Source of the DNA: Notolepis coatsorum
Taxonomy: Eukaryota > Chordata > Actinopteri > Aulopiformes > Paralepididae
Direction of reading: 5' to 3'
Assembly: GCA_963971535.1 (NCBI GenBank)
Contig: OZ020598.1
Location: forward strand, 85,959,622 to 86,023,621
Length of the DNA stretch: 64,000 bases
A model generated the notes under the pieces. That model was not told the origin of the DNA, ran no database searches, and saw nothing but the letters and a program-made list of their open reading frames with translations. Of this stretch, positions 1-64,000 are shown piece by piece. Each line of letters begins with the position of its first letter. Position 1 is the stretch's first letter. The position numbers and the translations under genes are program-made.

Positions 1-281
1 TCAGACACTACCCTATTGACATCTGACCAAAGTCGTTCTATTCTTTGATTGTGGACGCTTCTGCTTTGACAATGTTGACTGGAAAATTAGTCTTTGATAA
101 GCGACGGGCAGATTAGACACATAATTTAAAACATAGATTAGGCGATATTAACGTTAACATTGGAGTGGATTTGGGCATTCAAGGGGGTAAAAAGGAAAAC
201 ACGGACTGGCTCCCAAAGTGTTAAAGGAACATATGTAAAGATATCAACACTTAATGAAAACATATGTAAAGGGATGAACCT
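1..281. other. No gene seen
   Basis: This stretch has no convincing reading frame and no splice or repeat structure that I recognise. It is the left flank of the TTAA element that follows. Confidence 0.5.
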
Positions 282-2052
282 TTAAAGGGGTTATGCACTG
301 CTATTCCTAGCACTATTTGGGCAACTTTACACACTTCCTGTGAGTCTATGTAACACATCTGTAATTTTTATTCCAAAAATAATCATTGTTTTATATTTCT
401 AATCTTGTACTCAAAACCAGCATTTTTCAGCCTCATGAAAGCAGGCTATTATTGGCTTGGCTCCACCCATTCTGGCAGAATGCTTTGAGTGACAGCCACC
501 CACCAAATAGCTCCGCCCATCTCCCCGTCAGAGATTAGGTTTCAGGTTACATACAAATATGGTATGTCATAAATATAGAGATGTAGCAGTACTGTCTATC
601 TATATATATATAATATGTTACCATGTATTGAAATTGGGGGACCCTGATGTAAACAAGACGAAAGTCTTTCTCTGGTCTCCATCATAGCAATACTGAGCAG
701 TACTGTAGCAATACAAATCTGGTATGTCATAAATATAGAGATGTAGCAGTACTGTCTATCTATATATATGTTACCACTATTTGTAAAAGCCACAACCACG
801 TTACCATATTTGTAATAATGTAAATCATTGTGTCGTTGTACATATTGTGTATACACCGTTAGAAGCTAACATAGCTTAGCTTGGTAGCTATTGTGCTAAC
901 AACATATCCCGACGTCCCGCTCGCTGGCCGGCATGCACGCCCGACACAAAATGGTTCTCTCCTCTCTGTACACCCCCGTCCCCACGGGTACCCTGCCGGG
1001 GAGCCCATGGACGCGACAACGGCGGCAGCCGTAGGGTGCTCAAGCCCGCCGTAACGCTAGTGGTACACAATAGCTATGAGCTAACTAACGCTACGGCCGC
1101 CGCTGTTGTCGCGTCCACAAGCTCCCCGGCAGGACACCCGCGAGAACGGGGGCACACAAGGAGGAGAGAACCACCCCAAATCGAGCACTCATGCCGGCCG
1201 ACAAGCCGGACACCGCGGTTGTTGTTAGCACAATAGTAGCCCACTGTGATGCACCGAGTGGGCCACCATTGATCAACATGCAGCGATGTGTAGCTTGCAT
1301 GATGCGTGTGCAGTGCTTTGCCACACAGGTCTGAGAAGAGGACCTGCACATGATAGCAACCGGGAGCGTCGCGGAGCATTCAGCCTGCTGGCTACCTAGA
1401 TCCACTTCAACCAGCCGAGCGTCGGGAGCTCCAGCAGCTTGTCGATGTGCTAATAGCCTGGAGCCAGCTACTGTTAGCTTGCAGAGGCTCCAGCACACCG
1501 ACAAGCTGTTTAGCCAGCTACCGTTAGCTTGCAGAGGCTATTAGCACACCGACAAGCTGTGTAGCCAGCAGGCTGAATGCTCCGCGACGCTGGTTGAAGT
1601 GGATATAGGTAGCCAGCAGGCTGAATGCTCAACGACGCTCCCGGTTGCTAACGCCGGCCCCGGCTGGTGCTAAGTAGCTAGCGATCGCTCCCGAGTCCCG
1701 AGAGCTAACGCCGGTCTGTCTGTCGAAGACCGAGGGAACCGCATCAGGCTTCAGCTGATTAGTGATCTTCTGGACAAACCTTCCACCCTGCAGGTAGCAA
1801 GAATGGAGGCGGGCATTACTAAAACCACAGAGCCAATCACATCACCGTGCGCTATAAACAGCGCCCTGTGACGTGCACCAGGTCGTCAAATCAACATGAC
1901 CTGATTTACTAGAGGCAAAGAGGGGATGGGCTGTAGCTGAGGAATTCGCCAATATAGTATTTAGGCCCAAAAACACATTGATACGAACTCCTATTACTAT
2001 AATACAATGCTAGAGACTGAAAAATGACATTTATAATGCATAGCACCTTTAA
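282..2052 (+). mobile_element. Non-autonomous TTAA-target DNA transposon (Kolobok-like)
   Basis: TTAA stands at both ends (282-285 and 2049-2052). The ends form an inverted repeat: TTAAAGGGGTTATGCA on the left, and the complement of TGCATAGCACCTTTAA on the right. Bases 283-545 match 54.48-54.73 kb in reverse complement, and 1800-2052 match 44.35-44.60 kb in reverse complement. This copy therefore looks like an internally deleted, inverted relative of the 10.4-kb element at 44346-54734. Its interior (about 890-1790) is GC-rich, with inverted and duplicated segments such as the repeated AGCCAGCAGGCTGAATGCTC block, and no convincing protein. TTAA target sites are shared by Kolobok and piggyBac. 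Kolobok is preferred because the large relative carries a THAP domain. Confidence 0.72.
556..850 (+). repeat. Internal copy of the 158-bp repeat family
   Basis: This contains the block GGGGGACCCTGATGTAAACA and two copies of an AT-rich GGTATGTCATAAATATAGAG block. The same sequence, inverted, forms the direct repeats at 47.7-48.05 and 53.46-53.69 kb inside the large TTAA element. It is therefore part of the shared element interior. Confidence 0.6.
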
Positions 2053-2269
2053 AGGAAAACACATGTAAAGATAATCTTTCAAACACAAGCTAACGCAGCA
2101 CACAACATGAACAGAGGGAACAACAAAGCATTAAAGGAATTAAACACAGCCAGCAAACTTAGACCTAAAGGCCTGAGAAGGCTCAATATCTGGAGCTTCT
2201 GCATTTGGCCACCAGAGGGCGGCAGAAAACCACTGTTCATATTGTTCGGACAGGATCCCTGGCCAGAAC

Positions 2270-2482
2270 CATGACATCGATGGCTCTGCCTGTCTGCAGT
2301 ACCGGCTTGAAAAGATTTGCAACATCATCGTGGCCTGCAGTGTGCTCCATAACCTGGCCATCAGGCATGGCATCCCGCTGCTAGAACCCGAAATACCTGA
2401 CGACCCCATGCCAGACATGGAACAGCCACCTCCAAACGCCACTGGAATGCAGACAAGAGCTAGGATCATAGAGCAGTTTTAA
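2270..2482 (+). pseudogene. Harbinger transposase (HARBI1-like), C-terminal piece
   Basis: A 70-codon open frame ends in TAA. It contains ICNIIVACSVLHNLAIRHGI followed by an acidic, proline-rich tail. That pattern is typical of the last part of the DDE_Tnp_4 transposase of PIF/Harbinger elements. The upstream catalytic domain is not recognisable in front of it, so this is a fragment. It converges on the Myb-like gene on the opposite strand, the two-gene arrangement known for Harbinger transposons. The identification rests on motif memory, but the pattern is distinctive. Confidence 0.75.
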
Positions 2483-2806
2483 GTAAGTCTACCCCATGCA
2501 CTGTAAAAACTGAGATTGGGGTTCATTCATATTTATTAAATAATCATTAGTAACCCATACATAATAAAAAAGACTGCCGGTTGAAATCGAATTGAGCTGA
2601 ATTCAATGAATTGGAACCATTTTTTAATTGCATTTTACAGTTTTAGTTGAATAAAATTAGCTGACAGTTTAAAAGTGACCAGATGACACTCAGTTTACCG
2701 TGCATACAAGGTATCAATCGAACTTTAAAAGAACTAAACGAAAAAAGGCATTCATCCAGCATGGTTAATAATGACACCAACACCAAAAGTGGTTATTAAC
2801 GGTCTT

Positions 2807-3077
2807 TATTTCTCCTTTCCAGCTATTGTTTGGAGACTGTCTTGTATGCCCGACAGGACCGTGACCAACTGGGATAAAGTCTGGTGTGCGAGCCGCACTT
2901 CGTCCCTCATCTCGCCCATAATAGTGATAGTGTTCTCCTGATTCGACATCACAGCCTCCGTCAGGACCGGGTGGACCCTCTCCCCCCTGCAAGCCGAAGG
3001 GGGTCGGCTGCAGGATGCCTCCTGCTCCTCCTGGGTGTCGACGGAATTGACGGGCAAGGGCAACTCAGCCGAGTTGT
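2807..3077 (-). pseudogene. Harbinger Myb-like accessory protein, 3' exon
   Basis: This is an open frame of about 90 codons. On the minus strand it starts after a good splice acceptor (TTCCACAG at about 3078) and ends in KEK-stop. It encodes a polar region followed by a helical stretch (MGEMRDEVRLAHQTLSQLVT), the usual tail of the second Harbinger protein, which probably forms a coiled coil. The matching DNA-binding exon is at 4060-4432. Microsatellites fill the interval between them. Confidence 0.6.
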
Positions 3078-3239
3078 CTGTGGAATGAATAGGCAATTTA
3101 ATTACGTTTTATTTATTTGCTAGAAAGGTTCGAAACCATATTGTTTCAAATAAATGAAGATATTCTTTGTCATGTTCCTCAATAAAATCGTTGACAACAA
3201 AGTTATTTCTATGCCCGTCTTCTTTACTGATATGTGACA

Positions 3240-3258
3240 AGGGGGGGGGGGGGGGGGC
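3240..3258. repeat. Poly-G tract
   Basis: An uninterrupted run of about 18 G residues. It could form a G-quadruplex and is prone to length error. Confidence 0.9.
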
Positions 3259-3465
3259 AAGCGGACAGCTGACCAAGCGAATACTGACTCGACATAACTT
3301 TACCCCGTTTCCAATGTTAAGTCGAGTTCATTCATACTACACCAGTACACGTATGATCAATCCAATAATGAACACATATATATATCTTGTCATTTTAAAC
3401 AAGTTACCATTCATTCATTCATTCATTATGCGTCACCTGCGGCGAACAACAACAACACGCTGTGT

Positions 3466-3706
<241 letters not shown>

Positions 3707-3779
3707 TCGCGATTCACCAGCTAAGACAGAGTATAGCCTTAACATAGACTCACTTACCATCACAAGTTGAATGGGGTTG

Positions 3780-3780
3780 A

Positions 3781-3849
<69 letters not shown>

Positions 3850-3905
3850 GAACACAAGCCATAATCCACTTATTTTAAATCCACTCAAAAAGAAACTCCA
3901 GTCCG
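3780..3905 (-). repeat. (TTG)n tract plus a dispersed 45-bp motif
   Basis: About 23 TTG units run from 3782 to 3850. On the minus strand they are preceded by a segment containing GTGGATTTAAAATAAGTGGA. The same motif, also followed by AAC repeats, occurs twice at 61.47-61.64 kb. The unit is therefore a dispersed repeat with an AAC microsatellite. The polyglutamine frame it gives is not taken as a gene. Confidence 0.75.
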
Positions 3906-4059
3906 GACCATACCGTCGTGCTGTATCCAGCTACTAGTCAAGGTAGCAAAACATCCTGTCTGAAACACCGGTGTTGTGCCTAATGCTTTTTTTCTAGCAG
4001 AGCGCTAGAATCTTCTTCTTCTCTCTTTTAACCAGGGAGGGCGGCGCTCTAGCGCCCAC

Positions 4060-4432
4060 TATTGGCCGGCCGCCACTGCTTCCACCCCATCATCCCCGAT
4101 GATAGTCCCAATGCGCTGGTCTAGTGTGGACAGGTCACTCTGACTCTTCCCCCCGCCAGTCGCACTGGCATTCCTCCTGTACTCCACCAGGCGCTTTTCT
4201 TGGCGGTCAACTTGATATCGAACCATTTCTTTTTGATCTCCGCAACGGTTCGCTGCTGCGGGGATATAGAGTTGACAGCTTCGGTAACTGCCTCCCACGC
4301 AGCAGTTTTTATTTTATTCGTTATGCCGAAACTGAGGGAACCAAATAATATTCCTGCCTTGGCGTCTACCTCTGTGACGAGGACATCCACCTCTTGATAT
4401 GTATAATTCCTTTTCTTCGTTCGCTTGGCCAT
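4060..4432 (-). pseudogene. Harbinger Myb/SANT-like DNA-binding exon
   Basis: The start is at 4430-4432 (MAKRTKKRNYTYQEVDVLV). The sequence follows the Myb/SANT-like pattern of the second protein of Harbinger elements: a basic N-terminus, helices with spaced tryptophans (AAWEAVTEAVNSI) and KKKWFDIK. A shift of frame near 4195-4215 moves the reading from KWFDIKLTAKK to KRLVEYRRNASATGGG, which continues to a stop at 4059-4061. This protein normally binds the element's ends and brings in the transposase. One frameshift makes this copy defective unless a splice removes it. Confidence 0.7.
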
Positions 4433-4483
4433 TTTCCAACATTCCACGGACAGGAATTTCCTCATGGTATTTGAAGGGGAGGC

Positions 4484-4719
4484 CTGTTACCATATTTGGT
4501 TAATTGGGGCGGTTCTGGTATGCAAATACGTAAAACCGTGCACGAGCGTGGAGCGTAGATCAAGTGATATTTATCAACACAGAGTACTTGCAGGTGTGCG
4601 TGGGACACGTGTATGCACGTGTGATAAATCCCGATTTTTCTGTACGTACACACATTCTAAATTATGTGCTTAAGAACGAAAATAGAACACTTTCTAAGCA
4701 TTGTTGATAAATGAGGGCC
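4484..4719 (+). mobile_element. Harbinger-type MITE, right part (copy A)
   Basis: It ends in GATAAATGAGGGCC and is followed by CAG. It matches 57.96-58.19 kb over most of its length (GGTTAATTGGGGCGGTTCTG compared with a near copy there). No left terminus was identified, so it is probably truncated. Confidence 0.55.
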
Positions 4720-4722
4720 CAG

Positions 4723-6663
4723 GGCCTTCATTCATCAACGTGTTCTACGCACAGATCTGTGCTTACCCTGTGTGTACGATCATTTCTAAGCAAAGAGTGG
4801 GATTCATCAATTTCGATTTGAACTTGACTCCGTGCTTACATCTACGCACAGGTCAGACCAGGCGTACCTGGCGCCCAGTGGTAGAATATCGTTACTACGC
4901 ATAAGCACTCCTCAGTCCTGCATTCGTTTCAAGGCGGAAATAAGCTTCCGTGCATTAGTGTTCAACTTCTGTATGACCCGTAATTCATTATAGTTTATTG
5001 TAAAATAGCGACAGTAGTGTAATTATAACGGGCTCACACGCGAACAAGAGGTTGGCCTGCTTGTTTGGCACGGGGGGGCAGACGCAAAACACCAACCTCC
5101 AAACGCGATTAGATATTGTTTCAAATAAAAAGCAAATTATTTTGTGTGTCATGTTTCCAAATAAGATTGGTCACGAAATGCTTTCTACTTCAATTTGTTG
5201 GTTAGAATAGATGACCTCCGTTGAAACTTCACTGAGACTAACAGTCTATTTGTGAGCTCCCGCACAGACGTGATGATAATAATAATAATAATAACAATAA
5301 TAATAATAGCTTCATTTTATATAGCGCCTTTCAAGAGACCCAAGGTCGCTTTACATAGATAGGGGGGGGGGGAATAACAAAGTAACAAACATAGTGGACA
5401 GACACACAACATATATATATGATGATGGAATTAATTCAAGATCCTCTCCACCCTCTGGTCTTTGCCACCGCGGCACGGTCCATCGTGATATTGGAGATGG
5501 ATCGAGCAATAGACTGTTACTTACTGTAGCTGTCAAAGCTCCATCACAAATGCAGTTATGTGAATAGAAAGGGATTCCACTCAGTCAATGTTGCGATGCG
5601 CATTTGCCTGATACATGTTATTGCTGGATGCCGGGAGGAAGGCGATGCTGAATGTTTTCAATTCATTAAATAAAACGGATACTTTTTGCAAGGGTTTACT
5701 GACTGTCATACAAATAATCAACCAACTACATACTGTAACTTTTCAGTGCACGTTCTTATTTACATTGTGACAACAGCCTTGTGAGTTCCCGCAGTGACCC
5801 GCACACAGACATGATGGAATTCAAGTTCATGTTTGTATTGATCACATATAGGCAGGCTACACATGGCGCATCTGCTACATCATACATGGCAGTAAGATTC
5901 ATTGTTCTTGTATTATATGCTCTCGTATTATTGTTTATGTATAGGCTACCCAATACTGACATCAAAATAGATTGTAGTATGCCTCTAGAAATCATATGCA
6001 GCAGGTAGAAAATTGACGGGAGATCCATCGCGATTTGGAATCAAATTGAGGAGAACTTTAATCCCTAGGTATTAATCAAACAACACGGGAAAAGGCAGTC
6101 ATATTCCAGCGCGGTCTTTATTAGCCGACAACAAAATAGATGCCTCTAAAAATCATATAGCCAATCGAACACAACTAATAAAGGCATTCATATTACAGCA
6201 CGGTTATAATGACACACAACCAACGCCAAACAGTGGTCAACGAACGGTCTTTATTAGTATTTTGAGCTGTCCAGGCAGAATTGCAGCAATGGTCTTAGGG
6301 AGCCGTTGATATCTGACATCACCGTTTACAAATCCGCCTTTTATTTATCCCATAATACGCGATAGTGTCTTCTTGGTTCGACAGCAGTGAATTCTCTGTG
6401 GAGTTTCTCAGAGTCCCGCTCGGGTCAGTCCATTATTTCACATCCCATGGGGGGTGTTTCCTCATTTTCATGACCATATATGGATAATCATGCACGAGCA
6501 TTGACGGTAGAACAAAGTGGTATTCATCAACACGGAGGAGCATAGAGCCTGCGTACGCACCGTGTGATGAATCCCGACTTCCCTGTGCGTACACTAGTTC
6601 TACATTCCGTGCTTACGTGTGGAAATAGAAATGTTCTACGCACACATTTGATGAATGAGGGCC
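4723..6663 (+). mobile_element. Harbinger-type non-autonomous element (copy B)
   Basis: The left end is GGCCTTCATTCATCAACG, immediately after a CAG shared with copy A. The right end is GATGAATGAGGGCC at 6663. The terminal 200 bp and the interior are shared with the complete inverted copy at 19775-21368 and with copy C. It includes an (AATAAT)n stretch and a TATAGCGCCTTTCAAGAGAC segment (5.3 kb) that recurs at 7.38 kb. No reading frame looks coding. Confidence 0.65.
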
Positions 6664-6666
6664 CTG

Positions 6667-6821
6667 GGCTTTACAACTTAATAAAGAATATATATTAAAT
6701 GGGATAGAAACTAAATTAAATGTATACCATATACAATCAAATAATATTATAATCATATTGTGCTATATTCCGTTTATATCCCATTTAATTGTATTCAATC
6801 TCTTTATTAAGTTGTAAAGCC
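6667..6821. mobile_element. 155-bp hairpin MITE
   Basis: The ends GGCTTTACAACTTAATAAAG and their complement form an inverted repeat of more than 20 bp around an AT-rich centre. It is flanked by CTG on both sides (6664-6666 and 6822-6824), a 3-bp duplication of PIF/Harbinger type. Confidence 0.7.
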
Positions 6822-6829
6822 CTGGGCCT

Positions 6830-7650
<821 letters not shown>

Positions 7651-7861
7651 TCAGCTTCATTAATCCTGGGGGGGGAGAAATACAAAAGAAATTGCTTTTC
7701 ATTTATCTATTTATTTCACTGTATTAAACAATATAAAACGAATTGGCCATCATTTACTGAGCAAACTAATGTTTACTGCTGTAACCTACTAATAACACTT
7801 AAAGTATTATTATTATATAGCAGATGCCTTGGATAAGTCGTGGACAACTGTAGCGTGTGCT

Positions 7862-7963
7862 TGTTTATACAGAGCCCCTTTCATGACTGTGATGCAAGCC
7901 CTGCTTGAATACAGGGGCAGGGCTTTCATCACAGTCACGAAAGGGGCTTGTTTATACAGAGCT
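7862..7963. repeat. Palindromic MITE-like hairpin
   Basis: The arms GCCCCTTTCATGACTGTGAT and its near-complement at 7927-7953 face each other around a short loop containing a second palindrome (AAGCCCTGC and GCAGGGCTT). The block TGTTTATACAGAGC flanks it on both sides, a probable target duplication. Confidence 0.65.
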
Positions 7964-8018
7964 GGTATGACTTGCTGGCTGAAATACGGACGAGAGGGAA
8001 CTAGGTAGCGGGGCTCTA

Positions 8019-8547
8019 TTACTCTCTATGCTCTATGTGCTTAAACCCAGTGTTCTCGACAATGGAGTATGGTCGCAGATCTGCTGCTATAAAAACACCT
8101 ATGGCGTTTGTTATTGCTTTGGCCCGGTCTGAATTAATAGCGAGATGCTGCTTGAATGCCACGGGGAGCTGGGTTTGCACTAGAGTCTGTTTCTTCCTTG
8201 TACCAGTGATATTCACATTCGGGTGATGCCGTTTCAAATGCGTGATAAAGTTTGCAATAAAGTTGAACAATGACATAGCTCTGGCTTGTCAGTTAGTATT
8301 GACTCGCCATACTAAGGCTAATATGCTATGCTGAATTACAGTTCTCGTTCAGTGTAGCTGCGCGCTGCGTGGGATGAACAAACAACATCCGGTTAGTTGT
8401 GCGCGTTATATTAGGGCCGGGGGGATTTAAGTTCCGCAAAAAAAGGTTCCGTACCGTTGCAATCGTTCGGTGCACAGCGCGTACTGTACCGGAGGAACAC
8501 ATTGAGGCGGTACAGTACGTATTCGCGTACCGTTACACCCCTAATTG
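8019..8547 (-). mobile_element. hAT transposon fragment with BED-type transposase N-terminus
   Basis: On the minus strand the fragment begins at TAGGGGTGTAACGGTACGCG (8547), a typical hAT terminus. It contains an open frame (8276 down to about 8022) with ITHLKRHHPNVNI followed by AKAITNAIGVFIAADLRPYS. That is the BED zinc-finger tail and linker of ZBED-like hAT transposases. The rest of the transposase and the other terminus are missing. Its terminus lies exactly where the Harbinger transposase homology stops, so it inserted into that gene. Confidence 0.7.
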
Positions 8548-9605
8548 CCATACATGGCTTGCATGGTTTGGAATAGACCGCTGTTCCGAAGGATGTAGCT
8601 GTCGTGTACAGACCCAGGGAACTTTGCAACTACGTCAGTAATCACATTACTGGCGTTACACACCACCTGCACATTTACGGAATAGGTATGTTTCCTATTC
8701 CGAAAAACATGCTCATTTTTGCCGGGTGGTACAAGTGCAATATGCGTGCAGTCAATCGCGCCCACGACATTTATGACGAACCAGAGGTTATCATATAAAG
8801 GGAATCCACACATGTGATACCAAGTTAACAAAGAATTTATTTAATCCTATCTAAAAACAATAATCGATTAAACAAACAAAAGCATAATGACATAAACAAT
8901 GAATGTGTATATCAGAATGGACAGAGGATCCAAAGTTGGTTCACTTGGTGACTGATACAACCTGTCCTGGTAGATGGGAAAGCAGATGGGGAAAGCAGAT
9001 GGGGAAAGCAGACAGAGGGGTTAGACAGGGGAAACATATATAATGGTGCTGCAGGCAGCTCCCTGCACTGCACAGGTGCTTCAAATTGGGGTAACGACCT
9101 ACCCACTCTACCATGCTCTCTGAGTCAGCAGACTCCCCATTTGCAGGTAAAGTGGGGGTCGTCACACATTGGGGAACCCAGCAGTGTCAAAGAAACCCCG
9201 CTTTGTCACCTCAATGTCGCGTCTGGCAATGGGAAATATAATGTACCATGGCGCTCTGCGCAGAATGGCTGGAATAACGTCCCACATCGCCCTACTGATG
9301 GATGACTGGACTATTCCAGAGCCACCTGCAATCGGTGTCTGAAAGGAGCCAGTCGCCAGAACCTGCAGTGTTGCCAGCAGTTTCACGATCCCAGGTACCG
9401 CATGTGATCTCTGGGTGGCTGGCTCGATGTCATCCTTGATTTCATCAAGCAAATCGAGGATTGCTTGAGGGGGCAACCTGTATCTCCTGATGACTTCGCT
9501 GTCGGTGAGATCAAACAACGATACTCTCCTTCGATATATCCTCTGACGGGGGATATGCCTGGCGGCATTACGATGCCTTCGTCTGGCAATAACCACTTCT
9601 GCCAT
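8548..9605 (-). pseudogene. Harbinger transposase (HARBI1-like), two coding blocks
   Basis: The first block runs from the ATG at 9605 (MAEVVIARRRHRNAARHIPR) to FPNV near 9167. It contains the N-terminal region of PIF/Harbinger transposase, including LLATLQVLATGSFQTPIAGG. The second block (about 8780-8548) has VGAIDCTHIALVPPGKNEHV and AKFPGSVHDSYILRNS, the catalytic DDE_Tnp_4 core with its first aspartate. About 375 bp between them show no clear splice acceptor and may be an insertion. The C-terminal third is missing because a hAT element replaces it at 8547. The Myb-like gene at 10108 lies divergently upstream, the normal two-gene layout. The copy cannot make a full transposase. Confidence 0.82.
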
Positions 9606-9654
9606 GATCACCTGCACATGTGACGCTGGCAATGATGCCTCTTTATAGATGCGT

Positions 9655-9692
9655 AGGTAGGTAGGTAGTAGTAGTAGTAGTAGTAGTAGTAG
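9655..9692. repeat. (GTAG)n and (TAG)n microsatellite
   Basis: Short GTAG units change to TAG repeats in the region between the divergent Harbinger genes. Confidence 0.85.
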
Positions 9693-10107
9693 GTAGTTTT
9701 ATTTAGACAATAAACATATACAGATCACATGAGTATTTGCTTTGTCAGGGATAGAAACGAAAAGTCCAGGACTTATTTCCATCGTTGTCCCTAAACGCGC
9801 TATAGTTACCACCAGATCTCTGAACCACTTTAATTGATAACAGTTCGTTGTCCAGCCCTGGCCTATATTTGATTTCATAAAAGAAAGTCATTACTATATT
9901 ATATTATATTGTGCGCATTAGTTCATATTTGATTTAATGCATTGTATTATCTGTCTGTTAATGTCCGTCCGTATATAATGTCGCACCGAAAACTACCAAA
10001 GCAAATTCCTTATGTGAAAACTACACCTTTCTGATTGCTCCTGATTTGATACAGCGCTGTTGCCTCACGGAGCAGGTGATTTATTGATTGATGTCCTCTT
10101 TCTTACA

Positions 10108-10192
10108 ATGGCAGAAGATAGAAATTTGAAGCATAAAGTACGATTCTCGGATCGCGAGTTGGAGGTCCTGACGGAAGAGGTTACATTTTGTA
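10108..10192 (+). pseudogene. Harbinger Myb-like gene, 5' piece
   Basis: The sequence begins MAEDRNLKHKVRFSDRELEV, the characteristic start of the fish Harbinger Myb-like protein, and is homologous in style to 4432. At about 10192 the reading changes abruptly to LINE reverse-transcriptase sequence. The protein resumes at 14617 (HLAQLNGKNTTPAARKQIWH). The gene is thus split by a LINE inserted in the same orientation. It is divergent from the transposase at 8548-9605. Confidence 0.72.
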
Positions 10193-13100
10193 AAAACCAA
10201 GACAAGAGTATAATGATAGCCTCAAAATATACATCTAGATCAAATCCTAAATTAAATCTAGTTCTGAACTGTGCTGATATCGAACAGGTCAGTGAGGCAA
10301 AACTGCTGGGTGTTGTAATAGATGAAACACTTTCTTGTTACGATTCCTGGCACTTTTCGTTGGCATGTCGGTGGTAGAGATGAGTAGAACCCGGAATGCA
10401 GACTTAACACGAGGAGAGGTAGTGGAGGATGAAATAGATGAAGCACGAGTCGTGGATGAAAGTAATAAGCACTTTACTTAACGTGGCAAACAATACAAAA
10501 CTGACTCACTGGGAATAAGGAGAAACATAAGGTTGACAGCACACAGGACGAGGGTAACATGAACAATGATCCAGCACAGGAAGGCAGGGTAGACAACACT
10601 AATATACACAGACTAATTGACACATGTGGGTGATTGGGAACAAGACACAGCTGCATGGAAAAGACAGAACAACCTGAAACATGACAACACTAAATAACAC
10701 ATAGATACAGACACAGGGGAGACATCACTAGACTAGACAATGGGGCACAACACAGACAGCAGATACACAGACAACAGATTAGTGAGTATGACAGAGACCA
10801 AATTAATAAACATAGACAGGCACAAATGCAATAGGGTATTGTTCATGAGTGGTGTTGAAAGTCCGATGGCCGGTCCAATAGGACCGGGGGGGTGACAGTA
10901 CCCCGCCCTCAAAGGTTGACTCCCAGGCGACCTAGCAGGCCCCCCGGGAACGGGAAGGGTGGGAGGGGGGGAAGCAGCGTCGGCGAAGAGGTGCGGGGGG
11001 AGGAAGGGGGTTCGAGGGACGGGGCTCGGCCTAGCAGACCCCCCGGGAACAGGAAGGGTGGAAGGGTGGAAGGGAGGGAAGTAGCATCGGCGAAAAGGTG
11101 CGGGGGGAGGAAGGAGGGTCGAGGGACCGGGCTCGTGGGAACTGGGTCGGGGGAAGGGGGCTGACGAGGAGGACTGGAGCAGGGAAGGATGGAGGGTAGA
11201 GGCGACGGCTCTGGAGTGGGACCTGGGGCTGGGGTCTCCTCGGCGGCGAGACCCACCGCCGAACCCCGAACCGGAGGCTCCCTGGCGGCAGGACGCGGTG
11301 CAGGACCCCCGACCGGGGTCCCTCCAGCAGCGGAATTCGGCGTCGTCCTCCAGGTCTGCCATGGTGGTGGCTCGTCCTCCGGAACCTCCCAGGGCTGAAG
11401 AGATCTCGACCAGGCCGGCAAGGAAGACCTGTGATCCTGGGAACCCCATCCCCTGGGGCTGTGGTGTCGGGATCCGCGCCCCTTCCCCGACGCTCCCCTG
11501 CGGACCAGATGACTCCCCACCCAGGGATCCAGCACAGGAGTGGCCGCGGCGCAAGCACCCGTTGTCATCGGCGCCACTGGCCCGGCCACTCCGTCCCACG
11601 GTGCCAAATCCCGAGCGGCCGCCTGGTCGGCACACAGGACTGAAGCGCCCAGGATAACGAGCCCGAAGCTCGCTCCGTCTCTCCTCTCTGCAGGGTTCTG
11701 GTTTGGCTGGATCATTCTGTTACGATTCCTGGAACGTTTCGTTGCCATGTCGGTGGTAGAGATGAGTAGAAACCGGAATGCAGACTTAACACAAGGAGAG
11801 GTAGTGGAGGATGAAATAGATGAAGCACGAGTCGTGGATGAAAGTAATAAGCACTTTACTTAACGTGGCAAACAATACAAAACTGACTCACAGGGAAAAC
11901 GGAGAAACATAAGGTTGACAGCACACAGGACGAGGGTAACATGAACAATGATCCAGCACAGGAAGGCAGGGCAGACAACACTAATATACACAGACTAATT
12001 GACACATGTGGGTGATTGGGAACAAGACACAGCTGTGTGGAAAGGACAGAACAACCTGGGGTAAAATACTGAAACATGACAACACTAAATAACACATAGA
12101 TACAGACACAGGGGAGACATCACTAGACTAGACAATGGGGCACAACACAGACAGCAGATACATAGACAACAGATTAGTGAGTATGACAGAGACCAAATTA
12201 ATAAACATAGACAGGCACAAATGCAATAGGGTATTGTTCATGAGTGGTGTTGAAAGTCCGATGGCCGGTCCAATAGGACCGGGGGGGGTGACAGTACCCC
12301 GCCCTCAAAGGTCGACTCCCAGGCGACCTAGCAGGCCCCCCGGGAACGGGAAGGGTGGGAGGGGGGGAAGCAGCGTCGGCGAAGAGGTGCGGGGGGAGGA
12401 AGGGGGTTCGAGGGACGGGGCTCGGCCTAGCAGACCCCCCGGGAACGGGAAGGGTGGAAGGGAGGGAAGTAGCATCGGCAAAGAGGTGCGGGGAGAGGAA
12501 GGAGGGTCAAGGGACCGGGCTCGTGGGAACTGGGTTGGGGGAAGGGGGCTGACGAGGAGGACTGGAGCAGGGAAGGATGGAGGGTAGAGGCGACGGCTCT
12601 GGAGTGGGACCTGGGGCTGGGGTCTCCTCGGCGGCGAGACCCACCGCCGAACCCCGAACCGGAGGCTCCCTGGCGGCAGGACGCGGTGCAGGACCCCCGA
12701 CCGGGGTCCTTCCGGCAGCGGAATTCGGCGTCGTCCTCCAGGTCTGCCATGGTGGTGGCTCGTCCTCCGGAACCTCCCAGGGCTGAGGAGATCTCGACCA
12801 GGCCGGCGAGGAAGACCTGTGATCCTGGGAACCCCATCCCCTGGGGCTGTGGCGTCGGGATCCGCGCCCCTTCCCCGACGCTCCCCGGCGGACCAGATGA
12901 CTCCCCACCCAGGGATCCAGCACAGGAGTGGCTGCGGCGTAAGCACCCGTTGTCATCGGCGCCACTGGCCCGGCCACTCCGTCCCACGGTGCCAAATCCC
13001 GAGCGGCTGCCTGGTCGGCACACAGGACCGAAGCGCCCAGGATACCGAGCCCGAAGCTCGCTCCGTTTCTCCTCTCTGCAGAGTTCTGGTTTGGCTGGAT

Positions 13101-14616
13101 CATTCTGTTACGATTCCTGGAACGTTTCGTTGCCATGTCGGTGGTAGAGATGAGTAGAAACCGGAATGCAGACTTAACACAAGGAGAGGTAGTGGAGGAT
13201 GAAATAGATGAAGCACGAGTCGTGGATGAAAGTAATAAGCACTTTACTTAACGTGGCAAACAATACAAAACTGACTCACTGGGAATACGGAGAAACATAA
13301 GGTTGACAGCACACAGGACGAGGGTAACATGAACAATGATCCAGCACAGGAAGGCAGGGCAGACAACACTAATATACACAGACTAATTGACACATGTGGG
13401 TGATTGGGAACAAGACACAGCTGCGTGGAAAGGACAGAACAACCTGGGGTAAAATACTGAAACATGATGACACTAAATAACACATAGATACAGACACAGG
13501 GGAGACATCACTAGACTAGACAATGGGGCACAACACAGACAGCAGATACACAGACAACAGATTAGTGAGTATGACAGAGACCAAATTAATAAACATAGAC
13601 AGGCACAAATGCAATAGGGTATTGTTCATGAGTGGTGTTGAAAGTCCGATGGCCGGTCCAATAGGACCGGGGGGTGACACTTTCTTGATCGAAACACATT
13701 AGCAATATGGTGGCTAAGATGAGCTGTGGTACTTCAATGATCAGAAGGTGTAGAAATATGTTGACTAATGGTACAGCAAAGCTTGTACTACAATCTTTGG
13801 TCTTATCACGCCTGGCCTACTGTCCTACTATATGGTATAACGCCTCTAGGCTTGATCTGAACAAACTCCAGTTAGCTCAGAACAGGTCAGCACACCTCGC
13901 TCTGCGCTGCTCTGTGAGGAGTAGTGTTGGAGTGATGCATGCCGCACTGACCTGGATGACAGTGGAACAGAGGATGGCATGTAGCCTGGTAACTTTTTTG
14001 TTTAATATCTGTAATACTGGGAAACCGGAGGGTTTGCACTCACAACTGTACCCAACTAATATGAGACATGGATATAGCACAAGGCAAGCATTAGATTCAA
14101 ACAAATGCTCTGAAAAAAAACGGTAATGTATAGAGCAGTTGCTTATTGGAATAAAATACCCAGAAATAGAACTATGATAAGGAACAAATTTATGTTTAAA
14201 AAAAAGTTTAAAATTGCGCTCATGAATAATGAGTTACATTTTGGCCATTGACTTTTGAAATGAGTATGGAAATATAAAGGTGATCGGTGACTTGAGAAAT
14301 GTTATGCTATAATATGAGTTCAAATCATATATATGATTTTGATCTGTTTTGTTCTTATGGACTGAATATGTAATTAGTATTTTATGGTTGAGAATTGTGA
14401 TATCTAACTTATGAATATTGAGTGAGCTTTTATTCACTGTTTTGTTCGTTGTGATGTTTTCTTGTGAGTACTTCAATGTTTGTGGTTTTATATTTTTATT
14501 TTACTTTTTTTGTGTGTGTTTGTATTTTTAATGTTTGGACCCCAGGAAGAGTAGTCTCACTTTGATGTAGACTAATGGGGATCCACAATAAAACAATAAA
14601 ACAAAACAATAAAACA
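10193..14616 (+). mobile_element. Non-LTR retrotransposon (jockey-like), 5'-truncated and split
   Basis: Coding blocks at 10193-10330 (VLNCADIEQVSEAKLLGVVI) and 13686-14125 (LVLSRLAYCPTIWYNASRLD) are consecutive parts of the C-terminal end of a LINE reverse-transcriptase protein. A run of A residues near 14113-14121 shifts the frame. The homologous tail YRAVAYWNKIPRNRTMIRNK follows in another frame up to about 14245. The 3' UTR ends in AATAAAAC repeats (14585-14615), the usual LINE tail. It lies in a Harbinger Myb-like gene and contains a tandem LTR element at 10336-13679. Only the extreme 3' part of the LINE is present. Confidence 0.75.
10336..13679 (-). mobile_element. Tandem LTR element with three LTRs (fossil, non-autonomous, Gypsy-like)
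   Basis: There are three LTR copies of about 562-576 bp (10336-10897, 11718-12293, 13106-13679). They alternate with two near-identical internal regions of about 815 bp. Read on the minus strand, each LTR begins TGTCAC and ends GTAACA. The purine-rich segment GAGGGCGGGGTAC lies just before an LTR, which fixes the orientation. The repeat CTTTCT flanks the whole array (10330-10335 and 13680-13685), so it entered as, or became, one unit. The internal regions are GC- and proline-rich with no recognisable gag or pol. The copies differ at few positions, so the duplication is young. It sits inside the LINE at 10193-14616. Confidence 0.83.
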
Positions 14617-15191
14617 CATCTTGCCCAACTGAATGGCAAGAACACGACACCTGCAGCCAGGAAACAGATTTGGCATCTCATATCCCAGTCTGTGAGCGCC
14701 GTTGGGATATCCAGACATGGAGGTTTGGATTGCCAACAGAGGTGGAGCAATCTGAATGCAAATTCAATGCTTCCCAGGCAAGAGGAACAGGCGGAGGTCC
14801 TTCCCAAGAGGAGCCGCTAAACAGCTACGAGCAGACCGTGGAGCAGACCGTGGAGCAGACGCTTGTGACTGAACAGGTCACTGGGATAGAGGGATGTATA
14901 GACCTAAGCGAGTGCCTTCAGGACTGTGAAGGTATTTCTTATTTTTAGATGCAGGCCAACATCACCGGCCTGAGGGCGGAGATGCAGGCCAACCATAGCG
15001 CTATGCAGGCCAGCCTTAGCACGATGGTGGGGGTAATGGGCAGGATCGCCGCTGCGCTGGAGGAGGCCAATGTGGTCAGGAGTGAGAGGCCTGCACCAGA
15101 TGCGTCGTCAGGGGAGGCTGGCCAGAGTGCCACTGCCACGCCACGCCGAAGCACTCTCAGAGGAACCAGGGAGAGGAAGGGGAGGAAGTAG
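14617..15191 (+). pseudogene. Harbinger Myb-like gene, 3' piece
   Basis: The Myb-like domain continues as HLAQLNGKNTTPAARKQIWH and CQQRWSNLNANSMLP. The frame then changes near 14790 to the acidic EQTVEQTLVTEQVTGIEG. At 14931 a stub GTATTTCTTATTTTTAG of 17 bases separates this from MQANITGLRAEMQANHSAMQ, a coiled-coil-like tail ending GRK-stop at 15191. This tail resembles the 3' exon at 2807-3077 in role. The 17-base GT-AG stub is too short for a normal intron and may be an intron shrunk by deletion. It belongs with 10108-10192. Confidence 0.65.
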
Positions 15192-15194
15192 ACG

Positions 15195-15385
15195 TCTGCT
15201 CCACGGTCTGCTCGTAGCTGTTTAGCGGGAGGCATTTGAATGAGACTTTCGCCTTGGTCCTCGAGGCCGTTCCACCTCCTGTTGCCAATCCAAACGGCCA
15301 CGTGCACTCAGACTGGGATAGGAGATGGCGAATGTCTTGCTTGGCTGCAGGTGTTGTGTTCTTGTTGAGTGTGTTTGGACCTCAT
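15195..15385 (-). pseudogene. Inverted partial copy of the Myb-like exon
   Basis: The reverse complement of this stretch repeats 14640-14860, for example AACACCTGCAGCCA and AACAGCTACGAGCAGACCGT. It lies directly against the end of the first copy, giving a head-to-head inverted duplication with several differences. Confidence 0.7.
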
Positions 15386-15389
15386 CCGT

Positions 15390-15669
15390 CAGGACCGCCG
15401 AGTCGTGCTCCAGAGGCCAAATGTGTTTATTTATTTTATTCCATATTGTATTTGATTTCGTTTCCAGGCCAAATGTGTTTATTTAGTTTATTTCATCATT
15501 GCATTTGTTTGTCATCACAAATAAAATATTTTGAGCAGACCTGTCCACATTGCAGAATATTTATACAGAATTTAGGCACTGTACCAGTGAAGATATTTTC
15601 TAATTACCGAATATTTTGGGGGAGCAAGTTGTATTTCATGTTTAGTTAGGATAATGGACACAATAATAT
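15390..15669. other. No gene seen
   Basis: AT-rich sequence with a short direct repeat, GGCCAAATGTGTTTATTTA, at about 15416 and 15469. It belongs to no element I can name. Confidence 0.45.
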
Positions 15670-17019
15670 CAATGGGTCTCATTCCCGAATATTTTCCAAA
15701 GAGTTCTCTTGGAAGACTTATCTTGGAACCAACTGAGTCCCCAACACGTGGGGAAGATGTCTTAATGGCTCAAACTATCTGAGCTGAGATGCCGCAATGA
15801 GGACTTTCACCGCTCTGAAACATGAACGAGCGTCCCCATCCGAAGCTCCTTATAAGGCAGCCAATAGGGAAGTGTGCAGATGAAATCGCAAAAAGTCAAT
15901 AGTTAGACACACCTGTCCAGCTCATTAGAATGCAACTGACAATGCAGCCGTGTGAAAATGGTTGCCGATATGCGGGAGCGATTTGCAGCCGATCAAAATG
16001 AGATTAGATTAATGTATTGTCATCATATAGTAGAGCTCGTCGTGCACCTGCCGCAGCGCACACACGCGCGTGCACACACACACACGCACAGTACTGTATA
16101 GCCTACACGCGTAATGAATGAACGCAGAATAGGCTTATATATTCTAATGACTGCTCTCTAATTTTATTAGGAGAGCAGCAAATATACTGCACTGCCCGCC
16201 CCGTAGACCGTAGTACAGTCCACTATGCAGTCGGCTGGTACGCCTGACTCTGGCGGCCTTAGTGTACTGTACTTAGGGCAGAGCATATGTGACGTGCTCT
16301 CACAGAATCAGTCGGAAGTCGCAATGGCAAATCTACACAGGAAAGCCTTTTTATCTCAAATGACGGATTTGTGTCAGTTTTGGGCTTTTAACAGATTCTA
16401 ATAAAACAACACCTTGGCTTTCATAATACGTATGAATTATCTCTAATTTAGACTGGGAAATATAGCGTAGAAATGAGAGATGGTTCTGAAATGTATTTGT
16501 TTACAGACGATTATAGATGCTATAAATTGCCGCAATCGCCATTTAGTTTTTTTATTTCTCTTATTTCTCTGGATTATCTATCACAAAACTGAACGCAATT
16601 GGCATATATTGGAGCACAGTTATTGTATCTATACCTTCTGTGAAAGTTTAGCAACAATCCAAGTTGAAAAACATATCCAAAAATGGCGGAGCAATGTCCA
16701 TAATTAACATTATTATTTAGATTTCATTCACGATTCTTGTGACACTAAATCCAGATTGAACTCTACCATTGGAAAGATTAGATTTGTCCCAATCTATAGA
16801 TATGCAACATGGCTATAATAAGGTAATTTATATAGCCTGATATTCTATAATATAATGTGTCCGGATGGCAGAATTCAGTACTGCATCTTCAAAACATTCT
16901 GTTTAATCAAACTTCCCTTTATTCATTTGCTTAGATCTTTTGTACACGTGATCTCAAGAAGGTACTGAACGAGCTTCATGTCTGGTCATTTTTAGCATGG
17001 TGTTATTCACTGTCAAAGA

Positions 17020-17495
17020 TGCAAAGAAATGGCGTAGCGGACATTGCGCTCATCACCAATGCAAGAGACTGCGGTCTCGACTCCCGGAGTCAGCATTGCC
17101 TTGGCTTGGGCTGATCGCTATACTAACTCGTTTGGCTGGGTTAGGGGGAGGGAAGCCATGGGTGGGAAACTGGCGTTGTGGACAACGACGCCTACAGGTC
17201 AGGTCTGGGCGCTTGCTCAGCAGAGGCAGGACTTGAGGAAGGCAGCGTGACCTCCCACGCGTTACACTTCACCAATGAGAGCCCTCGCTGCCAGGTGAGA
17301 AGAGAGCCACTGGCTGTCACCGCACGTGTCGGAGGAAGCGTGCAGATACTTCAGGGTTCCCTTGTACCGACCAGTAGGAGAACATGCGCACAACAACCAG
17401 GTAGGGGAGGGGGGGAATTTGCACAACGACTAAATTGGGACGGGGAGAAAACAGAGAAAAATCTGAGAAAGAGAGATACAAAAAAATAAAAAGAT
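17020..17495 (+). mobile_element. tRNA-derived SINE-like repeat
   Basis: The head contains TGGCGTAGCGG followed by GGTCTCGACTCCCG, close to the A and B boxes of the internal polymerase III promoter. The 3' end has the segment GACTAAATTGGGACGGGGAG and an A-rich tail at 17478-17492. The length of about 475 bp is long for a SINE, so the body may be composite. Confidence 0.5.
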
Positions 17496-17944
17496 GCAAA
17501 GAACAATCATAATTCATATTCTCCTTTGTTTCATCACAATTTTAGCAAGCCTAGTAATAGACACAATATGTCTGACACTGGGAATACATTCACTGAGGTT
17601 CATAGATGTCCCTAGATACCAAGAACATGCAAATGTTTCTACCTTTACCACTTAACTTTTTCACTTGAGCCAAACAATTTGTTTCTGACCTGTCATCTTT
17701 ATTAGAGATGTTACTTAATGTTGTAATTTATTTATATTACAGTATCTCTACTGTATCTGTGTATATGCACGTGCAGGTGTGTGTAAACACACACACACAC
17801 ACATCTGTCTCATAAATACATACAGTACAAGGAATCAATAGCCACGTGTAAGCATATACATATATGTGTGCGAATACACATTCCTATACATTCCTTGTAC
17901 TGTATGTGTTTATGAGATGTATGTGTGTGTAAATGAATGAATGA

Positions 17945-18110
17945 AAACTTTATTTAACAGATTGCAGAATGGGTACAATACAGTACGGCTCAATACACAC
18001 AATTGTTAAGGGGATGCAGACCAGAGAAAGACGTTTGTCTTGTTTACATCAGGGTCCCCCATTTTCAATTCATAGTGACATTTATGACATACACAACATA
18101 CATGACATTT
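17945..18110 (-). repeat. Dispersed (ATCA)n-tailed repeat
   Basis: On the minus strand it reads GGGGGACCCTGATGTAAACA, then CATTCTGCAATCTGTTAAAT, and ends in TTCA/ATTC units. Other copies are at 20.82-20.97, 56.09-56.26, 56.27-56.41 and 56.71-56.86 kb. The constant 3' end with a simple-repeat tail points to a LINE-mobilised family. Confidence 0.6.
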
Positions 18111-19396
18111 ATGGCATAGGGACATACATGACATACAGTATAGTACTGTGTGTGTGCGTCCACGGGTGCGGCCCATGCGGGTGTATGTGTGCATGTGTGA
18201 GAGAAAGAGGGAAGCAAAAATGGGCAAGGTTTCAATGTAAATCATGTTTGGTATTGTGTTAATAGTTGTGTGAATACATTGAATAAATGTCTCAAAATTG
18301 ACTGAAAACTTTGAAGGCTTTTTTCTCCACAATATGTTTTGGTGACATCCGATATGTAGTAGGGCATAACTTGCTTGATATTTGGAGTAGAAAGATGATA
18401 TTTGTATCATTGGAAAGCTAACATTCTCATCTTTCCATTGGTGTATACATCTCAAAATGTATTTTCTGGTCAATGTGTCTGATTTTGTAAGAGCAAGTCA
18501 CATAGTATCTACTAAATCCTAATGAAACAAGTAATTAGAATAATATAAGCCTATATACTGTTCATTCATTAGACACGTAGGCTATTGGCGCACACAAGAT
18601 TTATGGAATATTAATGCAGTCTATTTCCACGCGATTAGCTTTAGTTCTTATTTGGTGTATAGGCTAGTGTATTTCAATATCAAAGTTTAATTGATTAATG
18701 ATATATTCGAAGGAATGCAGGTTTATAGCTATATCAAACAAAGGTCTGTCCCATTGTATACCAATCAATGGGATATATTGCATGTTGACCTGCATTCTTT
18801 CAGATGTATAATTAATCATTAAAACAGATATGTAACAAATAAGAAATACAAATTCCACAGAAGGCATTAAATAATTATTATCATTTCACAATAATTGCAT
18901 AATTGTGTTTGAATATCTGAGTAATTAAAGTAATTATTTGTCCAAAATAGCTGGTTCAGATATGGTTAATCCAGCTGCCCTGTGATCAGATGAATCCATA
19001 TTATTTATTTTTCCGACATCTGCGTAATTTCTTATCGTACAAATATTGTCATTTATTTTAATTAATTCCAAGGAGGCCTGTATAGGGTTGACATGAAGGA
19101 ATCACTATAATTCCTCCCAAATAAAGCCATTAACAACATGGAGAACACAGTCTGTCAAGTTAATAACATTTTCAATCAGTCAATCAATCATAAGGGTGCG
19201 CCTCAGCACTCTTAAATTCTGCTCTCAGCCACGGCCAAATCCTATCTCAGAAAAATTTGGGAAATCGCGCTACTAGCGCTAATATGTCTTAGATTTGCAG
19301 AAATTTGCCTGAGAGCAAATTTTTTGTCGTAAATCCGTTCGGGAATGAGACCCATTGACACTGGCAAGAATCCTTCACTGGGACTGACCTGGAACT

Positions 19397-19602
19397 TGAT
19401 AGATATTTCATTAATATAATCATTAATATCTAATATCTTCTAAGCTCTTCTATCTAAGCTCCTCTGGTCGTCTCCCTCAGGCTGGAATGTGCCAGGAGGC
19501 ACCCAGAATACATTCACCTGTGTGACCTGTGTGACCTAATGTGCATGCATGGTTATATCGGCCTCCGGCCACAGGCCACTGAGGAGAAGCAAAGATGGAC
19601 AT
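19397..19602 (+). repeat. Direct repeat, left copy
   Basis: About 200 bp are repeated at 22481-22677 with some 92-95% identity by eye. The shared block includes GGAATGTGCCAGGAGGCACC and GCCACAGGCCACTGAGGAGA. The left copy has an extra duplicated GTGTGACCT. The pair flanks the Harbinger MITE at 19775-21368. Confidence 0.75.
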
Positions 19603-19774
19603 ATTATCAGATTCAGCAACAGCTCACATATAACCCCACATATGACCATATACGACCAGGCCTGTCTGATAATCATTTTTAACCATTGGCTCGCTAAATT
19701 TGGAACCCACATAGTATAAAAGCATGGTTGTGTCATCATTCTGGAGCCACACAGAGGAGGGCTGTGGTCTCCAG

Positions 19775-21368
19775 GGCCCTCATGCATCAACGTGGACTTT
19801 GAACTTGACCTACTTCCACACGTAAGCACGGAATGTAGAACTAGCGTACGCACAGGGAAGTCGGCATTCATCACACGTGCGTACGCAGGCTCTATGGTCC
19901 TCCGTGTTGATGAATACCACTTTGTTCTACCGTCAATGCTCGTGCATGATTATCCATATATGGTCATGAAAATGAGGAAACACCCCCCATGGGATGTGAA
20001 ATAATGGACCGACCCGAGCGGGACTCCGAGAAACTCCACGGAGAATTCACTGCTGTCGAACCAAGAAGACACTATCGCGTATTATGATTTATGGGATAAA
20101 TAAAAGGCGGACTTGTAAACGGTGATGTCAGATATCAACGGCTCCCTAAAACCATTGCTGCAATTCTGCCTGGACAGCTCAAAATACTAATAAAGACCGT
20201 TCGTTGACCACTGTTTGGCGTTGGTTGTGACTTGTGTGTCATTATAACCGTGCTGTATGAATGCCTTTATTAGTTGTGTTCGATTGGCTATATGATTTTT
20301 AGAGGCATCTATTTTGTTGTCTGCTAATAAAGACCGCGCTGGAATATGACTGCCTTTTCCCGTGTTGTTTGATTAATACCCACGGATTAAAGTTCTCCTC
20401 AATTCTATTCCAAATCGCGATGGATCTCCCGTCAATTTTCTACCTGCTGCATATGATTTCTAGAGGCATACTACAATCTATTTTGACGTCAGTATTGGGT
20501 AGCCTATATAAACAATATAATACGAGAGCATATACAAGAACAATGAATCTCACTGCATGTATGATAGCCTGCCTTTCAATACATGAACTTGAATCCCATC
20601 ATATACATAGTCTGTCCACTATAGTGTCATTGCAATGCGTTTTCTATTCTTTCTTATACAGTAAAAAGGGGGAAGAACACTATATTAATATGACTTGTAT
20701 TCTGCTTACAGCTTCGAAGTTCCACTTGTTTCGTTTAACGTAAAGCCTTTTAAATATAATCAAAACGTTCCCGTGTTTCTGCGGTCTGCGCAGAATAATA
20801 ACGAGTTGAGCTTTATGATTTATGATGAATTGAAAATGGGGGACCCTGATGTAAACAAGACGGAAGTTGGTCTGCATCCCCAATTAACAATTGTATGTAC
20901 TGAGCTGTACTGTACTGTACCCATTCTGCAATCTGTTAATAAACTTTTCAATCAATCAATCAATCAAGCTACGCGGAGCGCAGTCAGTCAGTAGCCTACA
21001 CCCCGTATATTCCGATAACGCTATATAAACCATGCTGCATTCATTCTGAGAGAAAGATCTATTATTCCAAATGCTATTTATAGGGTTTTGACCATAATTA
21101 CACTACTGTTGCTATTTTACAATGAACTATAATGAACTACGGTTCGTACAGAACGTGCCAGTGTTATTATGCACAGAAGCTCATTTCCTTGTTGTAATAA
21201 TATATTCTACCACTGGGCGCTAGGTACGCCAGGTCTGAAAAGTGCGTAGATGTACGCACAAAGTCAAGTTCAAGTTGAAGTTGATGAATCCCACTCTTTG
21301 CTTAGAAATGATCGTACGCACGGGGTAAGCACAGATCTGTGCGTAGAACACGTTGATGCATGAGGGCC
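19775..21368 (-). mobile_element. Complete Harbinger-type non-autonomous element
   Basis: The ends are GGCCCTCATGCATCAACGTG and its complement. CAG is duplicated on both sides (19772-19774 and 21369-21371), a 3-bp target duplication of PIF/Harbinger type. It matches copies B and C (4.7-7.6 kb) in reverse complement over long stretches. There is no transposase. It contains a tail-repeat copy at 20.82-20.97 kb. Confidence 0.75.
20820..20972 (+). repeat. Dispersed (ATCA)n-tailed repeat
   Basis: GGGGGACCCTGATGTAAACA leads to CTGCAATCTGTTAATAAACT and a short (ATCA)n tail. This is the same family as at 17.95 and 56.7 kb, inserted in the Harbinger-type element. Confidence 0.65.
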
Positions 21369-21371
21369 CAG

Positions 21372-22480
21372 GACTGTTCCTCGTTCTCTGTGTTCCTGTC
21401 AATAAATACCATCGATTGACTTCACCTTCGTTCTCTGTCCAGCTGGCTCATCATATCAATCCAAATAACTCAGTTTTATACTATCAAATGGAGGCACTGC
21501 TGAGATTGATTTGGGCCAGCTGGCGGACACAAAGAAGGACCGCTGGTTCTTTTTCTTCAGTAACAGAACGAGAACTCCTGACATCAGAAGGAAAGGAAAC
21601 ATGGAGAATGGCAAAGAAGACGTTGCAAGAAGGTCCAGACATATTCACTAGCAGCTGTCTGTGGCGGGTCTTCAGGATCAGCTGTGGCAAATAGGGAGGT
21701 CGGCAGACAGCAGTCTGTGCTGGTCAGAAAGGGCTCTCTCAGGGGAGTGATGCCAACAGCAGCCTCTCAGATGTCCGAGACCCAGACCACCACCAGACGG
21801 CCCTCGCCGTCCTCCGTGGAGACCAACCTACAGGCTGGAGGAGGAGGCAGCTAAGCCCCATATATCCTCCACCCAGCGAGGCCAAACACTGCAGCGTGGT
21901 ACAGATAATCTACGACGAGAAGGAAAATACAGCAGTAGGAGGGACACTGAGGCAGAGCTGAAGAGACGGGGTACCAGCTGTTGAGAGGCAGAGAAGACAG
22001 CTCAAAGACACTGAGGCAGACCACCAGAAAGACATCTTGCCTTAGAGCTGCACTCTGGAACGGGGACTTCTCGTTCAAAAAGGATAACTTTGCCCTGGGA
22101 AGGGAGAACTGCATGCGCCTCTTTTGGGGGTAGGGGGTCTGCGGGCGAATGCAAGGCAGCCAAGGCTGGTTGGTTCAACGTATGATCTACCTGAGCCTTT
22201 TGGAGGGAGGTGTATCCTATGTACGGGGAGGAATGCATCAGAACGGAAGGGGTGCACCTGAGTAAGGAGGGTTCAGGGTTAGGTGTATGTTTTTGAAAGT
22301 TGCGAATCTGTCTCTCTCTTTTCTCTCTCCCTCCTCTTGCTCCCCCCCCCCTTCTCTCTCTCTCACCTCTCTAACTGTTGTTTAGTTTTCTTATGATGTG
22401 TTTAATGGTTGATAATCGACAGGTATGGTCCATTAATGAACTATTGTGTTGACATATTTAATTGATGTCAAAAGAGGGGT
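21372..22480. other. No gene recognised
   Basis: The open frames here are short and have no known motif. The stretch has a C-rich/TC segment at 22.31-22.37 kb. It is bounded by the direct repeat pair (19397 and 22481), so it is probably the interior of an unrecognised element. Confidence 0.4.
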
Positions 22481-22677
22481 TGATAGATATTTCATTAATA
22501 TAATCATTAATATCTAATATCTTCTAAGCTCTTCTATATAAGCTCCTCTGGTCGTCTCCCTCACGATGGAATGTGCCAGGAGGCACCCAGAATACATTGA
22601 CCTGTGTGACCTAATGTGCATGCATGGCTATATCGGCATCCGGCCACAGGCCACTGAGGAGAAGCAAAGATTGACAT
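22481..22677 (+). repeat. Direct repeat, right copy
   Basis: Partner of 19397-19602. The similarity stops at GATTGACAT, after which unrelated sequence starting TGTTACGTACCCC begins. Confidence 0.75.
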
Positions 22678-22679
22678 TG

Positions 22680-23222
22680 TTACGTACCCCAGTAAAGAGA
22701 CACAACACAAGGCCACAGACAGGGTAGGTGAGGGTGCAGTGACACAAAACCATGAAACAATTAGCAAAATAATAGTATTTATTTTTATAAACACAAAAAC
22801 TCAGCAACACAGAGAGCAAGGAGGACTACCAGTGGCACCAAATTAAATATCAAAAGGAAATTAAAACCCACCCCCCCTTACAGGCGCTGGCGCCCAAAAG
22901 TACAGGTGGCGGTGCTCACTCTAAAGCTGGTGTCTTTAACATCAGGTCACCTAGGTGATGCAAAATGTAGACCCCAGGGTATCTTCCTGTCCTCAATGTC
23001 CCTGTGTGCAAAAACAAAAGATTAATACATAGAAACGTAATCACCATAGGCTGGGGGAACAGGGAACAAATATACAAAGGGTTAACAGAAATGTGCAACA
23101 AACTATAATGACTTAAACACAATACAATGAACCAGAGCTTCAGTTACCAGCTCTACACCATTCCTAATGCCCAAAAGGCCACAGCTCTACACAAGATACA
23201 CAACACGAAAGACACAGTTTCT
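22680..23222. other. No gene seen; possibly LTR-like
   Basis: It begins TGTTACGTACCCCAGTAAAG and resembles a piece of an LTR in base composition, but I found no partner or flanking duplication. No protein is visible. Confidence 0.3.
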
Positions 23223-23780
23223 TGTCACGATCGGAGCTCAAGTCTGCCAGATGAGGAGCAATCAGCGTGGCTGCAAGAGATCACCTCATCAAGCGTTTCC
23301 TACTTCAACTGGCAGATCCCGCCATCCGACGTCGCAGTGTTAAACTGCCTACCGAGGTACGACGACGCTACCTGAAGACCAGCTGTAACTACCCCTGTTT
23401 ATGCTTTCCCTAACCTTCTGTTTCTTGTGCCCCAGGACTTCGCTCCAGCTCCCTTCCACCCTGACGTCTCGAGCCCCAGCGTCCTTCCACCCTGACGTCT
23501 CGAGCCAAGCAAAGAGGACTCCTGCTCGCTCTCAAGCGCAAGACCTGTGTCCTCTCTCTCTCGCTGCCGACAGCTGCACTGAAGTGCACCTGCTCTCATT
23601 CTTCCCCCCCCCCCAAGAACATTATAACCTCCGTGTTGTTCACATTCCTGTTTCACATTCCTGTTATACTCTGCTTGGTTGGGAGGAATAATTAAAGAAC
23701 CCTAAAACCGCTCCATTCTCTCCTCCTGTGTTTTGCTATTGGGCTCCGCAAGAACCCCATCCTCACAGAACACTGCGACC

Positions 23781-24800
23781 ATGATGTCGGACTCAGCAGC
23801 ACAGGAGGCCGGTGAATGGAGCACCAGCATCCAGGCCGCCGTCAGCGGACACACCAGTCTGGTAAATCAACACTCACAGATACTGGATGAGACTATTGCC
23901 CAACTCAGCGCTCTCACTCTCAGCGCCGCGGAGCAAGACAAACTATTTGAGCGTTTCGAAGCATATTTAACAGCCCAGCCAATTCCGCCTGCTGTCTCTC
24001 CGCTCGTGGTATCCCCACCTGTAGTATCCCAGTCCCGGGAACCTCACGTACCCTCGCCAGAGCGTTACGACGGAAACGTTGCCAAATGTCGTGCCTACCT
24101 CTTCCAATGCTCTTTAGTGTTTGGGCAACAACCTCTAACATTCCAGAGCGACAAATCCAAAATATCCTACCTGTCTGGTTTGCTGACGGGGCCCGCGTTA
24201 GAATGGGCAACAGCCCTACACTTCAGTAATTCCCCCCTCTGCAATTCGTACTCCGGGTACATCGCCGACATGCAAAAGGTCTTCGACCATCCTCCCGGTG
24301 GTTCGGATAGAACGGCCGCCTTGTTTACCATCCATCAAGGACACCGTAGTGTGAGCGAGTACGCTATCGAATTCTGTATTCTGGCAGCGGGTTCCCAGTG
24401 GAATGATGAACCATTACACAGAGCCTTTCGCCAGGGCCTCAGCGAAGTTCTAAAGGACGAATTGGCGTCGAAGGAGAAGCCTACTTCCCTTGACAACTTG
24501 ATTAACTTAGCCAGAGAGCTGGACACGTGTCTCCGGGAACGCCGCCGTGAAAAGGCCAGCACCGCCAACAGTGTCCCGCTGCAGAGCCGCAGGGCCACTG
24601 AGCAGGAGCGCCCCGTTAATAGTGTCCCGCTGCAGAACCGCAGAACCGACGATTCGGAGCCCATGGACCTCGACCGCTCTCGCCTTCCTCTCCGCGAACG
24701 CCGTCACAGACTCAGGTCAGGGGCATGTCTGTACTGCGGGAAACTAGGCCACTCCATCGCCTCATGTTCGGTTCGCCCAAACGACGGGGCTCGACTGTGA
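23781..24800 (+). pseudogene. Gag region of the Gypsy fossil
   Basis: About 340 codons lie in one open frame. It shows the retrotransposon gag fold pattern (FQSDKSKISYLSGLLTGPAL) and a C-terminal CCHC zinc knuckle (CLYCGKLGHSIASC). This matches gag of the Sushi/Mart group of vertebrate Gypsy elements. It belongs to the fossil at 23223-26569. Confidence 0.82.
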
Positions 24801-25006
24801 CGCTGGGCACATGCACGAGCCTTAAATCTTTTCCCAGTTCCGGTCCGAATATGCAATTCAGTGCCACGCTTTACCACAACAGTCAATCCCTCCCTCTGTC
24901 CGCGCTGGTCGACTCGGGCGCAGACGAAAACATCATCGACGCTGGGGTAGTGTCCCACTACCACATTGCCACAGACGCCTTACCCATTCCCCGAGATGCC
25001 CAAGGC

Positions 25007-26021
25007 TAGGGGTGGACGGTATGGTCTAAAATTTATATCACGGTATAATTTGAAGCATAGACGGTAACGGTATATATCACGGTATCAGTGTTTCTGTTAG
25101 AATAATTTTTTTTGCCTGATGGGCAGGCTATATAAAGAATGACATCCTCAAGGCATGTAGATTTATAATATTTTAACTTAAAACTAGGCTACTTTTGCGT
25201 ATAAAGTCATATTCCAAATAAAATAAGTCCCGAGTCGAGACTCCTGCTCCCATTGCAAACAGCAGGGCTGGATTTGGCTAGAAGCATATGTAGCTGCAGA
25301 GCCGCAGAGCGAATTGAATTGAATAAGAATTGAGACAAAGGTGCCACTCATCCTCAGCTTTAAGAATTGACAATTGTGTCAACAAATTGACATGTGTCAA
25401 CAAATTGACACATGTGTCAACAAATTGACACACAAAATGGTGATGGGGGGGCGCTGTTTGACGGGCCTGTGACCAGACCTGAAAGAGCCCCTGGCTCTGC
25501 GGCTCTGCAGCTGCATGCTATTGGCAAATCCACTGCTGCAGCCGTCCTCCCGGCTCCCGCTGCTGCCGTCGTTATCATAACACTACACACATATCGTAAT
25601 GTTTACAGCAAACTGTAGTTGATCACCAGGTATGTTTTATTAACGTAGAATAATTCATATAAGAAAAACGATAGGGAAATATCTTACCTTTCTCCACTGG
25701 TTAAAAATGCCAGGAACTGAAATTGAAACTTGCTGTGCGCCGCAGTGATATATGTGTTTATTATGAAATGACAATTGCGTGTTGACACGCCCACTGCGCG
25801 AAGCCTCCTAAATAACTTTTTCCAGTTTGCACATATCTATTATCTATGACTAATTCTATCTATTTTTAGGGGCAAATGCGATTGAAATAGTCGCGCTGTG
25901 GTTACATGACGTCATTGCTATTTTAGAGCTGCTGTACCGGTTACACGGTATAGTCAAAATCCATACCGTAGAGCAAATTAATACCGTTTATACCGTATAC
26001 CGTTTATACCGTCCACCCCTA
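25007..26021. mobile_element. hAT-like MITE inside the Gypsy fossil
   Basis: TAGGGGTGGACGGTATGGT at the left faces ACCGTTTATACCGTCCACCC at the right, an inverted repeat with further short ACGGTATA repeats inward. No transposase is present. A repeated ACAAATTGACACATGTGTC block lies near 25.38-25.43 kb. I could not define an 8-bp target duplication with confidence. Confidence 0.65.
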
Positions 26022-26569
26022 CTAAATGGGAAGTTGCTCTCGCAAATAACATGCCACACCACGCCTCTCCGCCTTCAACTCTCCGGGAATCATAGCAAGG
26101 AGATCCGTTTTCACGTCACTGATTCCCCCCATAACCCAATCGTTCTAGGCATGCCTTGGCTAAAGCTACACAACCCTGTAATAAATTGGTCAACGGGCTC
26201 AGTCACGAGCTGGAGTGCTCACTGTCACGCCTCTTGTCTCCGGTCGGCGCGGTCACCACTGGGGGCCACTGGTTCTCCCGTTCCCAACGAACCTGTTGAC
26301 CTTTCGACTGTTCCTCCAATTTACCACGACCTAGAGGCTGTGTTTAGCAAACAACAAGCTCTCTCCCTACCTCCTCATCGCCAGTACGACTGTGATATAG
26401 ACCTGCTCCCGGGAGCCCCGCTAGCCGCCTGTTTAACCTCTCACGCCCAGAGAGAGAGTCTACGGAGAAGTACGTCCACGAGTCCCTGGCCTCGGGCATT
26501 ATTACCCCCTCCTCCTCCCCTGTCGGCGCGGACTTCTTTTTTGTGTCCAAGAAGGACCACTCCCTTCGC

Positions 26570-26963
26570 TGCCTTCTACAACAGAACTTTGTTTCCGCGT
26601 TCGAGTTTTGCGCTCTGATTGGCCAGGTCATGTGACATGTGCACCAATCGTGGGACAGCAAGTTCTGCGCCTATTTCCGGGTCTAACAGCCTGCAAACTA
26701 CCTGGCGTTCTATCGCCATGCTCGTAAGACAAACTCTAACCATAACCAACTTCGAAAGAGTGCCTACGCTTAACCATAGGAATCAGGGCAGGCGTTCTAT
26801 TGCCATGCTCTAAGACAAACTCTAACCTTAACCAACTTCGAAAGAGCGCCTAAGCTTAACCAGTGTAGAAACTTGCGGTCCCACGATTGTGCGTACATGT
26901 CACATGACCAGAAATTACCTGGCCAATCAGAGACGCGGAAACAAAGTTTTGTTGTAGAAGGCA
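26570..26963. mobile_element. Foldback element, copy 1 (shared hairpin core)
   Basis: The terminal inverted repeat TGCCTTCTACAACA(A/G)AAC continues through TTTGTTTCCGCGT. A central core carries the motif AACCAACTTCGAAAGAGTGC twice in direct orientation. The flanking arms share TGTCACATGACCAGAAA and GGCCAATCAGAG, also seen at 36.8-37.25 and 62.1-62.3 kb. No protein is encoded. Confidence 0.65.
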
Positions 26964-27736
26964 TTCAGGCCTCCTGGACAGAACGAGCCGTGTGATTTTT
27001 TTCCATATCCTATGTTTGCGAAGAGGCTATGGAAAAAAATCACGCCGCTGTGCGTCTCTGATTGGATCTTAAGTTTGTGTGGCACGGCGTGGACACCAAT
27101 CAGTCTCGTGCGCAAAGTGTCACTAGTCCGCCTACCCTACCCTATTTTTATTGGATAATTACATTCTTAAGCCCAACCCAGTGCAGTGATTGACAGCTGG
27201 CCATTACTGCAGTTATGATCAGGCCAGATCAGAGAGGTCAGAGCTGTCACTTGGCCAGTTTTGAAGAAAATAAAAAATCCACTGGAATTTTTTTTACAGA
27301 GGAAAACATTTCTAATAATTTTTTTTTAAATAATAATAATAATAAAGAAATATATAATGTAAATTAATAATACTTTTTTTTTTCTTCTTTCTGACTGTAT
27401 ATTATGAGTGAAGTACTGCCTCACGTGTTGTCATAGAATAACCTCCACTCACAAGGTTGCTTTGTAGTGTATTTTATTTAAAGCTATTGTGCTCAGAACT
27501 GTGGCCATGAGATCCTCACAGGTGAGAGGTAGTTAGACAATACAGCTTGCCAGCCAGTTCATCCTACTTTCAAATACACTTCTACAACAAAATAACTCAA
27601 ACTAACCAAATAGACAACACCTGCTCGCACAACCTGATTGACAGCCCCACCAAAGAATGATCGACAGACATGCCAACGAATGATTGACAATCATACAGCC
27701 ACCAGAAAAACACAGTATTAGGGTTAACTTGCATTA
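26964..27736. other. No gene; small hairpin and AT-rich DNA
   Basis: GTGTGATTTTTTTCCATA and TATGGAAAAAAATCACGC (26.99-27.05 kb) form a hairpin. The rest is AT-rich with no usable frame. Confidence 0.5.
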
Positions 27737-28172
27737 TTAAAGGGGAACTATCTTATAAATGGTCTTTTTCAGTGTTTAGCATTGTTTCCTGGCTATGTGG
27801 GCTTATATTAATAGGATCTATGTCTTTAATTCTCATATTGGCGCATTCTTCCAATTCTCCTCTCACAATATTCACCCTAACTGAACTGAGTCATCTGAAA
27901 ATGTGCATATCTGTGATGTCAGAGATTTCTCAGCTGCATAATAATGTGGCAGTTGGTGTGGCAGTTGTCCCCAGGCCACACAGTGGTTGGAGCCCAGCCT
28001 CAAAACGGCTTAATCTTGAGGTAAAAAAATGCAGTTTTTGAGTACTTGATTAGGAAATACAAAACAATGAATTTTTTGGAAAAAAAAACGTACAGAGGTG
28101 TTCCATAGACTCACAGGAATTGTGTAAAAGTGCCCAAATAGTGAAAGAAATAGTAAAATAGTTCCCCTTTAA
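27737..28172. mobile_element. TTAA-flanked MITE
   Basis: TTAAAGGGGAACTAT at the left and ATAGTTCCCCTTTAA at the right are exact complements and include the TTAA target. The inner sequence shares short blocks with the 282 and 54734 ends (GACTCACAGGAA, TGCCCAAATAGTG), so it is a distant member of the same Kolobok-like group. Confidence 0.75.
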
Positions 28173-28259
28173 ATAAAAAAATAAAATCCTTCTAGGTTTT
28201 AAAATGTATATGGGTCAGTTTCCACACTTTGGACCGCTACAGAACATGAGGGAATCCAT

Positions 28260-28816
28260 TTGAAAATAAGTAGCTTCAAACTAGTTGACCTCACTCAGGA
28301 CCATGTAAACAAACTGGCCATTCATGTGTATAACATCCAGCACCAGTTCCAGAGGCTGAAGTCACTCAAGGAGAGCATTACTGAGAAGGAGGTGGCCATC
28401 CACGTTGATTACAGTGAGAACTACAGCTGTAAGTACACCAGGGAAGTGAAATACACCCACTTTGGTGGCCGGAACCAGCAAGTGACGCTTCATACTTGGG
28501 TGAAATACCTGAGTGGGGGACGTGTGGAGTTATTTGCCTCTCTGTCAGGGTCCCTAAAGCATGATGCTGTTGCAACGTGGGCTCATCTTGATGCAGTGCT
28601 CAAGTCCATCCGGGAGGAACATCCAGAAGTGATGCACATCCATTTTTATTTCAGATGGACCCACCTCCCAGCGTTCTATCTGGCCTCGACAGTGCCTTTC
28701 ATGAGAGGGTTTGAATATGTCACCTGGGACTTCTCAGAGGCATCTCATGGCAAGGGTGCCACTGATGGGGTAGGGGATGCACTCAAGAACATAGCAGACC
28801 GGCTTGTTGCTTATGG
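28260..28816 (+). pseudogene. Transposase-like fragment of a fish repeat family
   Basis: The frame contains ITEKEVAIHVDYSENYSCKY, GGRNQQVTLHTWVKYLSG and EASHGKGATDGVGDALKNIA. I know this pattern from multicopy, transposon-derived fish proteins but cannot place it in a named superfamily. Near 28650-28680 (HFYFRWTHLP) the reading is locally out of frame against the usual SDGPT stretch. Homology ends at a poly-C run (28820-28836). It may belong to the same family as 46428-47385, whose N-terminal part would fit ahead of this one. Confidence 0.5.
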
Positions 28817-28832
28817 ACCCCCCCCCCCCCCC

Positions 28833-29040
28833 CCTATACCTCAAAGAACTCATCACCCCTCACTCCTCCTCACGACGTCTCCTCTCCGGCCAGGCAAACC
28901 TCCTCCAGCGCTGAAGGACCAAACTCTGCACTATGGGAGATCTGGCTTTTTGCTCTTCCGCTCCTAGTCTGTGGAATGCTCTCCCTGACCACCTGAGAGC
29001 ACCACAGACTGTGGATGCTTTCAAGAAGGGCCATTTACCG
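28833..29040 (+). mobile_element. LINE 3' fragment (L2/Rex1-like)
   Basis: It encodes LKELITPHSSSRRLLSGQAN and APSLWNALPDHLRAPQTVDA, the conserved C-terminus of fish L2/Rex-type LINE proteins. Two frame changes lie between the blocks. It is a short 5'-truncated relic. Confidence 0.65.
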
Positions 29041-29329
29041 CATTTTCATGGGCGCAAGCGTCTTTTTTCAATTGTTCCCAATGAGGAGGGAGCGTATGCG
29101 GCCGCATGCTGCCGCCTATAGGAAATGCGCTGCGGTCGGCTTCTTTTTTCAGTGCGTTTCAGGTTTTTTGTGCAGCCGCACCCAGCGTTTAAAGTTGAAA
29201 ACTTCTGAACTTTTCAGAGTGATGAGCTGAGCGCCTTTTCAGACAACCAATCACAGCCAATCATATTTAGCGTGGCGCTCGTGACACATTTAGTAATTTA
29301 GTAACCTGACACCGGAACCTGACTTCAAT

Positions 29330-29459
29330 ATGGAAGATAAGTTAATTTTGGCTGTCTCCACCCACCCGGAGGTTTATGACATGTCTGATCGCAACTACCA
29401 CAATAAAGACAGGAAAGCCCGTTTGTGGGACCAGATCGGCAGGACCCTGAATGTTGCTG
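29330..29459 (+). CDS. MADF-domain protein, exon 1
   Basis: The start is the ATG at 29330. It encodes MEDKLILAVSTHPEVYDMSD then RNYHNKDRKARLWDQIGRTL, the first two helices of a MADF (Myb/SANT-like) DNA-binding domain. The donor is CTG|GTGAGTT at 29459/29460, ending in phase 1. The upstream 250 bp contain CCAATCACAGCCAATCAT, a likely CCAAT-type promoter. Exon 2 is at 31347. MADF proteins are host regulators in insects. In fish they are often the accessory gene of Harbinger/ISL2EU-type transposons, so this may be an element gene. Confidence 0.72.
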
Positions 29460-29502
29460 GTGAGTTATTTGTTTTTATTACATGGCGTTTTAACATTCGC
29501 CG

Positions 29503-29643
29503 AAATGCTTGATTGTGATTGGTCAATAGCCCCTGACAGCGGTGAATTATTTTTCGATAATTCACCGCTGCCATGGGCAACCGAGCAATAATCACCAGTG
29601 ATACGGGTAACTAGCGCTATTGACCAATCACAATCAAGCATTT
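29503..29643. mobile_element. 141-bp hairpin MITE in the MADF intron
   Basis: AATGCTTGATTGTGATTGGT opens a 27-bp inverted repeat whose complement closes the element. An inner palindrome (GCGGTGAATTAT/ATAATTCACCGC) sits within. The transcript would fold into a long hairpin. Confidence 0.8.
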
Positions 29644-29966
29644 AGATTGCAGTCACGAAAGCTAAGCTCAGCATATGCACAGCTGCACTCATCAGTGCAA
29701 TCAGACCACAGACCTGCCGGCTGCCAGCGATAATAATAATAACTTTATTTGGGCTGACAGTGGAGCCACAGAACAACTGCGTCTGCATTTGATCTCGTCT
29801 TGTCGATGGTGTAAAATGAATTAGGTATATTGTTAGTAAGTTAGCCATGTAATAAGCGGGATAATGTATATACTCGGTCATTGTCGCAAAATAATTGACC
29901 TTCACTGCGTTTAGAACACCTCTGCGAGGCGCCTCGGTATTCTAAACTCCGTGTCGGTCAATTATT

Positions 29967-31185
29967 TCCTCTACTCCCTGTACACACACGACTGTGTGGC
30001 TCAGCGGAGTAGCAACACAATCATCAAATTTGCTGACGACACAGTGGTGGTGGGCCTGATCTCTGCAAACGACGAGAGGGCCTACCTGGAAGAGGTCAAG
30101 GTCCTGGCGGGATGGTGCCAGGAAAACAGCCTCTCCCTGAACGTCAGCAAAACAAAGGAGATGATTGTGGACTTCAGGAGGTCGGGGGTCAAGGACTACA
30201 GCCCCCTCAGCATCGACGGGGCACCGGTTGAGAGAGTGAACAGCTTTAAGTACCTCGGAGCCTACATATCCGAGGACTTGACATGGACCACACACATTGA
30301 CAGTGTTGTGAAGAAGGCACGACAACGCCTCTACTTCCTCAGGCGCCTAAGGAAGTTCCAAGTCAGTCAGAAGATCATTAAGAACTTCTACTCATGTACA
30401 ATAGAGAGCATCCTGACTGGCAACATCACCTCCTGGTTTGGGAATAGCACTGCACAAGACCGAAGCAGACTACAAAGAGTGACACGTTCAGCCGAACGCA
30501 CAATTGGAGGGGGGCTCCCCACCCTCCAGAACATTTACAACAAGCGGTGCAGGGGCAAGGCTAAGAGAATCATTAAGGACTCCAGCCACCCGAACAACTG
30601 CCTCTTTGAACTGCTGCGGTCAGGGAAGCGATACCGGAGTCTCAAGGCGAGCACAGAAAGACTCAGAAGAAGCTTCTATCCCCAGGCCATCAGGCTGCTC
30701 AACGAACAATGAACACTACACAACAACCATCATATATACAACCAGCACATAGCACACACATCCACACGCACACACTCACTTTAAACAAACACACTGTAGC
30801 ACCCACTCCCCACACTTTATATTAATTGATAAAGGATTTGCACTACAACTCGTACACCTTACTGTAAATTGTACCTAAATTGTACCTCATCCCATTTCTG
30901 CTTTGCACTATATAGTATTGTATATTAGTACACTGCATATTCTATTGTATATTATATGGTAACTCAGTTACGTCTATTCTGCATCGAACATTGTACATAT
31001 GTCTATACTGAACACTGTGACCTCATTTCTACTTCTAATTTACATGCTATACTATGTTATTTGATACTTATCTTGTCTAGCACAGTCTCTGGAGCGTAAC
31101 AGTAAGAAGCATTTTGTATAAAAGTATTCTGTACTTCTGTATGACAACTATTAAAGAAACTTGAAACTTGAACTTGAAACAATGA
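29967..31185 (+). mobile_element. L2-like LINE, 5'-truncated, in the MADF intron
   Basis: About 245 codons of the reverse-transcriptase C-terminal half are present. FADDTVVVGLI contains the FADD catalytic box, followed by NVSKTKEMIVDFRR and SWFGNSTAQDRSRLQRVTRS, ending NEQ-stop at 30712. The 3' UTR ends in ACTTGAAACTTGAACTTGAA, the short tandem tail typical of L2/CR1 elements. It is 5'-truncated near a small inverted repeat (AATAATTGACC, about 29.89 and 29.96 kb). The frame is intact over its length, suggesting a fairly recent insertion. Confidence 0.8.
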
Positions 31186-31346
31186 CCTCGTAGCTATACA
31201 TTATCCCTTACATATCATCCACTGTACAAAACGATATCTGACGTCGTTATATTGTTAGCATAGTTACCGCTAGCTAGCGATGTCAATCTGATACATTTTA
31301 CATAATATGTCATTATTTAATAATAATAATTGTCTGCTGATTATAG

Positions 31347-31456
31347 GTGATCGTTGCCAATCAAAGTGGAAGTACCTGAGGGATAAATATAGAAAAGATA
31401 GAAAGGCTGAGAAAGAGAAGAAGAGTGGATCTGAAGGTGGAGAAAGAAAGAGATAA
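31347..31456 (+). CDS. MADF-domain protein, exon 2
   Basis: The acceptor TTATAG precedes 31347. The exon joins in frame with exon 1 and encodes GDRCQSKWKYLRDKYRKDRK, the third helix of the MADF domain, then a basic, glutamate-rich tail to TAA at 31454-31456. The predicted protein is only 79 residues, essentially the domain alone. AATAAA-like signals follow directly. The intron of about 1.9 kb has been filled by a MITE and a LINE. Confidence 0.7.
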
Positions 31457-31494
31457 TAAACGATAATAAAATTGACAGACACCACACACGCACG

Positions 31495-31879
31495 GGTGAG
31501 ACGGCCCCGCGCCACGATTCTCCCCGGCAGCCCGTATTCAACCAGGGGGCGTTTAAAGTACTTCCAGCGGTCAGGCCCTCTCACATCACACTGCTCCACT
31601 CTGAAATCAGACTCAGTGCCTGGGAGCACCCCAGTTAGCTGCTGCAGAGCCTCCCTGCGCTGCTCCTTGCGTCCTCTCCACTGTCGGTCCACGCACCACG
31701 CACGACGGTCCACGTCCAGGTACTGGGTCTGTGGTGTCCAGCGTCGGAACGTAGCCGGGGTGGTGAGGAAGATCACTGAACATACAGTACACCCAAAGTC
31801 TGGAAACTTCCTCACTCGGTCCACAGATGTATATGCCTTGAAGCTGGACCTGGTGTGGTCCACCTCGCTTGATACCATG
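31495..31879 (-). CDS. Unidentified reading frame, main part
   Basis: On the minus strand this is an open, GC-rich frame of about 128 codons (FRRWTPQTQYLDVDRRAWCV; ESDFRVEQCDVRGPDRWKYF). Its first codons continue from 36600-36653 when the pogo-type element and one TA are left out. The residue use looks protein-like, with many W, R, D and F, but I do not recognise the family. The frame stays open downstream to 31270, across the antisense of MADF exon 2, so the true 3' end is unclear. Confidence 0.4.
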
Positions 31880-32156
31880 TAGGGGAGAGTGGGGTAAATA
31901 GTGCCAAGGGGCATGTAGTGCCACCCCTGTTATCTAGAAAACCATAGAAGAAGTTGGTCATGTGACAACATATTTTTGAAGAGGCATCCATTTCACTCAA
32001 CCTGCAGAGAAGGGAGACACCTGGCTTGAGAGGTAAGCACATTTAAGTTAAAAAAACTCCAAAGTAAAATTTGTATGATCAAGGTTTTTTTATTGCTGTG
32101 TTTGAACAATTTTAGACAACTTTGAAAACAGTTCACACATGTTTTAGTGGTTTAGT

Positions 32157-33298
32157 TGTTATGGTTTGACACCGACCCCAAACGCACGACACAAGAGAGT
32201 AGGAATTCAGAGTTGCCAAAAACAAGGGCTTGTTTATTGAGACTAATTAATGAGCACAGAATAGTCAAGTCAAACAAGACAGGTACACAAGCAAGGGGGA
32301 AAATGTTCTGCTGCTCTGCAGCTTCTCCCGTGGTGGTAGTAGGGGGTAGCAGATGCTGACGTCTGAGCCGCTCTGCAGACCTCTCTCGGCAGAATCTCCG
32401 AAGTGTTGCGGGACCGAGAGAGAGAGAGGGAGCGAGTCAACAAGGGTGCAGGTGGAACGAGCAGGAGAACAGGAGAGGTGACTTGTACCCAAATACAAAA
32501 GTTATCCAAGTGAACTAATCTTCGTGTAAATACACACAGTGAGCAAAGTTCCAAAACACAATCCCAAGTGAATCTCTTCGTGTAAATACACACAGTGAGC
32601 ACTGTTCCAAAACACAATCCCAAGTGAATATCTTCGGTGCAAAAAATAGACACTGAGAGTGAAGTCCAAAAAAACAATCCAATGTGAATAATATCTTCGG
32701 TGTGAACAACACACAGTGGGAGATGTAAAGTCCCAAAAATATTATCCCAGTGAGAACAACAAAAAGGCGATCGCTGGGTGAGTGACTGTCTGATAAAAAG
32801 GTGGTAATCTTCAGTGTTATAGAAACACACGAAAACGGAATTTGATCAAGACAGTCAGTAAAAAACTCACCCAGACGTAGTGCGTAATGAGTGCTGGAAC
32901 AGCAGCGGAGCGAGCGCGTCGCCACGGGGAAAAGGTGTCCAAGAGGAAGGCTTCTTGGAATATCCTGGAGGTAAAGCACAGAGAGCAAACAGCAGCAGCA
33001 GCAGGAACGGAGAATGCAAACAGAGAAATATCAAAACGATCCAACAAACTTGAGTGGGGAAACGGGGTATAAATAATACGGGATTGATTGATTGACAAGC
33101 AGTGACAGCTGGGGAATGTGATTGAAAAGCGTGTGGACGGGAGAGAACCAATCAACGACGTCTCTGGGAAGAAGCGTGTGAATAGGGGAATGAAATGATT
33201 AACAGAAAACTTAAAGGGACAGAGCGAGTGGGAGAGCAGCGGACCAATCATCACAGTACTTCAAGAAGCCCGTGGTGGGGAAAGAGCCAACCCTTACA
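32157..33298 (-). mobile_element. Solo LTR (fossil)
   Basis: The segment runs TGTTATGGTTTGACACC to CCAACCCTTACA, with TTAGT duplicated exactly on both sides (32152-32156 and 33299-33303). This is the footprint of an LTR element reduced to one LTR. It includes three or four diverged tandem units of about 60 bp (TTCGTGTAAATACACACAGT) at 32.52-32.76 kb. Orientation is guessed from base composition. The intact duplication suggests moderate age at most. Confidence 0.72.
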
Positions 33299-33561
33299 TT
33301 AGTAAGCTACACCATGAGTCTATACAGTTAGCATGATGCTAGCTCAAAACAGCTGGGGGATGCATTTTTTTCAAAATGGTAGGCTTGGGGTGATTTGTGC
33401 CAAAGGGCCTGGGTTAAGTTGTGCCAGGTGTTCTGTTTGTTAAGTTGCCCCAATTATTAACTATATATTACTTTATTGTATTTTATTGTTATTGTACATT
33501 GTATTCTTACATTTGATCACTAAAACTATGTGATATTCTTAATTTTAGACCAAAATCCATC

Positions 33562-33712
33562 ATGCCACGCAGATATACAAACGGAAGACAGACAGGGTTT
33601 CAACTCCTCTTGAGAAGTTGGAAAGAGCAGTGAAAGAGGTGCAACAGGGGAAGACTATACGTCAGGTTGGAAAGGAGATGAAGATCTGCAGGATGCTTTT
33701 ACCGCTTTTGAG
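33562..33712 (+). pseudogene. pogo-type transposase N-terminal remnant
   Basis: It starts MPRRYTNGRQ. In the adjacent frame it reads YKRKTDRVSTPLEKLERAVK and QGKTIRQVGKEMKIC, the helix-turn-helix start of fish pogo/Tigger-like transposases. There is one frameshift within the first ten codons, and the catalytic region is missing. Confidence 0.65.
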
Positions 33713-35704
33713 ATTAAAATGATCTGTTTTACGTCAAATTATCAATGGCACAATTTACCCCAGTGTATTCTCTCTAATGTCACAATTTACCCCGCACCGG
33801 GGGCAAGTTGTGCCACAAAACCACTTTTTTTTCTAAAGCTATGAAGCTATATTTATGAAACAGTTTATTTAAGATACAAAGTGATTGTCCCCAGGGATGC
33901 ACAACATCCTAAACTGTACATATTTTAGTTGGGGGCATTACTGTTCCTTCCTGAGTGGGCTTCTAGTCTGTAATATTAGTCCCACAGACTTTCTAGTTAC
34001 AATGGATGTAGTCAGCCTGTACCCTAGCATTCCACATGCTGACGCGTTAGACGCATTGAGTTTTTATTTAAACTCGAGAGCAGAATCACTCCCCTCCACA
34101 GACGCGCTAGTTAGACTAGCCGATCTTGTGCTTACGAGGAATTACTTTAGATTTCAAGATACATATTATTTGCAGAACAGAGGACTCAGCATGGGCTCGC
34201 CAGCCGCAGTGAACCTTGCTAATCTTTTTATGTCTAAATTTGAATTAGAACATGTTTTTAAAAATAACCCGTTTGAGAAACATGTCAAATCCTACATGCG
34301 CTATATAGATGACCTATTCTTTATTTGGTCAGGTACATCGTCTGAGCTCCATGACTTCCTTGAATATCTCAACTCTTGTAGATTAACGATAAAATTTACT
34401 TTGAAGTTTGATTTACAATCGCTACCCTTTTTGGACGTCTTAATCAACAAAGCCCCAAGTGGGACTTCATTACATACAGAGGTCTTCAAAAAAGAGACAG
34501 ACAGAAATTCGTTTCTTCATTTCTCTAGCTACCATACCCCAGCTTTAAAAAATAGTCTACCTTTCAGCCAAATACTCAGGTATAAGAGAATCTGTGACAC
34601 GGAGGTCAGATTCAAGGCCCAAGCCGAAACCCTACGGGAGAATTTTCATGACAGAGGATACAGTGCTATTTTAACAGCTAAGGCCCTGCACAAAACTCAG
34701 CAGATTGACAGATCCTTGTTACTGGCCCCTAAGAAGAATAAGGTACACTCTGATAAAGTGGCCTTTGTGTCTACTTAGAGCCCGATTACTAGAGACATAC
34801 GTACCATTGTCAATAAATACTTGCATATTTTACAGTCAGATCCTCTAATTGGAACGGCGTTTCAACATTCGCCCAATTACTATTACAAAAGACAAGCGAA
34901 TCTCTCAAATCTGCTGGTGAAAACGGATTTTCCCAAGGTAAAACCAACTCACTTTATGTCTAACATCCCAGATGGGAACATTCCCTGTCAATCTTGTGTA
35001 CATTGCCAAGGGATGATCAAAGACAAAAGTTATACACACCCAAAAACGGGCAAACGGATATCGGTGAAAGGGCGTATTACCTGCAATTCCTCCAACATAG
35101 TATACCTGCTGAAATGTCCTTGTGATTTTTCATATGTAGGCAAAACAACGAGACCATTCAAATTAAGAATCAGTGAACATAAGTGTTCAATCAGAAATTC
35201 AGATGTCAAATCGGCGGTAGCTAGACACTTCAATACTTGCAAGCATGCTGTCAAAGATCTCCGTTATATGGGTCTAGAGTTAGTTCATAGGCCCGCCAGG
35301 GGAGGTGACAGACATAAGCTACTTTTGCAAAGGGAATGTTATTTTATTCACCTCTTTAACTGTATAGAACCAAGAGGTATGAATGAAGAGAACGTGTTGA
35401 CCTGCTTCCTTTAATTACTTTTCCCATTAAGGCCGATTATTAGTTTTAGTATCCTTGGAAAGAAGTATGTCGGGTTCAGTAAATACGAGTAAGATCAATT
35501 TAGCCCAACAAATAAGTTTATTTTAAGCAACAAGTATCTAAGTATACAAGGGAGTATTAATGATTAGACTATAGATCTATTTTAAAGAGCCATTAGTAAG
35601 TCTAATAACCTTCAGACACACCGAACAGGTGTAGTTTTTTCCTTTTTTCCCTTTTTTCCGCTTTATTACGAGGCTCAAAAAAAGAGTTTGAATTTACGCC
35701 TAAT

Positions 35705-36190
35705 GGCGGACTTATTTACCCAAGGGTTTCTTGTTTACTTTTTATTGTTTATTGTTTATTTATATAAAATGAATAAGGCATTAGAGTGTATCTATCTAGC
35801 CATACATAATGGCGGACTTATTTACCCAATGGGTTTCTTGTTTACTTTTTATTGTTTATTGTTTATTTATATAAAATGAATAAGGCATTAGAGTGTATCT
35901 ATCTAGCCATACATACTAGATGTTATTGCTATTTTGATTTATGTTTTTTGTTTCCAGTATAACAACAATTTTAATTTTAATCTTATATCTACATTTACCA
36001 TTTGTATATTGTGGTAATTTCGACTTTAGTTTTTTCATCGGTTTTCCTCTTTATTACGAGGCTCAAAAAAATAGTTTGACTTTACGCCAAAGGGCGGACT
36101 TATTTACCCTAGGGTTCTTGTTTAATGTTTATTGTTTATATTTAAAATGAATAAGGCATTAGAATGTACCTATCTAGCCATACATACTAG
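35705..36190 (+). repeat. Diverged ~108-bp repeats in the Penelope-like 3' region
   Basis: The unit contains GGCGGACTTATTTACCC and GAATAAGGCATTAGAGTGTA. It is present twice in tandem (about 35705 and 35812) and a third time, more diverged, near 36093. It is non-coding. Confidence 0.8.
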
Positions 36191-36423
36191 ATGTTAATTT
36201 TGGTTCTGTTTCTAGTATAACAATTTTATGTTTATGTATCTATTATCTACATTTAGATCTATATTTAGGTAATTTCGACTTGAGAATGGACTCTTGACAT
36301 CAAAGTACTTCCTGGGTCAAATTAGACCTTATAGCAATTCTCAACACACCTGTGGATGATGTCACTTCCTGCTTTTCTTGGTATAAAAACAATATTGTCG
36401 GTGAGAACATTTGCTATCCATCA

Positions 36424-36462
36424 ACACTGAGGAAGTTACATAATTGTTCCGAAACATGTTTG
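36424..36462 (+). ncRNA. Hammerhead-ribozyme-like motif (candidate)
   Basis: CACTGAGGAAGTTACATAAT followed by TGTTCCGAAACATGT resembles the hammerhead core: CUGANGA, a short stem, then CGAAAC. One core position differs (CTGAGGA in place of CTGATGA), so it is probably inactive. Penelope-like elements are known to carry hammerhead motifs in their terminal repeats. Confidence 0.4.
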
Positions 36463-36599
36463 TTTCAGGCTGCCATTAAATATACCAAAATCTGTGAGTG
36501 CTGGTCCAAGCGTATTGCTTTCTTTTTCTTCTGGCATTACTGTAATCCCCTTGCTTTAAAGGCACGAAAAAGTGGCACTACTCACCCCACTCTCCCCTA

Positions 36600-36653
36600 C
36601 ACCGGGTCATACAGATGCGGGCGGTCTGACTCTGAATGCCGTTTTGCCTCCAT
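36600..36653 (-). CDS. Unidentified reading frame, N-terminal part
   Basis: Eighteen codons, MEAKRHSESDRPHLYDPV, begin at the ATG at 36653-36651. They abut the right end of the pogo-type element. With a single TA the frame runs on into 31879 (Y-M-V-S-S). Upstream on the minus strand is a duplicated 37-bp segment containing GACGAGACTCTGCAGCTTGG. Confidence 0.4.
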
Positions 36654-36794
36654 TCTGTCTTGTCTTGTCTGTCGAGTGACAGACACGCAGTCCGGAGAAA
36701 CGTTAGTGAAAACCACGACGAGACTCTGCAGCTTGGTCAAAGCGTGAAAACCACGACGAGACTCTGCAGCTTGGTCAAAGCGTGACCACGTGGT

Positions 36795-37253
36795 CCGGCG
36801 GCCTGAATTCTTTCCCCAATACATTTCCAGTTCTGCGTTCGCCTTCTGCGCTCTGATTGGCCACTGATGTTTCTGGTCATGTGACATGTGCGCATAATCG
36901 TGTGACGGCAAGGTCTTTCGCCGGTTAAGCTTAGGCACTCTTTCGAAGTTGGTTAAGGTTAGAGTTTGTCTTAGAGCAGGGCGATAGAACACCAGCCCTG
37001 ATTCCAAACTCTAACCTTAACCAACTTCGAAAGAGTCGCCTAAGCTTAACCAGTGATAAACTAGGCGTTTGCAGGCTGTTAGACCCGGACATGGGCAAAG
37101 ACACAGCTCGTCACGCGATTGGGCGCACATGTCACATGACCAGAAACGTCAGTGGCCAATCAGATCGCACCAGAAACGTCCGTGGCCAATCAGATCGCAG
37201 AACGCGCACACGGAACTGGAAATGTATTGGGAAAAGAATAGACGCGGTCCGGC
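36795..37253. mobile_element. Foldback element, copy 2
   Basis: The arms CCCAATACATTTCCAGTTC and GAACTGGAAATGTATTGGG face each other. Inside them come GGTCATGTGACATGTGCGC and its complement, then the core hairpin AGCTTAGGCACTCTTTCGAA against TTCGAAAGAGTCGCCTAAGC. One arm has an extra duplicated CCAGAAACGTC(A/C)GTGGCCA. It is the same core family as copies 1 and 3. Confidence 0.72.
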
Positions 37254-37437
37254 GACGAGACCCTCCACCACACAGAAGCCGGGATGCTTCAACACACAGC
37301 CGATGAACAATTAAGAGGTCAAATCATGTTGGGGGTCGCGCAGGACATTAGGACCGCGACAAAGAAGAAAGATTTGGATTAAATTAAAGCATCACAGGAA
37401 TCATTGTAACCTGATGCACTGTCTGAAGATAAGATGG

Positions 37438-37555
37438 ATGGCATGGGATCAGAGGCTACACTTTTGGCGTAGGCTACTCGCCGATACCGATACCAGCATT
37501 TTAGGCAGTATCGGAGGCATTTCCAATACTGGTATCGGTATCGGAACAACTCTAT
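37438..37555. mobile_element. hAT-like MITE piece with GATACC inverted repeats
   Basis: CCGATACCGATACCAG (about 37480) and CTGGTATCGGTATCGG (about 37533) are exact complements around about 37 bp. The sequence continues as CCAAAAGTGTAGCC on the minus strand, as in common fish hAT relics. It forms the C-terminal codons of the TMEM30A-like frame. Confidence 0.6.
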
Positions 37556-38636
37556 TGCGGTTGCCGTATTTGTGGTGGATGATGAGCAGGATGATGCCCA
37601 GGAAGAAGCAGACGGAGCCCACGGTGATGTAGGCGATGCCCAGGAAGGAGTTCTTGCCGCCAATCCAGGAGATGGTGCTGAGGATCATGCGCTTCCTTCC
37701 CTTGAAGCTGAGCACGGGGTAATTGTAGGTGACCTCCAGGACGTATTTTCCGCTGGGCAGGGTGGGGGTCATGCTGGGCTTTTTCTGGATGATGCGGTAA
37801 AGCTTCCTGAAGGTGGGCAGCGCCGCCGTACGCATCCACACGATGAAGTCCTCGTTGATGAAGCCGTTGTTGTCGGCGTCCGCCGAGTCCAGCTCGTACG
37901 CTGTCTTCCTCCAGTTGACCGGCTTGGATGTTCCTTGGAAAGCTGCTGTGAGGTTGTTGTTGCTGCCGCCAGGGTTCCTGAACCTCACATGCTTGTCTGT
38001 CCACCAGGCGATGCCCTTCTTCACCAGAGGGATGGCGTTCCTGGAGCCGTTGGCATCGATGTAATAAAGCTCCAGAGTGTCATTGAAAAGACTGTTAGCG
38101 ATGGCGCCACATGGAGCAATAGGAACGTCTCCAGCAGTGGTGCGATATGGCTCACATTCCTTGCTTGGACTCTTTAAAGATGACTTGTCACCATTCAACT
38201 GGCTGTTGTCCATGGACTTCACATAGAGCCTGTGGTTCTGGTAGAAGTTGGTCAGGCCGTAGTACATGAAGACATTGCTCTCAAACGGCTGCTCCAATTT
38301 GAAGTCGACAGAACAGGTGCAGGGCCTCGTGCTGTTCCAGCTGTAGCTGTGAGAGCAGTTGAAGCACGGGCTCGACATGTCAACGCCAGTGTAATCAACT
38401 TCGAACTCTTTGATGTTTTCTGACGTCACGAACAGGCCGATTCCGATGGGGATGAAGATGAGGCCGATGAGGAAGAATGCGGGCATGGCGGTGCCCGCGG
38501 TAAGGGTGGGCTGCCAGGCGGGGAGTCTCTGCTGTTTGAACGCAGTGTTGTAGGGCTTCTTGCTCTTGACGACGGCTCCTCCTGGGCCGCCGTGCTGCCC
38601 GTCCTCCTCCTTCGCGTTGTAGCTCGACGCCATCAT
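37449..38636 (-). CDS. tmem30a: TMEM30A (CDC50A)-like protein, intronless, with altered C-terminus
   Basis: A 395-codon frame is uninterrupted. Residues 1-361 follow vertebrate TMEM30A, the beta subunit that carries P4-ATPase lipid flippases from the ER and helps them move phosphatidylserine across the bilayer. Visible features are a cytosolic N-terminus, transmembrane segment 1 (about 51-71, [20 protein letters not shown]), and an ectodomain with Cys 91, 94, 106, 108, 161 and 176. N-glycosylation sites are at N93, N101, N185, N196 and N228, and transmembrane segment 2 is at about 329-353. The family gene normally has several introns. None is present here, so this is probably a retrocopy. The last 34 residues (after HHKYGNRN) are read from a hAT-like repeat, replacing the normal short tail. 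The ORF is otherwise intact, so recent origin or selection is likely. Confidence 0.88.
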
Positions 38637-38812
38637 AGCTGCGGTCTAATCCACTTCACAGTTTGTTGTCGAGACCGGCAGTCTTCACGTTAAAACAAAA
38701 AGTAAACGCTGTTCACGTTGTGTAACAAAACAAGCAGCTACGTCTAATAACTAACTGGTGTTCATCATACGTCGGTGGTCTAAGTTATCTTCTTTCCTGC
38801 GTATATATATAT

Positions 38813-38913
38813 ATATCACAAATGTTGTAGAATGTTCTATTATGACATCATACAACATTCTAGGACATTAGAACATTTGTGATATCACAGTATGATGTCA
38901 TAATAGAACATTC
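38813..38913. repeat. Interleaved inverted repeats upstream of the TMEM30A-like gene
   Basis: ATATCACAAATGTT (38815) pairs with AACATTTGTGATAT (38871), and GAATGTTCTATTATGACATC (38830) pairs with GATGTCATAATAGAACATTC (38894). The two pairs cross each other rather than nest, as if one arm of a palindrome had been rearranged. Confidence 0.8.
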
Positions 38914-39041
38914 TAGAACTTCTTCTTTTTCTTCTTCTTTATTTTTTCCGGCAGTGTAAACGCAACATGGCGTATTACTGCCCTCCTCAGTTCTATACTA
39001 CGCCCACAATTGAGAAAAACTTAAATACAAATACAAAAAAA

Positions 39042-39202
<161 letters not shown>

Positions 39203-39268
39203 ATAACATTATATCCTCTGGTACAACTCTGCCTCGTGCAGAAATGTCAGCACTGCCTCTGTGATCAG

Positions 39269-39362
39269 CTGGTGGTTCTCATTATTCAGGCCAAAGAAAG
39301 ACCCCAGAGAGAAAGAAGAAACTCTAAAATCTTTATTTGGCCTGAATAATGAGAACCACCAG
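39269..39362. repeat. Perfect 27-bp inverted repeat
   Basis: CTGGTGGTTCTCATTATTCA continuing to GGCCAAA is followed 40 bp later by its exact complement (39336-39362). It is probably a small MITE or a templated inversion. Confidence 0.85.
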
Positions 39363-39483
39363 TGGTCATTAAATCTGGCGGGCTGATATCTCAGCTAATA
39401 TAGGTGGAGGTCTTTGTAGTTCTGTTGAATGCTATCCCTTTGTAGAGTGTATATGTATATACAGTATATATATATAGATAAAT

Positions 39484-39666
39484 TGCTAATGTCGTCAGAG
39501 TCACTGAAGTCGCTCAGGGAGGCCAGGCTGCTCTTCAGAGTGCTTCCTGTTCCAGCTTCAGTCAGACCCGATTTCTGCCGGTTGCCGGTGGAGGATCCCC
39601 AGACGCTGGTGCTGGGGGAGTCTACGTGCTTCCTGAGGGGGCCCGGCCCACCCTCTCCGTCTCCTT
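39484..39666 (-). CDS. Possible host exon, serine-rich
   Basis: On the minus strand an open frame reads SVWGSSTGNRQKSGLTEAGT then LKSSLASLSDFSDSDDISNL, behind a possible acceptor (CAATCAAG|GAG at about 39667). The acidic serine-rich end looks like a protein C-terminus. I do not recognise it, and the frame could be chance. Confidence 0.25.
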
Positions 39667-39828
39667 GATTGCATACCACAACTGGAACTCACCTACCTCC
39701 ATCCTGACAGAAGACCTGACCATCATCAGAGTTCCATGGATGCAATCATGGAGATGCTCCAGGCACAAAAGCAGTGGCGTCGCGTGGGCAAAATAACAGG
39801 GGATGCCAAAAAAAATTATTACATACAA

Positions 39829-39855
39829 ATATTTTTATTATTATTTTTTTTTTTT
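39829..39855. repeat. L1 target-site duplication, left copy
   Basis: ATATTTTTATTATTATTTTT(T)n matches 55985-56016 apart from two ATT units. On the minus strand it is an A-rich sequence, as expected for L1 insertion. Confidence 0.65.
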
Positions 39856-40187
39856 ACTTTCTTTTATTTTGTATCATAATGAACATCACATTGCAATAAT
39901 CATACAGTATAATATACTTGATTCACATATTCAATGACATTTGTTACTCAGGCTCTTCCCTCTTATTCAATTTGTTTTCAAGGTATTCAGCGTAATCAAA
40001 ATAAGCTGTATAATCCGAGTACGCCTCTTAAACAACCCAGTGGGGAGGGATTTTTACAATATATATTTTTTTTAGGATTTTTTGTAGGATAAGAAACGAA
40101 AAAATAAATAGAAAAAAAAATTTAGCAAAAGAAAAAAAAAAGAACAACAAAAAAAGAAAAAAAGAGAGAGAGGGCGTCAGACTCATG

Positions 40188-43100
40188 CTAGTGTATCTCC
40201 AGGTACAAGGTTACAAGTGACCATCTCTGCATAAACATATCTTTTTTCAGTTGCAATTGTGCAGTCATTTCTTCCATTGTATACATCTGTCTCAGTCTCT
40301 TGGTCCATTGTTTGATTGTCGGTGGTTGATTTTGTAGCCATGCCATAGTTATCATTTTCCTTGCTATTAACAGTATCACTCTCAAGATGTATAACGTATC
40401 TCCATAGTATGTGCCTTTCGGTATACATCCCAAGATATAGTACGATGGATTCAGAGGTAAGTCAAGATCTAGAATGGTTTTAATCTCATTTTTGATATTC
40501 ACCCAAAATGTCTGCACCCTTGGACAGTCCCAGAAAATATGTGTATGATCTCCGATCAATCCACATCCTCTCCAACATAGTGGTGAGGACCCACCAGCAA
40601 ATCCGGAGAGAACTTGAGGAGTCCTAAAGTACCTGACCTTGACCTTCCAGTCAAACTCCTTCCACATTGGACTATTTGTGATTTTATGATTGCTTGAATG
40701 GCTGTCCTCCCATTCTTCATTTTCTATGATCACATTAGCTTCCAACTCCCATTTTTCTTTAATATAGGTGGTGTCTCCTGGATCGTCTAGTTGTAACATG
40801 TTGTAAATATTGGATATCTGCTTTCTTTCCATCAAGTTTTTTTCTATTGTGTTAATAAAGTACCGCTCCACATTTGTTGGTGGTCTCTTAATTGCTTCCC
40901 ACTCACTGTGAGTCATTACATAGTGTCTTATTTGAAAGTATCTAAACATGTCTTTCGAAGGTAGATCAAAACATTGCTGTAGCTGTGCAAACGATTTAAA
41001 ACAGTCTCCTTCCATTAATTGATTGATAGTAACCAGGCCCAAATCCGCCCATTTTTTAAAACCCCCATCCTCCATAGCTGGCCGGAATTCTGTATTGTCT
41101 GCTATTGGCATGGCCCTAGATATTGATCGTGGACCTCCCCCCTTTTTCCTTACACTTTCCCATACCTTTAATGTATTTGTAATCCATTTGTTACCAATCT
41201 TAATTTTTTTCCAGTATGCTTTCCCCAGGAATATTATGGATCTGAGAGGGGTCTTTGGAATTGAGTTTTGCTCAATCTGTACCCATCCTGAATCTAGGTC
41301 CTTTTGTATCCAATGCACAAGTATGCGTAATTGAGCTGCCCAGTAGTAGTTTCTTAGGTTTGGTAGACCAAGACCACCCTTGTTCTTTGGCAAACATAGT
41401 GTTTTAAGCCTTACTCCAGGTTTTTTCCTCTGCCAGATAAATTTGGATAGGAGTTTATCTAACATTTTAAAGGTAGTGGCAGGTATTGGTATAGGTAGAG
41501 ACTGGAAGAGAAAAATAAGTCTAGGTAGCACATTCATTCGAATTGATTCTATTCTTCCCACTAGGGAGAGAGGTAAAATGTCCCATCTGGCCATGTCTGA
41601 TTTGATTTGTACAATCAACTTTTCGTAGTTTGCTTGATATAACTGATTGCTGCTGGGAGTCAAAATGATTCCTAAATACCTGAATCCGTCTCTAGCCCAA
41701 TGGAAGGGTGCTATACTATTCAGATGTGTTGGCCATGTTCCCACTATCATCATGGCTTCTTTGGTCTCATTTATCTTATAACCCGACAGTTCGCCGTAAT
41801 TTCTTAAATCCATCATTATGTTTGGAATTGATTCTACAGGGTTTTTGATATAAAGTAAAATGTCATCAGCAAATAGCGAGATCTTGTGTGTAATGCCTTT
41901 TTGGTCATCTATTCCCTGTATCTGAGGGTTTGATCTAATCATCTCCGCTAGTGGCTCTATGCCAATCGCGAATAGTAATGGAGACAAAACGTCTCCTTGG
42001 CGTGTCCCTCTCTGTATCTCAAAGAAGTGAGAGCAGTGACCATTCACCCTTACTCTAGACTTAGCATTTTTATATAAACATTTTATCCAATCTATAAATG
42101 TGTTATTGAATCCCATACCTTTCAATGTTAGTTCAAGGTACAGCCAATCAACTCTATCAAATGCCTTCTCGGCATTGATGGTTCTTTTCGAGATCCAGCC
42201 ACTGTTTGCAGATTTAAAGTTCTTCTGATGTTGTTAGCACCCTGTCGACCAGTGATAAAGCCAGTCTGGTCTGGGTGTATCAGTTTTATTATATGTTTCT
42301 GTATTCTTTTTTTAAGTATAGATGTCAATATCTTGAAATCGTTGCAAAGGAGACTTATGGACCTATAGGAACTACATCTTGTGGGGTCTTTACCTTCTTT
42401 ATGTATTACCGAGACAATAGCTTCTGACCAGCTTCCTGGTGGATCTCTCTCAGATAGGGCATAGTTATAAACTACACTTAATACTGGTGTTAATTGTTCA
42501 GTGAAATGTTTATAAAATTCATTTGAAAACCCATCTGTACCTGGTGATTTATTGTTCTTAAGCATCTGAATAGTTTCCCCTATCTCCTTCTCCGTAATAG
42601 GGGAGGTTAGCTCATCCGCCTCATCTGGGGATAGTTTAGAAAGTTTAAGGTTATCTAAGAAGTTGTTGATTTTTTCTTTCTTGTTTTCCAATTGCTGTGC
42701 TTTGTAGAGGTCGGTATAGTAATCTGCAAATGCATTAGCAATTTCTTGCGTTTGCATTACTTCCATGTGTGTGCTGGGGTGTTTAATCTTTGGAACTATC
42801 CGACTTGACTGTATTTTGTGGAGCTGGAATGACAGTAGCTTGCTTGCCCTATTTCCCATCTCATAGTAATTCCTACCAGCAAATCTAAGGGCTCCTTCCG
42901 CTTTGTATGTCAACAGGTCATCTAGTTTTTGTTTGCAGGTTAGTAGAGCTTTTAAATCTTCCTCATCTCTGTTCAGTTTATGTTTCCTTTCTAGTATTTT
43001 TAACTCATTTTCTAGGTTCTGCTGTTTTTCATTTCGCTGTTTCTTTAGTGCACTTGAAATTGAGATAATTTTACCTCTCATTACAGCCTTTGCCGCGTCC

Positions 43101-43957
43101 CATAAAATTGATGGTGAGACATCCCCCTTATTGTTGAGATCAAAATAACTCTTCAGTTCTTCACTTATCCTCTCCCGTGTGTGAGAGTCAGACAGCATGG
43201 ATACATTGAGCCTCCAATATTTAAAGATTTAATTGGTACTGAGGTTAAGTTGAAGAGTTAGAGGTCCATGATCTGAGATGGTCGCTGGTTCAATGATACA
43301 TGATTCAACTTTGTCAATATCTTGCTTGGAAATACAGAAGTAATCTATCCGAGAGTAGCTACCATGGACCCCAGACCTAAAGGTAAAGTCTTTCTGCCTA
43401 GGATGGTGGAAACGCCATGCATCTATAAGTCCAAATTCTTTTATCATTGCATTCAGTGATCTAGATTTTTTTGAAATGGGTCCACAATCTACAGGCAGTT
43501 TGTCTACTTTTGGATTTAGTACACAGTTGAAATCACCAGCCATAAGGATAATTCCTTTGGCGTTACCAGCCAAAAGTGAGGCTATACCTTTAAAGAAATT
43601 GGGGCAGTCTTCATTTGGTGCATATATATTTAGAAAGGTTATGATTGATCCTCCTATTGACCCCAGGACCATAACATATCTGCCCTGGTCATCTGCAATT
43701 TCCTTTTCTTTGGTGAAGTATACTGATTTGTTAAATAGAATAGCCACTCCTCTCTTTTTCCCTGTTTGACAGGACGCACTATACACCTGGCCCACCCATT
43801 CTCTCTTCAGTTTCTGGTGTTCGTTCATTGATAAGTGCGTTTCTTGAATGAATGCTATAGAGCACTGCATTTTCTTAAGTTGTCCAAAACGTTTTTTCCT
43901 CTTTATTGGGTTGTTAAGACCATTTATATTGTAACTAATACATTTAAGGCTTGTCAT
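40188..43957 (-). pseudogene. L1 ORF2 (endonuclease-reverse transcriptase)
   Basis: The endonuclease domain comes first: MTSLKCISYNINGLNNPIKR, FIQETHLS, IYAPNEDCPNF, MAGDFNCVL and SDHGPLTLQL, all conserved in the APE-type family. The reverse transcriptase follows: NNKSPGTDGFSNEFYKHF, IHPDQTGFITGRQGANNIRR, GTRQGDVLSPLLFAI and LFADDILLYI (catalytic FADD). The C-terminal region has CWRGCGLIGDHTHIFWDCP (cysteine-histidine motif). An in-frame TAA at 43229-43231 stands between N of LNLSTN and IFKYWRLN. A one-base shift occurs near 42185-42200, after which EKAFDRVDWLYLELTL is read in the next frame. The total of about 1256 codons is normal for L1 ORF2. Confidence 0.92.
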
Positions 43958-44660
43958 AATGTCATTGTATTTCGTATGTACAACATAGATCTATCTTCCA
44001 TAGTATATGAGCTTGAGGCATTTGTCAAAGAGTATACAACATAAAAAACAAAACAAAATGGTCCCCTATTCACTTGTAAGGGAAAACCTAGGGCTTCCAA
44101 TTTTCCAGTAAGCTGTCTTACATAAATCACAAATGAAATAATCTCCCGATGATCTAGAGAGGTGTAGCTTTCTCTCTCAGGGAGCATATTGCACTAAGTG
44201 CAGAGAAGTTAACCACGAACGTATAGGGTTAACCTTTGCCTGATAACACAGGCTAAGTGTGATCCGTCTATGGCTCAGTCTCTGGCCTCAGAACCACATA
44301 TAAATTAAAGTAGATTTGATATATTTAAATTTTCCCAACAGGTAATTAAAGGGGCTATGCATTATAAATGTCATTTTTCAGTCTCTAGCATTGTATTATA
44401 GTAATAGGAGTTCGTATCAATGTGTTTTTGGGCCTAAATACTATATTGACGAATTCCTCAGCTACAGCCCATCCCCTGTTTGCCTCTAGTAAATCAGGTC
44501 ATGTTGATTTGACGACCTGGTGCACGTCACAGGGCGCTGTTTATAGCGCAAGGTGATGTGATTGGCTGTGTGGTTTTACCTAATGCCCGCCTCCATTCTT
44601 GGTACCTGGAGCCGATACAACCTGGAAACAGAAATTGCCGTCACTCGCCTCAATTTCACG

Positions 44661-44942
44661 ATGAGCAGCAAACCCCGCAGAACATGTAATGTTCCTGGTT
44701 GTAGAGCTACCGAAAAGTCTTTGCACAGTTTCCCCGTTGATGCCGAACTTCGCCAACAATGGAACAAGTTCCTTTTTGGTGACCCTCCAAGTTCCGTCGC
44801 AACGTCTAATACTCGGGTTTGTACTGCACATTTCTCCGCCGACGACGTCACCAATCAAGGTATTTTTGATGCTGGAGTGGTCTCCATGCTGGTTCTAACC
44901 AAAAGAGCTGTGCCTTCAATACGCGACCCGACACAAGAAATA
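44661..44942 (+). CDS. THAP-domain protein, exon 1
   Basis: The ATG at 44661 gives MSSKPRRTCNVPGCRATEKS. The C2CH zinc module follows: CNVPGC, then FPVDAELRQQWNKFL and VCTAHFSADDVTNQG, ending VLTKRAVPSI. All THAP landmarks are present: the C-x4-C pair, the tryptophan, the C-x2-H pair and the closing P. The donor ATA|GTAAGTAG follows 44942, phase 0. THAP domains bind short DNA sites in transposases and in host regulators. It lies 315 bp from the left end of the TTAA element and probably forms the N-terminus of that element's transposase. Confidence 0.82.
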
Positions 44943-45158
44943 GTAAGTAGATATGTCGTGTGAGATATGTTATCATAAATACCATCTAACGTTATAGTAA
45001 CTGCTGCTCTTTATAAAGTAACGTTATAGAAAACTATTGAAGCAAGCTAGTCATAACTTCTAAATAAAAGAACACAACTAGTGAGAGGTAAACAAGGTAA
45101 CGTTATATTTAGTGGCTTGTATTATATTGTAATTGATTTACGATTTGGTAACTCTTAG

Positions 45159-45297
45159 GCCACCACAAGTTCCAGCGGCAATGTACGCCTTTCTCCTGCT
45201 TCAAGGGACTTCAGTTGCCAGACAGACAACCCAAAGATTCGTTCTGTTGGTACACAGCTTTCTATGAAAACACTTCGTTCGCATGTCAAGAGTCAAG
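45159..45297 (+). CDS. THAP-domain protein, exon 2
   Basis: The acceptor ACTCTTAG precedes 45159, and the donor CAAG|GTAGGTTT follows 45297. The exon encodes ATTSSSGNVRLSPASRDFSC and SVGTQLSMKTLRSHVKSQG, continuing exon 1 in phase 0 and ending in phase 1. This polar linker with TQLS/TLRSHVKS has no named domain. Further exons should follow but were not recognised before the unrelated frame at 46.4 kb. Confidence 0.65.
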
Positions 45298-45299
45298 GT

Positions 45300-46427
45300 A
45301 GGTTTGTAACTCAGTGTGATGTAATGTAATAATGTGTAATAATGTGACCCAGAATTGTTTAGATTGGCCCCCTTCACCCACCGCTTTCACCCAAAGCTGT
45401 AAAGGAATGTGGATTGTTTGTATAGTGTCTCCCCCCCCCCACCTCCAATGTAAATTACCCAGTATGGTTGTCAATATACAGTATATATGGGTGATTATTT
45501 GATTTTGGGCATTTTCATGTCCCTGGGATATATTTGAAAGAAAAAGAAATATTTCCAGATTCTTTATGCTATCATTGATTAGTATAATTAATTACTTACC
45601 TAGACTTAATTATTCAATTTAAAACATAAATTGTTTATCTTATTTTTTGTTGTTTAATGTTGGAATTTGACCATTTTCACATTGTCCCAATCCAGAGTTT
45701 TAACGTTTGGTCAAGTATTTCTCTAGAAAAAACTATTAAAAAACAATACTTTTAGGTATATATTACTATAACTAATTTTGAATCAATGATTCTCTGCCAA
45801 ATATTTAACTTAAGTACAATATGTGAAAAAAAAAATATCAAAATAGGTTTGTCCCTTAATATCTGTGTCATTACCATCACGTTGAACTATTTGCAATACA
45901 ATGAAGTGTTGGCTACGCCCCTTGCTTTGGTACCCATTACAACCTGTAGTGACAGTGGAGCACATGGCTGTCAGAGTGGAAGACTTACATTTTGATCACC
46001 AGGAATGTAAGATATTTTCACATTTACTTACTCATACTACAGAATATGTTTATTGTGTGTCATTACCAAACACACTATAATTTGATAATGCTTTTGAATC
46101 TTAGTCAAACTTCTTCATATTTGTAGGTACATTGAGTACATTGCTAGCTAGCTAAGAATTGAATATAAGCAAGTTTGATGTTATGCTAGCTGTTAGCTTA
46201 AAAGTAAGAAAATGTCATTACCATCACGGTCATTACCGCCACACAATGAAGTGTGACAACGTGTGGTGGTAATGACAAAGATATCTGTTTATAGCTTTTT
46301 TTTTTGGATAACATTACTTGTATGTATATGTATATGTAAATATATGTTGTGTCTCATTTATAACTGATATTTATTGTTATTTATTTATTTATTGGTTTTT
46401 GTATTTGTTTATGCTAGTGTCTTCACC
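45300..46427. other. No gene; GTCATTACCATCACG repeats
   Basis: AT-rich sequence with three occurrences of a GTCATTACC(A/G)(T/C)CAC-type motif (about 45868, 46214 and 46228) and an inverted GTGGTGGTAATGACA at about 46263. These may be the terminal repeats of the element that carries the next pseudogene. Confidence 0.4.
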
Positions 46428-47385
46428 ATGGCACCTAAATCAACAGGCCAAAGGTCAAAATCATACAGAGACAGACTTAAAGATGATCCAGAACAATATC
46501 AAAGATACTTTCAAAAAGAAAAAGAGCGGTATAAAAAGAGAAAAGAGACGGGTAAGCTGCAATGCATATCTCAGCTGCCCAAATGCACACAAAGATATAA
46601 AAGGCATCAATGGCGAATCAATCAAAGAAACAAAAGAACAAACGATAAGCAAATATGAAATATGGATGACTACCTAACAGTGAATAGGCCACCAGTGTCA
46701 CCAACACAACAACCTGAGCAACACAATGCTGTCCCTGTCCCTATTGCCAGATGTGAAAGTCCCAATCAGCCTACACCACAAGAAACCCCACAACAAAGAG
46801 GACGAAAAAAGGTGAACAGAAACAGAAGTAAAGTCTACAGAGATCTGTGTGAAGCCAACCTGATGTTGGAGAGAGCAAAACGAAATATGGAGAAATATAA
46901 AAAACGATATGAAAGACTGTCAAATAAGCTCAAACCACAAGAATCGCCACGATCAAAATCAAAACAACAAATGAAGTCAAAGAAATGTGATCTCAGGAAG
47001 ACACTATATTGTTCCACAATACTCTAGTGTCAGAGCTGAGAGACACCAACACTAAAGAGAAGCAAGTAATTTCAAAGATTCTAAGGGGGGGAATTCTGAA
47101 AAAGTACAAGTTGGTGTATCTGGCTCAAAAGGAACTTGGATTCTCTGCAAAGATGATGCGGAAATACAGAAGAGGAACTGGACTTCAGAAGAAACATGCA
47201 AATGCATTGCCTCTCTCTACCAGGACAAAAGTCAAAGAGTTTCTGGAACGTGATGATAACTCACGGGCAACAACAGGGAAGAGAGACACATTGACGCAGA
47301 AGAAAGTGAAAATGCAAAAGCGCTTTCTGAATGAAACGTACAGTCTTTGGCGGAAATTCAAGAATGAACATCCACAGCTCAAGCT
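46428..47385 (+). pseudogene. Transposon-derived basic protein, N-terminal part
   Basis: It begins MAPKSTGQRSKSYRDRLKDD, then YFQKEKERYKKRKETGKLQC, a basic coiled-coil start seen in multicopy fish proteins. After an in-frame TGA (46656-46658) the frame continues TVNRPPVSPTQQPEQHNAVP and RGRKKVNRNRSKVYRDLCEA. A shift near 47000-47025 leads to LVSELRDTNTKEKQVISKIL and ELGFSAKMMRKYRRGTGLQK. The similarity ends at about 47385. There are two defects and a missing C-terminal half. I cannot name the superfamily. It may be the N-terminal partner type of 28260-28816. Confidence 0.5.
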
Positions 47386-47736
47386 CATTATTTACTTATT
47401 GATTCCGCTTTCTGGTATCCGGCCAAAATCTGCCTTGTAGATATTAGTTGCCATTTGGATGGTATAGGGGTTGAAGCACACTGGATCCAATCCCGGATGA
47501 TCAACCATGCACAGTAGTCCAGTTGGTTCCTGGTTAATTCGACGTCTGACCTATATATATAGAAAATTAAATCGTTAGCCATATGCATGGTTTTCAGTGC
47601 TACCAAGATGCAAGTTTGTGTTACTACTTTACCTGTGGAACTTCCATGCAGCATACATTCTCAGTCTCTGTTGGCATCCGTTCACAATTTCCGCACGTGC
47701 ACCTAGTAGATTTGAGGGTGAATGAAATTATCAATC
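47386..47736 (-). other. Unassigned repeat sequence
   Basis: On the minus strand a frame reads NQLDYCAWLIIRDWIQCAST. It abuts the pseudogene end and probably comes from another repeat. No family was recognised. Confidence 0.3.
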
Positions 47737-48046
47737 AATGGAGGCCAGAGAAAGACTTTCGTCTTGTTTACATCAGGGTCCCCCAATTTCAATCGTCATG
47801 GTAACATATAGATAGACAGTACTGCTACATCTCTATATTTATGACATACTATATTTCTATTGCTACAGTATTGCTCAATACCAACAACTGTTATGATGGA
47901 GGCCAGAGAAAGACTTTCGTCTTGTTTACATCAGGGTCCCCCAATTTCAATCGTCATGGTAACATATAGATAGACAGTACTGCTACATCTCTATATTTAT
48001 GACATACTATATTTCTATTGCTACAGTATTGCTCAATACCAACAAC
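47737..48046 (-). repeat. 158-bp repeat, two tandem units
   Basis: The unit carries GGAGGCCAGAGAAAGACTTT and TGTTTACATCAGGGTCCCCC. The second unit stops at CCAACAAC (48046), where the 5.4-kb element begins. The array resumes at 53456. Confidence 0.82.
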
Positions 48047-48050
48047 GTTA

Positions 48051-48330
48051 GGTTATGACTATAACCAAGTTCTGTTAGTATAGCGACGCTCGGCATCGCT
48101 CTCTGCACTATCTCGCATACGTGCACGCGCACTGAATAAAGACCACAATGTACCTTTAATCCCAATATTCGTCTGACCACACCCCTATCAGCTTACCCAT
48201 ATAAGCAGGGGTGGGGCCACCCACTCTCCTCCTTCCCAAGCTTTCGCCACAAGGCGAGGTCAAAGGCTGCAGCGGCGTCGGATGCCGAGCGTCGCTATAC
48301 TAACAGAACTTGGTTATAGTCATAACCTAA
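48051..48330. repeat. Left-end hairpin of the 5S-bearing element
   Basis: GGTTATGACTATAACCAAGT, continuing through TCTGTTAGTATAGCGACGCT, is faced by its near-exact complement at 48282-48328. The arms are about 48 bp, with a loop of about 180 bp that contains the sequence shared with the right end of the element. Confidence 0.85.
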
Positions 48331-48862
48331 CGTTCTGTATCGTATCGCTCTCGCTCGGCATCGCTCTCTGCACAAGGGAGGCCGAGCGAGAGCCAACGGC
48401 CGACAAATACACCCCGCTGACAGCCCCCCACAAACCATCAGAACAGGGAGGGCCGAGCCCCCCCGACCCACCCTAATGGCGGGCACCCCCCCTATTAGGG
48501 GCTTCACGGGAGGGCGACGGACCCGACCGTGCGAAGAGGCACTCAAGCAACTCAACGCACAGGGTGAGCAGACCGTGGCTTGACCCCACGACTACACACA
48601 CGCACAACCCGCATGCCACCCGGGAACGAACGGAGGAACAACCTCGTTACTGCCCTCAGAATCACGGGGTCAAGGGCAAACCCAACCCCGTGGCAAGGCC
48701 GTAGCAGCGGAGCACGAAGGAAGACCCAGACCCACCAAAAGGACTGGACTCCCTAGAATGGGGGCCCGGAGAAGTCCATGATGCCAGCATCAAGACCCCA
48801 CCAGGTGGGCACGTAGTGCCCCGCCCCCCACATCGCCAGCGTATTCGGACAAAGGCCCCTCA

Positions 48863-48979
48863 GTTACTGCACCTGGTATTCCCAGGCGGAATCCCATCCA
48901 AGTACTAACCAGGCCAGAACCTGCTTAGCTTCCGAGATCGGACGAGATCGGGCGTGTTCAGGTTGGTATGGCCGTAAGC
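48863..48979 (-). rRNA. 5S rRNA gene copy, near canonical
   Basis: On the minus strand it runs from GCTTACGGCCATACCA through CACGCCCGATCTCGTCCGAT, GAAGCTAAGCAGG and GGTTAGTACTTGGATGGGAT to GGAATACCAGGTGC. It differs from vertebrate 5S rRNA at only about six positions by eye. The box A, intermediate element and box C internal promoter are recognisable. No T-run terminator stands directly after it. 5S rRNA is part of the large ribosomal subunit. As a single copy inside a mobile element it is more likely a captured gene than part of the working 5S array. Confidence 0.85.
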
Positions 48980-49640
48980 CGAGCGGGCCCTGTCCCCCCA
49001 ATAGTACACCGCCTGGCACACTGACCCTGCAGAACAGGCAGTCAGCATGGCCGTAAGCACACAAAAAAGGTTAACCAACGGAAGCAGGCAGCGCACCGGG
49101 GAAAAACCAGGCAACAGGCTGTTAACCCTAGCCTGGAGACTGCGGACGAGACAGGCGCCAGAGGGGACAGCTGAACACAGCCGCCCCGGCGGAAGGAGCG
49201 TAAGCTGGCGGTGTTGCATGACCAAGCCTCCATTTAAAAACCCCCACCCAGAGGGGTCGAGGCAGAGAAGGCTGACACGATTGGCAGACGTCATGAACGT
49301 GCAGGGGCACCCTCAAACGGTGAACCCGGGAGTTGACACTGCTCCAACACACCAGGGAATCAACCACCTCGGTGTTACCCAATGCGGTGGTTGTTCCTAT
49401 AACCCCTCAAGAAAAAACTCCAAAACACACCTGCGGGTATACACCGGCTATACCGCAGTACAAGTGTTTCAGTTTCCAAAAAGGGTTAACCCAGGCCTAC
49501 GGGTCGCAAACATCACTTCGGACCGGGCCTGGCGGTACGGGAAGCACAGGGTCACCAGAGGAGGTCAAAAAACCACCCCCACAGGCCCCTCTTCGCCATG
49601 CGTGAGAGAGGAGGGAAAAATAATGGAGAACCAGCCCCTA

Positions 49641-49758
49641 AGCACACCGTACCTGGTATTCCCCGGCGGTCTCCCAACCAAGTACTAACCAGGACCAACC
49701 TGTGTAGCGGCCGAGATCCGACGAGATCGAGCGCGTACAGAATGGCATGGCTGTAAGC
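49641..49758 (-). pseudogene. 5S rRNA-derived copy, diverged
   Basis: The minus strand reads GCTTACAGCCATGCCATT, GATCTCGTCGGATCTCGGCC, CTGGTTAGTACTTGGTTGGG and GGGGAATACCAGGTAC. It matches 5S rRNA along its whole length with perhaps 15-20 differences. It lies about 780 bp from the better copy in the same orientation, so the pair may reflect an old 5S-plus-spacer repeat. Confidence 0.75.
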
Positions 49759-52700
49759 CATGACGACAGTGCTGAGTAAAAACATACCCAACCAGGGTCT
49801 CCATAGCGCTTAACCCTGTGACACCCAGACCGACCTGGCATTTTTCCCCCTGAAAAAAGCCCAAGTCCCTCAGGGTACCAGAACAGCAGATCTGCATCCC
49901 CGGCGGACAACGGGTTCAACTGATCTGGACCAGCGTGACCAGAACCAGTCCCGTGCCCTAACCACGCCGACATGCCTACTCCAGGAGAAGGGCAGATATG
50001 CGTGTTGATCTTAACATGAAAAGAAGGCGCCACCCAGACGTTCGGACGAACCGCGCCTGGCGGCCCACCCCAAGGGCGTGAGACCCCACCACATATGTTC
50101 AGATCCATCCCGTCATCATCCCCCAGACATGAACGAGAATCCGTCAAAAACCCACCCAGGTCATGGGATGTGGTCGTCGGAAGAGGAAAAACCCCCATCT
50201 CAGTTGCTTTATAAAAACGCTGTTTCAACCACAAGCAACCAAGGCGTGCCAGTCAATCGCCTGTTTACAGCGAGCTAGCACTATACGTGCGTCGGGACAC
50301 ACCCCCATCAATGAACAGGCTATTTAGACCTGTCATTGAATCCCCAAGGCGCCCAGGGGAACGACAAGAGGGGTGTGACACTCCCTAACTCCAACACTTC
50401 TGGAATAGAAAGAAGGAAGCATCAACAGTATGTATCCCAGTCTACACAGCCGGGGTAAAAAAAATTCACATTTTTACATCCCACCACCCTCCCATAGGAA
50501 AGAGACGGGGATCCCCAGAGAGACTTCCCACGCGAGCTGTACAGATTGAAAAGAATATATTGCACCTTGAGCCATGTAAAAAACTGGTTTTAGGGCCTCC
50601 GGGGAAGAGGCACTGAACCCATACACACTCAATAAACGAATTGAATCGAATATACATACAATAGAAAAGGACCCTTCTAGAGGGTCCACTCACTTTGACA
50701 ATCTGAGGAGGAAGGCTCTGTACTCTGATGGAGGCTTCCTCACATGGAAGAAGGAGTCCGAACTCACAGAAGGCCTGAATAGGCGCTTGGTGAGGAGGAG
50801 CCCTGACCACCCCCCCTGAAAACAGATCCATCACATGGACCTGAACAGCACACGGAAGTCCTACCAACAGAGACGCGCACGGTGACGTACTCTATGGCGG
50901 GGGAATTCCTGCGGTGCACACGCCCAATATACCAGGCCGTGGGACCAGGAACTCCCTCCCCCCCCCCGTAACGTGCCGAACCGCCACGTGACGGGAACCT
51001 TGAAGGACAGGGGGTGTACCCCTGACCGACAGAACAATGGGGAGAGGAAAGGTTACCAGTTCACCCCTTTACGACCCCACACCCATGATACGATGTAACG
51101 ACAAAAAGAGAATATGACACAGTCATAGTCAGCTCTATGAAGCGTTTCACAGCTCCACACAGCGCATGAGCTAACCTGCTATCTGATTTTTACTAAGGAA
51201 AAACACAGAATAGAGAGGGCTCTAAGAACCCCGGTCCAACATACACATGTGCTTCCGTGGCCAGTACAACCCAGTTGTAGGTCACATGACACACACAATC
51301 ACCTACAAAAAATGGCAAAAACACTCAACAGAGGAACGCCGTTTTTTTCACAATGAGAGAATACATCATTCTTGATTAGTATCGACCACAGGCCTTGCTA
51401 AGCACACATGACAGCAACCAAACCAATTTCCCTTTAGGAAATAAGTTTCTCCAGCAGATTTAGCACAACCTCAGCAATCAAGCTAAGAGTTACATCGTAT
51501 CCCTACCACACAAAAGACACAATTAATGCACAACATGTCTGATAGGAGGATGAAAAAGTCCCCAGGGAACCGGGGGGGAAACACAATCCTCCTATTTTAC
51601 CCTCAATACGGCCAGTTAAAACAGGAAAACCTGTTAATGTGTGAACACACTGTTCATTGTCATTACAGTCTGAGAAAGAACATTCTTTTACTCACTTGTC
51701 ACCAAGCATAGCTTCATAGGTTAGTTACCTTAGTTGTGAGTACACGGCCGTGTTTCTCACACAACAACCAGATCATTACATCCCGTTTGCACGGAGAAGC
51801 TAACTGCCAGTGACAAAAACAGCTCACACATAACCCGCAACGTATCCTAAATGCATTGTAGCAACACACGTTTTGGGAAAAACACCGTTATTCACAATAC
51901 ATTTAGCAAAGTAAAACCAGAAGACGTGTTATGAGGTCTGGTCAACCCCGTTCCTACCCGGAACGCAGATCAGCGAAGTGCAGTCACAGACACCGTAGGA
52001 ACACAGCCGCTCCTGTGTTGTCCGAACTGGGCAGCGTCACCGCCCCAACCCGCACTACAGTCCCCTGTTGATGCAACCTTGCCGTCCTGGCTCAGGGCAG
52101 GGTCGACGAAAACATCCCCTGTCAAGGATGACGTCGTGGTCAAGAGTGTAAAACATGTTAAAATCAAAGCACGTTCAACAGAATAGCATCAAGCTAACGG
52201 CCGCTCCAACCGTTCGGGTGCTACTGCTTCTGCTTGCGAGACGCCGATCTAACGACGCACGCGATCAGAAGCGAGCTCACGGCGGCGCGCGAGAAGCTAA
52301 GCTACCCCGCGCCAGGCCATGGCCATAGCAGCAAGCTAACGTTACCTAGCGACCACGACATGCTAGCCCCGCAGCTAACAGCTGACTGGCTAATAGTAGG
52401 CCCTAAGCAGGCCATGCAGCGATCCAGCAGGCTAACGCAGCAGTTAACAGCTGACTGGCTAACCGTAAGCTATGAACATGTAAACAATGACATAACACTC
52501 ACCCAGACAGGCCGCCGTTCTGAACCTCTCCTCACTTTTTAAGAGAAAAGAGAAAACAAGATGTCAACACCGCTTCACAACGGTGACTTTACCACATCCG
52601 ACGGAATCAGCACAGTACCAACTGGCCTGTGTAGCTGACTTTGAACATGAATCTGCCGCTATCGCACATTACATGCACATATCCCCTCGTGAAGGAATAC

Positions 52701-53455
52701 TCTCATTTGGATATGAAAGATGGGGCCTTAACACGGTGACAGAGAGAATCCACTCGTCCAGAACACACAGGGATCACCAGTGTCAATGGTCGCGGCCCAC
52801 TAGTTAAAACTATAATGGTCTTCAGACCAAGGCCTTCTGTCGCCTAGGTGGCTGAACAAAGGACCCTAGCCTGGGGCCGGTTTCCATAAACTTTGTCAAG
52901 TAGCCCCCATAGCACTAACAGACAAGTGGAGCCCGCCAGCAAACACTACTCACCCAACCTGGAACGCACCGCTTCTCACAACAGCGGCATGTCCGACAGT
53001 TCAGCTGTGGCCTGACAGGTTTCACCCCAACAAACACAGCAAGGAACTGCAGTTGAGAAGCATGCAGCGGCGTGCTCCCAATACGAAAACCGGTGGAGGG
53101 TTTTTAGAATGATCATCATCTTCCAGACACTCAATATCGCCGTATTTTCTCGAAAATAGTGAGAGAGAAAATAAAGATATGATGTCAACGTATCCTTGTT
53201 TCCCAAAGCTGCTCCTAAACCTTTCTTCCATCATGGTGTCAAGTGTGGGGATCTACCGAGGCACTTCTTCCTTGTGGTGAAAGCGAGAAGGAGGAGAGTG
53301 GGTGGCCCCACCCCTGCTTATATGGGTAAGCTGATAGGGGTGTGGTCAGACGAATATTGGGATTAAAGGTACATTGTGGTCTTTATTCAGTGCGCGTGCA
53401 CGTATGCGAGATAGTGCAGAGAGCGATGCCGAGCGAGAGCGATACGATACAGCAC

Positions 53456-53690
53456 TGTTATGATGGAGGCCAGAGAAAGACTTTCGTCTTGTTTACATCA
53501 GGGTCCCCCAATTTCAATCGTCATGGTAACATATAGATAGACAGTACTGCTACATCTCTATATTTATGACATACTATATTTCTATTGCTACAGTATTGCT
53601 CAATACCAACAACTGTTATGATGGAGGCCAGAGAAAGACTTTCGTCTTGTTTACATCAGGGTCCCCCAATTTCAATCGTCAAGTACAGTT
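53456..53690 (-). repeat. 158-bp repeat, right-hand units
   Basis: One full unit (53457-53614) and a partial second, in the same orientation as 47737-48046. They resume the array after the 5.4-kb element. Confidence 0.82.
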
Positions 53691-53692
53691 AG

Positions 53693-54335
53693 TGTCAGTC
53701 AGTACAATCTAACGTTAGTGAGTGTGTGTTTTCGACGGGCCGCGCGCGACAGAAGTACACAACTATTATATAACAGTAAGTAACTAATAGTGCAATTAAT
53801 CAACTTACCAATCGGAAACGATGTAACGTAAGCCTCGATCGCTGTTGTTTGGGGGTTAGTGTCAGTACAATCTAACGTTAGTGAGTGTGTGTTTTCGACG
53901 GGCCGCGCGCGACAGAAGTACACAACTATTATATAACAGTAAGTAACTAATAGTGCAATTAATCAACTTACCAATCGGAAACGATGTAACGTAAGCCTCG
54001 ATCGCTGTTGTTTGGGGGTTAGTGTCAGTACAATCTAACGTTAGTGAGTGTGTGTTTTCGACGGGCCGCGCGCGACAGAAGTACACAACTATTATATAAC
54101 AGTAAGTAACTAATAGTGCAATTAATCAACTTACCAATCGGAAACGATGTAACGTAAGCATCGATCGCTGTTGTTTGGGGGTTAGTGTCAGTACAATCTA
54201 ACGTTAGTGAGTGTGTGTTTTCGACGGGCCGCGCGCAACAGAAGTACACAACTATTATATAACAGTAAGTAACTAATAGTGCAATTAATCAACTTACCAA
54301 TCGGAAACGATGTAATGTAAGCCTCGCTGTAGCAA
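53693..54335. repeat. 163-bp tandem array, four units
   Basis: Units begin about 53693, 53856, 54019 and 54182, near-identical (CTAACGTTAGTGAGTGTGTG; TTCGACGGGCCGCGCGCGAC). A (CTT)n run at 54344-54356 follows. The very high identity means recent amplification or homogenisation. It lies 400 bp from the right end of the TTAA element. Confidence 0.93.
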
Positions 54336-54896
54336 ATCGCCTTCTTCTTCTTCTTCGGGATCAAACTGTGGGTCGCTCTCTGGATCCCAAACATAATGTA
54401 CATCCATGTTGTATTAGTTAGTAAAATCGGTATATGTTTTTGCGTGTCGAAATAAAAACCTGAAACCTAAGACCTCAGACCTCTACCTGGATGGAATGAC
54501 GGGGAGATGGGCGGAGCTATTTGGTGGGTGGCTGTCACTCAAAGTGTGGGTGGAGCCAAGCCAATAATAGCCTGCTTTCATGAGGCTGAAAAATGCTGGT
54601 TTTGAGTACAAGATTAGAAATATAAAACAATGATTATTTTTGGAATAAAAATTACACATGTGTTACATAGACTCACAGGAAGTGTGTAAAGTTGCCCAAA
54701 TAGTGCTAGGAATAGCACTGCATGACACCTTTAATACTCAGGGTAAATGATAATCATATTAGTCAGCAGCATGTCCATTATTTCTTGTGTTTTACACTTA
54801 TTGTAAACATTTCGTTAGTCTACTATTACTATATCTAACTGGTTTACTCATCTTTATCGTCCATGAATGATCTTAGGTCTGCGGCAGATAGTGACG

Positions 54897-55948
54897 TCAT
54901 GGCTCCTTTCGTTCGCTGCTCTCGCCTTGTGTTCGCCACCTGTCCCTTGTCAGTTCTCTTTGTAGTTTCTCTCTTTCGTCGATTTGGACATGAATTCCCA
55001 GTTCTTTTAGTGTGGGAATTGCATCCACCAGAGAGTCAAACACCTTCGTTCCCGATTCTGTTGTCATCCTGAGTCGTGCCGGGTATGGGCAATTAGCGCG
55101 TATCCCTTTTTCCTTCAGCTGTTTGATGACGTGACGCACCTGACCCCTCTTCTTTTGCAGGTCTGGGGAGTAATCGTGATCAAAATAGATCCTTTTCCCT
55201 TGAAGTGTGACGGATTGTCCCCATGCGAGCTGTAACACCTGTTCTTTGATATTGAAATCTAGAAAGCGCACAATGATAGAGCGCGGGGGGGCGCTAGAAT
55301 CTCTCGGTTTGGCCATCAGTGATCTGTGCGCTCTTTCTATCTTAATCTCAGACTCAAGTTCAGGTGTTATTTTCAGGGATGTTGTCAATAGCTGCTTCAC
55401 AAACTCTTTAGTATCCTTGTCCTCGCTACCTTCAGGGACTTGGTAGATCCGGATATTGTTGCGTCTCAGTCTATTTTGCAAGTCTTCACAGGTTGCAGTA
55501 ATTTCTGCATCTCTTTTTACAAGGTATTTGAGCGCCCTCTGGTGTCTCATTCCACTATCATCCAGTTTCGTGATTTCTTTTTCAATTACCGTAATTCTAC
55601 CTTCTGTTTTGTCAATCCATTCAGTTACTTAGATGTTTCAAGTTTGCTCACTGAAGACTGAGTGGCATTGTGTGCTTCTTTATTCTCTCTCCTTAGATCT
55701 TTTAATTCTTTTAGAATCGCGGATTCCTCTCTCTCCGTTTCCTCGTCAGTGTCGGAAGAGCTGGTTTGACAAGCCTGTTCATCTGTGACATCTTTCTCAT
55801 TTCCAGAGTCGGTTTTGGTATTTCTTTTAGCCTTTCGTTTCTTCGGGCTCATCTTTAGACTTCTTACCGTCTCACTCGTTAAATGTTGCTGACAATATCT
55901 GTTTGTTGGGTCATTTATCTCTGGGGTTCTGAGGAACTCGAGATTCAA
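54897..55948 (-). pseudogene. L1 ORF1 (RNA-binding protein)
   Basis: The N-terminal block (from 55948; core start MSPKKRKAKRNTKTDSGNEK) is basic, then acidic, then coiled coil (EESAILKELKDLRRENKEAH). The second block has NNIRIYQVPEGSEDKDTKEF, IKIERAHRSL and IIVRFLDFNIKEQVLQLAW, the RRM-like and C-terminal domains of L1 ORF1 (Transposase_22), ending ERKEP-stop at 54897. A one-base shift near 55620-55635 separates them. ORF1 trimers coat L1 RNA. This is the ORF1 of the same L1 whose ORF2 lies at 40188-43957. Confidence 0.85.
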
Positions 55949-55984
55949 GCTGCTACCCGGACATCACACCACATTGCAACGTTC

Positions 55985-56016
55985 ATATTTTTATTATTAT
56001 TATTATTTTTTTTTTT
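55985..56016. repeat. L1 target-site duplication, right copy
   Basis: ATATTTTTATTATTATTATT(ATT)T-run matches 39829-39855. It marks the 5' end of the L1. Confidence 0.65.
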
Positions 56017-56084
56017 ATATTTAAGTCAAGCAGTCACCATGTACACTACAGTATGGCTCGGCGGCCAGTCAAACTTAATTTTTA

Positions 56085-56856
56085 TTTATTTAACAGATTG
56101 CAGAATGGGTACAATACAGTACGGCTCAATACACACAATTTTATAAGGGGATGCAGACCAGAGAAAGACGTTTGTCTTGTTTACATCAGGGTCCCCCATT
56201 TTCAATTCATAGTGACATTTATGACATACAAGACATCATGACATTTATGGCATAGGGACATACATGAGATACAGGGGGGACCCTGATGTAAACAAGACGA
56301 AAGTCTTTCTCTGGTCTGCATCCCCTTAACAATTGTATGTATTGAGCTGTACTGTATTGTACCCATTCTGCAATCTGTTAATAAAATGTTCAATCAATCA
56401 ATCAATCAGGTATTTAGTACTGTTACATTTGTGACATATACGATATTCAAATACAGTACTGTTCCCCATAGATCCTGACAGAGTATATACATATGATGGG
56501 GAGGGGAGGGACTGTAGAATTCTTTTCATATTTAAGCCAAATAATATATATAATATATTTCTCCTTCCCTCGCTCTCTCTCTCCCTCTCTTTCTGAATAT
56601 TACACACACACAACACAAATATATATACACACACACACAGTGGTTGCCTGCAGGAGGTCTGGTTTGATTATGAATCAGAGAGAGAGATAGCCCCTTTGAA
56701 TGTTATGAATAAAAAATGGGGGACCCTGATGTAAACAAGACGAAAGTATTTCTCTGGTCTGCATCCCCTTAACAATTGTGTGTATTGAGCTGTACTGTAT
56801 TGTACCCATTCTGCAATCTGTTAATAAAGTGTTCAATCAATCAATCAATCAATCAC
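56085..56856. repeat. Cluster of (ATCA)n-tailed repeats
   Basis: One copy is on the minus strand (about 56085-56260), and two are on the plus strand (about 56265-56410 and 56712-56856). All share GGGGGACCCTGATGTAAACA, CATTCTGCAATCTGTTAATA and an (ATCA)n tail. The first two lie head to head. A tail-only fragment is at about 57065-57108. CT- and CA-rich simple repeats occupy 56.57-56.64 kb. Confidence 0.75.
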
Positions 56857-57109
56857 GTTAGTTAGCATCCAAGCTAGCCATAACAGTATAGCATCCAAGC
56901 TTCTTACCTGGCCAATAATCCTCCTTGCTCCTTCTGGACAGATAGATTTGTTAAATCATTATATCCACAGTGTGCTGGTCCTCAGTAAATGTCCCGCCAG
57001 CGAAAAATAAGTGCCTAATAAAGTGCTAAATGTTTGATAATAGAATAGAGGCTTCTAACGTGCCTGCTCTGTTAATACAATTTTCAATCAATCAATCAAT
57101 CAATCAATC

Positions 57110-57608
57110 CCGCGAGGGGATGACGTTCAGACCTATGGTTGGTTCAGACGTTGTCACGTGACTCACGTTAGCAAATGGCACGCAGAGGGGAGGCCAGACT
57201 ACTTAGTCTGCTGACAGCCCCGTTTTAAAGTGTGGGCAGTGCTTTAGTCAGCTCGAATCTGATTGGCTAGTATTGGTTTTGGACTCCACATACATGAATC
57301 ACATGGTGGGAGGCTGGAGAAAGACACATCCCCCCTCTGCCTCTGCCTCCTCTCTCAGTCCTCTGCTGCAGTGAGCACAGTGAGTCTGACAGTGTGTTAG
57401 AGAGTGAGAAGGAGAAGAGGGAGACATTTAAAAAAAAAAATTATAACACAGAGATGAAAAATAATGATTTTTTATTATTATTGTAAACTATATAAAATAA
57501 AATAAAAAACTTTATTTTTTAATTTTTTTTTATTTCACATTTCATATTAATTCATATTTTTATAATTGGGGAAGCCTGGCTTCTGTTGGCTTCCAGGAGG
57601 ATTCGCGA
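57110..57608. other. No gene seen
   Basis: The first part includes GGTTGGTTCAGACGTTGTCA and a duplicated CTCTGCC stretch. From 57.43 kb it is almost pure A/T. Confidence 0.45.
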
Positions 57609-57745
57609 ATGCACAAAAGAGTGCGCTGGAGCGAATACTGGTATAGTGGTGTTACAGTGGAAAGTAAACACATGCTACAAACCAGCCAAAATAAGATCAT
57701 ACGATTTGTCCTAAATCTGCCACCTCAAACCCATATTTTTGTAAA
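57609..57745 (+). mobile_element. LINE reverse-transcriptase C-terminal scrap
   Basis: It encodes YSGVTVESKHMLQTSQNKII then RFVLNLPPQTHI, the conserved tail motif of jockey-type LINE proteins (QNKIIRFILNLPP). It is then cut by a poly-A run and another repeat. Confidence 0.55.
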
Positions 57746-57952
57746 AAAAAAAAAAATTGCATTTTTTAACCTTTATTTACCCAGGGTAGGTTCGCTGAGC
57801 ACAGATGCTCTTTTTCAGGAACGCCCTGCTTCACATTCACACAGTTCCATTCACACCTGGGAGCTGCCCAGTACAACCACAGTCGTCGACACCATTGGCC
57901 ACTGAGCAACTCCACTGGAGCAGTTGGGGGTTAAGTGCCTTGCTCAAGGTTG
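57746..57952 (+). mobile_element. Dispersed fish repeat fragment
   Basis: A poly-A, then TTTAACCTTTATTTACCCAG, and GAGCAACTCCACTGGAGCAG then TTAAGTGCCTTGCTCAAGG. I recognise this block as widespread in teleost genomes but cannot give it a family name. It is non-coding. Confidence 0.5.
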
Positions 57953-57959
57953 TATTTGT

Positions 57960-58192
57960 TGTATTACCATATGGTTAATTAGAGGCGGTTATGTATGCAA
58001 ATACTTGGAATCGCGCACGAGCACGGAGCATAGAACAAGTGGCATTTATCAACACGGAGTACTTGCAGGTGTGCATAGGACCTGTGTACGCACGATTATA
58101 AATCCAGATTTTTCTGTGCGTAGAGACATTCTAAATTCCGTGCTTAGGAACAAAAATAGAACACTTTCTACACATTATTGATAAATGAGGGC
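57960..58192 (+). mobile_element. Harbinger-type MITE, right part
   Basis: It is colinear with 4484-4719 (ATCAACACGGAGTACTTGCA; TTGATAAATGAGGGC) at perhaps 80-85% identity. It has only one terminus. Confidence 0.55.
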
Positions 58193-58253
58193 AGAGGCCC
58201 AAAAAGCTGCAAGAAAACGGTAAATGTCTGGCATCAATGTTTGCCAAATACTT

Positions 58254-59975
58254 AAGGCCTCTGCATGCTACAGAAACTGCAACGCAACTGCAACACAACA
58301 TCAGCGTGACTTCAACGCAACATGTTGCAGAGGGTCTTGTAGACTGTGTTGCGAGGATGCTGCGTACCTCTCCCCAAAATCTAATCTGAACAACCGTTGC
58401 GTTGATATTGCGTAGCAGTGATTGGTTGGGAGTGAATGGGGGCGGGGCTGCCTGTCACTTCTAGTGTTCCTGGCGCGAGACAAAAAAAAACCTTACTGAC
58501 AGGTGTAGCTCGATCGTCATCGGCGTCTTCGACACACTCTCTCTCTCCTGGCAATTAAAATAAGCAGCTCTTCCTCCTCGTCGTCAATAGCCTGTTGCTG
58601 TAACAGATGTATTTGCATCTGCACATTAACACTTTGGCTGCCAGGAGCCGTGTTAAAGCGTCATTCCCGGCCATGCTCAAGTTGCAGAGGACGCTTTACA
58701 GCGTCTTTAATATCAATATTTCAAAAATCTGTAATCGGATTAATATTTCCCCTCCGCTGGCCTGAGATCCACCAGGAGGACCCACTGAGCTCTCTGGCGG
58801 TTCAGGAGCGCCATCTGGTGGCCGATCGGCGCAATCGCTTATCGGGAAGCGCAGTAGAGGTTTTGCTGGACGGCCGTATTACTTCCGGGCACTCGGTACA
58901 TGTCCCGGGACTCTGGCTCGTCACACTACATGGCGATCGATTGCCAATAACTTGATAAACAACATGATTTGGACGTATATACCATTATACAAGCTGGAGA
59001 TGGACCGGGTAAATCGCCATCCCATAATGATAACATTTCTACTCTACGATGATCGCCCAACGGCGCGCGGAGACTGGGGTGAGTTTTAGCGTGTAACGTT
59101 ACCGTCTTCGATACTAACTGCTATTATCAACATTTGACCCACATTAGATGATTGGTATAACGCTGCCCACGGAATTATAAACGCCCCCTCGCCCATCCGG
59201 TCAACATCAGATGACGTGTAGTAACTTCTAGAAGTACGTCTAGTTGGAATTTTTTATATCGCGCTGATTGCCATCAAACTGTATTTCATCATCAATATAA
59301 TGCATTTGGGGCTATATATCACGTTCTGGAGAAAGCTGCAGAAAGAGATGAAAACATACTTATACATTAGACCATACTTTACTATGAATATGTGAATGAA
59401 AAAGTTTAACGTTGCTACACAATGAACAATACATATAGGACTTTGAATGGGCCCTAATAATGGCAATGTAGCAATAGAATTTAAAAAGTTATAGCCCTGC
59501 AAAGAAGGGGACTTTCTCCATAGACAAATAGAGCTGGTGGTATATCATGAATTTAACCCATGGTAGCCAAAGTGTTAACGTCCATCCCATTAAAGTAAAA
59601 CCAACATTAGCCAACGTAAAATGAAAGTTACCTAAACTATAAAACGAATCTAAAATAATGAACTAACTAAGTTAACTAACAAACAAACTTAACTTAACTA
59701 AAGTAGATATAACTATATTACACTATATACAAGAACACAAGCGAAAACAAACATAAACAGGGCTATTATTATACTAACGTATGGTTGAGAAGGGAAATCC
59801 GTTATGTAATTGCTAGAGTGTGCAGCGGGGCTGGGCGCGTGCCGCACATCCGGGGTACAATGTTGCATCATTGCGTCGATGTTGCAGAAGCATAAAGGCA
59901 GAGTGTCTGCAACACCGTTGCGTTGTCGATGTTGTGTTGCAGTTGCTTTGCAGTTTCGGTAGCATGCAGAGGCCT
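58254..59975. mobile_element. Harbinger-type element with TTA target duplication
   Basis: AGGCCTCTGCATGCTACAGA opens a terminal inverted repeat of nearly 50 bp (mismatches at about three positions), closed at 59975. TTA is duplicated at 58251-58253 and 59976-59978, the classic PIF/Harbinger target. There is no transposase. A TTAA-flanked element of 950 bp occupies its centre. Confidence 0.85.
58626..59578. mobile_element. piggyBac-like TTAA element nested in the Harbinger element
   Basis: TTAACACTTTGGCTGCCA and TGGTAGCCAAAGTGTTAA face each other, with TTAA at each end (58626-58629 and 59575-59578). The termini differ from the Kolobok-like group above. No transposase frame is visible. Confidence 0.72.
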
Positions 59976-60134
59976 TTACTGTCAAATTACAGTGAAATCA
60001 AATACATTTACAGATTACAACCTTTATTTAATTGTTAATATTTTAATAAAAGGTAATTTACTGTATTTTATGGCATTTACAAAAGTAATCTGTAAAATAA
60101 TACAGTGAATTTCCTGTGAAAAAACATACATTTT

Positions 60135-60318
60135 TTACAGTGTACGACTGGCTATCTAGCCAGTGTACTACTAAAACTGGGGCTATCTAGCCAGTGTACT
60201 ACTACACACTGGGGCTATCTAGCCAGTGTACTACTACACACTGGGGCTATCTAGCCAGTGTACTACTACACACTGGGGCTATCTAGCCAGTGTACTACAA
60301 CACACTGGGGCTATCTAG
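60135..60318. repeat. 32-bp minisatellite, about six units
   Basis: The unit is CTGGGGCTATCTAGCCAGTG plus TACTACTACACA. It includes the palindrome CTGGCTATCTAGCCAG in its first, slightly different unit. Units 2-5 are nearly identical. Confidence 0.92.
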
Positions 60319-61465
60319 CTGCTCGTTCCAAGGTGTTGCATCTGAGAGAAGAATCACACGTCAGAACACGAGGACTCTTGTATTCTGTTGCGGATGGTTA
60401 AAATGTTTGTGGTGTGGATTCAAGCCATCTGAAGCTGCCTGACTCGCTCGGAACACAGCCAGAACTAAGTCAGCAGATGGCTATGCATCGATTTTTCAAA
60501 ATGATCAAAAAATCTGAACTATCCCTTTATGGTAATTTTCCAGCTGAGGGGTTGCTGCTACAGTACATAATGAACCTGTACTTGGGAGAAAGGATCTGTG
60601 TGGTTGCTATGGAAACCAACCTGGGGGTTAAAGTGAGGGGTTGAGGGGTTGCTATAGTGACTAACTAACCAGAGGGCGTTATCTGATGGCTGATAAAGTA
60701 ACATATTTCACCTGCAAGTCAAGGTGAGCGGCTCAGGGTGTCCTGCGAAAATAAGCAGAAGGTCCTCTTTGAAGGTGGCAGGCCCCCGGGGGAACAACGC
60801 CCTCCTCTGGGCTGAAGGAGAAACAGCTGGAAGGTGGACAGGACAGCCTGAAAGGAGCGTCGATCAGCCCTCGATTGGACAGCAGCACTTGGACAACAAG
60901 CCACCACATCATCTACCAGCCTGACCCAATATATTTAAAAGATTTCCATATTTCTATGTTTCATACAGTCAGTGGCGGTTTCTCCACTAGGGGCGCTGGG
61001 GCGCCGCCCTCTCTGGTAAAAGAGCAGGAGAAGAAGAAAATGTTTTATTTTTATTTTTTATTTTAGAGCCCTAGAAATAAAATAAACATGTTTAAAATGA
61101 ATAATATTTACTAATTTTAAGTATGTTTGTGTTTCCAATGCACAATATAACGTTAATATATCAAATATAAATAATTGTTTTCATTCACAGGAAGTCACGT
61201 CTGAAAGAGAGTAACTACCTCTCAGGCCGGGCGAGACGCATAGCGCACACAGTGGGCATGGACTGGTTTCATCGCTGTACATCGCAGCCAATTAAATAGG
61301 TCAAGCAAATATATTTCGCCTATCAGTGCGTAACGCACTGTGCGTTGAAATATGATGTAATATGATGGAAGGCGGGCGCGTTTTCGAGTGATCTAATCAA
61401 GCAACCGGGTCCTTCCTGTCTGGATATTCTGTAGCCCTTACGTGACTGCAATCTGCTTTTGGTAG
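60319..61465. other. No gene recognised
   Basis: Open frames are short and show no motif. CAGTGGCGGTTTCTCCACTA at about 60.97 kb looks like a hAT-type terminus, but no partner was found. Confidence 0.4.
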
Positions 61466-61469
61466 CTGG

Positions 61470-61645
61470 ATGCAATTTCTTTTTGAGTGGATTTAAAATA
61501 AGTGGATTATGGCAACAACAACAACAAGCCTGGTTGTCTGTAAACATTACTGGAGTTTCTTTTTGAGTGGATTTAAAAGAAGTGGATTATGGCTTGTTCT
61601 GTCAACAACAACAACACGCCTGGTTGTGGACTGGACACTTTATCA
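61470..61645 (+). repeat. Duplicated 85-bp motif with AAC repeats
   Basis: TTCTTTTTGAGTGGATTTAA ... GTGGATTATGG ... CAACAACAACAA ... GCCTGGTTGT occurs twice in tandem. The first part also occurs inverted at 3855-3905. Confidence 0.8.
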
Positions 61646-61834
61646 AGCCCTTCTGCCTGTAGCTTCTAGCTGGTTGTACTTGTGGTGGCTAACTTGGCTA
61701 ACAAGAAGCTATATGGCTGGATGCAGTGGACATGGACATCAACACCAGTCTGGACAGTGGACATTTATACACTTTATCAAGCCCTTCTGCCTGCTGGACA
61801 GTGGTGCGTTTCAACTAAAGTGAGTCGCGACCTC

Positions 61835-61837
<3 letters not shown>

Positions 61838-61909
<72 letters not shown>
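61838..61909. repeat. (TC)n microsatellite
   Basis: About 35 uninterrupted TC units. The serine-leucine frame across it is not a gene. Confidence 0.95.
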
Positions 61910-61914
<5 letters not shown>

Positions 61915-62092
61915 CGTATGCGTGTGTTTGGAGATGGAGCGAGTTTGTTTCTAACTTTTTCTATTTATATATTGTGTTTCAAGTTGTGAATTAGACTGTA
62001 CTTTATTTGACTGGTTGTGTGTTGTTGGTGGTTTGGTAGTGTTGTGGGGAGTCAGTATTCGCTTGGTCAGCTGTCCGCTGCCAGTGACACTG

Positions 62093-62290
62093 GTTGAGCT
62101 TAGGCGACTCTTTCGAAGTTGGTTAAGGTTAGAGTTTGGAATCAGGGCTGGTGTTCTATCGCCATGCTCTAAGACAAACTCTAACCTTAACCAACTTCGA
62201 AAGAGTGCCTAAGCTTAACCGGTGTAGAAACAGGCGCCACACGATTGGGCGCACATGTCACATGAAGTGGCCAATCAGAGAGCGTCTCCA
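62093..62290. mobile_element. Foldback element, copy 3
   Basis: GGTTGAGCTTAGGCGACTCT ... AAGTTGGTTAAGGTTAGAGT faces AACTCTAACCTTAACCAACT ... GCCTAAGCTTAACC around a loop of about 50 bp. GCGCACATGTCACATGA and GGCCAATCAGAG follow as in copies 1 and 2. It has the same core with less of the outer arms. Confidence 0.72.
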
Positions 62291-62574
62291 CAAAATGCGG
62301 CTACGAAAAGAAAATAATGCGTAAGAAACCCACTGAGATCTCCAGGTTTCAATCAGAACCTTTAACATTTAAAAGTAATAAATGATACAGTACATTGGCT
62401 ACTATTGTTGTAATCTGATAAAAAAAAGTATATTATGATAACATTTTTAACAATATTGCAGAGTCCAAAGCACAGAGCACCAAATCACTCCGTCTCGGGT
62501 CAAGGTCAGCCCACTGAAGTTGTTTAAATGAATGGACCATGACTGAACATTGTGTTGTATGGTTAACCTCTGAC

Positions 62575-62674
62575 CTGTGATGTCACAGTAGATGGTGTCC
62601 TGATAGAGTCTGGTCTCCTCTGGCTTAAACACAATGTTGAAGTGCACTGTGCAGTTGGGCAAGATCTCCCCCGC
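62575..62674 (-). CDS. hydin: HYDIN exon (partial gene)
   Basis: The exon is 100 bp, with acceptor GATTCAG before 62674 and donor ACAG|GTCAGA after 62575. It encodes AGEILPNCTVHFNIVFKPEE then TRLYQDTIYCDITG, an ASH/MSP-like beta-sandwich strand pattern typical of HYDIN (FKPEEARxYxxTAYCDITGRE). HYDIN is a very large protein of the central-pair apparatus of motile cilia. The phase is 0 in and 1 out. No other HYDIN exon was found in the window. The polypyrimidine tract upstream is a (CT)n microsatellite. Confidence 0.72.
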
Positions 62675-62680
62675 CTGAAT

Positions 62681-62683
<3 letters not shown>

Positions 62684-62720
<37 letters not shown>
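62684..62720. repeat. (AG)n microsatellite acting as polypyrimidine tract
   Basis: It reads as (CT)n on the strand of the HYDIN exon, 9-45 bp before the exon. The LINE-like insertion begins directly beyond it. Confidence 0.85.
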
Positions 62721-62726
<6 letters not shown>

Positions 62727-63960
62727 TGATTTTATAAAAAACTTTATTTTTTACTAAAACTACACAAGATGCAACATAAACGTTCAACATTAAAATACTC
62801 TACAACTCAAAAAAAAAAACTAAAAAACAAAAAAAAAAAAAACAAAAAAAAAAAAAAAAAAAACACAAAACACAAAAAACACAAAAAAAAAATCAATTAG
62901 GGACAACACTGCTTAAACTGAACCAAATTGTCACTTAGAACTTTTCCGCCATATGGAAAGAAAAAAAAATCTAAACGATCCAAAAGTCTGGGTGTATCAA
63001 CGAGAGAAACACCGGAGAGGCACTGTAGAAACCTTAGTCCTGAGAAGAGCGTCTCTATCTTCACCTTTCCCCTTTTGGTACAACACAACAGGCCTTTGTG
63101 CGTGTCTGACAGACTCCAGTCAACACCTATCTCGTGGATAAAATGGGCCGCTTCTTCAGCCGACCCTCCTCCTTCAGCCTTATCACATATGCCCCTACCG
63201 TCCACCAGTCGTATATCATATGGCCTTGATGATGTCAGGGGCCGAAACCAGAGCAGGGGGACCGAGATGCACTCTGGACCGACATCCTCATTAGACAGTT
63301 TGTAACCCTCGCCTCCCCGTCCGAGGCCGCCTTTTCCTTCCTGGTTCAGATGCCGCTCCAACCTCACCTCCCACTCCCCTGTGCGGAGACTGGCAGCCCA
63401 GAGTGACTTCCCATCGAGCAGTCCGAGTCGCAAGCTCAAAACCCTGATGAAACCCATTCCGAACATAGGGTAGAAAACAACCAGCAAAGTCCGCTTTACC
63501 ATCACCCTCCGAGGCTGAGTCAGTAAAATGTTTATACCGCCGTAGAACGTGTCGAGCCCCACAGTCATACCTTCCAACCCTTGAACAAGGTAACGGTGCC
63601 GGTAACATAAAAGGACGGCAGAGACAACATCCCCCATGACAACTCTGAAGAAAGGTTTGCCGAAGGAGTCCGACGTGGCTTTCCCATCGGGCATGAAAAC
63701 GATACGCTCCGCTCCTGTCTCTGAATCCTCCATACTCCCAGTTTTTACAAAGTTCCACAAATGTATACGAGTACATGAGATGATCAACAAAAGTCTCAGC
63801 CTCCAGGCCTCAGCATCAGGACACCATGAAACGTCCAGTCCTAAGTGACAACACACCAGTCCCGTCAATAAAAAAAACTCTCATTTGGAAGAAAACAAAA
63901 AATAAAACAAGAAAACCAAACAAAAAAAAACACTACACTGATTCCACTCCGTCCCCCACC
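62721..63960 (-). mobile_element. LINE-like insertion at a (TC)n site, Tx1/L1-type suspected
   Basis: On the minus strand the 3' end is AATAAAGTTTTTTATAAAAT plus an A-run, directly against (TC)n. The main frame (63868-62897, 323 codons) reads VGLDTFYGGINILLTQPRRV, SLRLGLLDGKSLWAASLRTG and LFSGLRFLQCLSGVSLVDTP. At the window edge another frame ends KVVQKVLKGPSMVGDGVESV-stop, perhaps the end of a preceding ORF. I found no reverse-transcriptase or endonuclease motif. Some Tx1-group LINEs (Kibi) are known to target (TC)n. That is the basis for the suspicion, not an identification. Confidence 0.4.
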
Positions 63961-64000
63961 ATACTGGGGCCCTTCAGTACCTTCTGCACAACCTTCCTCA

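Follow-up and report, generated by a model that had tools for sequence, protein, structure and literature searches.

The stretch of DNA that was analysed (the window, 64 kb) contains a 158-bp tandem repeat that is split by an insertion on the minus strand, present as a single copy within the window. Read in its sense direction from 53455 to 48044, the insertion comprises 5412 bp; it was delimited by its inverted repeats, the empty site, its length and its GC content. An earlier note on this DNA had placed the unit at 48047 to 53455. The insertion proved real, but its best bounds are 48044-53455, because a trinucleotide, AAC on the plus strand and GTT in sense, is common to the right end (48044-48046), the internal junction and the target. 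The GC content is 52.7% inside the element versus 43.5% outside, and is close to the 53.8% published for fish DIRS elements (PMC7599744; this and the other papers are cited from excerpts). The observed/expected ratio of CpG, 0.73 in the element versus 0.68, does not set it apart. A CpG-rich, genic-looking stretch is seen within its interior.

The 19-nt target CCAACAACTGTTATGATGG is intact at two nearby sites of the plus strand, at 47881-47899, within the neighbouring 158-bp unit, and at 53606-53624, downstream of the element. This confirmed that no target duplication is present. In the sense orientation of the element the target reads CATAACA-GTT-GTTGG. Ends, junction and target all carry GTT, except for the left end, which has GTG. 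Insertion at a matching trinucleotide without duplication is as in DIRS1-like elements, with the left end one base off, and crossing over at GTT would explain the missing duplication. The window further contains an inverted relative of the 158-bp repeat, at 541-790. It too is uninterrupted, but a 7-bp gap falls exactly at the site, and the GTT is absent there. The element had further been said to lie exactly between two 158-bp units. It does split the repeat, but the exactness depends on the chosen start of the unit, as the tandem array begins at 47738, in another phase. The insertion was probably recent, with the GTT of the 158-bp tandem repeat as its target; this forms part of the overall reading that is graded below.

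Termini and internal complementary region

Three pairs of complementary sequences were found. The inverted arms 48087-48235 and 53287-53435 are 100% complementary over 149 nt, a hairpin of 54 nt (48044-48097 with 48281-48334) is likewise 100% complementary, and a third pair (48332-48373 with 53414-53455) matches at 98% over 42 nt. Inverted ends and an extra hairpin are thus present as previously described. The hairpin had been taken for a second one belonging to the left end, which was a misreading: in it, the right terminus (48044-48097) is paired with its complement inside the element (48281-48334). A foldback transposon was rejected on these grounds, and the label of foldback element had to be abandoned.

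In sense, the left terminus (53455-53287) is followed by an interior of about 4.9 kb, the internal region (48373-48281) and the right terminus (48235-48044), all on the minus strand. The left terminus begins with GTG and is composed of a divergent ITR part at 53436-53455, CTGTATCG, and the conserved ITR part of 149 nt at 53287-53435. Sense positions 134 and 69 of the left ITR carry TATAAG and AATAAA, respectively, both single hexamers that may occur by chance, and the TATA-like hexamer recurs inverted in the right ITR. At the other end, the conserved ITR part of 149 nt (48087-48235) is followed by a divergent part of 18 nt (48069-48086), the inner border of which depends on the alignment, and by a right extension of about 25 nt (48044-48068) with GTT at its end. 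The left internal complementary region (ICR), 42 nt at 48332-48373, is the complement of the left terminus with a single mismatch, at the last base of the trinucleotide, which is GTT in the ICR and GTG at the terminus. The right ICR, 54 nt at 48281-48334, is the complement of the right terminus, and the two ICRs overlap on the GTT at 48332-48334.

If the right and left ends are joined via their common GTT, the reverse complement of this junction agrees with the internal region as a whole at 93 of 93 positions; when the interior was shuffled 20 times, the agreement never exceeded 41 of 93. The published plan of DIRS1-like elements consists of ITRs, a terminal extension and two ICRs that overlap on the 3 bp of the circular junction, with integration at identical 3 bp and no duplication (PMC3266345, in excerpt). 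Here, the ITRs have conserved and divergent parts, the ICRs match both ends and overlap on a 3-bp junction, and the right extension is complementary only to the ICR. The end repeats are inverted, and the split direct repeats of Ngaro, VIPER and PAT were not found in the element. As expected for a eukaryote, one 20-nt end motif gave 0 matches in viral contigs and the other 0 in prokaryote genome contigs.

Long inverted ends and the lack of a duplication would also suit another duplication-free class (foldback, Helentron-like or Crypton). These classes are not known to have an internal region complementary to the joined ends. We consider such an origin very improbable, since the signature given for DIRS1-like elements in the excerpted source (PMC3266345) is an ICR that is the complement of the two ends as joined and overlaps on the target trinucleotide.

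Coding capacity and 5S rRNA-derived sequences

All 52 stop-free frames of at least 55 aa within 48047-53455 were scanned with Pfam. No RT/RNase H, methyltransferase or tyrosine recombinase domain was detected in any of them; 0 of 52 reached the curated cut-off, none matched any retroelement domain, and eight weak matches, with E values from 0.041 to 0.53, were all unrelated to DIRS. The earlier statement that no protein is recognisable therefore held. The idea of hidden proteins was rejected on the absence of a family above cut-off in 52 of 52 frames, in a scan that could miss weak or fragmentary remains and with a database in which DIRS gag need not be present. Among 10 control frames elsewhere in the window, 8 gave a match at E 0.01 and 2 matched nothing; the matches were to retroelements in 6 of the 10 (gag, RVT_1 in four cases and L1 RNA-binding), with the RVT_1 matches falling short of the curated cut-off in two of the four cases. 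A retroelement-looking frame at 25854-26618, elsewhere in the window, was also without a Pfam match. The longest open frame in the element has 227 aa, a length that 7 of 200 Markov simulations attained; it is mildly long, with nothing else supporting it. The period-3 signal was uninformative, as it was also absent from L1 and gag, two of the three coding controls. Loss of coding through simple decay is unlikely because the ends are so well preserved. With no open frame carrying a retroelement domain and ends too intact for simple decay, we conclude that the element is non-autonomous.

Two 5S rRNA-derived sequences lie in the element, both in sense and 780 bp apart. Copy 1, at 48861-48979 on the minus strand, scored 94.8 bits with Rfam RF00001, and the more diverged copy 2, at 49641-49758 on the same strand, scored 66.6 bits, for a gathering score of 38. 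Both span the whole model (1-120) and they begin about 3.7 and 4.5 kb into the 5.4-kb unit in sense. Two 5S genes in one orientation had been reported here; orientation and matches are real, but the copies are imperfect and "genes" is too strong a word. The similarity between them is about 80% over 127 nt, and their flanks and spacers gave no alignment at E 0.05 with a word size of 7. We therefore do not regard them as two units newly taken from an array; they may have been acquired independently, or likeness may have been retained only in the 5S parts. Their common orientation and their spacing are what a fragment of a 5S array placed by rearrangement would offer, an explanation that has practically no probability left and was rejected, as the spacers do not align with each other and the exact ends, the internal complementary region and the precise empty site contradict it.

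In copy 1, UU replaces a conserved GA and two pairs of the closing stem are broken, and in copy 2 further pairs are broken. The first T4 run lies 121 nt beyond copy 1, and a T5 run lies 21 nt beyond copy 2. Minimum-energy folds were not unusual (z of −1.57 and −0.17). Measured against a provisional reference 5S, copy 1 kept 30 of 34 base pairs and copy 2 29 of 34. In 5000 simulations random change equalled or bettered this pairing in 23% of cases for copy 1 and in 2.0% for copy 2, a weak comparison in that the reference is provisional and the two differences at positions 23-24, which the copies have in common, may lie in the reference itself. By the same reference, one pair of copy 1 is changed on both sides, from C-G to A-U. 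The pair-keeping of copy 2 hints at past constraint on the 5S, which would speak against its being a mere passenger.

Such constraint would be expected in a multi-copy non-autonomous family of large non-coding elements mobilised by DIRS, in which the 5S works as a Pol III promoter or as a handle for 5S-binding proteins and is kept for that reason, as a tyrosine-recombinase counterpart of Cassandra and SINE3. The sense orientation of both copies, the pair of copy 1 that is changed on both sides, the 29 of 34 pairs of copy 2 and the confinement of likeness to the 5S agree with this, and Cassandra and SINE3 themselves provide a precedent (PMC10886601, in excerpt). The altered GA and broken closing pairs of copy 1, the lack of a T4 run within 120 nt of it and the ordinary folds of both copies argue against a working 5S. 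Moreover, a Pol III start about 3.7 or 4.5 kb into a 5.4-kb unit could not yield a full-length transcript. We consider a family of this kind improbable. The use of the 5S as a Pol III promoter, put forward in the earlier note, finds no support in the sequence: changes affect conserved positions of copy 1, whose T4 run is far off, and copy 2 is more diverged, though its T5 run is near. Most likely, the 5S sequences are captured passengers and not working genes. Two acquisitions, from 5S RNA or genes, may have taken place, since the likeness between the copies ends at the 5S borders.

Proposed origin and significance

We read the element, with a probability of about 0.75, as a non-autonomous copy of a DIRS-type (tyrosine-recombinase) retrotransposon, recently inserted at GTT, which an autonomous DIRS1-like element, having ends compatible with its own, mobilised in trans. 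We propose such a helper in analogy to other retrotransposons that lack autonomy. Transcription would start from a promoter in the left ITR, and the helper reverse transcriptase would copy the transcript; the internal complementary region would then join the two ends, giving complete ends and a circle, and the helper tyrosine recombinase would cross the circle into a genomic GTT. These steps are those of the model published for DIRS1-like elements (PMC3266345). Of this proposed cycle, the element itself represents the end product alone.

Alternatively, template switching or recombination may have brought foreign sequence into a DIRS cDNA or circle that then integrated a single time, as a hybrid without a family. 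The single copy in the window, the interior without recognisable DIRS remains and the genic-looking, CpG-rich stretch inside it would be accounted for in this way. The interior would, however, have to be gained while the cis signals of both ends and of the internal region stayed perfect, and the unequal divergence of the 5S copies suggests more than one step. We hold this origin to be rather unlikely and prefer the non-autonomous copy mobilised by a helper.

In the open-access literature, a scope that leaves aside most subscription papers and the Repbase reports, no account of 5S cargo in a DIRS element was found among the matches listed, and we tentatively regard such cargo as undescribed for these elements. 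The same literature provided one case of non-autonomous DIRS elements, SIRE of VIPER, which is a precedent for non-autonomy among tyrosine-recombinase retrotransposons (PMC6681497, in excerpt). LTR and LINE elements have well-described non-autonomous partners, and Cassandra, Ajax and SINE3 are known as 5S-bearing retroelements (PMC10886601, in excerpt). A protein-less, well-preserved copy with all known cis signals would help to define the cis needs of DIRS replication, and it shows that host RNA-gene sequence can be carried along by elements of this type. If it is true that the 5S is kept across copies, this would add another case in which 5S entered mobile elements independently.

Comparison with known elements

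The closest likeness is to the fish DIRS1-like elements GaDIRS1, GaDIRS2 and TnDIRS1a. According to the excerpted source (PMC3266345), these have divergent ITR parts of 19-21, conserved ITR parts of 144-148, right extensions of 26-27, ICRs of 36-46 and 56-57 and sizes of 5322-5931 bp; all three start with GTT and have AAC at the junction, and TnDIRS1a ends with GAT, the other two with GTT. With about 20, 149 and about 25 nt for the corresponding parts, ICRs of 42 and 54 nt, a size of 5412 bp and its GTT/AAC junction, the element described here fits these rows. Together with the circle junction, these values strongly support the resemblance to tyrosine-recombinase elements that had been noted before. 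The fit to the three rows and the types of retroelement nearby also suggest a fish as the host. The two-part ITR, the right extension, the ICRs overlapping on AAC/GTT, the absence of a duplication and the size are shared with the three fish elements, a comparison of architecture and not of sequence identity. Autonomous DIRS1-like members encode RT/RNase H, methyltransferase and tyrosine recombinase, none of which was detected in the present element, which in turn has 5S-derived sequences. The hemichordate SkoDIRS2 also shows GTT/GTT/AAC, with ICRs of 63 and 65 (PMC3266345), and the plan is the same in DIRS elements of Xenopus (PMC9210276). In Dictyostelium DIRS-1, both ITRs act as promoters (PMC4482531).

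SIRE, which in kinetoplastids represents truncated, non-autonomous VIPER (PMC6681497), resembles the element in being a non-autonomous derivative of a tyrosine-recombinase retrotransposon, but it is short, has split direct repeats and, as far as the excerpt goes, no 5S. Cassandra and Ajax are likewise non-autonomous retrotransposons with 5S-derived sequence; in the excerpted description (PMC10886601), they measure less than 1 kb, hold the 5S in their LTRs and produce target duplications (5 bp for Ajax). The present element, in contrast, has ITR/ICR termini, internal 5S sequences, no duplication and a length of 5.4 kb, and no terminal direct repeat was found within it. SINE3 also combines 5S-derived sequence with a non-coding mobile element, but there the 5S is the promoter at the head of a short element moved by LINE machinery (PMC10886601), whereas here the 5S lies far inside. 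We therefore file the element as a non-autonomous element with DIRS1-like termini, and not as an autonomous member of that group.

Tandem repeats flanking the insertion

A second tandem array, with a 163-bp unit present in 3.9 copies that are 99% alike, occupies positions 53698-54326 and begins just past the end of the 158-bp array broken by the element. The 158-bp repeat is also dispersed, since a diverged, inverted copy was found at 541-790, almost 47 kb distant.

Open frames elsewhere in the window

A long direct duplication (10336-12293 and 11718-13679), 96.8% alike across 1972 aligned positions, holds long proline-rich frames of no assigned function. The 254-aa frame at 28203-28967 (+) looks like a real protein, and a Pfam scan of it at E 0.01 returned zero matches. 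At 33885-35414 (+), neighbouring frames gave a weak reverse transcriptase match and a weak GIY-YIG match, each below the Pfam cut-off; from these two domains we assign the region as a putative Penelope-like element. Finally, one open frame of 398 aa at 37449-38645 (-) belongs to the CDC50/LEM3 family (Pfam E 1.3e-94). As TMEM30B of vertebrates is a single-exon gene, this frame may be an ordinary gene.

Interior of the element

Within the DIRS-type element, the stretch 52050-52550 is CpG-richer (CpG o/e of 0.96, measured over 52047-52546), is abundant in GCTAAC/GTTAGC words and carries a donor-like motif, GGTGAGT, at 52503 in the sense direction. It may represent a promoter or first exon taken up from the host. 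Directly after the left inverted terminal repeat lies a 76-aa open frame (53025-53252, minus strand) containing ATGATGG, for which a Pfam scan gave zero families above the cut-off. Its position is that at which the gag of an autonomous DIRS element would begin.
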